From: Gautieria morchelliformis
Lineage: Eukaryota; Basidiomycota; Agaricomycetes; Gomphales; Gomphaceae
NCBI GenBank assembly: GCA_015179125.1
Contig: WHVA01000242.1
Coordinates: 1 to 64,000, forward strand
Length of the DNA stretch: 64,000 bases
Direction of reading: 5' to 3'
This document shows positions 1-64,000 of this stretch, piece after piece. Numbering within the stretch: the stretch's first letter is position 1; each line of letters starts with the position of its first letter. A program made the position numbers and the translations under genes. Below the pieces are notes generated by a model. That model was not told the origin of the DNA. It did not search any database and saw only the letters and a program-made list of their open reading frames with translations.

Positions 1-1652
1 CCTCGGAACGAAGCCTGACTCTCTCACTAGACGATGGGATGTCTACCTTAAAGAGGGGAATAGCGACTATGCCACCATAAACCCACAGAACCTACAGCCA
101 GTGTTTACCCAACACCAGCTGGCATCGTCCCTTAGAGCTACTAACCTCGCTCCCGTCGTACTCCGAGCCGCTTCGATGCTTGATACCGAGCAGATCCGAG
201 CTAACATACTAGCGAACCTCCCCTCAGACCCCATAGCCAAGTCGCACCTCGGCTTGGTTAATGACCCGAGGTGGACCACAGACCCCGAGGGTTTTCTCAA
301 GCTTGACAACCGAACCTATGTTCCAGCGGCTCAAGACCTTCAACTTCGCATCCTGCAATACAAGCACGACCACATTCTCTCGGGACACTTCGGGGTCAAC
401 AAGACCTTGGAGCTGATCCGATGAGACTACACTTGGCCAGGGATTAGATCCTTTGTCAAGGAGTATTGCAAGATGTGTACCACTTGCATGTGAAGCAAGC
501 TGCAACGTCACAAACCCTATGGTCTCCTCAAACAACTTCCCGTCCCGAGAAGCCTTGGAATTCCATCTCTATGGATTTCATTGAGCAGCTCCCCCTTCAT
601 CCGAGTTCACCTCCATACTAGTGATTGTTGACCGCTTCACTAAGCAGGTTATCTTCATTCCTACCACAGACAAGATAACCTCGCAAGAGCTCGCTCATCT
701 CTTCGTCCTTCATGTCTTTTCCAAGCATGGAGTCCCCTCGCATGTCACCTCGGACAGGGGTTCCGAGTTCGTCTCGCACTTCTGGCGTTCCCTAGGGAAA
801 GCCTTGGACATGCGGTTGCATTTCACCTCGGGATATCATCCTGAGGGTGACGGCCAGACCGAGCGTGCTAACCAGACCTTGGAACAGTACCTCAGGATAT
901 ATTGCAACTATCAGCAGTCCAATTGGGTCTCGCTCCTTCCCCTAGCCGAGTTTGCCTACAACAATGCGCCTAGCGCAACCACCGGCATCTCCCCATTCTT
1001 TGCTAATAAGGGTTACCATCCAAACCTCGCAGTTCACCCCGAGCGCAACCTCGCATCGGCACGAGCCTGAGACTTCGTGGTTGACCTGGACGAGCTTCAC
1101 CAAGAACTTCACCGCGCCATCCTTGAGGCTCAGAAGACCTACCAAGCCTCGGCCGATGTTTGCCGCAAACCCGCTCCTGATTTCCAAGTAGGATCCCTTG
1201 CCTTTGTGAAGGCACAGTACTTCAGAACGACTCGCCCTACCAAAAAGCTCGCCGAGAAGTTCTTGGGTCCTTTTGAGATCATTTCCCGAGTGGGTACTCA
1301 CTCATTCACCCTTCGACTTCCAGAACACATGCACTCAGTCCATCCAGTATTCCACGTATCTATGCTTGAACCAGCCTCGCCCAACACCATCCCAAACCGA
1401 GTTCAGCCGCCTCCGCCCCCAGTCATTATCGACGGCGAACCCGAGTTCGAGGTCTCTGAAATCCTCGACTCGAAGATCGATAATAGACGCAAGAGCTGCA
1501 AGTTACTCTATCTTGTTAGGGGGACTGGTTACGAAGGTACCGACGAAAAAACCTCGTGGATCCTCGCTTCCGAGCTTGATCATGCTTCGGAGCTGGTCAC
1601 TGACTTCCACGAATCTTACCCGGCCAAGCCAGGGCCTTTGACTGCTCTATGA
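1..1652 (+). pseudogene. Ty3/gypsy chromovirus pol, 3' part (RNase H end, integrase, chromodomain)
   Basis: The frame opens at the left edge with the end of an RNase H domain (DSLTRRWDVY). It continues into the H2C2 integrase zinc-binding domain (HILSGHFGVNKTLELIR, then CKMCTTC near 470-490), the integrase core (MDFIEQLP near 573, VTSDRGSEF near 755, DGQTERANQ near 855) and a chromodomain at about 1435-1640 (FEVSEILDSKI, LYLVRGTGYEG). It is broken by three in-frame TGA codons (near 421, 493 and 1068) and by two single-base losses near 545 and 590, the second in a C run. Each TGA sits where CGA (Arg) is expected. The 5' LTR, gag, protease and reverse transcriptase lie outside the window. Family assignment is firm; activity is excluded. 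Confidence 0.93.
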
Positions 1653-2068
1653 TCGTTTCCTTGTTTAACCCCCATGACCCAGTAGTTAGATAACAAAATC
1701 CCCTCGCAATCGAACAACACAAAAATCAATAAAATCCCAGAAATATTCCATTATTCCAGTTACTAGTTTATTCCAACATCCTCATATCCTCTCCCTCGCT
1801 CTCCTCGCTACCCTCACCTGACTCCTCCTCATTACTACTGCTACTTCGCTCCACCAGACCCCCATGTCCCCCATAATCCGCCAAGTCTCTCGCCCCCTGC
1901 ATCCGCTTCAAATAATTCTGCCTCCTACCCACCCTTTTATCTAACCTCGGCTACGATTTAAGCTTCGCCTTTCCGGCTACTTAACATCGGGCCGGGATCT
2001 AGATCCGAGGATAGGCGAACCTTGTTCATATTACGGCCTCGAGGGTCTCGGCCATAAGGAGGGGATAC
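1653..2068 (+). other. Gypsy internal 3' non-coding region and polypurine tract
   Basis: No reading frame of note lies between the pol stop and the LTR. A purine run (AAGGAGGGGA) directly precedes the LTR start at 2069 and is the expected plus-strand primer tract. Confidence 0.6.
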
Positions 2069-2630
2069 TGTAAGAACCCGGCCTTTGGCCGGTTACTTAC
2101 CGGTAAAACCTTCTTCCGAGCCCAAGCCTTGTGATATTCGTGCCTGAGTACATATGATCCTTATCCGCGCCCGAGCCCGAGCCCGAGTTTGAGCTCATAT
2201 CCGACCTTGATCCCATGCCCGTATCCCCTTAGTTACTGTTTCCGCTCCATCACGCATCATTCGTATATTACCTCGCCCTGACCTCGGTCTCCTGACCTCG
2301 CCCTGACCTCCCCTAATATGTTCTCCCCTGACTCGTACCCTCGCCCGTATATAACCCCCTTGTATGCATTTCCTACTCCTCAGTCTGAAAATCAACTATC
2401 GTATCCCTTCGATCCCTAGCTAGTTTCTAAGTCTCGCCTCTTAAGCCAAACCTCGCCTCTTATTCGTTTGCCTCCGAAGTTGGGACTCGTGCGTAGGGTC
2501 GGCGCAGCACATAAGCTGAAGCCAAGTCCCTCTCCGACTTCCCCATCCAAACCTCGCCCCGTAACCTCGGACCTTACCTCGGGCTTCGCTCCCGATCTCG
2601 GTCAACCTTACGACGGATCGTACCGTAACA
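2069..2630 (+). repeat. 3' LTR of the gypsy chromovirus
   Basis: The repeat starts TGTAAGAACC right after a purine-rich tract and ends CCGTAACA at 2630, so it has TG...CA ends and is 562 bp long. A TATA-like site (GTATATAA) lies near 2346. The right end is fixed by the LINE reading frame, which resumes at exactly 2631. The 5' LTR is not in the window, so the target duplication (expected copy TGGGC, 2631-2635) cannot be confirmed. Confidence 0.8.
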
Positions 2631-4369
2631 TGGGCTGCGAAGCATGAATGCCAGTTTGCAGTGGACAAGTTCGGACTAATGGGGTTGAGCAGACGCAGGG
2701 AGAAGGACCCCACGAAAATGAGCAAAACCAGACCGCTGGCCAGGCCACCGATAAGAATAGGGCAACACCGCATATATCCTACGACGACGCACAAACTTCT
2801 AGGAGTGATCATAGACCAAGAACTCAGATTCAAGGAACACACAAACTACGTGCTAAAGAAGGGCAAAGCGTACATCAGTCAATACAGAAGATTAGCAAGG
2901 CCGACCAAAGGAATCACAGCTAAGCACATGAGAACTTACTATCTTATCGTGGCGGTGCCAAAACTGCTATATGCCGCTGACATGTTTCTCATACCAGCAA
3001 GCGAACAAGGCAAAGGGACCAAGGGGAAAATTAACAAGCTAGCACGGATACAAAGACAAGCGGCGCTGGACATCACCGGAGCCCTCAGAACCACGGCCAT
3101 GGACACACTTGAAGCGCATGCTAATCTCATGCCGTTCCCATTGCTAGTAGCCAAGCTGATACATAGAGCCGCAGTAAGACTCGCTTGTTTACCTGACGAA
3201 CACCCGCTCGCTGCAAAAGTAAAAAGAACAGCCAGAAGATACGTACAGCGACACCGATCACCTCTCCACGAGATTCTGCACGTGTACAAGCTCATCCCGG
3301 ACAAGATGGAAAAGATCCAAACTGTGGTACTTGGACCCAAATGGGACCTGGCCTTCAGCACACGAATCCCACATGACAAAGAGCAAGCGATTGAACAGAT
3401 AGAATCAGAAGAGGCGGAGGTGATAGTCTTTTCTGATGGATCATGTCTGGAAGGCGGGATAGAGCTGCGGCGGTACTGTACAAGAATGGGAGGGAACACA
3501 GATCGGTGTGCCTGCACTTGGGGTCGGAAAGCGAGCACACGGTATTCGAGGCTGAGTTAGCGGGAGTGGCAATGGCCGCCAAGATGCTGCGCGCAGAGAG
3601 GAGTGACAGATACGTGATAGCCCCAGACAGCCAGGCGGCGATCCGGACGACAAGAAGAGAAAGCGCCATACCCGGGCAATACTTGGTCAACGCGGTACAC
3701 AGGCAGGTCCAGAAAGTCGTCGAACAGCAGGTGGGAGCAAAGGTGGTGATGAGGTGGGTACCAGGACACGAGGGGGTAACAGGCAACGAGAGGGCAGATG
3801 CGGAAGCGAAGAAGGCTGCGAAAGGAGCAACTAGCAGTGGGAGGGATATACCAACGGAGTGTCATGGACCCTTACCGATAAGCAGGGCAGCCGAGACGCA
3901 GAGGCACAATGCGAAGCTGAAACAGCAAGCACGGACAGCGTTTGCTAAGTCACCAAGAGCACAATTCGCGCTTGAGATTGACCCTTCTATGCCATCTGCA
4001 GCGTTCTCGAAAATGACGAGGGACATGCCGCGCAAGCATGCGAGCCTACTCACGCAGCTCAGGACGGGCCACATAGCCTTGAACAAACATATGCACAAGA
4101 TAGGCAAAGTAGACTCACCATTGTGCCCCACGTGCCGAAACGCGCCAGAGACCGTACACCACTATCTGTTTCGATGCCCAACATACAGCGGACCCAGGAG
4201 GAGACTGGAGAAGAGTCTCAGAAGAGGGGCTAAATCGGTCAAAACTCTACTAGGCGGACACAAAGCAATGAGCTACTTGTTCAGATACATACACGAGACG
4301 GGGAGGTTCGAGAAATCGCACGGAAATATGACGCTACCCGAAAGGGCGAAGGAGGGGAACAGGAGATGA
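2631..4369 (+). pseudogene. LINE (Tad/I-type) ORF2, C-terminal RT and RNase H
   Basis: The frame starts mid reverse transcriptase (WAAKHECQFAVDKFGL; HKLLGVIIDQELRFKEH near 2790) and continues through the RT thumb. It then enters an RNase H domain: VIVFSDGSCLEGG near 3420 carries the first catalytic Asp, followed by FEAELAGVAMA (Glu), APDSQAAI (Asp) and GVTGNERADAEAKKA (last Asp). A C-terminal Cys/His motif (CPTCRNAPETVHHYLFRC) lies near 4130. One base is lost near 3466 in the RNase H region, so the two halves lie in different frames. The 5' part was displaced by the gypsy insertion and lies beyond the left edge. RNase H-bearing LINEs with this tail are typical of fungi. Confidence 0.92.
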
Positions 4370-4673
4370 GGCAGGACAGGCGGCGGAACCACAGTGTGAT
4401 GACACAGTTCGAGAAGATACACGGAAACACAGCACTTCCCTGAGAACTCGAGAGAGCAGCAGAACACGAGATGGAACGGACAGAGGAATCACGGGTTCGA
4501 GAACTCACACACCCCGCCCATAAAAGGCACGGACACACCCAGGGCTACGCCCGCGAGGTACGGAGATAGAGACCTAGAGGCGAGAAGGAAGCTATATGGA
4601 ACAAAACATGTATACACTGTCTTACATAGGGCGCAGCCCCAAAAGACGATAAATTGGAAAAAAAAAAAAAAAA
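4370..4673 (+). repeat. LINE 3' UTR with oligo(A) end
   Basis: A non-coding tail follows the ORF2 stop and ends in a run of 16 A at 4658-4673, as expected for target-primed reverse transcription. The second target-site copy would lie left of the window. Confidence 0.75.
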
Positions 4674-6103
4674 GAAGTGCCCGAATACTTGGAATTGCCC
4701 TCAATGTCGAGTCTCGCAGAGGTTGGAGCCTTGTGTCGGGCCATTTTTGGAAATCAAATTGCTGCGGTAGGTATTTGCTGAGTGCTGAAGCTTTCTGTGC
4801 TGACCAGAATCTTGTAGAGCTTTGACCGTTCCCCTAACGAATCCTTATTTCAAGTTGCCAGCATTGTCATTCTGGTGGGCATGAGATGCGTATGTAAAAT
4901 TAGACACTGTGAACCAGATTTATGCTTACCTCCTGACTATCAAATTAGAGCTTGAGCTTGTATGGGAACACAGTGGAATATCGGGAAGAGCCTCTACCTG
5001 TTAACCCGCTATAATAGTGTGCTTGTCGAGTCGTTGATGTTGGTGTTTTGTGCGCTGTCTTCAATTGGCTGGATCACTTAGACTGACATCATCCATATGA
5101 ATCCCAGGACATATGAAAACCCTGATGGCTATGAAGCGAGTCCTTCTGGTGGAGAGACAAAGATAATTACTTATGAGATACTTATGCCCGAACGATTCCT
5201 GAATGGTCGAGTGTATTGGGCACGGGACGGGGGGGCAAGGTCACAGGTATGTTGCAGTACAATACTATATATTGTGGATTAGCTCCTTTGGATGGGGTCG
5301 ACGGTGCGTGTGTTATCCAGCCGGTGACCGGTCAACCCATGACTGTCAGACAGCGTCTGCCCCGGTGCATACTTTGCAGAACGTTGTACGTACAGCTTAG
5401 CTTAATTGAAGTCGTCGCAGAATTTACCCAGTGACTGATGCATCGGTCAGCGCTGTATATTATATATACCGCGGCGCGGCTCATCAATTCTGGGGCTTCA
5501 CGTTTCTCACAACGACTCACAGATCGACAGGAGAAGAGCTGAAGCCTGACGCCTCGATGGAAACTGGGTATACCACCGGCTTTACAGTAACTGTCGTCCA
5601 CATTCGTTTCGGCTCATCTCACTGTGGAAGAAAAGGAAGCGCTTGAGGTCCTCCGGATGTACGAGGACAATTATGACTAGGCGCATGTTCAACACTGCCG
5701 TGGAGTGTTTTAGCAATGGTAACTGGTAAGGACGGTTACTGTATGCAACCTTTACATAAAGACGGAACGAGTTGTCTAAGGTTACCTAAGTATTATATCG
5801 TGCGTAGTGGCACATGAGACCGCCCATAGAATTAGCAAGATAGAATTATCGTCGTGCTACAGAACTCCATATCCATCAGGTACACATTGAGGATATATTG
5901 TCATTCCTTCACGACAGCTCTGATCTATTGTCGTTGATCTCATATGACCCCGAAAAGTCTCCAGTACATATCCACTACTAGTATTTATTAATATGCGGTA
6001 CAATTCATAACATTCTTCATTTGAGCCCTGTGCTTCGATGCAACTTCTAATTGGAATAACGAGTAAAACCGCCCACAAATCTACCTTCGACACCTAGAAT
6101 TGA
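4674..6103. other. Unassigned region
   Basis: I see no recognisable gene here. Several frames of 60-90 codons occur (for example 5097-5282 and 5431-5646 on the plus strand) but none shows a known motif or splice structure. Confidence 0.5.
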
Positions 6104-6402
6104 AGAAACAAATGCTCCAAAACGTCACACATACACAACTTTAGCACCGCTCCCACCACCGCTAACCTGGCCCCCGCTAGAAATGATCCGCCCTTCGGTC
6201 GTAACGACACGAGCCCTGCTCCCGCCGGGGACCATGGTCCAACCCCCCTCCCCGCCCCCCTGCTCCCCCCGGTTGAGTTGCGGCAAGTCCGCGACGTGCG
6301 CGTTGAGGCTGAGGACGACGCACTTAATGGAGATGACACGTTAGTTCCTGATAAAGGCCCGAACAAAAGAAAAGTGGAAGCAAACAAAGAAGAAAGAAAA
6401 TA
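6104..6402 (+). pseudogene. Possible C-terminal exon, Pro-rich then acidic/basic tail, unknown
   Basis: An open stretch without a start codon begins after a stop at 6101-6103 and runs 99 codons to TAA at 6400-6402. It is rich in Ala/Pro/Asn, passes through an acidic segment (VEAEDDALNGDD) and ends in a basic tail (KGPNKRKVEANKEERK). Such composition is more typical of a real exon end than of random sequence. No family is recognised and a chance ORF remains possible. Confidence 0.25.
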
Positions 6403-7365
6403 AGGAACCAAGATGCATTCTGCCCAAGGGGAGAGCTAGTGCTACCAAACTCCCATGCCACGAAGTCAATGATCATGACAAGACTATCAGGGTGCCTAGT
6501 GCCCCCCCCTTAAAAAAAGGCGATGGATCCGCGGTTCCTTAACTAGAAGAAAAATGGGATAATGAAGATAACACCCCTAGACAACTGTCAAAATGACGTG
6601 GACCTCACGAAGAGGCGCGCACCGCACGCTGGGTGACAGAATTGGGCGTGGCAGAGAAAGGAAAGGAGAATATGCAGTGACAAAGAATAAACGGAGTATT
6701 TGGAAAAGAAAATAGCAAGAATTGAAAGAACGATAATCCAACCCACCTAGAACGCATATCACCCCACTCAACTCCAAACAATCTCTTGAATAGCGGCTTC
6801 TCCTTGATAGACGAAGCATAGCCCAATGAGGAACTAGTGGCGTAACTTGAAGACGGGGAAGCAGGGGAGACATATGCCAGGCGGGCGTGCATTGGGTGCT
6901 GGAATAATTAAGGTTATTCACCATGTACGAAAAATCGACCGGTGCAAGCAAGACGCACCAGAATCTCAACCCGCTGCCCCTTCGGAGGGATGATCATGTA
7001 GCCACCTGTGCACCCGTCCATGTCCGACGTACGTGCAATAATTGGCTCCTGGCGAGGTGCATAGTATGTGACTGGAGTCAATGGGCCCCCATGCGAGCGG
7101 TGCGCGCTGGTGGAGTGATGTGAGGAAGGGTGAGACGCCAAGTTGGAGTGGGTGTGGGAGTGTGCTCAACTAGGTCCACACTCTGCCTCAGAGATACGGT
7201 CCTTCGTCCGAATCACCCCCACCCAAGTGTCATGGAATAGACCCCACTCTGAAGTACTGGAATGAAACCATTATGTTAGACCTCTCATGGTGGTGGGAAG
7301 CGGATTTACCTTCAGAGTAGGGAACATGTTCCCTTCCTCCTCGCGATACACGAGTGAATTGAACA
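6403..7365. other. Unassigned region
   Basis: Only short overlapping frames are seen. There is a short C run near 6500. No gene, RNA or repeat that I can name. Confidence 0.4.
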
Positions 7366-7399
7366 GCTTAGAAATAAGGGCTCGTGTCAGTGCTTATGC

Positions 7400-7765
7400 T
7401 TATGTTGGTGGGAGCGACTGTAGGTGTCAGAAGAATCAGAATCAGATTCTGGTTGTAAGTATGCGTCAGTATCAACCACTTGGTGGAGAATACTAGTAGC
7501 TCACGGTATTTGCACGACTTGTTGGGTTTTTTCTTGCTACTGTGGTTCACTTTCTGAAACAAGTGATATATCTCATCACCGCGTTAAAGGACTCACATAC
7601 CAGAAGGCATTTCGAAATCCTCCGCATCGCAGCCAACTTCAGAACCTTCGTAATCATGAGTGACGACGTTCTTTCCAGCGGCCTTCTTTTTGTGCGTCTT
7701 ACCCTTTGCGTCCTCCAGCTGTTGCATGTAGAGCTTGTAGAGTTCTTCATATGAGGATGACTTCT
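7400..7765 (-). pseudogene. Acidic, Ser/Asp-rich coding fragment with possible intron
   Basis: On the minus strand, about 7755-7603 reads SSYEELYKLYMQQLEDAKG, a Lys-rich patch, then DYEGSEVGCDAEDFEMPS, followed at once by a GTATGT donor. Further down, 7500-7400 reads VDTDAYLQPESDSDSSDTYS and a His/Lys run. The two parts are not joined by a clean GT-AG intron in one frame, so the gene appears broken, or I have missed an exon. Function unknown. Confidence 0.4.
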
Positions 7766-7867
7766 AGACTATGCACTAGTGTGTGTAGAGAAACTGAGCT
7801 AAGTATTATAGCGGAATTTCAAAAGTTCAAATTCGCGTTTTTCAGCCTGGCGGCTTAGGTACACCGT

Positions 7868-7960
7868 ATTAAAGTGTGTGTTCTTGAATGCAGGAAGGAT
7901 GTCAAGTATGTCCCTTCCTTGCCTTGGTCACTGAGGTTGTTGCTGAACAGAGTGTTTTAA
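7868..7960 (+). pseudogene. Short relic of a BRO1-like C-terminal exon
   Basis: About 90 bases match the exon at 37987-38060 of the BRO1-like pseudogene in this window: both read KV.VLE.RKDV.YV.SLPWS. It is decayed and has no neighbouring BRO1 exons, so it is an old duplicate fragment. Confidence 0.5.
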
Positions 7961-8049
7961 AGCAGATGGTTGACAGAATGGCGCTATCTAAGCTACCGAG
8001 TATTATGTATTGCCCCGTGGGAATACAGGTAAATATGCATATTTACAGT

Positions 8050-8190
8050 AGTACTAAGCAAATTCCAGAGGAAGCAGAAGTCAGATAGACATAGGGGGTA
8101 AGTAACTAATTGGGAACAAAAGACTACAAGGGGGTGCAGGGTAGAGTAAAGAACAATGGCAAAAGAACAAGGGGTTGAAAAGTATATCTG
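8050..8190 (+). repeat. Fragment of dispersed repeat R
   Basis: The stretch beginning ACTAAGCAAATTCCAGAGG and containing ACAAGGGGGTGCAGGGTAG is shared with 56780-56900, 62910-63020 and, inverted, 33700-33850. Only part of the repeat is present. Confidence 0.6.
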
Positions 8191-9277
8191 ACATAACAGA
8201 ACAACGGGACTCCAAAAAGGAGACAGACATATGGTCTTGCTGTGCTATGAGTCAAGTCTGGTGGGTCTGAGTAATAGAGTCGAAAGAACAAAGGATATAA
8301 CAAGGGGCGGGATTGTCAGAATTATCGGAGGGTCGGAGTGTGAGTGTCGGAAGTTGGAAATGCATGGTTGTAACACCAAGCCTAGTCCCATTTCCACACA
8401 ATAGTCCTTTCCGACCCTCAATCCCAACACTCTTATTCACTCTTACACTACTTAAGTCACGAGTTAAATCTAATTACTATTCTGCTAACCTATGTTTCCG
8501 ACACTCCAAGAAAATTATGCTACAAGTCACTCTGATGCTTTACTCCTCCCTCAAGGTTCCCCCGTTTTTCCCCTCTTTGCCATCCTTGTCATCTCCGACC
8601 TTCTCTTCCACTTCCACCTCTTTCTTGGGCTCCTCTTGCTTGACATTGTCAATTTGATCTCGACCCTCTCTTCCACTTCCACAACCTGTTCCACTGACGC
8701 ACTTGGGCCCACCTCCACCACAAAACCCGCCTTCTTCAACTCCACTCCCACCCAGGCCCTCACCAAGTCATTCCACCAGCGCATTTCCTGCAGAAGCTGT
8801 TCCAGTATGGGACATCACACTCAACTGGTTCTGCAATGTAAGAACCATATTTTGCTGGATGACAGTGTTGTCAGCCAAAATATCTTGGATTTCCCCCTGT
8901 TGGTCCTGCATCGTCCACATGGATCCTGCAATGTCCAACAGCGGAGACACCATCGTGTAGCAGTTGAGCACCGCTGCTTCCAACATTCTGGCCACCGGGA
9001 ATGTTCCTGTGGGTCTTCCTCCACTTGGACCTGGTTTGGACCCCAGTGTCCCTAAGTTGCTCATGGCAACTTTCCATCTTTTTCCACAGTTGACCCTCTC
9101 GGAACACCCGTCTACCACACACCGCTTCCGCTTCTCCTGGCACCACTTGCAGGATGTATCCCATGGATTCCTGGACCAGACACATCAAAGCCTCTCGCCT
9201 TGCATGGATCACATGGAGCCTGTTCATCCTTGTTGTCATCCTCCTGCACCTTCCGCTTCCTGGTTGCAGGATTTGCC

Positions 9278-9282
9278 AGACC
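9278..9282. repeat. Target-site duplication AGACC, left copy
   Basis: This is identical to 9710-9714 and flanks solo LTR A exactly. Confidence 0.85.
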
Positions 9283-9709
9283 TGTCAGGGGACACCCTGT
9301 TTTCCATTTCCATTTCCGACACCACACCCAGTTCCGACTCCATTTCTGACTCCGCTTCCAGTTCCGATTCCATCTCTGCCTCCGCTTTCGGAAATGATTC
9401 CGCTTCTGGGAGAACTTCCACCAGTTCTGTTCGCCTTGCCAGTTCCACTCCAATTTCTGACTTCCACTCTTGGAACAGTGTCGGAAATCAAGCAACTCAG
9501 GTAATAGGTGGCATCAAGGGTCGATCAAGGGTCAGGGAGGTCAGGAGGATGCAGGGTTGATGGCGGGTGCCAAGTGTTGTCCCTGGCCACGCAGCGTAGT
9601 ATAATACAGGCTCGCTGACATTGGGGGTCCTTAGACTTTTCTCTTTGGATTTCCCCTTGTCAGTTGTGTGGTAGTGTGATTTCCACAACCAGCCAGGGTT
9701 GCCCTTACA
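9283..9709 (+). mobile_element. Solo LTR A (TGTCAGGG...CCCTTACA family)
   Basis: The 427-bp sequence starts TGTCAGGGGACACCC and ends GTTGCCCTTACA, with a perfect 5-bp target duplication (AGACC, 9278-9282 and 9710-9714). It is closely similar, inverted, to solo LTR B at 14658-15147, and shares the CTTTGGATTTCCCC block with the LTRs at 21290, 27176 and 33240. The 5' half is a degenerate TTCCGA/TTCCAC hexamer repeat. No internal element remains, so it arose by LTR-LTR recombination. Confidence 0.88.
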
Positions 9710-9714
9710 AGACC
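9710..9714. repeat. Target-site duplication AGACC, right copy
   Basis: This is the second copy of the 5-bp duplication flanking solo LTR A. Confidence 0.85.
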
Positions 9715-10395
9715 TATTTCCCGCAATTCCCACAGATGGTGATCCTTGTTCACCCAGTCCTGCTGAAACTCATCCACCCTATGTTTCCGTTCCTCCACAA
9801 GATTCTGCCTGGAGACCATGGCTTTCTTTTTTCCCTTGCCCTCAGGCATGGGCATGGTCTCTGGGGTATATTCTGACCCTGTCTCGGATTTGTACTTAAC
9901 AATTTTCTAAGTCCATAGTCAGTGTCATTTCAGGACCCAGAACATTTCCGACTTACCTGTTTTCTGCCGCTTGCCGCGGCCACCTTTTTGTCAGCGGCTC
10001 TCTTTTCCACTGCCTTGTGTTTCCGCTCCATATCGTGGTCCTGCTCCACCTTCTCTCTGTGTCCTTGTCCCTGTGCTCTTTATCCTTGTGCTCTTTCTCC
10101 TGGCACTTCTCCTGGAATTCACACTCGCACTCCTCAGCCTCACATTGCTCGGTCAATTCCTTTTTCGCAAGAATGTCTGTGAAGTGTTTTTTTTTTTTTC
10201 ATTTCAGTGCTGGAGATCTTAGAGAAGTCAATGTTTTGCTCCATATTAGTTAAGGACAAAACGCATCATCACTCCCGCCTATCTTTTGAACTCCACCACA
10301 TTATTCACAAGTCATGTGACCTGACTTGTGCTCTCACAGCATGAAGCAACCCAGCGAATTGGACATACCAATGTGAGGAACGAGCAGATAGGCCA

Positions 10396-11097
10396 CTAGC
10401 TGGAAAACATGGCAGATGGAATTGCCAGCATAGTCACGATGGCACGCAGACTAGCAAAGTTGCTCACGGATCTACCAGCCTCACTGACCGAGTGCCGTGC
10501 AGATGTGTGCCAGAGCAATACAGAGATTGCCAGCATGAGAGGGACACTACAGGCTCTCGAGGACAAGAACAAACACTGCTGCCATTGAGGCTTACACAGA
10601 GTGACAGACAGTGTGCACAACAGCGCAGCTGATGAGCAGCACGAGGTGCACAACTGGCGATGGATGCCGCTGCCGACCATCCCATCTGTGCAGGACGTAT
10701 GGTTCAGAAATGAACCGAGGAACCGAGGGGCCTATATGCCCCCCCCAAAGGATGGCAAAACCATCCAACAGGCAATCTGCGAGCAGGTGGCCTTGGAGAT
10801 TGACTCCGAAGACATGGCCGCGAGCCTGGAGCTCGAGGTAGAACACTGGCAACGGAAAGAGGCTGTAAAGATGTGGACCTTAAGCCTTTTGTTACAAGGG
10901 CACAACAGAACTTGACCAATGTGTGGTATTCTGAATGCTACCTACACTGCCGGAGATGTGCAGCCAAACTAGCCGCACGTCATGCATTCCCTCATCGTTT
11001 AACACATGAAACCACTCAGCGACATTTTCCGCCGTTTGGTCCCTGTGCAATTCTGTCTCGCAACCTTGGCCAGGCATCTGGCCCAAGCTCACAATGA
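10396..11097 (+). pseudogene. Coiled-coil / Cys-containing hypothetical protein relic
   Basis: Three consecutive plus-strand frames look coding. 10408-10590 reads MADGIASIVTMARRLAKLL... and ends ALEDKNKHCCH. 10601-10870 reads WRWMPLPTIPSVQDVWFRNE, then an acidic helix. 10873-11097 reads LKPFVTRAQQNLTNVWYSE, then CYLHCRRCAAKLAARH. They appear to be one gene with frameshifts near 10590 and 10870. No known family is recognised. It lies head to head with the Zn2Cys6-like gene. Confidence 0.4.
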
Positions 11098-11439
11098 TAG
11101 TTGACAGATCAAATGTCCAGATCACCGAGACTGGGTCACGAGCTGGCCCAAGGTCTGGATGTCAGCCCCTTGACAGACGGCTACATGCGCATGCAGCAGC
11201 TCGTGAACAACTTGTTTGGTTTGTGGTGGCCACCTGGTTAACATCCGTCGCATGGATTGGACTTTTTCAAGCCATGGCATCGCGGTTGCCTCGCAACCAC
11301 ATAGTAAGGAATAGTGCATCTTGGTTTTATTTATGCATCCATTTGTTTCCACTATGAGTCAACTACTTTATATATTGGTTATCATAATATTCCAAACAAT
11401 ATTTAACAATATTCATAATCATCAATGGGGTGCATTCAC

Positions 11440-13228
11440 TTATTCCATATCCAATGCAGAGGAGAACGTCTCCTGGTGCTCGGCTGGGTCTGCACTCACA
11501 ATAGGCACAGTGGGTTCACTCCAAATGTCCGCACGCGATAGATGGGAGCTTAGGGTGGACCTCTGGTGCCCATTGGCTTTGCGATTGGCCTCTATGAGGC
11601 ATTCAATGTAACTGTGATAATGCCGAATTAGCGGCATTGGAATGGGTGCCAGGAGCACTCACTTCTTGTAGGCCATGGGATCATGCTGATGGTCCTTTTG
11701 GATGCGCATGAGTTCCTGCTCGGCGAGATCCCAGAAGGTTTGCCCCTTGGGCTTGTGCCCTCTGCCGCGGGTGGCCTTCACGGATGCGCTGTCTGAGGGC
11801 TCAACGTCCTTATCGGTCTCTCCTTCAGGCAGTTCTGCAAACCGCATGTTGTTTCTGGCCACAGCACGCTACAGGGCGGAAAACATGAGCACAAGAATAG
11901 AAGATGAAGAGCTGGTGGAACCCCTTACCAGCACAACACATCTGGCCACACACACATGCGGGATGTCATGTGGGACTCCATGGGTCAGGTGCTTACTCAG
12001 GAATTGGTAGACAAATCCCTCGAGGTCTTGGCCGGTTCCACCAGTGGCAATAGACGCGTATATCTGAGAGAAATGAGAGAGCTTGATGAGTGCATGAGGA
12101 GGCGGAGGGAGGTGGGTGAGTACCATACATCGGGCAAACTCGTGCCCTTGCGTGCACTGCCGTTTGATAATGGCACACACCTTATGCCATTGCATGGGGT
12201 TTGAAACGACTTCTTTGAGGTCCCACTCCCTGGAAAGGTGCTTGACACGTGTCTGAATGGGGAGCCATGGGGTGAGAGCATGGCGCAAAAAGAGAATATC
12301 TTACCTCGATATCCATCCAAATCTTCGAGATGCGCACATGGTCTCCTTCGGCAAGGGCATGTTTAACGAGGGCCAGGATGGCAAGCTATAACGTGTGAGT
12401 CCTGATATGGGTAGAAACAAGAAGGTATGCGTACCTGAAGATTCTCGTTGGGGGTCCACCCGGCGCACACCTGCCTGCGAAGGCCTTCGAGGTCAGCCGA
12501 CATTTTGGCCTGAGTCTCAACTAGTTGCAGGACCAGGCTCTGGATGGACATTGCTTCGGCGAGGGCATAGACAGCCGTGGTCAGCTGCGCCAGGGGCATC
12601 CTGGTGCCCACCTATGGGGGGCATGTGGCTTCAAGCGGGGCCAGTGTCGATATCAAGACCAACTCACCTTGGCGAAGGCAAGGAGCTGATGTCTTTGGGA
12701 GGGGGAGAGTGACATCTGGGTCGCGATGGCCTCAACTTTGGTGGTTTCTAGGCCAGCAACGACTGGGGGTGCGGTGGAATGAGCCTGACGGGGCGTGTGT
12801 GGGTCAAGGTTTTCTACATCGTGGTCGTCGCTGAATGCATGGTGATATCTGCGCTTGGGCTGGGGCAGCAGGGAGGGGCTGGGTGTGTAGTCCATACCAT
12901 AAGGGGTGTGGAGGAGGTCGTTCATCAGGTATTGGGAAGCCACGTGAGGCATGCCAGGGAGGCGTGTCCCTTCATGGTTGGGGGCACCGGGGTATTCCAG
13001 GTCGGTGCGGGTTTCAAAGGTTGGTATACTTGAATGAATGTCAGACTGGGAGGAGGACGCCATGGCAGTTCGAGGTAAAAAGGGAACAGACGGGGTCGGG
13101 TATTTGTATCCCTGGAGTGTTTGGTTGCACAATGTTTGGGGGTCACCTGACGCCGTGGGAGGGTCACGTGAGTCCAGTGAGAGGGGTCGGAATCGAATAG
13201 CGACTTGGGGCTGAGACGTTGAACTCAT
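11440..13228 (-). CDS. Multi-exon hypothetical protein, repeat-cluster gene
   Basis: Well-formed splice sites support exons at 13228-12668 (MSSTSQPQVAIRFRPLSL..., Ser/Pro-rich), 12611-12435 (GTRMPLAQLTTAVYALAEAM, helical), 12385-12305 (LAILALVKHALAEGDHVRIS), 12252-12124 (RVKHLSREWDLKEVVSNPMQ), 12063-11997 (YASIATGGTGQDLEGFVYQF), about 11867-11663 (NNMRFAELPEGETDKDVEPS) and about 11627-11440 (YIECLIEANRKANG... to TAA). The junction between the exon ending at 11997 and the one starting at 11867 is not resolved; a 13-base micro-exon does not keep the frame. Most of the coding sequence is open, so this gene is less decayed than its neighbours. I do not recognise a catalytic domain. It lies between two genes of repeat type and may belong to the same element. 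Confidence 0.6.
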
Positions 13229-14652
13229 GTCATAAGAGCCTGGTGTTTGGTGCCTATCAGGAAGCCCAAGAACATTTAGTCTGAGATTTCGCCGGTTAGG
13301 GCTTCATCACGGAGCAGGAGGGCTTCGTGTTCTCAAAGACAGGCTGCCGCGATCAGTTCTCTACAGTCCTTGCATTGGGGGGCGGTACCCATGGACGTAG
13401 CAAGCTGGCATCTCGCATCTGAGTGAGATTTATGACCATTTGGGCGGGATTGATGTGGTGAACTGCCGGAGCAGTGCTGGTGGTGTCTTCCCGTTCCTGC
13501 CTGATGGGATGGGTGGCAGACAGGGTGCATTTGTTCCCAGCGCAGTTATGTTGCGCATTTATGGTGCACCGTACCTCCTGGAGCGTGGGGTCATGGAGGC
13601 ATGAGTATTGATAACGCACATGCGGATTCAGAGGATACCACTGACCTGGGGGGTTGCCAAGGCATAGCGGCCACTGGGTTCCATCAGGGGCATGTTGTAT
13701 GGTTGGATAACCGTGTGGGTATCCATTAGTTTTAGGAAGATCCATTTGGCGCGACTTTCCAGGTCATTGGGGGAGCCCTTGCAGTGCAGGATTTCGCGCA
13801 CACAGCAGACCACGGGCCCACTGGGTGCACGGGGTTTGTGGATCACATAGGAATAGAGTACGCATGTGTCTCCATTGTTCACGACACACATGCGGTTGGT
13901 CCGATAAGTTGCCCCAGGGGACGATTGCGGCGAGGGCAAAAAACCACCGGCGATAGTGTGCGCCCACGGCATGCTGGCATGGCCAGTTTCAAGGAGCGCG
14001 AAACCTGGGGCGGGGCATATAAGTACAATGTCGTGGGAGCATGAGGGGGTGGAATCACCTGCAGGGGGCATGGGCATCGTGAGAGGGAGACCAAGCAGTC
14101 GTGAGAGGACATTGTCCTCACGCACAAGGGCAGCGGGACCTCGTCCGGCCGTTGTCCACTTGGTGGATGACTCGCCATTGGGGAGGACAACGTCTGTGGC
14201 ATAGTACCCCCCGCTCATCAGGTGACAGATGAGGTTGCACTGCGCTGCCTGCATCGCAATGTCTCATGAGGGCGCCGAGCGATTGGAGTGAATGCTCCAC
14301 CCCCGGATGACCGCGTTGAATGACTCGAATGACTCTGTGGCGAAGAGACTTGCTGGGCCAAAAAGTCTCACATGGTCTGGGAGATGGAGTAAGAGATGGA
14401 ATTTGGGTTTATTGAACCAGCGGGGCGTCCAAGCGCAGACACAGTCGAGTAATTCCGCAATATGTGTTCTCAGCGTGATCTGAATACCACATTAGCTAGC
14501 CCTGCCCATGTGTGCTCATGAATAGAGACAACATACCAGATATGCGTCAACATGGGCTATACTCAGTTGCCATACCATAGGCACGAGGTGCGACAGGGCG
14601 GCCCATGCCTTGAGGGCTGGCGCAGGAAGGATGTCGTATAAGGCGAATAGGC

Positions 14653-14657
14653 CTAAT
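14653..14657. repeat. Target-site duplication CTAAT, left copy
   Basis: This is identical to 15148-15152 and flanks solo LTR B. Confidence 0.85.
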
Positions 14658-15147
14658 TGTAAGGGCAACCCTGGCTAGTTGTGGCAATCACACTACCACA
14701 CAACTGACAAGGGGGAATCCAAAGTATGTATAAATGAACAGAGTATACAAGAGAGGGGATTCTCACCTGACAAGGGGGAATCCAAAGAGAAAGGTCTAAG
14801 GACCCCCAATGTCAGCGAGCCCGTATTATACTATGCTGCGCAGCCAGGGACAACGCTTGGCACCCGCCATCAACCCTGCATCTCCTTGACCACCCTGACC
14901 CTTGATCGACCCTTGATGCCACCTATTACCCGAGTCGCTTGATTTCCGACACTGTTCCGAGAGTGGAAGTCGGAAATTGGAGTGGAACTGGCAAGGCGAA
15001 CAGAACTGGTGGAAGTTCTCCCAGAAGCGGAATCATTTCCGAAAGCGGAGGCGGAGATGGAATCGGAACCGGAAGCGGAGTCGGAAATGGAGTCGGAACT
15101 GGGTGCGGTGTCGGAACTGGAGATGGAAAACAGGGTGTCCCCTGACA
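14658..15147 (-). mobile_element. Solo LTR B (same family as LTR A, opposite strand)
   Basis: On the plus strand it reads TGTAAGGGCAACCC...GTGTCCCCTGACA, 490 bp, flanked by perfect CTAAT copies. It is the inverted counterpart of LTR A but keeps two copies of the GGGGGAATCCAAAG block where A has one. It interrupts the large repeat-type gene. The GGAAGCGGA/GGAATCGGA hexamer array occupies its right part. Confidence 0.88.
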
Positions 15148-15152
15148 CTAAT
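15148..15152. repeat. Target-site duplication CTAAT, right copy
   Basis: This is the second copy of the 5-bp duplication flanking solo LTR B. Confidence 0.85.
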
Positions 15153-17048
15153 TGGATGACTATGCGGAAATCCCGCCCGACCAGAGACCCCATGTACTGG
15201 AAAAACATACGGCCCGCGACCTTGGAGGTGGAAGGTCCAAGGCCATCCACCTCGAGACAGGCCAGCCGGGTTGTGACTACCTGCTTCTCAGTGTCGGACG
15301 TGCGCGCAACAGCATCACGCCAGAAATAGCACACGATCCCCAGCAGGAGTACATACAAGACCTCTACCGGCATGTGAGCGTGGGGGTCAAGTTCTTCAAG
15401 CGCCAGTGAGCCCACGGGGGACAACGAGTGCAACGGGTCCATACACACCATGAAACCTCCAAACAGGACTGAGCGGCTTGTCGGGCAATGTGGTCAGAAC
15501 CTCGTTTTTTTCTGCCCCCCCCCCCACAGTTGATAAAAACGACCTGCAAAATGATGCAGGAGTGGGTCCTTCACCCCATTGTCCATGCCTAAACTCTGGA
15601 ATCCGCTTTGTGCACCCAGGTTTTGCAAGTGCACCAACATTTGCCCGGTAATGTATATGGTTTGACCACGGGAACGCGCAGGAGTTGCGCCCTGCGCACA
15701 CAAGAAGGTGAGTGATACAGATCTTGTAGGCGCGTGTTTGGCTGACCTCAATGAAGTGATGTACTCTGGCCGCCATGGATGCGACCATCTCTGAGACTCT
15801 ACGTCCACGGGACGCTCTTGGCCCTGGTGTGGAGGCCCGTGTCTGTGCCTCAGCAGGGGGCTCGTCATCGTCCTCGGCTTCCCGTGCATCATGCCCTTTC
15901 ACCCAGCAGCAGCAGCAGAAAAACTTGCCTTTCAGGCTGATGTGGCATGCCATCTCGCTCTGCATGGGGTTGTCGCCCAGGAGTGCGAAGACTACAGCAA
16001 ACAAGAGCACGGCCTCCCGATGCATTGCATCATACGCCCACATGCCCACGCGATACAACTCCCTATGGCCATGGTCAACCCAGGTTCCAAGGAAAAACGC
16101 GGGGTGCACTCACTCAATTTGCTCCACCACCCCCTCCATCATTTCCACCGTTTGCGCGATATTCGAAGTGCACACAAAATGTATGTGATAATCACCCTTG
16201 GCTGCGCCTTTGGACAAACCTGCTAATGCGAAAAGCCAACTATAATGTTCATTCCATTTTTTCGATCGATTCCCTGATGTGTCATCGCAGTACAACCAAA
16301 TCAACACGGCCATGACCCTGTGCCCCTTAGCGAGAATGCGCCAGCGATTGGGGAGGGCATGATCCCATCCAGAATGTGCCCCATTCGGGTGCACACACCC
16401 TGGGATGTGTCAGCCCCATGCCGCCAATTCATCGGGCCCACATGCACCATCGATGTCCCTTGGCGAAGGAATGTCGTGATACCTGTGGGCATGCTGCAGA
16501 CCAGGGAAATTCAGCAGCAATGCATGCTCAGAAAACATCCCATTGTCTCCCTGGACCCATCAGATGCCACAGTCCACTCTCCTCTGTACGGCCCTCGAAC
16601 TCCACCCACCTGAGGACTTACGGCATCACCCTCAATGACCCCCACAGGTGCCATGACAGTAGCCACATCGCTATTGCCCCCCTCACCAGCCCCTCCGACA
16701 TCGAACCAATCATCGCCTCCCAGCATCACTGCATGTGAGCCCGCCCGATCCTGCTGCATCTGCACCAGAGAGTTCGCCTCACGGAGATCCTCAATATATT
16801 TCTCAACTCTGCATGAGTGAGCAAAGGTCCGTTCATGCTCGATAGCATGTCTTAACATCCGCCCAGGTTTTTCAAGGTCGTCAGCGCACCTGAGGCAGTG
16901 CCATTGGTTCCTCCTGCTTTGACGAAAATCTACGAGAACGATGAGAAGCATGGCAGTGTGCCCCGAGGTCTGTTGCACTTACGTTCAGGCGCAGCAAGAC
17001 TCATATGAGAGAAAGACCGATGGTGAGACAGTCTCAACTCAGACTCAC

Positions 17049-18333
17049 ATGAACAACAAAATGTCAAACAAGCTCGAATCTATGACTTCTTCATTTCCTT
17101 CAGCCGGTTCCCATGTGTTCAGGGGAGAACCTGACTCACTCACGATCGCCGCTAAGAATGCGCTATTTGCAAATTTGGAGCTTCCAGTGTCGGCCATCAG
17201 CCCACACGATAGGGACCCTTTGGTGCAAGGTGGTTATTCAGATATCTGGCGGACACACTTGATGCGGGACGGTGTGCGCACGCTGGTAGGTTGCCTAGAT
17301 CCTTCGAGCGTATGTCTAATTACAAATCTGGCGGGGTCCATCAGGTCGCACTGAAGGTCTTGTGTCGCAACGCCAGGACCCAGGACCAAGTGAAGGAGGT
17401 ATGTGCGATCAGGTTGTATTGGTGCTCGACTGTTTACTTTGGGAATCCTCTTATATGCAGAGCTTCCAGCAGGAGGTCGGGTGTTGGAGAGTTCTTGATC
17501 ACGCAAACATTGCGCCGCTAATTGGTGTCTGCTCTAACTGGCACGACGGTTCACCCGCAATTGTTTCTCCGTGGTATGATCGTGGCACGGCCAACCAATA
17601 CCTCCAGCGTAACCCTAATGCAAACCTTCTCGCTATAGTATGTCTTCCAATCTACCTCCCGCATAGTACTCACGCTTCCCAAGGCCAAAGACATGGCAAA
17701 TGGCCTCGCGTACGTGCACGGCAAAGGCCTTGTCCATGGCGACATCAAAAGCGTATGTCTCCACCGCCCTCGTCTAGCACCTCTTGTCCTTGTACATTAG
17801 CGCCCATATACCATTCTACACAGGCAAACGTCATGATCGACGAGCATGGACACGCACGCTTGATCGACTTTGGCCTGGCACATTTTATAGACACACACGT
17901 GGACGTGGATCTCCCAGAGGGCTCGATCAGGTGGTGTGCGCCAGAATTGTTTCAGCCTGGTGCCGTAAGCACGCCTTCTAGCGACGTATATGCATTCGCT
18001 AGTACTGTACTCGAGGTAGGTCCATTCGCAAACCCACTCCTCCGATCGGCGCAACGACATCTTGATGATTGTGATCACATTTATCTTGTCGTACTGCTAT
18101 AGCTCCTCAGTAGACGCGTACCCTACCACACGCTGATCGAACGGATCGTGATCTCAGGGGTCATGAAGGGGATACTGCCGTCATGCTTCTGCGGTGACTT
18201 TTTTTCTCTGCCCCGAGTGCAGGGCCTAGTTGGAGCAGAGGCGCTATGGGAGTTGTTGCACAGCTGCTGGGTGGATGCTGCACGTCGACTGAGTATGTCT
18301 GAGATGAGGTTGAGTTTGATGAGTCTCGAATAG
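17049..18333 (+). CDS. TKL-type protein kinase, copy 1
   Basis: Six exons join in one frame: 17049-17285, 17345-17398, 17461-17637, 17684-17752, 17824-18015 and 18103-18333, all with GT-AG introns of 46-87 bases, giving about 319 residues. Kinase motifs in order: a Gly-rich loop variant GGYSDIWR; VALKVL with the ATP-binding Lys; QEV helix-C Glu; VHGDIKSANVMID (catalytic loop, HGD in place of HRD); DFGLA; SIRWCAPEL (APE box); and a C-terminal CWVDAARR in which the usual following Pro is Leu. The exon pattern is the same in copies 2 and 3. I used the upstream ATG because an in-frame equivalent is present in all three; ATG at 17061 is an alternative. No membrane segment or extra domain is seen. 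Substrate unknown. Confidence 0.85.
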
Positions 18334-18875
18334 CCTAGGATCTCTCCAAGCTTGCGCATACACGCAGGCGATAGCCAGGCATGACAAGTGTAAGTAGCCG
18401 CCCGTCAAAATGGATAGATACCCAGCTTCGTGAAGTAGCTGCTACAGCGACTTGTTATAGCTCTTACAACAACTGCTCAATATAGTAGTTCCAGTTATGA
18501 AGTGCGTGCCCTGTGGCAAAGCTGAAGGGAACCTCATGGCTAATTAGAGTGAACTTACAAGGCAGAGCAGGATTGGAATATTGTATATCCTACCTACTCA
18601 GGTGTAATTACTTAGCTGGCCATCTCTGAAGTTTGTCCAAGGGATTGACATAATAAGACATCATTTCCACTAGGTGCAACTCACTGATTCATTATGGCCA
18701 TACCCCATAGCAACATTGTCAGGGTAACCCCATTCATGTAAGGGTGACCCTCAAGCATTGCAGAGAGCACACAATCATGTTGTCATGATCTGTCTATTTT
18801 GGCCCTACCAATCACCGTTCAGACTTAGTATCCCTCGATACATGGATTATTTATCTGTTTCATCACTCAACTGTC
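18334..18875. other. Kinase 3' flank shared with copies 2 and 3, then unassigned sequence
   Basis: Sequence to about 18695 is similar to the 3' flanks of kinase copies 2 (42311-42662) and 3 (50472-50157), with the segment near TTTCCACTAGGT shared best with copy 3. Beyond that, no gene is seen. Confidence 0.6.
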
Positions 18876-19518
18876 AAGATTGGATGTAGGTGTTAATATC
18901 AGCTCCAAGGCCGTTCGTGCTTACATCAAGAAGCAGCAAGTGGCCCGCGTGAAAATCATTCTCCATATTGAACCGTCCCAGCTTCCTCATGCTCGCTTCA
19001 GTAAACCAATGGAGATTTGGGAGAACCTTGAACAAGTCCATTGCACTCGCGGATTTGCGACCCGTCTTGCCCTTCGCCGTGAATTCCTGTATATGAAGAA
19101 ACAGGACGACCAGGTCATGAATTCATGGATTGCCGATGTCAAAAATACCGCATACCGTCTCGACGCTGCTGGAGTTACGGTTATCGATGAAGACATCATT
19201 CTTGCACTCACAGCTGGACTACCAGATTCGTATTCCATGCTCATCGTCACGCTTGACAACCTGCCCCCAAATGAACTCACACTTCCAAATGTCATCACCC
19301 ATCTTTTGAATGAGGAGGTGCGACAAAATGCCCACGAAGATGTCGTAGAACTCTCAAGACCTATCTATTCTGTACAAGATGTCAAGAACAAGAAGATTAA
19401 GACACAACTTTCCGAGATCACTTGCTACAGTTGTGGCAAGAAAGGTCATTACAAGTCCAATTGTCCCGAACCGAAGAAGGATGAAACGGGCGATAAAATC
19501 GCAGCTTCTTTATTCTGA
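18876..19518 (+). pseudogene. Ty1/copia gag fragment
   Basis: The frame reads through the gag (UBN2-like) region (MEIWENLEQVHCTRGFATRL; LRREFLYMKKQDDQVMNSWI; ILALTAGLPDSYSMLIVTL) to a CCHC zinc knuckle CYSCGKKGHYKSNC near 19425, then stops at 19516-19518. The usual N-terminal start of gag is missing. The protease, integrase and RT that should follow are absent: the 3' LTR lies only about 50 bases downstream. It is therefore 5'-truncated and internally deleted. Confidence 0.88.
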
Positions 19519-19566
19519 TTACATTTTGACTTTCTGTCACTCGAGAAGCCGTCACTCGAGGAGGTG

Positions 19567-19690
19567 TGTTGGAATACGAGCAACGTCATATTGACGTCAT
19601 TTACATGAAAACGGCTTTTTTAGTTATTGCGTTGTATACTAGCTCTTCACGTAGTTGGAACCTGCTATCATCTTGCTTGATTCTCTAACA
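19567..19690 (+). repeat. Short copia-type 3' LTR
   Basis: A purine tract (GAGGAGGTG) is followed by TGTTGGAATACGAGC, and TTCTCTAACA ends the unit at 19690, so a 124-bp TG...CA LTR follows the gag fragment. No 5' partner is seen upstream of gag. Confidence 0.6.
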
Positions 19691-20129
19691 TGAAGTGTAG
19701 GGTAATCTGAGTAAAGGTCCCTTGTTGACAGTCAAAGCTAATGGCTTGTGTAGCTCGACGATGTAATGTACAAGGCTCAGTGGAAAGGTTGTTCAAGTTT
19801 GAATGATCCCTTTGTTGGCAAAGGCTCTCCTGCGGAGGTGGTCTCCAACAGCAGGGGTGACACCAAAGGGTGGAGTAGTGAAGATGAGAGGTGAGGACTC
19901 ACAAGTGAAGTCCCAGTCCTTCCTAAGGTGGTAACCTAGAAATGGAGGCTCAGGACGATGATCACAACGTGGCAAGGTAGTCCACAAGGAAGCACTTATA
20001 CAGAAGGAATGTGAGGTAGTAGTGAATAGGAGAGGGGCCATGATGGATTGGAATGATTCAGGAGGTTCAGGGATGGGATATGTAATAGACAAGACATATA
20101 ACAGTTTGATACAAACATGAAACAATGGG
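19691..20129. other. Unassigned region
   Basis: No convincing gene. A minus-strand frame of 110 codons (19793-20125) has no recognised motif. Confidence 0.4.
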
Positions 20130-21131
20130 TGTCGGGGGAACCCCCTACTGAGGATATTTCTGGTATTGGCCTCAATTCTGACCCGAGGTCCGGATCTGAC
20201 CTGAGCACATCCTCCTGAGGGCCAGTGTATGGGAACTGCTGTTCAACCAGCATATTGTGTAGTCTCAGATCTAGCTGTTCAACCAGCCTTTAAACTGTCT
20301 CCTTACTGTAACTTTGTATTCTGCATCAAAGGCCTTTAAAAACCCATTTATCACCATCATAAAAATATCTGCTATCCTCATAAGGCCTATTCAAACCTCC
20401 CTCTAATTATCTATGAATTTTACTTAATTTTCCGAGGCTGTCTTCACTCAAACTCACTTATTTCTGTGCAGAGTTGTGGATACACATGTCCCAATAACTC
20501 TGTTTCAGACTTCCAATTTCAAACTCCGACCAGACACTTGCGTTCATTCACAGATTGTGCACCCATGGTCACCCACAAATCTGGTCAGGGGCTCCTTCAG
20601 ACTCAGCCTCTGAGTTCGAAAAGCCTAGTCATTTGCTTGTACAGCCGCAATGACTCAACCGATTCATGCACACCTTGGTGAGTCACATGTACATGACTCA
20701 TCCAAGCTGTCATAAATCACATGAGTCCAATGACTCATTCCTGACAAATCAAGCCCTGATTGGTGGAAAACCCTGTGGAGTCATCAGTAGGAGTCATTTC
20801 AAGTCACTGTAAGTCATTATGAGTCAGACAGAACCTTCCCACACATTCTGAAAGCTTCTTCATGACTCATTCCCCCATTCCATCAATAGATAGAAGGTTC
20901 TACTGCTTAGTTAAGTGCCTGTACAATACGATATAAAAGGAGGCCCTTTTGCCTGCCTTTCATCAGCCAATCTACCCATCTTCTATCCTACACGTGACCT
21001 CATGTGACTTGCATCTTACTAAGCTGCTAATTCCAGCTAGGGTTATTCACTTACTTTAGTGTCTAATTCCTTGTTAAGTAGTTACTTTACTGCTTAGCCA
21101 CTTGGACTAATCCTCCAGGTGTAATTCTACA
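20130..21131 (+). repeat. Putative LTR-like unit with TATA box and TGACTCA cluster
   Basis: A possible LTR runs from TGTCGGGGGAACCCCC to TTCTACA. It contains many TGACTCA/GAGTCA half-sites at 20645-20880 and a strong TATA motif (GATATAAAAGG) near 20931, followed by a pyrimidine-rich leader. This order matches U3-R of fungal LTRs. I found no matching partner or target duplication, so the ends are tentative. Confidence 0.35.
20645..20945 (+). promoter_or_regulatory. TGACTCA-type site cluster and TATA box
   Basis: At least eight TGACTC/GAGTCA motifs (bZIP-type half-sites) lie within about 230 bases, followed by ATATAAAAGG. Dense sites upstream of a TATA box suggest a real Pol II promoter, probably retroelement U3. 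Binding by any given factor is inference. Confidence 0.45.
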
Positions 21132-21284
21132 GAGTGAGTCTGTCAATTGATAGTCTTGCTATTTGCACTCCAATACCCAAGACGATCTGATCAGTCGATT
21201 TTCCTGATTAGAGACTTTCACAAGTCACTTTCATGTACTTCTCTTTGTCTCTCATTTTATTGCAGTGCGCTGGTAGATTATCAG

Positions 21285-21289
21285 GGCAG
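21285..21289. repeat. Target-site duplication GGCAG, left copy
   Basis: This is identical to 27506-27510 and flanks the 6.2-kb LTR element exactly. Confidence 0.88.
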
Positions 21290-21618
21290 TATAAGGGCGA
21301 CTCTACCTGCTCGTTGTAAGTCACACAGAGCACTGGTAAGGGGATCCAAAGATATATAACATAACACTCAGTAACTACATAGGCAACCTACACACCTGGT
21401 AAGGGGGATCCAAAGAGAATCGGGTGAGGATCCCCTTACCTAAGCAACTAACTATACAGCTACTGAGCAGGCCAGCCTACCGGACATGAACATGGGTGGG
21501 GGAGGATGGAACTCAAATTTAAGGAAAGGGAGGAACAGGCAAGGACAAGCAGGCGAGGAAGGCAGAAGATAACAGAAGATAAAGGAAATAAGAGGAACCA
21601 CCAGGCTGTTCCCTGACA
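21290..21618 (-). repeat. 3' LTR of the 6.2-kb element
   Basis: On the plus strand it runs TATAAGGGCGACTC...CCCTGACA. It is nearly identical to 27176-27505 and shares the GGGGGATCCAAAGAGAA block with solo LTRs A and B. Confidence 0.88.
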
Positions 21619-21802
21619 TCACCCCCTCTCTATGGTACGGCGTCTCGACGTACAAAACCCCTGAAGCAAGTGAGCCCAAGCCTCCTGCCACCGTCTTTAC
21701 ATAATTGGGGGAGCAGAACTTGCAGAAGGTCATGGAAGGTCCGGAAACATGGGAACGGTCCAGAAGGCAAACCCCGACATCTAAACCCTAACGTCACCCC
21801 TC

Positions 21803-22426
21803 TCAATGCTTGTTGTCCTGACAAGCGCAGTCATCGCCTAACCCCAAACATCCCATAAGGCTTCGCTTCCATGTACACCAGAGGTGGGAACATGCCCTGC
21901 CGTCACCATGGCTGCTCTTGCCCTCCTGGTATATGGGAATGATGAGCTCGTTGGGATGGGATTCCATGGGTAGCTCCGGACCCTTGAATCTCGCATAACA
22001 CACACACTCCCCTGCTGCATTGCGGAAGGACCTCCCCACATACCCTTCAAATGTGTAAGGTGTATCTGCATCACCGACAATGATGGGGTCGGTAAGATAG
22101 TAGGTGTTCCGTCGCCTGTGTTGAGGTCTGGACCAGGCAGGCAGGGGTTCGCTGGGATGGGTGATCATGGCCAATCGAAGGTCCTCTGGGTCAATGGTCC
22201 ATTTCAAGGGTGGCGAGGCCTCATAGGGCTGGTTGTTGCCTGAGTTATTGGCGGTAGGGTCATGACATTTGAGTGTCTCTCTCAGCTTGGCCTCACTGGC
22301 CGGTCTGGATTTGGAGAAGCCGCAGAAGTGCAGGAGGTTGGGATCAATGTCTGACATGGTTGGGAGCTCTGACAGGCCTCTGGTGAAGCTGGGGAGGGCA
22401 ACGAGTTCCATAGTGGGTGAGGACAT
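21803..22426 (-). CDS. Hypothetical protein in the 3' part of the LTR element
   Basis: An uninterrupted 207-codon frame starts MSSPTMELVALPSFTRGLSE, shortly downstream of a TATA-poor region, and includes YYLTDPIIVGDADTPYTFEG and a Cys-rich end (CLGLGDDCACQDNKH). No known domain is recognised. It is the longest open frame in the element and lies where an env-like or accessory ORF would sit. It could be an element gene or a captured exon. Confidence 0.45.
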   Translation of the reverse strand: MSSPTMELVALPSFTRGLSELPTMSDIDPNLLHFCGFSKSRPASEAKLRETLKCHDPTANNSGNNQPYEASPPLKWTIDPEDLRLAMITHPSEPLPAWSRPQHRRRNTYYLTDPIIVGDADTPYTFEGYVGRSFRNAAGECVCYARFKGPELPMESHPNELIIPIYQEGKSSHGDGRACSHLWCTWKRSLMGCLGLGDDCACQDNKH

Positions 22427-24780
22427 GGGTGTGTAAGGGAAAGAGTGGCCGTGGGGAGAGGGTTAATATACAGTTTATCAGGGTTTAGGGTTGACATAGT
22501 GAATTGGTGAGGTATTAGCTGACAATGCTTATGTCTTCTCCATTAGGCCACGGAGGTGTTAGCCGACGCTTATCTCTGGGGGTCTGGGCCGTCACACATC
22601 TGTTTGTGCATCGTGGCATGTACAGCAGGCTCAAGACATGTGGGGCATTGTAGAGGGTTCACTGCAACTGTAGTTGTCACGGTGTTGTGGAGTGGTGCAC
22701 ACATGTCCAGCAACAGCATCTGCAAGTCACTGTGCTTGGTGTCTTCATGCAGAGGAAGGGCTGCGAAAGGGCTGCTGCTGCAGGCTCTCACCCCCCTTCT
22801 ATGGTGTGTCATCCTGGCGCACCCTCAAGTCACTATCCCTTCCCAATACCATTCCATATCACCACTCTCACAAGGACACATTACCACAAGCCTCCTTGTT
22901 TGAAGGGACTGCTAGGATACACACGTGCCATGATGTTTGGGTGACTTGCAGTCCAAGACTTTGATATCTTCCACACTCCTTCCCATCTACCTCCACTCCA
23001 ACATCTGACCTCATGGCTCCACATTTCAGGTGCAGCAACTGCAACATAGGGCATGTCAGGGCCATTCTTGTTGAGGAACACCACTATCTGTTCAAATCCA
23101 CCCTTGATCGACTCCCAATCATTCCCAGTAATGGATGATCTTGGATGCCACTTCCCCAACAACACCTTCCTCTCATGCCATCACTCTCCTTTTTCATGCA
23201 TGTGACCTCAGCTCCATTGGTCTAGGCACCCCACGTCCTGCCTACCCTAGGGAATACTGGACAACCATGGGTAGGTGCGGCAAGGTGGTGGTCTCACTGT
23301 TGGTTGCCATTGCATCTGTGCTTGAGGCTGTTGGGATGCATCAGGAGGGGGAAGGGTATACACGGTCAGCACAGCAATCGTTATGGGGGCAGGCCCTTGC
23401 GGATGGACAAGTGCAGTGATGCACGTGAAGGTTGCGTGTTCTCCATCTGCACTGCCACTGTCAAAACACCACATACACTGCAGCAATAGTGTGACTGGTG
23501 CTGCTACCCAACCCACCACTCGAGTCACCCGTTACATGGTGCCATCCACTCATACACCAACTCCCTCCTGGTACAGCTCACGCAAAGGCACCCCACAACT
23601 TCCAACAACAGCAACCAATATGGGCATGCGCTGCCGACCCCAACAGCGGTATGACCAGCTTACGATGGACCCTGACCCACCCGGTGCATGGGACAGCTAG
23701 GCGGCAGAGGCATCAAGCATCCCATACGATCTGCTGCACACTAGCAGACAACAAAGCGCAGAGAAGAGCGGCAGTTGCAGGCCCCATGACTTGGTGACAG
23801 AACAGGAACCCTCATGCAGGCAGTGTGTGCCTGATAGGGTGCGCAGCTACGTCACCGTGGTGTCTGGGGCATCCCTGTTCAGTCTACAGAGCTACCAAGG
23901 GGTGTGGCCACCAGTGTGTCTGTTCTGCCGAGCACCTACACACTTCCCATCTTCATCTCCGCATTCTCCCTCGTTATACCACATCAGCCCAATGTCTCTC
24001 TCTTCTCTATCTGCATTGTCTGCTCCCCCTCTTCCCCCAGCTCGTGTCCGGCGTGGGAGAATATGCTCGCACGTTGGTAGGAGCTGGTACAGGTAACAGG
24101 AGTGTGACAAGGGGCGCGAGAGCGGGGTGTCATGTTGCAGGGTGGTGGGTGAAGGGATGCGGGTCGCTCGGGTGAACAGTGCTGCACGGAGACGGGGGCC
24201 ATGCGACACCGTACACACCTGCATGCGCTGCGCAGGACTGTCGTGGCTCTCACCGTATCGCGGATGGGAGGAGCCTGCACCGCGGGGCATGATGAGGGTG
24301 TTGTGTTGGCGACGCAGGTCACGGTCGTGTCACCCACGTATGCAGTCACCCTCGACAAGGTCCGGGTATGTAGCGTGGCGATCGGCGAGCTGTCCAGGCT
24401 GCATGCTATGCGGGTCTCTCGTGGCGGCCTCGTCCGTGGGTGGTAGCGCAACCTCACGCCATGTGTCTGTGTACGCGGTACGCATGGGCCGCGCATGCAG
24501 TGAAGCCGCGCGGTCTGGCGATGTTGGTCCACGAGGTGCGGGAGCGCTGCTGCGCGTTTTGCGAGGGGCGGCCGCCTGCGTGGGGGTGTGCTCTGTTTGC
24601 AACCTCAGTACGTCCCCCTGTGGCCGCGCGTGCGTGCATGAGCGGGCGCGGGCACGTTTGTCTGTACGGGACCCCACGTGCATTTGTGACATAGTGACGC
24701 ACGCGAGGGCGGTGGACGTGGTGGTGTGTTTGCACGCGAACAGGAGCGCGGGTAGGAGGCCATGGTGTAGAGCGGCGGTT
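22427..24780. other. LTR-element interior, unassigned
   Basis: Only short frames are seen. A minus-strand stretch at 23165-22900 (WESIKGGFEQIVVFLNKNGP, then YVAVAAPEMW) looks coding but is not recognised. The part at 24100-24780 is G/C-rich and open in several frames by composition. Confidence 0.4.
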
Positions 24781-24786
24781 CGAGGC

Positions 24787-25140
24787 TACTCGTCGTACAA
24801 CCCCTGATAAGCCGCTTGCCTTTGAGCAGCAGCGTCGCGCGGAAATTCATGTGCCTGTTCAGGAAGCGGACACTCTGCGGCAGTGCATCGCTGGAGTTCC
24901 GCTTGCGGTGGAACAGGATTTTGTAGAGCACCATCCATTCACCGGGCTGGCTGGGCGAGCGAGCGAGAAGCAGTGTGCGCGCCAGAACGCGATGGCGTGC
25001 ACCAGCTTCTGCCACTTGTGCGAGATGAGCTCGGCAGAAGCAGGTCGTGCATGGGCAGGTGTTGGAGACAGCGCACGCTCAGCTCCGGTGGGAGCGTGTC
25101 GACGAGGTCGAACACACTCTTTGCGTATGTTTCAAGCTGA
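24787..25140 (-). pseudogene. F-box/WD40-repeat protein fragment captured in the LTR element
   Basis: The minus strand reads an F-box start (FDLVDTLPPELSVRCLQHLP, then MHDLL), the segment HKWQKLVHAIAFWRAHC in a shifted frame, and after a further shift GEWMVLYKILFHRKRN and PQSVRFLNRHMNFRATLLLK GKRL leading into a first WD40 blade. In Met30/Pop1-type F-box/WD40 ubiquitin-ligase subunits the same order is found. The remaining blades are absent and at least two frameshifts are present, so it cannot make a working protein. Confidence 0.65.
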
Positions 25141-25402
25141 AGGATCTACAGGGATACATCGCCAGGAAGACGAGTCAAGGATAATGGCGATGAGATGCAG
25201 CCAGTCACCCATCCTCAATCCACAGACCGCCATGTGTACGTTGTCATCGTTGAAATTGCGCGGCCATCCCCGCGTAGCGTGCGGACGCTCTAGCTGGAGG
25301 AGTCGTCGGGGCGGCGCGTCGTGATGATGAGACGCTCGCAATCCCTGCGGAGCTCACTCTCTGACGTAGCGGTGCACTCCTGCTTCACCGTGTTGAAGTC
25401 AT

Positions 25403-25690
25403 CCAAATACTCCACCAGGAATTCCTGACCAGTTGAGCCTCCATCATTCAGCTGCCGTTGTTTGAGATGGCAAGGAATGGCAGCTTCGGAAACCTTAGAG
25501 ACATCGGCAGCAAGAACTTTAAGTGCGGCATATCTCCAATGCGATAACGGTTGTGCAGAACATCGTCGATGTGTATTGGATGCGAACCCCCCTTTCCAAT
25601 AATATCCAATTGGTTCTAGAAAGGGATATTGCCGGTAGGTAAAGAGTTTAGGGCTCTCCTCGGGGCTCATGTTTGTATGGTGAAGAATAT
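25403..25690 (-). pseudogene. Protein kinase N-lobe fragment (SRPK-like) captured in the LTR element
   Basis: Within a longer frame (25832-25290) the piece EESPKLFTYRQYPFLEPIG... RYAALKVLAADVSKVSEAAI and GQEFLVEYLDDF resembles the N-lobe of fungal SR-protein-kinase-like enzymes: ALKVL carries the ATP Lys, and SEAAIPCHLK would be helix C. The Gly-rich loop is not recognisable, and the rest of the kinase (catalytic loop, DFG) is missing. Assignment rests on motif order only. Confidence 0.5.
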
Positions 25691-26158
25691 GGCAAGGATT
25701 GTGTTGTCCGTGGACCCTTTCCCAGCCGGTCAAAGTTTCTGAACAGGGTACTTGTGCTCTTGAGACCGTACGTCGTGACATCTTTACGGAGCCACAGCCT
25801 TTTTTAGTCCTTCCAGGGCTGTCTTCACCCATCTCTGTTCCTTTTCCATCCCTTCAGATATCTCCTGGTCCATAGACGCACACGTGTGCAGTGTCGACAA
25901 GTGCAAAGACGGGTATGGAAGACGGCGTACAGAGGTAACGGCTGTGTTGCAGGTGCGTGATGTGTGCACATGTGGTACGGCGGTGGGATCGTATTTGGAC
26001 AGCGGTACGTCCAGCCGTTCTTGTTCATTTTCCCTCCAACCTCTTCTTCACAGCTCCTTCCTTTGGTCAGAATTCAATTAAAATGATTGTGGGGTATAGG
26101 AGAGGGTCGGGGACAAGGATTATGCTGCAGGGGGGTTTCGGATGAAGGGAACATGGTG

Positions 26159-26163
26159 GTCGG
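26159..26163. repeat. Target-site duplication GTCGG, left copy
   Basis: This is identical to 26652-26656 and flanks a nested solo LTR. Confidence 0.85.
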
Positions 26164-26651
26164 TGTTGGGTGCATTTATGCTCCTGCACCAAAATCAAGC
26201 ATAATATGTTCGATTTACTGTATGGTGTTCCAATTCTTTCTCACATTGTTCTTGTACCATGCATTCATTTCTCTGATTATTTTCGAAATTTTCGGGTCAC
26301 TCCCTATCTCTCCATTTCATTCTGTTATTCCTATTTTCACAGGCGGCTGCACCCAGCGGAGTTTGAAATGACTTCGACGCGCGAGCCCTTGGGCGCTAAA
26401 GTGCCGGGTGCATGTATATGCCTTCTGAGACAGGATTGTACTCCTCTCTCAGTGACAATAAATTCACTGAGAGAGGCGAGTAGTATTCTTTGTATTTTCA
26501 TAACATGTTGACTGAAAATCATGTAGTACATTTGATTCTAGGTATTGTATTAATATATCAGTGACAATAAATTCACTGAGAGAGTACATTTGATTCTAGC
26601 TTTCTAAGAGCTCTACCGAACCTTCCCTGCCATAACCCAGAGTTGCTAACA
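26164..26651 (+). mobile_element. Nested solo LTR, copia-like ends, copy 1 (hairpin-bearing family)
   Basis: The 488-bp sequence runs TGTTGGGTGCATTTATG...GAGTTGCTAACA and is flanked by perfect GTCGG copies. It is similar, inverted, to 30167-30653. Its second half carries the hairpin CTCTCTCAGTGA/TCACTGAGAGAG near 26452-26483, partly repeated at 26559-26586. It lies inside the 6.2-kb LTR element, so it inserted later than that element's acquisition of this interior. Confidence 0.88.
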
Positions 26652-26656
26652 GTCGG
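26652..26656. repeat. Target-site duplication GTCGG, right copy
   Basis: This is the second copy of the 5-bp duplication flanking the nested solo LTR. Confidence 0.85.
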
Positions 26657-27175
26657 GTGCGATGGTGCAGTTTCAAGGTGTGTGAAGTGCGGGTCGAAGT
26701 GTGGTGTCATGGGTGTGGGCGATGTAGAGTAGACACCAATGGCTTGGGCTGTAGATAGATCGGGATGTAAGTGTCGGGGGGGTTTACGGTGTTGCACGGA
26801 GCGGTGCACCCTACTGCGTGTCAGGCAGCGTTTAACGTGTCGCCTTGAATTGAACCAGAGGGCGGTGCACGGCCCCACGTTCACCCGTTGTCTCCTGCTG
26901 GCGGCGTTCACCTGCACCCGCAGTGGACCGTTACTAGTATGCTGCAGAAGCAAGAACGAGTTTGCGCGGGAAGGGGCACAGTCACTTTGTAAGACCTCGT
27001 TCGTCGCCTTTCGCCTACACCTGCAGTGGACCGCTAATTGTGCGAGTTGAAAGGTCGGTGGGCTTCTGCGTGTGAAGAAGGACAGCGTAGGAAGTGGAAT
27101 CGCAACGCAGGAAAATCGTCTGCGTTTGGATTGCACAACTGTACTGTCAGTCCTCGGTTGGTGATCCGATTCTGC
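26657..27175. other. LTR-element interior next to the 5' LTR, unassigned
   Basis: A minus-strand frame (27136-26573) runs into the solo LTR and is not recognised. I could not match a tRNA primer-binding site next to the LTR at 27175. Confidence 0.35.
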
Positions 27176-27505
27176 TATAAGGGCAACCCTACCTGCTCGT
27201 TGTAAGTCACACAGAGCACTGGTAAGGGGGATCCAAAGATATATAACACAACACTCAGTAACTACATAGGCGACCTACACACCTGGTAAGGGGGATCCAA
27301 AGAGAATCGGGTGAGGATCCCCTTACCTAAGCAACTAACTATACAGCTACTGAGCAGGCCAGACTACCGGACATGAACATGGGTGGGGGAGGATGGAACT
27401 CAAATTTAAGGAAAGGGAGGAACAGGCAAGGACAAGCAGGCGAGGAAGGCAGAAGATAACAGAAGATAAAGGAAATAAGAGGAACCACCAGGCTGTCCCC
27501 TGACA
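27176..27505 (-). repeat. 5' LTR of the 6.2-kb element
   Basis: This is nearly identical to 21290-21618; its outer end CCCTGACA abuts the GGCAG duplication. Confidence 0.88.
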
Positions 27506-27510
27506 GGCAG
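27506..27510. repeat. Target-site duplication GGCAG, right copy
   Basis: This is the second copy of the 5-bp duplication flanking the LTR element. Confidence 0.88.
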
Positions 27511-27949
27511 TCCATTTACAAACTTGCCTGCTAAGTACATTCCTTTATATTTGGAATACGCTTGGACCCTGATAATGTCCTTGAACCTACAGTCTTTTAG
27601 TTTATGGTTCAGTGCTGCTAAGAAACACATTGCCTTCCATCCATATTAACTTGGACTAGTTCTTACATGGATTGCAACCAAGGTACAAATATTAAATTAT
27701 TTCCAGAGTTGTGCTGCAGCATTGTTTGATATTCTTGGAGTCTCGTAAATGACACGTTCTGATAGATTGAAGTGTTAGCAATAACACCAAAGTCTTGAAG
27801 GGTTCCAAAACAACCACCCACTAATCTGATGCTCTAGCAGCAGACTGCAAGTATGCCTGACCATACTCGTGACCCCCTAATGGGATGCAGGTGACAAGGT
27901 GTGAGTGGTTTAGTTAAGAATTCATATTAAGTTAGACGGAGGTTCTGGT

Positions 27950-28750
27950 GAAGTTGGGACATGTGTGATGTAAGAGAGGCTACAGAGTCAAAGGATTCAC
28001 TGATGAAATTGGGTAGAATCTCTTCAATCTGTCTCCAGTATAGAAGAAAGGCCGTGGATGACTATCTACCGATAACCATGACAATCCACGGGTCAATCCC
28101 TAAGAGTAACAGGTGTGATGTCCACCATTGTTTAGTCATGGGCGCCCAGCTGCTGTCAGCTGTTGCAAAGGTGAAGAGGGGGGCGTGTGGAGGGAGGGAT
28201 GCGCTGCACGTGAGGTGGTGTTCAAAGGCTGTGATGGGGTTGCTGTGCTCGGAGATATCGATGAGTTGCAAGTCATCCCCATGGGGGCCCTTGGTTTTTG
28301 TGAAAGGGATGTGGATAGTTGTGAAACGGCGGCGCTGCCTGGCAACACCGTGGGTGATGATTGTTGAGCATGCCACATGGACGGCAGGGTCGAACACATT
28401 ATATGAGGGTATTGTCAGGTCACCCGAGTGACAGCATTCCCAAAATGCTGTGGATGCCACAGTGAATACAGCTGCATCGAAGGAGTTAGTGAGGTCTAAG
28501 TTGTCGCATAGGAAGTTGATGTGTCATTCAGTTGATGCCATCAATGTATGCTGGCTAGCCAGGTGGATATACATGATTCGCTCATGGAGCCATAATTAGT
28601 CACAAAAAGGGCCAGCAGTACCTCAGAGGCTGGCATGCGGTCTCTCTTGGGTAATGCAATTGAGTCACAATACTGGTTGAATCTTAAGATACCGGCACCC
28701 CAGCGCTGGCGGGTGCCTTTGACCACACTGCCGGAACAAACCTTGTGCAT
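27950..28750 (-). pseudogene. Tyrosine recombinase of the DIRS-like element
   Basis: 28750-28545 reads an N-terminal SAM-like region (RWGAGILRFNQYCDSIALPK, SESCISTWLASIH). After a frame break, 28460-28070 reads the catalytic domain (STAFWECCHSGDLTIPSYNV). The end SSTAFLLYWRQIEEILPNFI holds the likely catalytic Tyr. A TAG replaces an expected Trp codon just before it (GR*SSTAF). The usual H-x-x-R box (HSFRIGG-like) before GIDPWIV is missing, apparently deleted, so the enzyme would be inactive. Confidence 0.75.
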
Positions 28751-30161
28751 TCACATGATGTGCTCAGGGGGAAAAGACAAATGTGACATCAGATTTTGTT
28801 CAATAGAATAAGGGGTGTGCCATGATGTGGTGCAGTCAGCAGCAAGAACATGAGGGCAAAACAGAGATGGGGCAAGAAAATTGTTGGGATCGTGCGACAC
28901 TCGTGGTTTATGTTGTCGAGCAGGTTGCGGTAAGGAGGCATTGTCAGCCACCTTCCCTCCTGCTTGCAACGGGCTGGCACAGCGTGCAGCCAATACCTCT
29001 TGTCATCTAAGCATGTGGAAGAAAGGGGGTGAGCTCCTTGGGGAGCGTGAACAGGATGTGGAGGCGTGTGTCAGGTGGACCCATCTCACCGTGAGAGATG
29101 AGATCCGCCCTGTTCTCTGTGGATGGTACATACTTCGTGTCAATTGTGACATTGGTCGGTGCGAGTAGGATGGATGTGCAACAGATGGAGGCATTGCGCT
29201 GTGGATTGCATGAGCAGCCCCTTGCTAGGAAATGACACCGGTATTGTCACTGTTTACGTGCACGTGCGAATCTGTGATGCCAAGAGCATGGATCCAGAGG
29301 GTGGCGATTTCTATGGCTACTGTCTCTACCCAGCCAATGTCTTGCCCTTACCTGTCCCAGCCCAGTTTGAGGCACCAGGCCACCCAACCATTTCCAACTG
29401 TCAGGCCCACACCCCATGATGTTGAGGCATCGACCCAGAGGTCGATGTCCTTGGTGGTGCATGGTAGTAAAGATCGGGAGAGGTTGGGAACCCAGAGTAT
29501 TTCCTTCCACCACTTAAGGTAAAGGCAGACATGCCTATCAATGAAGTTCCAAGAGAATCTATTGGTGGTGAACTTCGGAATGGTGCTCGCAAGCGTGGGT
29601 AAGAATGAGCAGCCCATGGTATGAATGAACGTGACATGTTGCAGCGTCCCAAGGAGTTTCATGGTTGGTAGAAGCTGGGCTCTGTGGCATGAAGCGTATG
29701 AGATGACACGACCAAGAGATTTGATGTGCTTATGTTTGGGGATTGTGACCGTGCGGTCTGCCAGGTCCCATGTGAAACCTACATACTCTGCCATGAACGA
29801 GGAGTCATGGCCCTTGATCCCCACAGGGTGCCAAAGCACCCCCAGAGGGTCAGTTGCATCCATGATCATCGTCAGGTCGATGTCATAGGAGAAGGTGTCC
29901 TGGTTGCATGTGTGTGGGAACAGGGAGGAGAAATCTGGTTGTGTAGGAACATCAGATGGTTCGTGCATGGGTAGGAAATAGTCAACCCAACGAAAGACTG
30001 TCTTTACACCGTGGCCACCTAGTATGTCTACGATGGCGTCGGCAACTGTTCCTTGTTTTATGCCGCCAGCTGTGGCCAGCCTGAATGGGAGGATGTGGTC
30101 AATGTAGATGCTGTCGCGCCATGGGATGGCTGTGTAACATTTGTGTGCGGGCAGGACGTGG

Positions 30162-30166
30162 CACAT
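30162..30166. repeat. Target-site duplication CACAT, one-base mismatch
   Basis: This pairs with CACGT at 30654-30658; the single difference is G to A at a CpG. Confidence 0.65.
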
Positions 30167-30653
30167 TGTAGCAACTCAGGGTTATGGCAGGAAGGTTCGT
30201 TGGAGGTTTTAGAAAGCTAGAATTAAATTCACTCTTTCAGTGAATTTGTTGTCACTAATACATTGATACAATACCTAGAATTAAATTCACTACATGATTT
30301 TGGGTCAACATGATGTAGAAAAATAATAGTAACTACTCGCCTCTTTCAGTGAATTTGTTGTCACTGAAAGAGGGGCGGAAATGTTTCTGAAACCGCATAT
30401 ACCTCGAGCCAGCCCTTTAGCGCCCATGGGCTCGCGCGTCAAAGTCGTTTCAAACACCGCTGGGCAGAGCCGCCTGTGAAAAACAGAAATAACAGAATGA
30501 AATAGAAAATTAAGGAGTGACTCAAAAATTTCGAAAATAATCATGAAAGTGGATGCATAGCAGGAGAACAAAATGAGAAAGAATTGGAGCACCATACAAA
30601 GATTTGAATATATTATGCTTGGATTTGGTGCAGGAGCATATATGCACCCAACA
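30167..30653 (-). mobile_element. Solo LTR, hairpin-bearing family, copy 2
   Basis: On the minus strand it runs TGTTGGGTGCATATATGCTC... to GAGTTGCTACA, 487 bp, the inverted counterpart of 26164-26651. The hairpin is kept but with changed bases in both arms (CTCTTTCAGTGA/TCACTGAAAGAG near 30340-30372). It interrupts the RT of the DIRS-like element. Confidence 0.85.
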
Positions 30654-31442
30654 CACGTCCAGTAGGCTGCAGGTCTAGGCAGGCTGCCTGAGTGCCGGGT
30701 GGGGCTGTGGCGAGCTGTGGGAATGAGTGCACGTCAGCATGATGTGTGACAGTACGGTGTGTGAGACAGGTGCATGTTTTGGGTGTCTGGGTGGGATGTG
30801 GCACTGAGTGCATGGGTGTGTGTGTGGGTGTACATAGTTGTGTGGTGTGATGGGGGAGATCTCGTTGCTGTGGGTGTGGCTCATGATGTCACATGACATG
30901 GATGCGGTGCGTGATGTGTGGTCAGGATGTGGTGGGAAATAAATGTGTGCGGTAGTTATGTATTGAGCTATAAGCCATGCCCAGCTCCACCGTGTTGGGA
31001 AATTGTTTGAGTCGAGCATGTCATTGACCAATGTGTATATTGATCCTCAGACCAAGAAGGTTGTCTCTCCTAATGTGGTAACTCCTTTGAAGCGTTTCTG
31101 ATGAGTCTCCATTTGTCACAGCCAGGCTCTTTTTTGACGAGGCCTAGGGGAGATGTTCAGAAGTGACTGCTGAAGATGACATGGGCTTCCTCAATCGTGA
31201 AAGGGCCTGTGATGCAGCCGGCAGTGATTTCCTCTTGTAGGTGTTCATCTATCAGGTTGGGTTGGTCTAGTGCTGATTTCATGTTCGGGGGTATGAATGT
31301 TTCGGTGAGGTCGGGTGGCGTGCCGATTGGTGAGCCCTGGGTGGTATCTAGTACAACGTTAGGATACAAATTCGAGAGGTTGAAGTGTTCTAGTGAATGA
31401 TGGAAGGTGGTGGCTATGTACAGTGTGATGATCCTGGATCGT

Positions 31443-32930
31443 TCAGATTCTAGGGCAACGGACCACCCAGTGGGAACCTGCAAAGCAAAGGGTGCAGCGG
31501 TGGGGGGGGGTGTCCTTCAGTGGTGGCATGCAGGCATCGGTGAGGTTGAACTTGAAGCAGACGGCAGCTGAGTCTGTGGTGTAGAAGAGCTTCTTGTCTC
31601 TTGCCACAATGTTGGTCTTGCGGTCAGCGTGTCCGTGTAGGGTGGCCAAGGTGCACTGGATGGAAATATGAGGGTCGAGGAGGCCACATTTGAGGCAGAG
31701 CTTCAGCCTCATCTCATGCTCTGCCTTTGCTTGAAAGGGTGCATGGGTCTGTCTGCCATTGTGACATGAAGGGCCCGCATCACCTGGGCCAGGAGCACTG
31801 TATGGCTGGAATCTGTAATTGTTCCTGCTTGTTTGTGAGCGTGGGTGTGCTGCTAGTTCAGAGCAGACTGAGGCTTTTATCAAGTCCACAATCATTTCTT
31901 CGTTCACTTCCCTGTCCGCCAGCAGCCACACATCCGAATACTCAGTGCTATCTGTGTCCGGTGAGAACAGTTTGTTGAAAAGCTGCTGGCGCATCTTGAT
32001 ATCCATAGATAAGAAGGTTTTGAAAGCTGATTTCATGTGGGGATCGGTGCTGCAACAGTTAAAATGGTCGGCCCAGGCCAGCGGGAGTTTGGAGCTTGGT
32101 GCCATACATAGTTCGAGGCATCTGATAAAGTTGTGATAAGCTTCACTGAATAAGGCAAAATCTAGATGCTTCTCGTCGATGAAGTTGGATGGGTTGATCA
32201 GGTGTATTGACTTCGTCATCAATTTGGCTGTCTTTAGATTGAGTTCAAGCCTAATTCAGTCCATGCTCTCTCTCAGGAAGAATGATAGTGAGATTTATGT
32301 GCAGGCTTTGACCATGGCGATGAGTTGAGTGGGAATGGTGTGGTTGTTCAGCTGCTGGGTGTTCACGTCTGCGTCCGCGTCACTGAAGGCATGCGTGGGC
32401 ATGGGGATGGTTGGGACTGGGGGTACCACCACTGCCAGTATGGTCATCGCTGGGTTGGTGGTAAGGGGTTGATTGGTGATGGGCAGTTGGCTGGGGTTAC
32501 TGGTTTGGGTGGCGGTAGCAGGGATTGTCGGCGTGGGGTTGGCCTGTGTGGAGCCGTGTGTCTGTAATTGTGGGTACATTGCGGTGAAGTCAGCGCTGAT
32601 CAGGATGTCTTCGTCCTTGGAAACGTTGGGCTTGTTGCTGGCCCAGCGTCCGGCCCTGACTGTGTTCCTGGCTGCAATGAGACCATTGATCTGGTCTATA
32701 ACCTTGTTCAGGGTCAGTCTTCTTGTGTGCTGGTTGATGCCACGTGAAGAGGTTGGCCTCCTGAGGGATGGTCTGAGGGACAGTGCCATGGTTGAGGAAC
32801 CCAGGTTTGGTACTGGAGGGGCTATATTCCTGGGAGTGGTGTTAGAGGGGGGGACGGGGTTAGGGGGCCTCAGCATCGAAGATGACATCAGTGTCATTCT
32901 AGACGGTGTGGATGGCTCTGGGTGTCCCAT
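31443..32930 (-). pseudogene. Gag-like ORF of the DIRS-like element
   Basis: 32930-32295 is a Pro/Ser/Thr-rich N-terminal part (RRLTLNKVIDQINGLIAARN). After in-frame stops, 32222-31443 continues in the same frame (LDFALFSEAYHNFIRCLELC; WADHFNCCSTDPHMKSAF) to two Cys/His motifs, CLKCGLLDPHISIQC and CTLCFAGSHWVVRCPR. These look like nucleic-acid-binding knuckles of a capsid protein. The stops between the halves may be an intron or decay. Confidence 0.65.
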
Positions 32931-33136
32931 GGAACCACTAGGTACAATGCCGGGGCCATGAAAGAAAACTTCTGCCTGCGTCTTACCAGGGGGGTAGATG
33001 GAGGCGAAAGGAAAGGAATGTCCACATGGAATGACAGTTCTGCTATTTATGGATGTGGCTTACTTCAGCTACTTTAATCAGCCCGGTTGTAGCGCTCGAC
33101 TCGCTGTGCTCATCATTGCTTCAACTTTCCATTTGG

Positions 33137-33378
33137 TCAAGGGAGGGTTGGTGGTGAGAGCCAGGCAGCCCTGACTACATCCCAGTGTAGTATAATATTG
33201 CCTATGGGCTCACTGGCGGTGGGGATCCTTAGACCTTTCTCTTTGGATTTCCCCTCTGTCAGGTGAGAATCCCTTCCCCTGTATATTCTAGTCATTTATG
33301 TATATACTTTGGATTTCCCCTGTGTCAGTATATGTGGTACTGTGGTCTCCACAGCCAGCTAGGGTTGCCCTTGTAGCA
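33137..33378 (+). repeat. Partial LTR, TGTCAGGG/CCCTTACA family (copy C)
   Basis: It shares the TAGTATAAT, CTTTCTCTTTGGATTTCCCC and GCCAGCTAGGGTTGCCCTT blocks with LTR A and inverted LTR B. The left part has diverged and the last bases are CCCTTGTA rather than CCCTTACA. Confidence 0.65.
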
Positions 33379-33496
33379 GAAAAGTCTCCCACTAGAGGAC
33401 CGTCAGTCATACTGCATGTTGCACTTGCCATAGGTGCATTCGGAATCAGAGATAGTGATTCAGAGATTGCAATCTCTTCTGTGCACATCGGTTATG

Positions 33497-34237
33497 TGTT
33501 ATGACCATGCTGCTCAACCATCTCCGCAACCTCTGCAACCTCCACACCACCTCCACACCACTTCTGCACCACCTCCGACTCTATTCTGCAACATCGGCAA
33601 CATCCACAACCCTCAACCCTTGAAAGTTGACCCCTTGTTCTTCTACACCCCTTTCAACTCTATTCATCTGCCCTCTGCACTTGACCCTTAGCACAGCAAG
33701 ATACCAAGTCCGGTGCATCAGGACTTCTGTTTGTTCCACTGTCCATTAGACTTACATGCCCTTTGTTCTTTTGCCCATTGTTCTTGGCTCTACCCTGTAC
33801 CCCTTTTTAGTACCCTTGTTCCGCATTTGTCACTTACTCCATTTGTTATAGTTACTTCTGTTTGTACTGGAATTGTTTACCCTCTCCCCATTACCTGTTG
33901 TTCCAGCTCTTTGTATAAAACCTGCTCATGTATGCCCTCTGTTTCTGCATTCAGATAGTCGACTTTGATACGTGACTCCCTTTGCACTGTCTCCTGTTCT
34001 TAGCACAGCAAGCTTGCAATATCTCTGTCTCTCCACCTCTCAACCTTCTGTCTTTTGACTTCTGATTTCTGACCTCTGATCTTTGACTTAGCTTGATACT
34101 CGAACCTTTCTGTATCTCCACCTCTTCCAACCTCTGATCTCCAAAATACTTAGGATGATAGTTCATTGGCAGTGCAACACATAAGTTGAAGCCACAGTCC
34201 TTTTATATCCGACCTCTGGGATTCCCAATATGTAACA
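33497..34237 (-). repeat. Dispersed repeat R, LTR-like, inverted copy
   Basis: On the minus strand it starts TGTTACATATTGGGAATCC and ends GGTCATAACA. It matches 56414-57357 and 62548-63477 over most of its length, including the GGTGGTG/GGAGGTGG tandem stretch. The ends TGTTA...TAACA fit an LTR, but flanking 5-mers (TTATG, TTACA) do not match well. Confidence 0.6.
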
Positions 34238-34384
34238 TTACAACAGCCCCTCTTCTTAAATTGAGCTACCACCTTGTTTATTCAACCCCCATTAGATTTA
34301 TCACCCTTCATCATACTCATCCACTTCATTTCATGGTCCTAGCGGGTCACCAAGCCCCACTGTCATATCTGTTCACCATTCAAT

Positions 34385-34756
34385 CAGTTTGCCAAACTCT
34401 GTTGTGTCCACTGATACTTCACCGGCTTGTGTCCTTATCGTGATCGCTGTGACGTCTGGCATTCCCACGTCTATTGCTGTCCACTCGCTCGTGGCCACTC
34501 TCTTGTTTACCAGGATCATTGACCTGGTTCACTTCTGCCTGTCGCGGTAATGTGTTCTAGGATATACTGGGAACCAATGTGGGGTGGCTCTTGCGTTGCC
34601 CAGAAAATTGAGGTAAGGTTCTTGTATCGCAATGATGTCGTATTCGTCAGGGGGGCATTTCATTAGCAGGTCCAGTGTGGCGGTGAGTGATTTATTGACA
34701 TTTTGTTGTCTGAGTCGCAGTTGCATTAGGTCGTGGGTCGCAGTATTCATCCCATA
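34385..34756 (-). pseudogene. LINE ORF2 endonuclease fragment
   Basis: The minus strand reads the start of a Tad-type ORF2: MNTATHDLMQLRLRQQNVNK, YDIIAIQEPYLNFLGN (catalytic Glu of the APE-type endonuclease), then THYRDRQK, an in-frame TGA where CGA is expected, and TRSMILVNKRVATSEWTAID. It ends after about 120 codons and is in the opposite orientation to the ORF1 copy downstream, so it belongs to a different insertion. Confidence 0.8.
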
Positions 34757-35376
34757 TAGATATTGTTGATGTCTTCGTCCCCGGGGTGGTTGTTCGTTCT
34801 ATCTTCCCTTGGTCCATATTCGTCTAGCGTCCTCTGTCTCCCTCCTTGGTTGTGCCATCCCTCGTCCCTGCTATTCACCGGCGGGTTGCCTCCCCTCCGA
34901 CCTTCGTGCCATCGGTTGCCCGGGTCCCACGCGCCCTGCTTCCGGTCCTGGTGCTGTCATCTCATACTGGCACGTTCCTCCACTTGCCTGATCAGCTCCC
35001 CCGCGTCAGCCGCCTCCGCTGCCTGGTCTTGTTGTTCCCATGTCCACGGGTCCTCGTTGGGGTAGTATTTGTACGTGCTTTCCGGGTCTGCCCTTTCTAA
35101 CCTTTGGGATGCCATCATCATTCACCCTTGCCTGCACTACTGTGTAAGCAATGTTATTCCTATCATTCCATTCATCCTCAATGCTGTTGACTGTGACAAC
35201 AGTACAATTGGCATTGTCTGGATAGTCATCTGTACCGGTAATAATTTTGTATAATCCCCTGTCATGAGCTGCAGCAAGTAACTCTCATTTCCAGGTCATC
35301 CAATTCTCTTTACTCAACTTTGGTTTGATATCATGAAACTTGTGAATGCCATGTTTTGGGTGCGGAAGGGCGCCAA
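34757..35376. other. Unassigned region
   Basis: The plus strand is open in several C/T-rich frames, but no gene is recognised. Confidence 0.4.
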
Positions 35377-35390
35377 TGGTAGGTTGAGCC
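35377..35390. repeat. 14-bp LINE target-site duplication, left copy
   Basis: TGGTAGGTTGAGCC is identical to 37101-37114. Confidence 0.88.
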
Positions 35391-35391
35391 G

Positions 35392-36660
35392 ATGGCTCCC
35401 ACGGTCCAACCACCACCATCGCTGCCCAATGAACCTCCAGGACACCTTGCTGCCGCTCCTCTAGCCACTATACTCGGGCAACTTAGTGACCTAATCTATG
35501 GGATCGCCCTTCCTAAGACCAAGGCCGCCAAATCGGCTACAATCTCTCTTGATGCTCTACACAAAAGCCGCAACTTGATCTCCTCAGCCCAATCGGCGCT
35601 CAAAGATCCTCGTCCTGACCTGCAGTTAGACAGTATCAATAAACAACTTGAAGCGATATCCACCCACGTAGGACTTCCAAACGCCATTCAATCCGTCAGC
35701 AAGCGCACTTATGCCTCAGTCCTCACCTCGCCCACCTCATCTGCCCCGCCGCCTCCTCCTGACGCCAAAACACCCTTTCGCAATACACGATTCGATCTTA
35801 CACTTGCGCAATCTAATCGCAATAGTCCTGTGTTTGCAGACCTTTCTGATGAGGACTTGGGAGAAAAGGTTGGCAAAGCGGTTGAGGATGCAGAGTGCTG
35901 GTTTGACACAAGAATATACACACCGGATGCTGATGGCAAACAGGATGCAGAGAACCTACCACCGCGGATCTGTGCAGTAGGCCGTCACCGGAGTGGTGAC
36001 ATATGGATTGCAACATGCAGCGAAGCTGAACAAATCTATCTGGCTTCAACGGCACACCGCTGGCTCCCCAAGCTCTTGGACCAGCTCTCTATCGCCCAGA
36101 AAACCTTTCCGGTTGTTGTTCATGGAATCCCTTCCACCTTCAACCCTTCGCGCGATAGCCGTGACATCATCTCTCTTATTAACCACAACGAGCACATTAT
36201 CACCCACCCTTCGACACTCCAGCATGCCGAATTCCTCTCCTGCCCGCAGAATAATCAACAAACTAAAAAACATGCATCCGTAGTACTCTACTTCACGGAT
36301 GCCCAGGTTGCCAACAGCTGCATCACTCACCACATTGCGTTCCAAGGTCATCTCCATCCAACAACAAGTTTATTCGTCGCCCGCCGCAATGTTACAACTG
36401 TCACCGTTTCGGACACTTTGCACGACTCTGCAAAAGGACGACAGTATGTGGATACTGCGCAGGTAACCACGCAACACACAAATGCCGCTGCCCCAATGAG
36501 GAAAAGTGCGACGGCCCCAAACCATGCCAGCATGTCAACCCCAAATGCGCGGTTTGTGTGGGCGCTCATGCAGCAACCAGTTGGGAATGCTCTATCCGCA
36601 AGACTGCTTTAGACCGCCATTCACGCAAACTGGCCAATGCAGGCCCGCTCTATGAAATCT
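35392..36660 (+). pseudogene. LINE ORF1 (gag-like, CCHC zinc knuckles)
   Basis: The frame starts MAPTVQPPPSLPNEPPGHLA and includes KRTYASVLTSPTSS, a conserved LINE ORF1 segment. After one frameshift near 36375-36395 it reads the knuckles CYNCHRFGHFARLC, CGYCAGNHATHKC and CAVCVGAHAATSWEC, ending TAG at 36658-36660. Length is about 420 codons, normal for Tad-clade ORF1. Only the one frameshift prevents translation of the zinc knuckles. Confidence 0.88.
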
Positions 36661-37080
36661 AGGCAATGCTTTCCCTCCCCCATCCTACATCCCCTCGGCC
36701 GCTAGCCATAACTCGACAGACCCACACTGCTACACACTGCCACCATCCAACAACTCTCCCCCCGATGCATGATGCTCCCACAGAGCTTACCGACCTGTAC
36801 ACACCTCGCACCACCAACCCTGACCACCTGCCTGGACTGGCCATTTGCTGAGCCCACGACCGTGATGCGCTGGCACCGCGCCGGCTCATCATGGCTGTAG
36901 AATAGGGATCTCATTCTCCCTATGCTCACACTCAAAACCAGTCGTAGTCTCTTCTTCCCATATCATGTAGTCTAACTGCCACAGAATAACATACATCAGG
37001 TAGATAGATGAAGTAGAATCTCTTACACAGTAGTATAGTGCACCATAAGCGCTTAGCGCTTTGAGCACTCTAATTGACTA

Positions 37081-37100
37081 TCTCTCTCTCTCTCTCTCTC
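37081..37100 (+). repeat. (TC)10 run, LINE 3' tail
   Basis: A perfect TC dinucleotide repeat ends the LINE copy and directly abuts the target duplication. Confidence 0.85.
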
Positions 37101-37114
37101 TGGTAGGTTGAGCC
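37101..37114. repeat. 14-bp LINE target-site duplication, right copy
   Basis: TGGTAGGTTGAGCC, the second copy. Confidence 0.88.
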
Positions 37115-37402
37115 ATAGTGAGCCCGTGAGACAAAATCCATAAAAGCAAATGTAAGGTCCAGTGTTGGGTACGTTTCAGTGATGGAAATGGAATGTAGCT
37201 AAGCCTATGACGCGAGGCTTGAAGTTAGAAAGGAGTTACGTGCCGCCTATAGGCGATAGCGGTGATGTGTGTAAGCATGATGCATCCCATGAGGCCAACC
37301 ATGACTTGACGACTGGGAAGAATGGACCGAAAGGATCGGCATGCTGTGCTGGCACGAGGTGAGTACGATGACGCACGGAACGGTTCAAAGCCAATGTTGA
37401 TC

Positions 37403-38083
37403 CGTTATGCGGCAGAGTGACATCGCGACGGTCGTCCCGAGCTCGACTCTGTCGGACGTCAGTGAAGGCGGGAGTAAGTCTACCCAGGGCCACACACGCG
37501 TTGCGCTCCCACCTCGAGACGTTGGATGATTTATTTCAGGCGAGGGCTAACTTGGTGGGCCGTGTGGAACGGCTTGCCGCATCTGACGACGTCGCACCAC
37601 GATTCATGCGAGAGGCTGCTTCCGTTGCGATGTGGGTTGAAGTTCGGCCGGAGATATTCGAGCGGGCAATTGAGGAGGAGTTGAGCATATATGACAAATT
37701 TCGAGAGGAGCTGACGGGGGACAGAGGCTGGAGGAAGCACTCGAAGGGATCAAGGAGCGAAACACCTTGTTTTTGGACTCTCGACGGGAGGATCTCTCTG
37801 TCAAGGCCAGGGAGCATGCTTTACAGTCCCTGGATCTTGCCTATCACGAATATCGTGATATATGTAGACATTTGACCGAGGGAATTAAGGTGAGCCCTCG
37901 CGTGATTCAACATGGAGTGGCCAGCTCATGTTTGTTGGCCAGTTCTACAATGACTTTGCCGCCATTCTGGCCCAATTCAAGGAAAGCTGTAAAGTGTGGG
38001 TTCTGGAACGCAGGAAGGATGTCGAGTACGTCGCTTCCTTGCCTTGGTCACCGAGGTTTGAGTGCCTGGACCAAGGGATCTGA
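37403..38083 (+). pseudogene. BRO1-like (ESCRT-associated) V-domain fragment
   Basis: The frame reads DIATVVPSSTLSDVSEGG, then after a frameshift near 37500 HLETLDDLFQARANLVGRVE, and after another near 37720 LEEALEGIKERNTLFLDSRR and HALQSLDLAYHEYRDICRHL TEGIK. An intron at 37890-37942 (GTGAGC...GGCCAG) follows, then FYNDFAAILAQFKESC, ending TGA at 38081-38083. The TEGIK/FYND junction and the preceding helices match the end of the V domain of fungal Bro1/ALIX proteins, which act in ESCRT-III-dependent vacuolar sorting. The BRO1 domain itself is missing upstream. With two frameshifts this is a duplicated remnant. Confidence 0.72.
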
Positions 38084-38904
38084 GGATATTCGCATCGTGA
38101 TCTCGTTATTGGAGTTCGACTGAATGCGATAGGCGGCTCCTCGGTCGCCTTCTGCAGCTGACCAGGATGATTTTGGGTTACATCTCCCCCCTCCCAACTC
38201 GGCGGCTTGGGAAACGTTGGCAGTGCCCACACCCGCCCGCAAGCCTCCCAAGGGAGTTCGGAAGACAAGATCAGGGACGCGACAGGCTGTCGTTTGACGA
38301 GTCCCAGTCAAAATCGCCTGCGCGCCTGCGTGGTTGGTCTGAGGCCAGGAAGTAATCCAGGGGCTTCGATCTTAATGATGTATCAGAAATTCCGGACAAC
38401 TGTAAACTGTGTCTAATGTCTTTCGAATATTGAATGATGAGGGAGGGAATAGAGGGAATAGGGACAGAAGATGATTAGGAGGCGTGAGGTAAATCTGATG
38501 TCGGGGAGTCAGTCTGCGAGGAAAACTTACACTTCGAAGCCAACTTGAATTCAAGTTAGATGATATCCAGCGTGTAGGACGGATGGCGTGTGACGGAAAC
38601 GACCCTGATAGTCGTCGTCGAGTCAGGCGCACGGGCTACGGCCTGCCAGTGCCACGGTGCCAACCGCACAAGCGCCAAGCACGTGAGTCGCCAAAGGAGC
38701 CAATGGGAGCGTAATAAAACGCCCACAACTACCCAGGTCCTGCTCAGCACCTGACAAATGATTTTTTAATCTGCGTTATGAGCTCATCCTGGCTAGTAAT
38801 TATACACGTCAGCGTGTTGATTTGTGTATGTACGCGCTGTGGTGCTAGTGGGGGGTCTGGGATCAATGGACCGGTCCATAGACAAGTCTCCGGAAGTCCT
38901 GACG
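38084..38904. other. Unassigned region downstream of the BRO1-like remnant
   Basis: A plus-strand Pro/Arg-rich stretch (38167-38355) might be a decayed Pro-rich C-terminus, but nothing supports it beyond composition. The rest shows no gene. Confidence 0.35.
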
Positions 38905-39364
38905 TTGCTGAAAATAGTCGGATTACCGCTCGTGGATGAAGAACCTTGTTACCGCGGCAGCCGAGATTGAAGCTGACAATAGTCGGATTGCAGCCTCGTG
39001 GATCAAACAACGGCAGCCGAGGATCTTGCTGAAAATGGTACGCTCGTGATCAAGAACCTTACAGCGGCAAATGAGCATGACTTTCGTGGGAATCGGCGCG
39101 TAACGCCAAAGCAAGTGGCTCTGTCATCGGCATCCGGCCGGCACGAATAAGTAGGGCAATAAATTGCCCCGTTGCGCCATACCTGTGAATGTCATGAAAT
39201 GTCACATTTTTGTGGTGTAGGAAACAGCGAATAGGTTAGAGAAGTGGTGCTTGAGACATTAATTTCTGTCACAGCGGACTTGTAAAACGCTTCCTGCGAA
39301 GCTGCCGCCGTAATAAGGTTCTTGATCCACGAGCTGTAATCCGACCATTTTCAGCAATCTCGGA
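38905..39364. repeat. Direct and inverted short-repeat cluster (possible foldback element)
   Basis: The unit GCTGAAAATAGTCGGATTAC with TCGTGGATCAAGAACCTT following occurs in three variant copies at 38905-39060 and once inverted at 39309-39362. The outer direct and inverted copies could form a long stem around about 250 bases. No ORF is inside. It may be a non-autonomous foldback or MITE-like element. Confidence 0.55.
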
Positions 39365-39452
39365 TGCATTGATGCCCTGTGCCACGGCGCTTCTATTGGG
39401 TGCCAAGCAAGTCACTAAGGATTAGAGCGCGTGAATACGCAGCAGAGATTTT

Positions 39453-42400
39453 CTTTCTGCAGTCGATCAAGGCGACGAGGAGCCACCTTACAACGTTTGT
39501 CAGATGCACTGTGACATGCCTGTGAACGTTTTATTATTCAATATTCAGGGTCGCTTCCCAAGGGCAGCCGCAATTTGCCAGTCCTGAGTGGTCAACGGAA
39601 CCAAACAATCTCCACTCCTCTCACAGCGAACGTCCATCTACAACTCCGCGAGCTTCTCCACCGCTCCCGTCTCTTCACCGTCCACTGTCTTTCAACCTCA
39701 ATCGTCCAGCTACACAACGGCTCCACTTTCCTCGACAGCGACTCCCGATGGCTTACTGTCCCTTTCGGCGGCGCTGTATCAGCAATATCAGATCGGTTGA
39801 CTACAGAACGGACGGCTGACTAGCACTCATCGATGAGCTTGGCATGAGTATGATGAATAAAGGTATGTGCCGCGATGAATTTGGATAGCAAGAATAAATG
39901 CCCATTATTTCCTAGGACTCCACCAAGTTCCTTGAACCCAGCCTATATCCCCGCCGGCACAGCTTAGAGAACTCGATGGACTCTTCTGAGAAATGTTATG
40001 TGCAGCGCTGTAACTGGGAGTCTGTCGGAAACGCACGATCACTCACTCGCATCCCTCCCTCGCAAGTGCCGACCATTGTCGTCGTTGTCTTGATCCTCGA
40101 GTCGTGGGTGTATTTGGGTAAAGGGTACACCAGAGTTTCTGTGCTCAACTTGAACTTGAACCCATCGGGAAATCGCCTTACTTTTGATTATCCTGCTGTT
40201 CCTGCGCCAACATTCGACAAATCTAGGTAGCAATACAAACACACGTGAGGCACTGGAACCATACCTGCCTCTCGATCCGTGCTCCTGCGGATACCTTTAT
40301 TCAAGGCTCCCCCGCTTAACCCCAAAGCCATCCGGACAGATTGGGACCTAGCCTGTGACCTGCACCTCGGCTCTAACCGGGACACACACCTGGTGTCCTA
40401 TACACACTGTGACCTTTCGTCAACAGCCAGTCTTGGCCGGTAGCGCTCCAACCCTCCCATGCTCGTCAGAGCTAGTTGAATTCGTGCACCGTCACTATCG
40501 GCGAGGTGTGCTGCTTCCACAGACATAGACGCACTTGACATGCCACCACCCCGGTACCTGCGCATGACAGCACTCATACCCCGTCTCCTTCTATCAGCAG
40601 CTAGTCTTGGCCGGTCGTGTTCCCACCCTCGCATGTTCGTCTGTCATAACTGGTCAAACTTGTGCACCCAGTCACCTGTGCGGGAACAAACCGGGTGGCT
40701 CGCACAGGGCGTGCGAAGCGTGTGGGCGAAGCACGGGCATTCTCAACTGATTGACCAGATCCGTGGCCACCGTCGGGCGATAGTGCTCGTCGTCTCGCGT
40801 GTCTCTTCATTCTTGGACACCTGAAGGTGCCTCTTTATCCTCTGACATATCTCCTTTCATGGTTTTATGTCCAGTATGAGGCATGTCCATGCACATACCC
40901 CTCACGCATGCGCTGTCGTCCTCACCGCCCTATGGGTCCACGACCCACACAACATCACACCCCACCGGCACCCATAGGCCCCCCCACGAAGCAGGCAGCG
41001 CTAAGAGCACATGAACAAGCCCACTTTCAAAATGTCAAGCAAGCTCGAATCTATGACTCCTTCATTTACTTCAGGCAGTTTCCATGCGCTCAGCGGAGAA
41101 CCCGACTCGCTCACGATCGCCGCTAGGAATCCGCCATTCGCAAACTTGGAGCTTCCAGTGTCGGACATCAGCCCACACGGTAGGGACCCTTTGGTGCAAG
41201 GTGGTTATTCAGATATCTGGCGGACACGCTTGATACGGGACGGTGTGCGCACGCTGGTAGGTTGCCTAGATCCTTCGAGCGTATGTCTAATTACAAATCT
41301 GGCGGGGTCCATCAGGTCGCACTGAAGGTCTTGCGTCGCAACACCAGGACCCAGGACCAAGTGAAGGAGGTACGTGGGATCAGGTTGTATTGGTGCTCGA
41401 CTATTTACCTTGGGAATCCTCTCATATGCAGAGCTTCCAGCAGGAGGTCGGGTGTTGGAGAGTTCTTGATCATGCAAACATTGCGCCGCTAATTGGTGTC
41501 TGCTCTAACTGGCACGGCGGTTCACCTGCAATTGTTTCTCCGTGGTATGGTAACGGCACGGCCAGCCAGTACCTCCAGCGTAACCCTAATGCAAACCTTC
41601 TCGCTATAGTATGTCTTCCAATCTACCCCCCGCATAGTACTCACGCTTCCCAAGGCCAAAGACATGGCAAATGGCCTCGCGTACGTGCACGGCAAAGGCC
41701 TCGTCCACGGCGACATCAAAAGCGTACGTCTCCACCGCCCTCGTCTAGCACCTCTCGTCCTTGTACATTAGCGCCCATATCCGCTCATCCCCATTCTACA
41801 CAGGCAAACGTCATGATCGACGAGCACGGACACGCACGCTTGATCGACTTTGGCCTGGCACATTTTATAGACACACACGTGGACGTGGATTTCCCAGAGG
41901 GCTCAATCAGGTGGTGTGCGCTAGAATTGCTACAGGGTGCCGTAAGCACGCCTGCTAGTGACGTATATGCATTCGCTAGTACTGTATTGGAGGTAGGTCC
42001 ATTCGCAAACCCTCTCCTGCTATCGGCGTAATGACATCTTGATGATTGTGCTCACGTTTATCTTGTTATGCTGCTATAGCTCCTCAGTGGACGCGTACCC
42101 TACCACACACTGATCGAACGGATCGTGATCTCAGAGGTCATGAAGGGGATACTGCCGTCACGCTTCTGCGGTGACTTTTTTTCTCTGCCCCGAGTGCAGG
42201 GCCTAGTTGGAGCAGAGGCGTTATGGGAGTTGTTGCAGAACTGCTGGGTGGATGCTACCCGTCGACCCAATATGTTTCAGTTGAGGCTGAGTTTGATGAG
42301 CCTCGAATAGCCTAGGAACTCTCCAAGCTTGCGCATGCACGCAGGCGATAGCCAGGCTGACACGTGTAAGTAGCCGCCCGTCAAAATGTATAGATTCCCA

Positions 42401-42662
42401 AATTCATGAAGTAGCTGCTGTTACGCAGCTACAGCGAGTCCGTCATGGCTCTTACAAAAACTGCTCAATGTTGTAGTTCTAGTTATGAAGCACCGTGCCC
42501 TGCAGCAAAGCTGAAGGGAGCCTTAGGGCTAATTAGGGCAAACTTACAAGACAGCGCAGTATTGGAATATTGCATATCCTACCTAATCAGGTGTAATTAC
42601 CTAGCTGGCCACTGCATCTGAAGTTTTGTCCAAGGGGTTGACAGAATAAGACATAATTTCCA
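39453..42662 (+). repeat. Left arm of inverted segmental duplication (with TKL kinase copy 2)
   Basis: Collinear similarity with the reverse complement of 50157-53503 runs from CTTTCTGCAGTCGATCAAGG to TTTCCACTTAGG. It covers a Ser/Thr/Pro-rich decayed frame (39588-39800), the kinase 5' flank and the kinase gene. The homology is interrupted by small indels. Confidence 0.8.
41011..42310 (+). CDS. TKL-type protein kinase, copy 2
   Basis: Exons 41011-41256, 41316-41369, 41432-41608, 41655-41723, 41804-41992 and 42080-42310 join in frame to about 321 residues, with the same six-exon pattern as copies 1 and 3. GGYSDIWR, VALKVL, VHGDIKSANVMID and DFGLAHF are kept. The APE box is changed to ALE (WCALELLQ), a one-base C-to-T change, and a codon is lost next to it (LQGAV against LFQPGAV). 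The APE Pro normally stabilises the activation segment, so activity may be reduced. The CWVDATRRPNM end is standard, unlike in copy 1. All introns have GT-AG ends. Confidence 0.82.
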
Positions 42663-43082
42663 CTTAGGGCTGGCCAATTATGATTAAAGTAAAATATTCG
42701 CCATAATTTAATCTAATCATAGTATAACCAATGGTTCTCGCAGGGTTATTTACTTATACCCGTAATACAATGCAACATACTCAAAAGTAATCATTATTAA
42801 TTGTGTAATCCAATCTAATCATGAATGTTCTGACCGTCTAAGTACTCTATGCCCTGACCAAGACCCTTTTTCAACCATTCCTTGGTAGTAATGGTCTTAG
42901 ATGCAGTTTTAGATGTTATAGCAGAGCATGCAATCACAGGGTTATATGGCCAACACTCACCTCGACGAGTCGACACTACCCAGTGGTGTGCACTAGTGGT
43001 CACCGGTGAAGGCTCGGTACTCTATTCTTGCGCTCACGAGTGACTACCCACCCGATCAGTTCACTATTGTATGCCCCAACGG
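42663..43082. other. A/T-rich unassigned segment
   Basis: It begins GGGCTGGCCAATTATGATTA at the end of the duplication arm and has two TAATCTAATCAT motifs. No gene is seen. Confidence 0.4.
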
Positions 43083-43204
43083 CCTCCAGAGAGAGACAGA
43101 GAGAAATTCAATTAGTGTGCTCAAAGCGCCTGGCCGTACTACTATGTAAGCTATGTCTAACTACTGTTCTGAGAGTACTATGGCAGTTAGACTGCATAAC
43201 ATGT
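43083..43204 (-). repeat. 5'-truncated LINE 3' tail
   Basis: On the minus strand it reads GCAGTCTAACTGCCATAG..., GCGCTTTGAGCACACTAATT and a TC-rich end, matching the tail of the ORF1-only LINE at 36955-37100. Confidence 0.6.
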
Positions 43205-46039
43205 GGAGGAAAGTCTGACTGGATCAGCTTGAGCATGAGTGGGGAAAACCCCCAACCCCAACCCCAAACTGAGGGAGGGTTTTTTCGGTAAATTTTACTT
43301 TATCAAATTAATTTTAATAAGAAATGGATCAGCTTGAGCATGTGTAGGGAAAACGAGACCCCTCTACCAGCTGTAATGAGCCAGCATGATATGGACATGG
43401 CCTCAAATGCTGAGTCCAAAGAAGGCGATCAGAGTTGGTGGCACAAGGTGTGGACAGGTCTGGATGTTCTCTGGAAGTGTCATGTGTTGGGGGGGGGGAG
43501 ATTATTGGATGGCAGTGGATGTGTAACTGTGCAGGTCTGTTATGTTGTGGCTAGCGGCCAGGGAGATGAGAAAATAGGGGGAGTACATAAGCAAAAAAAC
43601 CAAATTGTGTGCAGCATTATATAGGGTACATAGCAGGCATAGCATGGTAGACTCATGCCAATTATGTGGTTCCCCATAGCTCCCCGTGATGATTCAGTAC
43701 TGTGCCATAGCTCCTCAGTGGGCCTTTCCATAGCGCTCATGGGGAGGGGCTCCATAGCACTGTAAAGGTCTATGGAGGTGTATGTGAGGGAATATAGAGT
43801 ACTAGGAACCCTCAGCATATCCTATCATTTCTCTGCTAGTGCCAGTGCATGTCATTGAAGAACGGGCAGGAGATCACATCACAGTATGATTATTTTGAAA
43901 ATGAAATAAAAAGTATTTGGTAGTAAACTTGTAAACTTGTATAAACTCTTATTCCAACATCTCTTCCTCCCCTCCGGCAGTGGCCTCTTGCACAGCGGCA
44001 TCGAAAATGTCATGTGTGAGCTTCCGGAGGGCAGGGAGAGCTGTCTGCAAGTCTCCTGCTCAGGCAAGTGTCCTACAATGAATAACAAAGTGCTGTTAGA
44101 GGTTAGACCTGAGACCCCATGGTGTGTGTACCTTGCTTTATCATACAGGCACTTCTGCAGCCGGGTGAGGATATGCCTGCCTTGCGCATGGTCACCCCAC
44201 ATCTCCAAATTGGTCAGGCAACTTCTCTGCCTGATGCTTCAATGGAACTCGACCCAGTGGCAACCTTGGAACTGCAAGAGTGGCTGTGGAATAAGAGAGG
44301 GGATGAAGACCTGAGGAGATCGGTGGATGAGGGGCGGGGACTGTTGCAGGTTCCGTGGGCCTGGAATTGAAGGCCTGTGTATGGGGACAGGCTTGAATTT
44401 CCGGTGCGGCTGGCTTGCTCAGAGGGGCAAGTTGTAGTTAGGGGCTGTGGACGAAGGATTGGCCAGATTGACCCTAGGGGGCTTGCAGGCTCAGTGCACT
44501 GGGATGGATATCACAGAAGGGGGTCATTAGCCTGAGTGTTCCCTATGGGTTGGAGTGGTCCTGCATTTGGTGCATGGTGCATCTTAGTGGCTTCTCAGGT
44601 GCTGCAATAAGGGAGGACATGAACTGAAGAGCAGCCAGGTTAGCATCTTGTAAGGGGGCTAACAAGACATACCGTTTCATTGGTATTTCCCATCCTCTTT
44701 GAGTAGAACTTCTGCCAAGTCCTTGTTTTCCTGGATCGTCATATCCTCCGTGCCATGCTGGAAGCCATGGAATACAGCTACCTTGACAGTCACTTTGTCC
44801 TTCACATGGCCACAAATAGTGGAATGCCACTCCATGATCCAGTGTGGGTCAGGCCAATTGGCATGGGAGGCAGATGAGTACACATACCAGTTTCTTGTGG
44901 ATGTCAGTCAGTTGAATATCCTGGCCGTTCTGTTCACACCCATTTTCCCAGCACTTGACAGCCCATAGCGCACTGTCCTCCTCCAAGGGGAATGCATACT
45001 TGGAACTCTGTTTGTGCCACTTTTAGGAATACTTGCTCCACTCCCTCAAAATCTCAGGGCTTTGGCTTGCCTTTCCTGATGAGGCTCTTTTGCCCTGGGT
45101 CCTCCCACTTCATCACTGTGTGACTGTGGCCAGGTCACACACCATCAGCAAAAATCAGGTCCTCTGAAAAATCTGGGATATCAGGCTCCACCAGTGCCAT
45201 GGGTGGACATCATGATCAGAAGATATGCATGAGGGATCACACAATTCACTCACGCTGTTGTGTCCTTCATGTCTACTTTCTTTCTCCTGACAGTGTTCCT
45301 GGCTCTTGCCAGTGCATGGCCTTTTGTTCCCAGCTGTGCCAGCAGGTTCATGGGGATGAAAACCCGGGAGAGTGTTTGAACCAGGGGTCCCAGCATGTGT
45401 GATATCACCCTGCAAGCATTTGGGTGATCTGTTCAGCTAGTAGCAATGGATTCTGAGCAGGTGATAGTTCATGAACCACAAATGTAACATACCAGATGAG
45501 GAATATACTCATTGTTGACATCATCCTGTTCAGCTCTCTCATTGTGAGATGCACATTCAGGGCCAGGAGATGACAGAGTCATCAGTTGTGTGGCTTGCAG
45601 AATCTGGGTGGTACATGCTTGACTCACAATCGGAGAGCTGTGGACAAAACCTTGTGGCTTCTGAGAGGCTTTTGACACTCACATGGAATATGTGGCCTTC
45701 AGCGTAAACTGCTGGTGAAGGAACTACAGAGGCACTCTCAGTCACAGTGAATGAGGATGAACCTCATCTTCAATAGTGTCTTGTGGATTGTTTGTGTACT
45801 CTAAGGAGAGAAATAGGGTGGCCTTAGTCTGTACATGGTCCGGTGGTGAAGGGATACCCACCAATGCTATACGTGCCATCATAAGAGTCTGTGGAATCTG
45901 CATGAGGATTGTCAAGATACTCTTGGATTTCCTCGGTAGAGAGGCCTTCAGCTACCATGGTTTCTATGGTTTCACGCTTCTTCTGTGATTTCACATGTGT
46001 GCTTCCTTGGCCTCAGCTTCCTTGGCCCAATGTTTGTTA
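43205..46039. other. Unassigned region
   Basis: A 25-base motif (TCAGCTTGAGCATGNGTNGG) occurs twice about 100 bases apart near 43226 and 43328. Minus-strand stretches such as 45410-45260 (LGTKGHALARARNTVRRKKV in one frame) look coding but broken. No family is recognised. Confidence 0.4.
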
Positions 46040-46052
46040 TTAATGTCTAGAC

Positions 46053-46200
46053 CAAGATCCGAAGCGCAGCTTCGGATCCCCTGACCAAGGTTGAGCACCG
46101 GCGCATGATAATGCGCCGGCGGCACTTGATTTCCCTGCGACCCTTCTACATACTATCAAAGCGCCACTACCAGTTAAATAGTTAGTATTGTATGTAGAAA
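46053..46200. repeat. Cluster of three hairpins
   Basis: A perfect 10-bp stem with GCA loop (GATCCGAAGC/GCTTCGGATC, 46056-46078), a perfect 9-bp stem with GATA loop (CCGGCGCAT/ATGCGCCGG, 46098-46119) and an 8-bp stem (CTACATAC/GTATGTAG, 46146-46197) follow each other. They may be a transposon terminus or structured RNA. Confidence 0.6.
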
Positions 46201-46900
46201 ACTTCAGGCAGTAAAACTCCAATTCTTCAGTGATTGTTCGGGCCCACTGAGGCCACTGATTTTTTTGACTCGAGGGTGTTATGAGTCGGTGTATCTGTTG
46301 TTGTCACTGCGTGCAGTGTTAGTGCAAACAACCGTAGTTGTTCTCCCATCTCTATCCTATCCACATCTCTCTACGACCTTACGACTCCCCCACACGTACG
46401 CAATCCCGCCCTGCAGACCTTTTAACAATGTTCACATGCCAGCTGAAGCTTCATGATGTGGAGTTCTGGAGAGCCACATCAGTGCAGTTTAATGTGTGAA
46501 AGCATGGTATACTTGCTCCACTCTCATCCCTTTTCAGTCAGCCCAGGAGCCACTCCCTGTGCTTGAGCTGACTCTGCCTGCCTGGGTGCCCCAGTGATGG
46601 CATGAACGTGGGAGCTTGTCTTGGTCACTTTGTTCCCAAGTGAAGGTGGGGGCTTATCCACTTCCAGCTTTCACAGGGCTGCATCGCAAGTAGGGAGCTG
46701 GCATAAGTCTATTTCCTTCAGTGCCCACTGTTTGGGCTTCATCGTGGTGTGAGATCAAGGAGGAAGGTGTTGAGTCTGGTGGAGAGTGGTGGTTTGAGAC
46801 AAGTGGGAACCAGTCACATGACTGGCAGTGATGGGGATCATAGACTGAATGGATTTTTTTTTTTGTATACTGTCAATACCATCCAGAGCATGCAAGGGCT
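46201..46900. other. Unassigned, likely Plavaka element 5' region
   Basis: No gene is recognised; terminal inverted repeats of the downstream transposon were not found here. Confidence 0.35.
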
Positions 46901-46913
46901 GGCTCCTTGACAC

Positions 46914-49143
46914 GTGTTCACCTGTGAGGCCTGCAGCAGGACCTATTCTATGTGCAAATGCCTTAATATTCGTGTCTCCAAAATTGCTACATGTCATGCA
47001 GTGTTGCAAGCCCGGTTTGTTCACCAGGCCTGTCAGGATGCCTCAGCCCCTCATGACAATTTAGAGGAGGACCCACCTATGTGCTGGCATATGGCTGAGG
47101 ATCCCCCAGATGAAGAGGTCGCAGCTTACCGTGGTTACTGTCATGCACTCCAGGAAGAGAGTGTATCCGACAATGAGCCTCACACTCGAGGTCTTGAGGT
47201 GTGCATCGAGGACGTGCCTGAAGATGATTTATTCCATAAGGAATTCCCTGGCCCTGCAGGCCAGACATTATGAAATGCCCTGTTTGAGAGGTTGTGTGAC
47301 CAACAATGCCAGGGGCTATTAGGTAGCTATGGGCCATTTGCAGATCAGGCTGATTGGGAACTGGCGACCTGGTTGATTGACAGTGGTGCTAGCCAAACAG
47401 AAATTGACAAATTTCTCAAGCTCAATGTTGTGAGTTTCACCAAATCAAGTTATGGCTGGGTTACTGATCGTGTTCTCTGGTGATTGTGGGAATCAGACAT
47501 GTGAACACACACGTCCCTCCTATGCAGGAAAATGTGACCTGCTACACAAAATAGATGCCTTACCATCAGGACTGGAGTGGACTTGTCACACATTTGTTGT
47601 TCATGGTGACCAGCTTGATTACAATGGTGAGAAACACACTGAGGGGATGGACATCTGGTGTCATGATCCAGTGGCTTGTGTCAGCGAATTACTTGCCAAC
47701 CCTTTTTTCCGTGAACACATGCAGTTTGCCCCAGATAAGCTCTTCATAAATGACAGCAAGGAGGAGCAAATAATCAACAAGATGTGGACAGCACAGTGGT
47801 GGTGGGATCTGCAGGCATGTGGGATCCATAGTGGTATACTCAATCTGCAATGCTGACTAAGTTTGCAGAAAAAACTGCCTCCAGGGGTCACAATTGCTGC
47901 AGTTATCCTGGCATCTGACAAAACTCAGTTATCATGATTTAGTGGTGATAAGGAAGCTTGGCCTGTCTACATCTCCGTTGGGAACATATCTAAGTCAGTT
48001 CATCACCAAACATTGAAATGTGCCATGATATTGCTGGGCTACATCCCCATCACCAAACTTGAATCCCTCTTGGCAGGAACCTCTTGGCAGGGACACGCAA
48101 AGACCAGGCATACAGGGTGTTCCACTATTGCATGTCTTACATTCTCAAACCACTGATTGAAGCTGGAAAAGAAGGAGTCTTGATGACATGCGTGGACAAC
48201 CTGATATAACACATATTTCCCATTTTGGCCTCATACCTGGCTGATTACCCTGAACAGTGTCTTGTTGCCAGCCACCAGGAGAATTCCTGTCCAATATCTG
48301 AGATTGCTCCCACTGACTGTGGGGAACTGGTCCTGGCCCCCAGTCACAACCCTGCCTGCACTCTCAAAGCCCTGAAGACTTGTAAGTCTGCTCTGCCATT
48401 GCCTGACATCCACAGACTCCGCTTGCAAGGTATGGAGAAGCCGTTCTGGGAGGATCTTCCATATACAAATATCTTTCAGTGCTTCACCCCAGACATTCTC
48501 CATCAGCTTCACAAGGGCATCTTTAAGGATCATCTGGTCAACTGGTGTATCCAGCTTGCTGATACTGAAGAGGTGGACTGCCAATTTCAATCCATGCCTG
48601 ATCATCTATGTCTACAACACTTCAAAAAAGGCATTTTGACCATTTCGCAATGGACTGGACATGAACACAAAGAGATGGAGCATGTCTTTGCCAGCCTGAT
48701 CTACAGTGCTGTGCCCCCACATGTCACTGCAGTGGCCAGAGCTGTCATTGACTTTGTTTATTATGCATCTTTTCCATCCCATTCTACTGAAACATTGTGA
48801 CGATTGCAGGATGCACTCAATGCTTTCAGGCATGCTAGTCATCCTGCAGCACTTTGACACTGCCCTTGTGCATGATGACCTGGAAGCAGAAGATGTAGGT
48901 CTAAAAGGTGAGTTAAGATTCGATCCACAGTATGCTACAAGACTCACGCACACCCGAGGCTATTGCGTTGGGCATGTCAGAGTCATTTTCAGGCTCCCAG
49001 ATTGGTTCCATTGTGATCATACATTGGCTTATATTGAATGGTTCAGACCAATTGGAGACCCTAATGAACCGCTGCACATGTCACCGGTATCATATGCAAT
49101 ACAAGAAGGATGTCGCCATGCGGCCATAGTGCCCATTCAGTGA
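46914..49143 (+). pseudogene. Plavaka-type (CACTA-like) transposase, decayed
   Basis: Collinear blocks match the fungal Plavaka transposase family: CHTFVVHGDQLDYNGEKHTE with DIWCHDPVACVSELLANPFF (47585-47710), PDKLFINDSKEEQIINKMWT and WWWDLQ (47730-47815), then LASYLADYPEQCLVASHQEN (48227), PFWEDLPYTNIFQCFTPDIL with HQLHKGIFKDHLVNW (48440-48545), LQHFKKGILTISQWTG (48610), AVIDFVYYASFPSHSTETL (48740) and a C-terminal VRVIFRLPDWFHCDHTLAYI EWF (48978). Several frame changes, and at least three stops near 47860-48220, show it is dead. It lies between the two inverted duplication arms. Confidence 0.85.
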
Positions 49144-50156
49144 ATCCTGTGAAGTTGCCATTTGACACTGAAATTTGGTCATCAGTGCAATGCAACTTGG
49201 ACAGTGGAAAAAGTACTAGATAAATGTTCGGACTTTTGCCTGAACTCTCGTCTTAGTATATACATGTTCCAAATGTGTGATGGCAATTTTGTATTAGAGG
49301 ACAATACCTGACTAGTTGTAACAAAAGAAAGCATGACAGGGCTGAAGAGGATGGCACTGCTGACCTGTCCAAACCACAGCGACCACACTGTGAGCAAAGT
49401 TTCAGCACTGGAGGCCTCCAGGACTGTTTGTCTGAACCCTGAACTTGAGATACAGTAACGTCAATGTGATCCCAGAATCGGACATATGTTTGCATGGTGA
49501 ATCAGGGGCACCCAGTTCACTCAGCTGTGGCATGTTCTTGAGTATGATGCCGCTAGAAGAACTGGTTGTCACTCATGACTCATGAAGTAGCATATCTCAC
49601 CATATCTCACCATATGCGTAACTTATATCATGGCCTTTGTTAGTGACCAAGCCACGTAGACTATGTTGATCCATGGCATTAGTACGTCGGCTTACACAGC
49701 TTCCACAGGCATCTGCAATCTTTGTGGGCCTACGCAGGCTACCATAGGCAGGCCTGAGTTATATGGCCAGCAGTAGCACCCATTGGCCAATTTATTTTTG
49801 GGCTTGGCTAGGTATTTGGTGTTTTCCTGATGTTCGCCAGTGCGCCACTTGAGTGTAGAGCATCTGCCTAGGTTGCCCTTATTGGAACCCCTTCTGCAGC
49901 TATTTCTGACTTTGGCTTCGATCCCAACCAAGCCCCGGTCCCAAGCTCGGAGCTGAATTCCTGGGCCTTTGGCTTCAGTGACAATCCTGGAGTGGCATCA
50001 GGGTCAATTGCAGGGAGATGCATATTAGGTGATTGCTATGGAGGTCCAGATTGACATCAGTAGTGAAGTGGGCATCCCTGACTTCAATCAGGAGTGTGAT
50101 GTATATAGGTAGCATGCTGGGGATCCTCAGCTTTTCATCTAATGAATCATAGGTTG
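49144..50156. other. Unassigned region
   Basis: Nothing recognised; the last part joins the right duplication arm. Confidence 0.4.
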
Positions 50157-53100
50157 TACCTAGTGGAAATGATGTCTTATTATGTCAATTCCTTGGACAA
50201 AACTCCAGAGTAGGTAGGATATATAATATTCCAATACTGCGCTGTCTTGTAAGTTGGCTCTAATTATCCCTAAGGTTCCCTTCAGCTTTGCCGCAGGGCA
50301 CGGCCCTTCATAACTAGAACCATAACAGAGCAGTTTTTGTAAGAGCTATAACGAGTTGCTGTAGCAGCTACTTGACGAATCTGGGAATCTATCCATTTCG
50401 ACAGGCGTCTACTTAGGCGTGTCACGCCTGGCAATCGCCTGCGTGCATGCGCAAGCTTGGAGAGATCCTAGGCTATTCAAGACTCATCAAACTCAGCCTC
50501 AACTGAGACATGTTGGGTCGACGTGCAGCAACCACCCAGCAGCTCTGCAACAACTCCCATAACGCCTCTGCTGCCACTAGGCCCTGCACTCGGGGTAGAG
50601 AAAAAAAGTCACCGCAGAAGCGTGACGGCAGTATCCCCTTCATGACCTCTGAGATCACGATCCGTTCGATCAGTGTGTGGTAGGGTACGCGTCCACTGAG
50701 GAGCTATAGCAGCACGACAAGATAAACGAGATCACATCAAGATGTCATTGCGCCGATGGTAGGAGTGGGTTTGCGAATGGACCTACCTCGAGTACAGTAC
50801 TAGCGAATGCATATACGTCGCTAGCAGGCGTGCTTACGGCACCGGGCTGGAACAATTCTGGCGCACACCACCTGATCGAGAACCCCTCTGGGAGATCCAC
50901 GTCCACGTGCGTGTTTACAAAATGTGCCAGGCCAAAGTCGATCAAGCGCGCGTGTCCATGCTCGTCGATCATGAGGTTCGCCTGTGTAGAATAGGAATTA
51001 GCGTATATGGGCGTTAATTTACAAGGACGATAGGTGCTAGACGAGGGAGGAGGAGACGTACGCTTTTGAGGTCGCCGTGGACAAGGCCTTTTCCGTGCAT
51101 GTATGCGAGGCCATCTGCCATGCCTTTGATCTTGGGCGGAATGAGTATTATGCGGGAGGTAGATTGGAAGACATACTATAGCGAGAAGGTCTGCATGAGG
51201 GTGCCGCTGGAGGTACTGGCTAGCCGTGCCGCGATCATACCACGGAGAAACAATTGCAGGTGAATCCCCGTGCCAGTTAGAGCAGACACCAATTAGCGGA
51301 GAAATGTTTGCGTGATCAAGAACTCTCCAAATCGCGACCTCCTGTTGGAAGCTCTGCATATAAGAGGATTCCCAAAGTAAACAGTCGATCAGCAATACGA
51401 CCTGATCGTACATGCCTCGGTCACTTTGTCCTGAGTCCTGCCGTTGCGACGCAAGACCTTCAGTGCGACCTGACAGACCCCGCCAGATTTGTAATTAGAC
51501 ATACGCTCCAAGGATCTAGGCAACCTACCAGCGTGCGCACACCGTCCCGCATCAAGTGTGTCCGCCAGATATCTGAATGACCACCTTGCACCAAAGGGTC
51601 CCTACTGTGTGGGCTGATATCCGACACTGGAAGCTCCAAGTTTGCGAATAGCGCATTCCTAGCGGCGATCGTGAGCGAGTCGGGTTCTCCGCCGAACGCA
51701 TGGAAACCGGCTGAAGTAAATGAAGGAGTCATAGATTCGAGCTTGTTTGACATTTTGTAAGTTGAGTTGTTCATGTGCTCTTACCGCGGCGTCTCCTAGG
51801 GGGGCCTATGGGTGCTGGTGGGGTGTGATGTTATGTGGGCCATGGACTCATACGGCGAGGACGACAGCGTTTGTGTGGGGGGTAGGTGCATGGACATCCT
51901 CATACCGAACATAAACCATGACAGGAGATATGTCAGGATAAAGAGGCACCTTAATGTGTCCAAGAATAAAGAGACACGCGAGACGACGAGCACTGTCGCC
52001 CGACAGTGGCCACGGATCTGGTCAATCAGTTGAGAATGCCCGTGCTTCGCCCGCACGCTTCGCACGCCCTGCGCGATCCACTCGGTTTGTTCCCGCACGG
52101 GTGACTAGGTGCACAAGTTTGACCAGTTATAACAGACGAACATACGAGGGTGGGAACGCGACCGGCCAAGACTAGCTGCTGAAAGAAGGAGACGGGCTAC
52201 GGGTGCTGTCATGCGCAGGTACCTGGGGGGTGGCATGTCAAGTGCGTCTATGCCTGTGCAAGCAGCACATCTCGCACCTTGCCGATAGTGACGGTGCACG
52301 AATTCAATCAGCTCTGGCGAGCATGGGAGGGTTGGCGCTCTACCGGCCAAGACTGGCCGTTGACGAAAGGCCACGGTGTGTGTGTAAGTCATCAGGCGTG
52401 TGTGTCCAGGTCAGAGCCGAGATGCAGGTCACAGGGTAGGTCCCAATCGTCCCATTGCCCTTCCCATCAAGAGCTAACACGAGGCAGCTACAGATGCACG
52501 ACGCCTGAGTATTCGGCAGACGGACGGAGGTGGGGCGGGATGGCTTTGGGGTTGAGCGGGGAAGCCTTGAATACAAGTATCCGCACGAGCACGGATCGAA
52601 AGGTAGGTACGGTTCCAGTACCGCACGCGTGGCTTTGTATTGCCCACTAGATTTGTCGAGATGTAGGATAAGTTGGCGCAGGAACAGCAGGATAATCAAA
52701 AATACCGATGACTCCGACATAATCAATTCATGGTGTGGAAGGTTACCCGGTTCAAGTTCAAGTTCCCATCTTGAGCACGGAAATTCTGGCGTACCCCTTA
52801 CCCAAATACACTCACGACTCGAGAATCAAGACAGCGACGACAATGGTCGGCACTTGTGAGGGAGTGATGCGAGTGAGTGATCGTGCGTTTCTGACGGACT
52901 CCCAGTCTTACAGTGCTGCATATAACATTTCTTAGAAGAGTCCGTCGAGTTCTCTAAGCTGTGCCGGCGCGGAGATAGGCTGGGTTCAAGGAACTTGCGA
53001 ACCAGGGAACTTGGTGGAGCACTAGGAAATAATGGACATTTATTCTCGCCGTCCAGATTGATCGCGGTACATACCTGTATTCATGATACTCATACCAAGG

Positions 53101-53503
53101 TCATCGATGAGTGCTAGTCAGCCGTCCGTCCTGTAGTCAACCGATCTGATATTGCCGATACAGCGCCGCCGAAAGTGCGAAAGTGACAGTAAGCCATCGG
53201 GAGTCGCTGTCGAGGATAGTGTAGCCGTTGTGTAGCTGGACGATTGAGGTTGAAAGACAGTGAACGGGGACAGACGGGAGCGGTGGAGAATGTTCTGGCA
53301 CTAGATGGACGTTCACTGGAGGGAGATTGTTTGGTTCCGTTGACCACTCAGGACTGGCAATTGCGGTTGCCCTTGGGAAGCGATCCTGAATATTGAATAA
53401 TAAATGTTCACTGCCAGGACACAGTCACAGCGACTGCATCTGACCACGAAACGTCGTAAGTGGCTCCTTTGTCGCCTTGATCGACTGTAGAAAGAGTTTT
53501 CTC
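50157..53503 (-). repeat. Right arm of inverted segmental duplication (with TKL kinase copy 3)
   Basis: This is the inverted counterpart of 39453-42662, covering the kinase gene and its 5' flank to CTACAGTCGATCAAGGCGAC. At its kinase-3' end the similarity with copy 1 (18660-18695) runs a little further than with copy 2. Confidence 0.8.
50473..51774 (-). CDS. TKL-type protein kinase, copy 3
   Basis: Exons on the minus strand: 51774-51529, 51469-51416, 51353-51177, 51130-51062, 50981-50787 and 50703-50473, in frame, about 323 residues. GGHSDIWR, VALKVL, QEV, HGDLKSANLMID, DFGLAHF, SIRWCAPEL and CWVVAARRPNM are all intact, so by motifs this is the best preserved of the three. The second intron begins GC (GCATGT) where copies 1 and 2 have GTATGT or GTACGT. 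GC-AG introns are spliced in fungi, but this one may be weakened. There is an extra Phe before SIRWCAPEL. Confidence 0.85.
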
Positions 53504-53998
53504 CTCCTATACCGGGACTCACTTGAGTTAAGCGCTGGCGCCGCGCGAGCACACCCTGCAGGACAGTTAAGCGCTTCGCCGCGCGAGCGCCCTGTCTCTT
53601 GATCGCGCACTGGCGCCGTCATCAACTCAAACTCAAAGTATAGATGTAGCCGTATCTATGGGTTCACCCCGCTGTTGGCGCTACAAATAGCCAACCCGTG
53701 AGAATGTGACTTTCCTGGAAATCGGCGGTAACACGCAGTACGCTTCAGTAATACATGGTTCACCGGGCCTCGTGCCGTCCGGCATCAACGGCCGCTGACT
53801 TTCGGCAGTCAACCTTGCAACTATCATTTGAAGCACTAGCGCGCAAGCCTTGAAGCTCCGACTTCATCTCCAGAGGAGAGGCTTGTACCAAGATGCCGGG
53901 GGGCCGTCTCCTCACGGTGCTGTGTCGGCCACAACACCTCTCGCGTCAAGTTTTCTTTAGATTATCGAAACAGCGATTACACTATTCTTTCTTTCTAT
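53504..53998. other. Unassigned junction sequence
   Basis: No gene is seen. A short GCGC-rich repeat (AAGCGCT...GCCGCGCGAGC) occurs twice near 53540 and 53570. The segment leads into the Helitron-like array. Confidence 0.4.
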
Positions 53999-54069
53999 TC
54001 TATAGGTGAAAGCGGCTCGGTGGGTTGTGGGCGTCGAGCTTATGTCAGGTTTTAGGTCAGCCTTAGTCA

Positions 54070-54280
54070 GCTGGCCAATCGGATGCGAGCGGCGCAGCCG
54101 CGAACCAAGAACGCTGCGCAGCATGGTCATGTGACCGTTTGCGTTCCAAATTAGGTCAGCAGCGAGCGGCGCAGCCGCGAGCATAGAACGTTGCGCAGCG
54201 GTCACGTGACCCGTTCGCGACCAGAGCGCGCATAAGCGAGCGTGGTCCGTGCACGACACGCGCGCGCGGTATAAAGGCCG
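54070..54280 (+). promoter_or_regulatory. Promoter-like head of unit I
   Basis: CCAAT (54075-54079), a GCGGC-GCA-GCCGC palindrome repeated twice, a palindromic E-box GTCACGTGAC (54201-54210) and TATAAAG (54270-54276) lie in the order expected of a Pol II core promoter. The E-box and TATA box recur in units III, IV and V. Confidence 0.65.
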
Positions 54281-54317
54281 AATGGTAAGGAGGGAACGCC
54301 AGGAACCTGCCCAACCG

Positions 54318-54440
54318 CCGATTCCTCTGTCTGCTGTCTGCTATGTGCTCTGTCTGCTCTGTCCTCTGTGCTGTCTGCTATGTGCTCTGTCCGCTGTCTG
54401 CTCTGTGCTCTGCTGTCTGCTCTGGGTGCTGTCTCCTCCT
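54318..54440 (+). repeat. CTGTCTGCT microsatellite
   Basis: A degenerate CTGTCTGCT/CTCTGTGCT repeat begins just downstream of the TATA box; the same tract is at 59866-59990 in unit IV. Confidence 0.75.
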
Positions 54441-54599
54441 TTAGCTGGCTGCCTGTCTATTGCTTTGCTGGCTTTCTATTGGTAGGTAATATGTTTTGTT
54501 TAATCCATTGCCATGTATTTTATTTTATTTGTGTTTGTAATTTTATTAGTTCTTTTTTTTTTCATCATAGTATTGTCACATGTGTATTATATTTTGGTG

Positions 54600-55230
54600 A
54601 TTTCTTTCGAAAATAGATTTAAATACCTTCCAAAGACTGCTGAAAAAAATGTATTTTAATATCAATATTTTTCCGGTTTTTTTCGAAAATAGACATCAAT
54701 AAGTTCCCTCTAAAATTAATGAGATTCTGCTTTTAAATGTGGTTTGTTTTATTGTTTTATTTACTGTAAAGCCACTTACCAGCCACTCCTCTCTGGCTAT
54801 ACTGGTGGCCGGCTTACTATGGCTTTGGCTGGGCTCTGGGTTTCTCTGTCAGTCTCAGGGCTTCTCTGGCTTTGGCTGGGCATTAATAACAGCCTCTGCT
54901 TCAATGTACTGTACTTTTTTGACATTTTTTCGCAGATAGATGTCAATAAATTATCCTGACTTTGTGAAAATTGTCAGCTTAAATGTACAGTGCATTTTTT
55001 TGACATTTTTCAAAAATAGATAATCTTGACTCTGCTAAAATTAATAACAACTTCAGCTTAAATGTACTGAACATTTATTTTGACATTTTTTGAAAAATAG
55101 ATAATCCTGACTTTGCTAAAATTAATGACAGCAGCTGCTTAAATATGGCTTCCTTTACTATTTTATTTATATCTGTATATGTCACAAAATAGATATTGAT
55201 ACATGTCCCTGAGTTTGCGAAAAGTTAATG
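54600..55230 (+). repeat. A/T-rich 80-90 bp tandem repeats, unit I
   Basis: Variant copies share TTTTGACATTTTTTCG, a GCAAATAGATATCAATAA-like core and TGACTTTGCTAAAATTAAT. Similar arrays are at 57905-58465 and 60160-60760. Confidence 0.7.
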
Positions 55231-55258
55231 ATAAGTAACAACCCCTGCTCGCTTCACT

Positions 55259-55915
55259 TTGAAGCCCTTGGGGATATGCTACACATGCCATTGGGACATG
55301 CTATGCATGCTATACTTGAGGGGCATGCTACACACACTAACATGCATGCTATGCATGGGGACACACGCTATGCTTGGGGACACCCATGTTATGCGTGGAG
55401 ACACACATGTTATGCATGGGGACAAGCATGCTATGCATGGGGATGTGCACACTATATGTGGGGACACACTATGCTTGGGGGACATGGTACAAACAAGGGA
55501 CACACTACAGGGGAATACACTACAAACACGGGACATTCTACACATGCTATACTTGGGGGACATGCTACAAACAAAGGACATGCTATGCACACTATACTTG
55601 GGGGACATGTTATGCATTGGGGACACACTTTGCACACTATACTTGAGGGGGATGCTACACACACTACATGGAGGGACATGCTATGTTTGGGGACATGCTA
55701 CAAACCAGGGACATGCTATGCATGTGGGACACGCCATGCACACTGTACTTGGGGATATGCAACATGTGGAGACACACTATGCATGGAGGACATGCTACAC
55801 ACACTATACTTGGGGACATGTTATATGTGGGCCAGGGACACAATAAGCATGCTATATTCGAGGCTATGCATGGAGGACATGCTATGCACGCTATACTTGG
55901 GCACATGCAGATATG
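55259..55915 (+). repeat. 17-bp minisatellite, unit I
   Basis: Degenerate copies of GGGGACATGCTATGCAT run through the stretch. Most CpG positions of the related array in unit III are TpG or CpA here. Confidence 0.8.
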
Positions 55916-56024
55916 TGTAGAGACATTACCTATCTTGATGTGTTACTTATAGCTACTTTCAATTGCAATGAGATGTGTTTTACTTATCCCAAGTTTGATT
56001 TACCCAATGCGTTTGACCTACACC

Positions 56025-56052
56025 CCCGTGTGAAGCATGGGTATCCACCTAG
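56025..56052 (+). other. 3'-terminal hairpin and CTAG, unit I
   Basis: Stem CCCGTGT / GCATGGG with loop GAA pairs fully if two G-T wobbles are allowed, followed by TATCCACCTAG. Confidence 0.75.
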
Positions 56053-57520
56053 AGGTAAGGGTTCAACAATCGAGTTAAGTTGGATATCAGAAATCGAGTT
56101 GGAAGGCAGAGGTCAGAGAGACAGAGGCCTTGCAAGTACTTGCTGTGGTAAGAACAGGAAACAGTGCAAAGAGAGTCACATATCAAAGTCAATTATCTGA
56201 TTGCAGAACAGAGGTACACATGACTGGGTTTTATACAAAGAGCTGAGACAACATGTCAGAAGGTAGAGGTAAGCAATTCCAGTGCAAGCAAAAGTAACTA
56301 GGATAAATGGAGTAAGTAACTAATACAGAACAAGAGGAACTACAAGGGGGTGCCGGGTAGAACTAAGAACAATCAATAGGCAAAAGAACAAGGGGAATGT
56401 GGGTCTAATTGATTGTTACGTATTGGAATTCCCGGAGGTCGGAACTGGACGGGACAACAGCTTCAAATTATGTGTTGCACCCCTGATGAACTACCATCCT
56501 AAGTATTTCGGGATTGACTTGCAGATATCGGAGAAGGCAGAAGTCGGGAACAGAGTACTGAGAGTCGAGGTTCGAGGGTCGGAGAACAAAGGTCAGAAGA
56601 GGCGGAAGAGGCGGAGGACACAGGGTCGGGAGCGGAAGGAGACAAGACTAGCAAACTCGCTGTGCTAAGAACAGGAGACAGTGCGAAGGGAATCACATAT
56701 CGAAGTTGATTATCTGATTGTAGGAACGGAGACATACATGAGGGGGTTTAATACAAAGAGCTGAAGCAACAGGTAATGGTATGGTACTAAGCAAATTCTG
56801 GAGAGTGCAGGAATCGGATAGACATACGGGGCAAGTAACTAATACGGAACAATGGGATGACAAGGGGGGTGCAGGGTAGGGTAAGTACAATGGCAAAGAA
56901 CAAGGCAAGTAAGTACAATAGGCCTCGGAAGAAACAGAATTACGGAAATGGTATCTTGCTGTGTTCAGGGTCGAGTAAGGGGGCCGGTATCTGGAGGTGG
57001 CCAGGGGTACTGAAATCACAAGGGTCGAGGTAGAGGGTTGCGGATGGTGCGGATGTTGTGGAATAGAGTTGGAGGTGGTGTGGAGGCGGTGCAGAGGTGG
57101 TGCGGAGGATATGCGGATATGGCGGAGATGGTTGAGGGGAACAGTCGTAACATTGATAGTGGAACAAATGGATCTCCTGATGCTCTGGACTTGCTATGCT
57201 AAGGGTCAAGTAGGGAACGCCGGTGAATAGAGTCAAAAGGGGAAGTATGTGAATAGTAAAGAACAAGGGGATGAAAAGGTCAAAGTGTGGACATTGCAGA
57301 ATAGAGCCAGAGGAGGCATGGAGGTACCAGAGTTGGTCAAGCAGCATGGTCATAACATTACCTACCTTGATGTGTTACTTAGAGCTACTGTCAATCAATA
57401 AGATGCATTTTACTTATCTGAAAGAAAATTTCTTATCCGAATGTGTTTGACTTATCCCAAGTTTGATTTACCCAAGGCGTTTGACTTGCACCCCCGCGCG
57501 AAGCGCGGGTATCCACCTAG
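56053..57520 (+). repeat. Spacer S1: two tandem copies of repeat R plus a Helitron-like 3' end
   Basis: It holds a partial copy of dispersed repeat R (about 56138-56400), a full LTR-like copy (56414-57357) and then the Helitron-like 3' segment (ATTACCTACCTTGATGTG... hairpin 57493-57509, CTAG 57517-57520). It has no head. The whole spacer recurs as S2 at 62188-63680. Confidence 0.7.
57493..57520 (+). other. 3'-terminal hairpin and CTAG at end of S1
   Basis: Perfect stem CCCGCGC / GCGCGGG with loop GAA, then TATCCACCTAG, directly abutting TCTAAGAG of unit III. Confidence 0.82.
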
Positions 57521-57589
57521 TCTAAGAGTGAAACGCGCTCAGTGGGTTGTGGGCGTCGTGCTTATGTCAGGTTTTAGGTCAGCATTGGT

Positions 57590-57750
57590 CAGCTGGCCAA
57601 TCGGACGCGAGCGGCGCAGCCGCGAGCCCTAGGGGCCGGGCCAGGCCAGACCATTGACGCTGCGCAGCAGCGTCCCAGGTCACGTGACCGGTTCGCGTGC
57701 GCTACCAGGGTGGTCCGTGCACGACCCTTCGCTTGGTATAAAGAGAGCGA
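57590..57750 (+). promoter_or_regulatory. Promoter-like head of unit III
   Basis: CCAATCGG near 57597, E-box palindrome GGTCACGTGACC (57678-57689) and TATAAAG (57737-57743). A 44-codon hydrophobic frame starts at 57750 but is not kept in unit V. Confidence 0.65.
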
Positions 57751-58471
57751 TGTTGCAGCCGCACTCCCCACTGGTGTCTTTCTGTGTTCTGGCTGTACTG
57801 GCGGGCTTACTACTGCTTTGGCTTTGCTCTGTGGGTCTCTGTGTGTCTCTGGGCTTCTCTGGGCTTCTCTGCCTTTGGCTGTGAATTGACACCAGCTTCT
57901 GCTTCAATGGCCTGTATATTTTTTCAATATTTTTTCGCAAATAGCTATCAATAAACCTAACTTGCTAACCTTAACAATAGCCAACTTATATATCCTGTAC
58001 ATTTTTCGATATTTTTTCGCAAATAGACATCAATAAATCTAACTGGCTAACCTAACCTCAGCCACCTTAACTATCCTGTAAATTTTTTTGACATTTTTTC
58101 GCAAATGGATATCAATAACCAACAATAGCCAACTCACTATCCTGTACATTTTTTGATATTTTTTCGCAAATAGACATCAATAACTTCTTTGCTCAGTTAA
58201 TAACAACTTCTGTTTTAATGTAGTGTGTTTTTTTTTATCTTTTGTTGAAAAATAAGTATAGATATCAATGAATTATCCTGACTTTGCTAAAATTAATACC
58301 AGCTTCAGGTTACATGTGCTGTACATTTTTTGACATTTTTTTAAAAGGTAGATATCAATAAATTATCCAGGCTTTGCTAAAATTAATAACAACGGCTGGT
58401 TAAATGTGGTTTCTTTTGCTATTTTATTTATGTCTATATATGTCACAAAATAGATACTGATACATGTCCCT

Positions 58472-59085
58472 TATATGTGTGAGGACACGCTACGTGTGGG
58501 ACATGTTATGTGTGGGGACACGCTACGGTGGGGACACGTTACGTGTGGGGACATGCTACCTGTGGGGACACGCTACCTGTGGGGACATGTTACGTGTGGG
58601 GACATGCTACCTGTGAGGACACGCTACCTGTGGGGACATGCTACCTGTGGGGACACGTTACCTGTGGGGACAAGCTACCTGTGAGGACACGTTACGTGTG
58701 GGGACATGCTACCTGTGAGGACACGTTACGTGTGGGGACACGCTACCTGTGAGGACACGTTACGTGTGGGACATGTTATGTGTGGGGACACGTTACGTGT
58801 GAGGACACGCTACCAGGGTGGACACGCTACCGGTGGGGACACGCTACCGGTGGGGACACGCTACCGGTGGGGACACGCTACCGGTGGGGACACGCTACCG
58901 GTGGGGACACGCTACTGTGGGCTACCGGTGGGGACACATTACGTGTGGGACATGCTACCTGTGAGGACACGTTACATGTGGGGACAAGTTATGTGTGGGG
59001 ACATGCTACCTGTGAGGACACGTTACGTGTGGGGACACGCTACCTGTGAGGACACGTTACGTGTGAGGACATGCTATCCAACTGC
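58472..59085 (+). repeat. 17-bp minisatellite, unit III
   Basis: Copies of GGGGACACGCTACCTGT with G/A, C/T and CTACC/TTACG variants. A homogenised block of six nearly identical CTACCGGT-type copies lies at 58808-58920. CpG is well preserved. Confidence 0.85.
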
Positions 59086-59132
59086 ACTTTGGGTCTTCTC
59101 CCATTTCTGATTTTGGTATTGTTTCTGGTTCT

Positions 59133-59408
59133 ATGAGAGTGTCACCGGAGGATCAGCTGGCATATCAATATAACCACATTGTCAAATTCAGGATCCCCAA
59201 GGTCACTATTGGATCTATTTCACAATGCACAACCTTTGAAACTGTGGATTATGACAATAGGCGCAATCTTATAATCTCTGATGATTCAGTCAAGACTATT
59301 ACCACTTTCATGTCTAGAGTCGCTGGGAGGCCCATCCCAGAGGTCGAGAGAGAGTTCTGCATGTTCGGCTATTCCATGGGTGCATACATGATTCATGATA
59401 CTATATGA
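59133..59408 (+). CDS. 91-codon hypothetical ORF carried by unit III
   Basis: The ORF starts MRVSPEDQLAYQYNHIVKFR, includes IGSISQCTTFETVDYDNRRN and ends GYSMGAYMIHDTI. Codon use looks like ordinary coding sequence and is unlike the flanking repeats, so it may be a captured exon. The frame stays open upstream to about 59090. No family is recognised. Confidence 0.4.
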   Translation: MRVSPEDQLAYQYNHIVKFRIPKVTIGSISQCTTFETVDYDNRRNLIISDDSVKTITTFMSRVAGRPIPEVEREFCMFGYSMGAYMIHDTI

Positions 59409-59444
59409 TCAGGGATATATTGTGCATGATCCTATTTACCCCAA

Positions 59445-59543
59445 TGCACTTGACCTTACTGATTCACTTGACCTTACTGATGCATTTGACCTTACCAAGG
59501 CGCTTGACCTGCACCCCCGCGCGAAGCGCGGGTACCCACCTAG
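59445..59543 (+). other. Subterminal 18-bp repeats, hairpin and CTAG, unit III
   Basis: Three copies of CACTTGACCTTACTGATG precede a perfect hairpin (CCCGCGC-GAA-GCGCGGG, 59516-59532) and TACCCACCTAG (CTAG 59540-59543). Confidence 0.8.
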
Positions 59544-59639
59544 TTCCTATAGGTGAAAGCGGCTCGGTGGGTTGTGGGCGTCGTGCTTATGTCAGCTTTT
59601 AGGTCATCAGTTTGTCAGCGGAGCGCGCGAGCGGCGCAG

Positions 59640-59820
59640 CCGCGAGCCAAGAACGCTGCGCAGCATGGTCACGTGACCGTTTGCGTTCCAAATTAGGTCA
59701 GCAGCGAGCGGCGCAGCCGCGAGAGAACGCTGCGCAGTGGTCACGTGACCCGTTCGCGACCAGAGCGCGCATACGCGAGTGTGGTCCGTGCACGACACGC
59801 GTGCACGGTATAAAGGCCGA
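59640..59820 (+). promoter_or_regulatory. Promoter-like head of unit IV
   Basis: GCGGCGCAGCCGC palindromes, E-box GGTCACGTGACC (59739-59750) and TATAAAGG (59809-59816) are kept with the same spacing as in unit I, although the CCAAT segment is replaced. Confidence 0.65.
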
Positions 59821-60159
59821 ACGGTAAGGACATAACGCCAGGAACCTGCCCAACCGGCGATTCCTCTGTCTGCTGTCTGCTATGTGCTCTGTCTGCTCTG
59901 TGCTCTGTGCTGTCTGCTCTGTGCTCTGTCCGCTGTCTGCTCTGTGCTCTGGGTGCTGTCTGCTGTCTGCTCTGTCTGCTGTCTCCTCCTTTAGCTGGCT
60001 GGCTGTCTATGGCTTTGGTTGGCTGACTATCTATTGGTAAGTAATATCTCTTTTTTAATGCATTCCAATGTATTTTATTTGATTTGTGTTTGTAATTTTA
60101 TTGGTTCCTTTTTTTTTATCATATTGTATTCACATTTGCTTTATATTTTTGTTATTTTT

Positions 60160-60760
60160 TTCGAAAATAGATTTAAATAAAATCCCAAGACTGCTGAAAA
60201 AAATGTATTTTGATATATATATTTTTCAGGTTTTTTTCGAAAATAGGCATCAATAAGTTTCTTCTAAAATTAATGGCAATATGTTCTGCTTTTAAATGTG
60301 GTTTGTTTTGTTGTTTTATTTACTGTAAAGCTGCCAGGCACTCCTTCTCTGGCTATACTGGTGGCTGGCTTACTATGGCTTTGGCTGGGCTCTGGGTTTC
60401 TCTGTCAGTCTCTGCGCTTCTCTGGCTTTGGCTGGGCATTAATAACAACTTCTGCTTCAATGTACTGTACTTTGTTGACATTTTTTCGCAGATAGATATT
60501 ATCCTGACTTTATGAAAATTGACAACAGTTGGAGCTTAAATGTACAGTGCATTTTTTTGACATTTTTCAAAAAATACATAATCTTGACTTTGCTAAAATT
60601 AATAACAACTTCAGCTTAAACGTACTGGACATTTGTTTTGAGATAATCCTGACTTTGTTAAAACTAATGACAGCAGCTGCTTAAATATGGCTTCCTTTAC
60701 TATTTTATTTATGTCTGTATATGCCACAAAATAGATATTGATACATGTCCCTGAGTTTGC
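60160..60760 (+). repeat. A/T-rich tandem repeats, unit IV
   Basis: Same repeat family as in unit I, with partial deletion near 60500-60640. A hydrophobic 65-codon frame (60298-60495) parallels 54739-54939 in unit I. Confidence 0.65.
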
Positions 60761-60814
60761 GAAAAGTAAATGATAAGTAACAACCTCTGCTTGCTTCACT
60801 TTGAGGCCCTTGGG

Positions 60815-62050
60815 ATATGCTACACATGCCATTGGGACATGCTACACACACTATGCATGGGGACACGCACGCTATGCATGGAGACACATATGTTATGCAT
60901 GGAGACATGTATGTTAGGCGTGAAGACATGCATGTTAGGTGTGGAGACATGCACGTTAGGCGTGGAGACATGTGTGTTGTGCATGGGGACAAGCATGCTA
61001 TGCTTGGGGACATGCATGTTATGCATAGAGACACACATGTTATGCATGGGGACAAGCATGCTATGCATGGGCACACACACACTATGTATGGGGATGTGCA
61101 CACTATATGGTGGGATACACTATGCTTGGGGACATACTATGCTTGGGGACAGACACACTATGATTGGGGGACACGGTACAAACAAGAGACACACTACGCA
61201 CACTATGCATGGGGAAAAACAAGGGACATTCTATACGTGCTATCCTTGGGGACATGTTATGCATGGGGGACACACTGTGCACACTATACTTGAGGGAGAG
61301 GCTACACACACTATGTGTAGGGAGATGCTACACATGTGGACATGCTATGCATGGGGGACACACATGCTATAATTTAGGGACATGCTACACACAAAATACT
61401 TGAGGGATATGTTATGCATGTGGGACATGCCACACACACTGTACTTGGTGACATGCTGCATGTGGGGACACACTATGCTTGGGGATGGGACACACAGGCT
61501 ATGCATGGGCACACGCACACTATGCATGGGGATGTGCACACTATATGTGGGGACACACTATGCTTGGGGGACACGGTACAAACAAGGGACACACTACAGG
61601 GGAAAACACTACAAATAAGGGACATTCTACACATGCTATACTTGGGGGACACGCTACAAACAAAGGACATGCTATGCACACTATACTTGGGGGACATGTT
61701 ATGCATTGGGGACACACTTTGCACACTATATTTGAGGGAGATGCTACACACTACATGTAGGGACATGCTACACATGTGGACACGCTATGCATGGGGGACA
61801 CACATGCTATAATTTATGGACACACTATGTTTGGGGACATGCTACAAACCAGGGACATGCTATGCATGTGGGACACACCATGCACACTGTACTTGGTGAC
61901 ATGCTACATGTGGAGACACACTATGCATGGAGGACATGCTACGCACACTATACTTGGGGACATGTTATGTGTGCATGTTACAAACCAGGGACACAATAAG
62001 CATGCTATATTCAAGGCTATGCACACTATACTTGGGCACATGCAGACATG
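60815..62050 (+). repeat. 17-bp minisatellite, unit IV
   Basis: Degenerate GGGGACATGCTATGCAT-type copies. Part of the array (about 61470-61760) matches the unit I array almost in order, with another block added before it. Confidence 0.8.
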
Positions 62051-62187
62051 CATAGAGACATTACCTATCTTGATGTGTTACTTATAGCTACTTTCAATTG
62101 CAATGAGATGTGTTTTACTTATCCCAAGTTTGATTTACCCAATGCGTTTGACCTACACCCCCGTGTGAAGCATGGGTATCCACCTAG

Positions 62188-63680
62188 AGGTATGGGGTCA
62201 AGAATTGAGTTAAATTGGATATCAGAAATCGAGTTGGAAGGCAGAGGTCAGAGAGACAGAGGCCTTGCAAGTACTTGCTGTGGTAAGAATAGGAAACAGT
62301 GCAAAGGGAGTCACATATCAAAGTCATTATCTGATTGCAGAATAGAGGCACACATGACTGGGTTTTATACAAAGAGCTGAGACAACATGTCAGAAGGTAG
62401 AGGTAAGCAATTCCAGTGCAAGCAAAAGTAACTAGGATAAATGGAGTAAGTAACTAATACGGAACAAGAGGAACTACAAGGGGGTGCCGGGTGGAACTAA
62501 GAACAATCAATAGGCAAAAGAACAAGGGGAATGTGTGTCTAATTGATTGTTACGTATTGGAATTCCCAGAGGTCGGAACTGGAAAGGACAACGGCTTCAA
62601 CTTATGTGTTGTGCCCCTGATGAACTACCATCCTAAGTATTTCGGGATTGACTTGCGGATATCGGAGAAGGCAGAAGTCGGGAACAGAGTACTGAGAGTC
62701 GAGGTTCAAGGGTCGGAGAACAAAGGTTGGAAGAGGCGGAGGACAGAGGGTCGAGAGCGGAAGGAGACAAGACTAGCAAAACTCGCTGTGCTAAGAACAG
62801 GAGACAGTGCGAAGGGAATCACGTATCGAAGTTGATTATCTGATTGCAGGAACGGAGACATACATGAGGGGGTTTTATACAAAGAGCTGAAGCAACAGGT
62901 AATGGTATGGTACTAAGCAAATTCTGCAGAGTGCAGGAATCGGATAGACATACGGGGCAAGTAACTAATGCGGAACAATGGGATGACAAGGGGGTGCAGG
63001 GTAGGGTAAGTACAATGGCAAAGAACAAGGCAAGTAAGTACAATAGGCCTCGGAAGAAACAGAATTACGGAAATGGTATCTTGCTGTGTTCAGGGTCGAG
63101 TACGGGGGCCGGTATCTGGAGGTGGCCAGGGGTACTGAAATCACAAGGGTCGAGGTAGAGGGTTGCAGATGGTGCGGATGTTGTGGAATAGAGTTCCGCT
63201 CAACCATCTCCACCATATCCGCATATCCTCCGCACCACCTCTGCACCGCCTCCGCACCACCTCCGACAGTCGTAACATTGATAGTGGAACAAATGGATCC
63301 CCTGATGCTCCGGACTTGCTATGCTAAGGGTCAAGTAGGGAAGGCCGGTGAATAGAGTCAAAAGGGAAGTATGTGAATAGTAAAGAACAAGGGGATCAAA
63401 AGGTCAAAGTGTGGACATTGTGGAATAGAGCCAGAGGAGGCATGGAGGTACCAGAGTTGGTCAAGCAGCATGGTCATAACATTACCTACCTTGATGTGTT
63501 ACTTAGAGCTACTTTCAATCAATAAAATGTGTTTTACTTATCTGAATGAAATTTTCTTATCCAAATGTGTTTGACTTATCCCAAGTTTGATTTACCCAAG
63601 GTGTTTGACCTTGCTGATGCGTTTGACCTTACCGAGGCGTTTGACTTGCACCCCCGCGCGAAGCACAGGTATCCACCTAG
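62188..63680 (+). repeat. Spacer S2, copy of S1
   Basis: It repeats S1 in order: a partial R copy, an LTR-like R copy (62548-63477) and the 3' segment with hairpin (63653-63669) and CTAG (63677-63680). Within R, the stretch 63196-63270 is inverted relative to S1 (pyrimidine-rich CCGCACCACCTC in place of purine-rich sequence). The hairpin right arm is GCACAGG, which leaves two mismatches. Confidence 0.7.
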
Positions 63681-64000
63681 TCTAAGAGTTAAACGCGGGG
63701 GTGGGTGGTTGTGGGCCTGCTGACCAATGCTTGGTCATTAGTTTGTCAGCGGCGCAGCCGCGAGCCCCCGGTCTGTTTAGGTCAGCGCCGAGTGGTGCAG
63801 CCGCGAGCTACAAACGCTGCGCAGCAGCGTTCCAGGTCACGTGACCGGTTCGCGACCATACGCGAGTGGTCCGTGCACGACCCTTCGCTTGGTATAAAGA
63901 GAGCGATGCTGCAGAACCGCACTCCCCACTGGTGTCCTCCTGTGTTCTGGCTGTGGTGGGCTTACTACTGCTTTGGCTGGGGTCTTGGTGTCTTTCTGTG
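63681..64000 (+). mobile_element. Helitron-like unit V (type B head), cut by window end
   Basis: TCTAAGAGTTAAACGCGG directly follows CTAG. The E-box (63835-63846) and TATAAAG (63893-63899) match unit III, and the sequence after the TATA box also follows unit III apart from a 2-base insertion. Confidence 0.7.

What the first reader, a model, noticed from the sequence alone, without database searches (positions are those of the whole stretch)
53999..64000. Head-to-tail array of Helitron-like units with alternating head types
Five 3' ends share a GC stem with a GAA loop followed by CCACCTAG, and four of them or their neighbours are followed by a TC-starting head. At 57520/57521 and 63680/63681 the CTAG touches the TC directly. 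Order is A head - S1 - B head - A head - S2 - B head, a higher-order repeat of about 5.5 kb. Ends of this kind (5' TC, 3' hairpin plus CTRR) are Helitron hallmarks, and tandem Helitrons are expected from rolling-circle replication. Units here carry no transposase but a strong-looking promoter, which is unusual.
Basis: partly seen in the sequence, partly recalled or inferred. Interest (0 to 1): 0.85.

Follow-up and report, generated by a model that had tools for sequence, protein, structure and literature searches.

The report
Different Helitrons stacked tail to head
The window ends in a run of five different rolling-circle transposons (Helitrons) joined exactly end to end, and elsewhere in this unnamed, possibly fungal genome many tails of one Helitron family also carry another Helitron directly behind them, as if they prefer to land on each other.

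Summary
The array spans contig C274 53977-77126, beyond the window end: four non-autonomous Helitrons plus a fifth with an interrupted Rep/helicase gene. 37 of 45 genomic matches cross the array's joined host flanks, so the 23-kb array sits between A and T without target duplication. A-type heads start TT, not TC.
In the 122-Mb assembly 459 of 778 exact family-1 tails (CCACCTAG) are followed at once by a head; of the first 30 intact tails in contig order, 24 are. A second family's tails (TTGGCTAG) are followed in 15 of 183, never by B heads. Same-type units of the array are 79-87% alike, while unit 1 is 98% like a copy elsewhere, so this is not simple rolling-circle concatemerisation. Best reading: Helitrons repeatedly inserted at, or were joined to, the cleavable 3' end of a resident Helitron, and composites then spread. 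Which side grows is unresolved. One unlike pair was reported in maize; my searches found no report of stacking as the main arrangement. New variant of a known kind.

The parts
53977..57520 (+). Unit 1 (A-type body, C-like TTACACTATT tip), non-autonomous Helitron; left flank base A at 53976
   Evidence: Empty-site alignment with 4 fetched paralogues (53998 is the alternative start); body 98% identical to C346 copy
56023..56052 (+). Internal 3' end inside unit 1 (CCCCCGTGTGAAGCATGGGTATCCACCTAG followed by A)
56053..57520 (+). S1 segment: DNA downstream of the internal end, up to the terminal 3' end
57491..57520 (+). Family-1 3' end: 7-bp stem, GAA loop, TATCCACCTAG
57521..59543 (+). Unit 2 (B head TCTAAGAG), non-autonomous, with 17-bp minisatellite 58478-59076
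59514..59543 (+). Family-1 3' end of unit 2
59544..63680 (+). Unit 3 (A head TTCCTATAGG), non-autonomous; A part 79-82% identical to unit 1
62158..62187 (+). Internal 3' end inside unit 3
62188..63680 (+). S2 segment, about 96% identical to S1 outside a 75-bp inversion
63651..63680 (+). Family-1 3' end of unit 3; stem decayed (z -0.2)
63681..64000 (+). Unit 4 (B head), continues to contig position 65955; then unit 5 (A-type head + RepHel, family-2 end TTGGCTAG) 65956-77126 outside the window
54270..54275 (+). TATAAA of unit 1 head (also at 57737, 59809, 63893; none in the first 450 bases of unit 5)
   Evidence: GGTCCGTGCACGAC ahead of it in units 1-4

Best explanation
This is a five-member train of distinct Helitrons from two related families. 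Shown: each unit has its own head and its own CTAG tail; joints are exact; the whole train occupies one A|T site. Inferred: trains grow because a Rep protein that carries one Helitron strand treats the 3' end of a resident Helitron (cut by Rep at CTAG|T) as a target or joining partner, so the newcomer's head is joined precisely to the resident's CTAG and the resident's T flank comes to follow the newcomer's tail. Inferred from head types: family 2 uses tails of both families, while B elements use only family-1 tails. Once made, sub-trains probably also move together when Rep runs past an inner tail; A-S1-B is present at two loci with different left flanks.
For: 459 of 778 exact GGGTATCCACCTAG tails followed within 18-40 b by GTTGTGGG, reversed control 0. 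24 of the first 30 intact tails in contig order touch a head; all 30 are followed by T. Lone heads (G excluded by the pattern) are preceded by A: B 93 of 100 listed (106 found), A-type 96 of 100 listed (111 found), D 61 of 63. Empty sites: 37 of 45 matches cross the joined flanks; 4 read in full. Units differ: U1/U3 79-82%, U2/U4 79-87%, but U1 is 98% like C346. On C171 two heads with the same tip lie 898 b apart; the unit between them matches the unit before it at 82-83% over its longer stretches and the 1015 held bases of the unit after it over 41 b only. 35 joints fall into 25 (90%) or 30 (95%) upstream/downstream combinations. Family dependence: 15 of 183 family-2 tails touch a head versus 459 of 778; B heads 0 of 15 after family-2 tails versus 47 of 100 listed after family-1 tails, Fisher p 0.0003. 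Helraiser transposase cuts precisely at the 3' end and makes tail-head joints (PMC4778049, PMC5876387, passages).
Against: No pair of haplotypes with and without one unit was found, so growth at the tail is not shown; C42 and C43 turned out colinear. Joints are partly inherited: A-S1-B occurs at C274 and C346, and upstream and downstream sides are weakly associated (all 35: p 0.026-0.041; 21 from the contig-order set: p 0.09-0.20). Head tips and bodies are reshuffled (C tip on B body in L008, B tip on A body in L012), so recombination could create new combinations. Some contigs are redundant, so counts are not all independent. Many insertions are at ordinary A|T sites.
Confidence: 0.5

Rival explanations
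1. Composite spread plus recombination: a few rare end-to-end joints arose by chance, then multi-unit composites transposed as wholes by read-through of inner tails, and ectopic recombination in the conserved junction region shuffled neighbours. No tail targeting is needed.
For: A-S1-B composite at two loci with different left flank and right neighbour; internal end + S recurrent; tip/body mosaics; weak upstream/downstream association; read-through is established for Helraiser (PMC4778049, passages).
Against: 25-30 combinations in 35 joints; family-2 tails rarely carry neighbours (15 of 183); two families joined exactly at the base.
Confidence: 0.27
2. [quoted passage not shown]
For: Gives the same joint; needs only the canonical A|T target; proposed as one option for maize (PMC2267711, passages).
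Against: One A|T among very many needs special attraction; dependence on the family of the upstream tail is more simply a property of that tail, though head recognition by one Rep could mimic it. In maize some lines hold only one of the two Helitrons, which without an extra precise excision implies insertion at the G|T tail site (PMC2267711, passages).
Confidence: 0.15
3. Rolling-circle concatemer: one element copied several times around a circle and inserted as a tandem array.
For: Tandem Helitron arrays in plants and bats are read this way (PMC5876387, passage); exact CTAG|TC joint.
Against: Of 50 neighbouring head pairs from partial lists 11 are same-type among A-D, 12 with one rare-type pair; same-type units here are 79-87% alike; the rare-type pair on C171 is not near-identical.
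Confidence: 0.04
4. Assembly artefact joining unrelated Helitron ends.
For: 1113 contigs, some redundant.
Against: Hundreds of joints at the same base, one seen in both C42 and C43; clean empty site for the whole array.
Confidence: 0.02

Closest known systems
Two adjacent maize Helitrons in the r1 region (PMC2267711; passages)
   Same: Two different Helitrons, exact CTAG|TC joint, read as consecutive insertions; order unresolved
   Different: A single case; here 459 such joints, several head types, two families and a whole-array empty site
Tandem Helitron arrays in bats and plants, incl. plant centromeres (mentioned in PMC5876387 and PMC5148889; passages; original papers not seen)
   Same: Head-to-tail joints
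   Different: Those are explained by rolling-circle or circular intermediates; here neighbours mostly differ
Helraiser/Helibat (PMC4778049, PMC5876387; passages)
   Same: CTAG end, 3' hairpin, A|T target, read-through of the 3' end, Rep + helicase
   Different: The passages seen do not mention targeting of the ends of resident copies; TC start only
Pleurotus HELPO1/HELPO2 (PMC4289320; passages)
   Same: Basidiomycete Helitrons with T[C/G] start, CT[A/T]G end, hairpin, AT target
   Different: The word 'tandem' occurs 0 times in the main text held
Fusarium FoHeli and multiple-terminus maize Helitrons (PMC5148889, PMC3288121; passages)
   Same: Extra termini from nested insertion; one three-copy tandem in Metarhizium
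   Different: Single cases in the passages seen; Fusarium elements are Helitron2-like with other termini

Membership tests
Helitron (canonical) | 3' hairpin followed by CTRR | tested here: met
   CTAG at the terminal tails of all five units; hairpin at 57520 and 59543 (z -3.3, -2.9), 65955 (z -2.0) and the family-2 end (z -2.3), but lost at 63680 (z -0.2); 1150 genome copies of the 23-base end with up to 2 mismatches, control 0
Helitron (canonical) | Insertion between A and T without target duplication | tested here: met
   Empty sites of this array; A before most lone heads, T after tails
Helitron (canonical) | 5' TC | tested here: inconclusive
   B and D heads start TC, A and C heads TT; one-base ambiguity with the target T remains
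Helitron (canonical) | Autonomous partner with Rep and PIF1-type helicase sharing the ends | tested here: met
   Helitron_like_N: 150 matches scored of 865 candidates; 1627-aa ORF with Helitron_like_N + PIF1; B head, Rep and family-1 tail in order on C171 at 68670, 71261, 77936
Helitron (canonical) | Transposition activity | not testable with these tools
   Copies on different contigs up to 99.97% identical over 3552 bases (C1017 versus C174) suggest recent spread only
Tandem array from rolling-circle concatemer | Adjacent units near-identical | tested here: not met
   79-87% between same-type units of the array; C171 pair not near-identical. Other same-type pairs (e.g. B-B) were not compared

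The most novel reading that the evidence does not exclude
Helitrons of this lineage have become near site-specific for each other's 3' ends: the Rep protein uses the hairpin-CTAG tail of resident copies as a main landing site, with family-dependent recognition, building mixed trains and sparing host genes. That would be a self-targeting, safe-harbour Helitron.
Probability: 0.4. Interest if true: 0.82.

Novelty: new variant of a known kind. Interest (0 to 1): 0.62.

Why it matters
In the papers seen, Helitron target choice is described as A|T. A genome in which many tails of one family carry another Helitron, with two families of different tail behaviour, makes the question of how Rep finds its target, and how mixed tandem arrays arise, testable by sequence comparison and a simple two-plasmid assay. 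It also shows that a 23-kb composite of five Helitrons can occupy one clean insertion site.

Tried and rejected
Subtelomeric clustering: many tails lie near contig ends, others mid-contig; four TTAGGG units in a row matched on one contig only (C60), so I dropped it without a statistical test. Rolling-circle concatemer: rejected for this array on divergence. S as a separate Helitron: disfavoured; of 10 S starts looked at, 7 directly follow the internal end (two of them, L073 and L003, are one locus), 1 (L030) follows other DNA and 2 are cut off; 5 further S copies are joined at another breakpoint to minisatellite DNA. Growth polarity from C42/C43: no information, colinear. Naming the organism: of 120 best Rep relatives listed (3338 found) the top one is 53% identical; named ones include mushroom-forming fungi (Coprinopsis, Phanerochaete, Antrodiella, Amanita, Psilocybe) and also Rhododendron; species not identified. 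Fuzzy 'best match' scans can miss ends and did miss the internal ones; two searches were repeated with a plain mismatch scan, which again gave 35 joints.
Full report
What is there. The window is positions 1-64000 of contig C274 (160,203 bp) of a 122-Mb assembly in 1113 contigs. It begins at 53977 and continues past the window to 77126. Units: U1 53977-57520, U2 57521-59543, U3 59544-63680, U4 63681-65955, U5 65956-77126. The joints after 57520, 59543, 63680 and 65955 are exact CTAG|head. U5 contains the Rep part of a Helitron gene (Helitron_like_N at 69140-69691; E 7.9e-61), is interrupted at about 69748-74445 by another element, then resumes and ends at 77126 in a different tail, CTATTGGCTAG.

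Corrections to the finding. Two of the five 3' ends (56052, 62187) are internal: the next base is A instead of T and the segment AGGTAAGG (AGGTATGG at 62188) follows. Their hairpins are weak (z -0.6), but the terminal end at 63680 is weak too (z -0.2). In held DNA 58 tails match GGGTATCCACCTAG with up to 2 mismatches: 37 touch a head by the motif used; 11 are this internal type; 3 are other ends followed by C or G (L024, L035, L036); 6 are followed by T and non-head DNA (L011, L015, L016, L017, L027, L032; L015 and L016 are one locus twice); one (L031) is followed by a head with one changed letter. This held set is not unselected, because eight loci were fetched by their B head. A-type heads begin TTCC and C-type TTACAC; B and D begin TC.

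Empty site. Joining 250 bases on either side of the array and searching the genome gave 45 matches (40 of 156 candidates scored); 37 cross the join, at 81-86% identity. The other eight are the two flanks themselves, one match to the right half and five short pieces. Four crossing copies were read: all have ...AACAGAGA|TGTATTC..., while the array's left side reads ...AACAGCGA then 21 further bases TTACACTATTC... before the A-type head. The simplest reading is a clean insertion of the whole array between A and T in a dispersed repeat of about 380 bases, with the array starting at 53977; those 21 bases begin like a C tip (TTACACTAT). The alternative is a start at 53998, also A|T, with the 21 bases as a separate change in this copy of the repeat. 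Neither shows a target duplication.

How common. Exact GGGTATCCACCTAG: 778 places (reversed control 2). The same followed within 18-40 bases by GTTGTGGG: 459 places (control 0); about 0.3 expected by chance (my arithmetic, 778 x 23 / 65536). The 778 include internal ends, so 59% is a low estimate for terminal tails. Of the first 30 intact tails in contig order, 24 touch a head (judged by eye), 6 do not, and all 30 are followed by T. Lone heads (not preceded by G) are preceded by A in 93 of 100 listed B (106 found; the other 7 T), 96 of 100 listed A-type (111 found; the other 4 T) and 61 of 63 D heads (counted by eye). Among the 100 listed joints the heads are B 47, C 17, D 17, A 10, other 9. 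Scaling to 459 gives roughly two thirds of B and under a third of A-type heads in joints (inference; exact motifs only).

Not a concatemer. The A parts of U1 and U3 are 79-82% identical, U2 and U4 79-87%, S1 and S2 about 96%; U1 is 98% identical to a copy on C346. That C346 locus shares A-S1-B with the window over 4.4 kb (95.6%) but has another left flank and a C head instead of an A head on the right. On C171 two heads with the same tip lie 898 bases apart; the unit between them matches the unit before it at 82-83% over its longer stretches and the 1015 held bases of the unit after it over the first 41 bases only. Of 50 neighbouring head pairs within 12 kb, 11 are same-type among A-D, 12 counting the C171 pair. 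The lists behind this are partial and miss altered heads, so some pairs may not be true neighbours, and the same-type B-B pairs were not compared in sequence.

Two families. L072 shows a 1627-aa ORF with Helitron_like_N and PIF1 followed by a TTGGCTAG end. L071 holds a second Rep/helicase region, 65.6% identical at DNA level, followed by a CCACCTAG end that touches a B head. Of the 17 D heads among the 100 listed joints, 9 have an exact family-2 tail on the same strand within 9 kb downstream (by eye), so D heads largely mark family 2; A-type tips occur on both families, so head type is an imperfect label. Family-2 tails (exact GGGTCTATTGGCTAG): 183 places; 15 touch a head, control 0, against 459 of 778 for family 1 (Fisher p 1e-39; conservative, as the 778 include internal ends). 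None of the 15 is a B head, against 47 of 100 listed after family-1 tails (p 0.0003); D-like heads follow both. This makes the upstream tail the likely determinant of the joint. Redundant contigs and inherited joints mean that the counts are not all independent and the p-values are too small.

Independent events or inheritance. 35 joints with 250 or more bases on both sides fall into 9 upstream and 17 downstream clusters and 25 combinations at 90% identity, or 30 combinations at 95%. Association between the sides is weak: p 0.026-0.041 for all 35, 0.09-0.20 for the 21 from the contig-order set (cluster and distance tests). So many joints are distinct, but some are inherited with moving composites, and head tips and bodies are reshuffled (C tip on a B-like body in L008, B tip on an A-like body in L012).

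Mechanism. Shown: units, joints, A|T target, empty site, two Rep families, tail-dependent stacking. Established elsewhere: Helraiser transposase cuts precisely at the 3' end and forms tail-head joints, the hairpin is a terminator, and read-through occurs (PMC4778049, passages; PMC5876387, passages). Inferred: Rep joins an incoming head to a resident CTAG end, on the chromosome or by joining two intermediates. Insertion at the head-side A|T gives the same joint and cannot be excluded. In maize, one pair of unlike Helitrons has this joint and its authors leave the order open, including insertion at a G|T site (PMC2267711, passages).

Literature. Searches (listings), with passages of PMC5148889, PMC4289320, PMC3411680 and PMC3288121, gave tandem arrays and single adjacent or nested cases, but no genome in which mixed end-to-end stacking is the main arrangement. 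The library lacks most subscription papers, so this is not proof of absence.

Verdict. Genuine Helitrons, whose stacking is not explained by concatemers; a strong, genome-wide and family-dependent joining of mostly unlike Helitrons. New variant of a known kind, with tail targeting as the most likely but unproven cause.

Noticed in passing
C274 69748-74445 (L069/L070, outside window): An element inserted in the Rep gene of unit 5; 52 bases of the gene are present on both sides of it, and two minus-strand ORFs (337 and 872 aa) have no Pfam match. By eye it recalls DIRS-like elements (recalled, not tested).
   Followed up: partly
window 63193-63267 versus 57068-57142: A 75-bp stretch of S2 is inverted relative to S1 (94.7% identical); the hairpin loop is also inverted at C346 (TTC for GAA).
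   Followed up: no
window 33497-34237, minus strand: A diverged (70%) relative of the S segment, 20 kb upstream of the array.
   Followed up: no
heads at 53977, 57521, 59544, 63681, 65956: All five heads share AGCGGCGCAGCCGCGAGC and the palindrome GGTCACGTGACC, although the two families have different tails; possible Rep or regulator sites.
   Followed up: partly
window 58478-59076, 55345-55475, 60844-61094: Minisatellites of 17 and 21 bp lie inside the B and A units.
   Followed up: no
host repeat around 53841-53976 and 77127-77349: The array sits in a dispersed repeat of about 380 bases with at least 37 other copies that cross the site; its nature is unknown.
   Followed up: partly
contigs C42 and C43: 97% identical colinear stretches (about 6 kb compared): the assembly holds some loci twice.
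   Followed up: yes
window 3443-4369, 17362-18102, 18880-19518, 41390-42031: RNase H/zf-RVT fragment, two partial protein-kinase ORFs and a Copia gag ORF.
   Followed up: no
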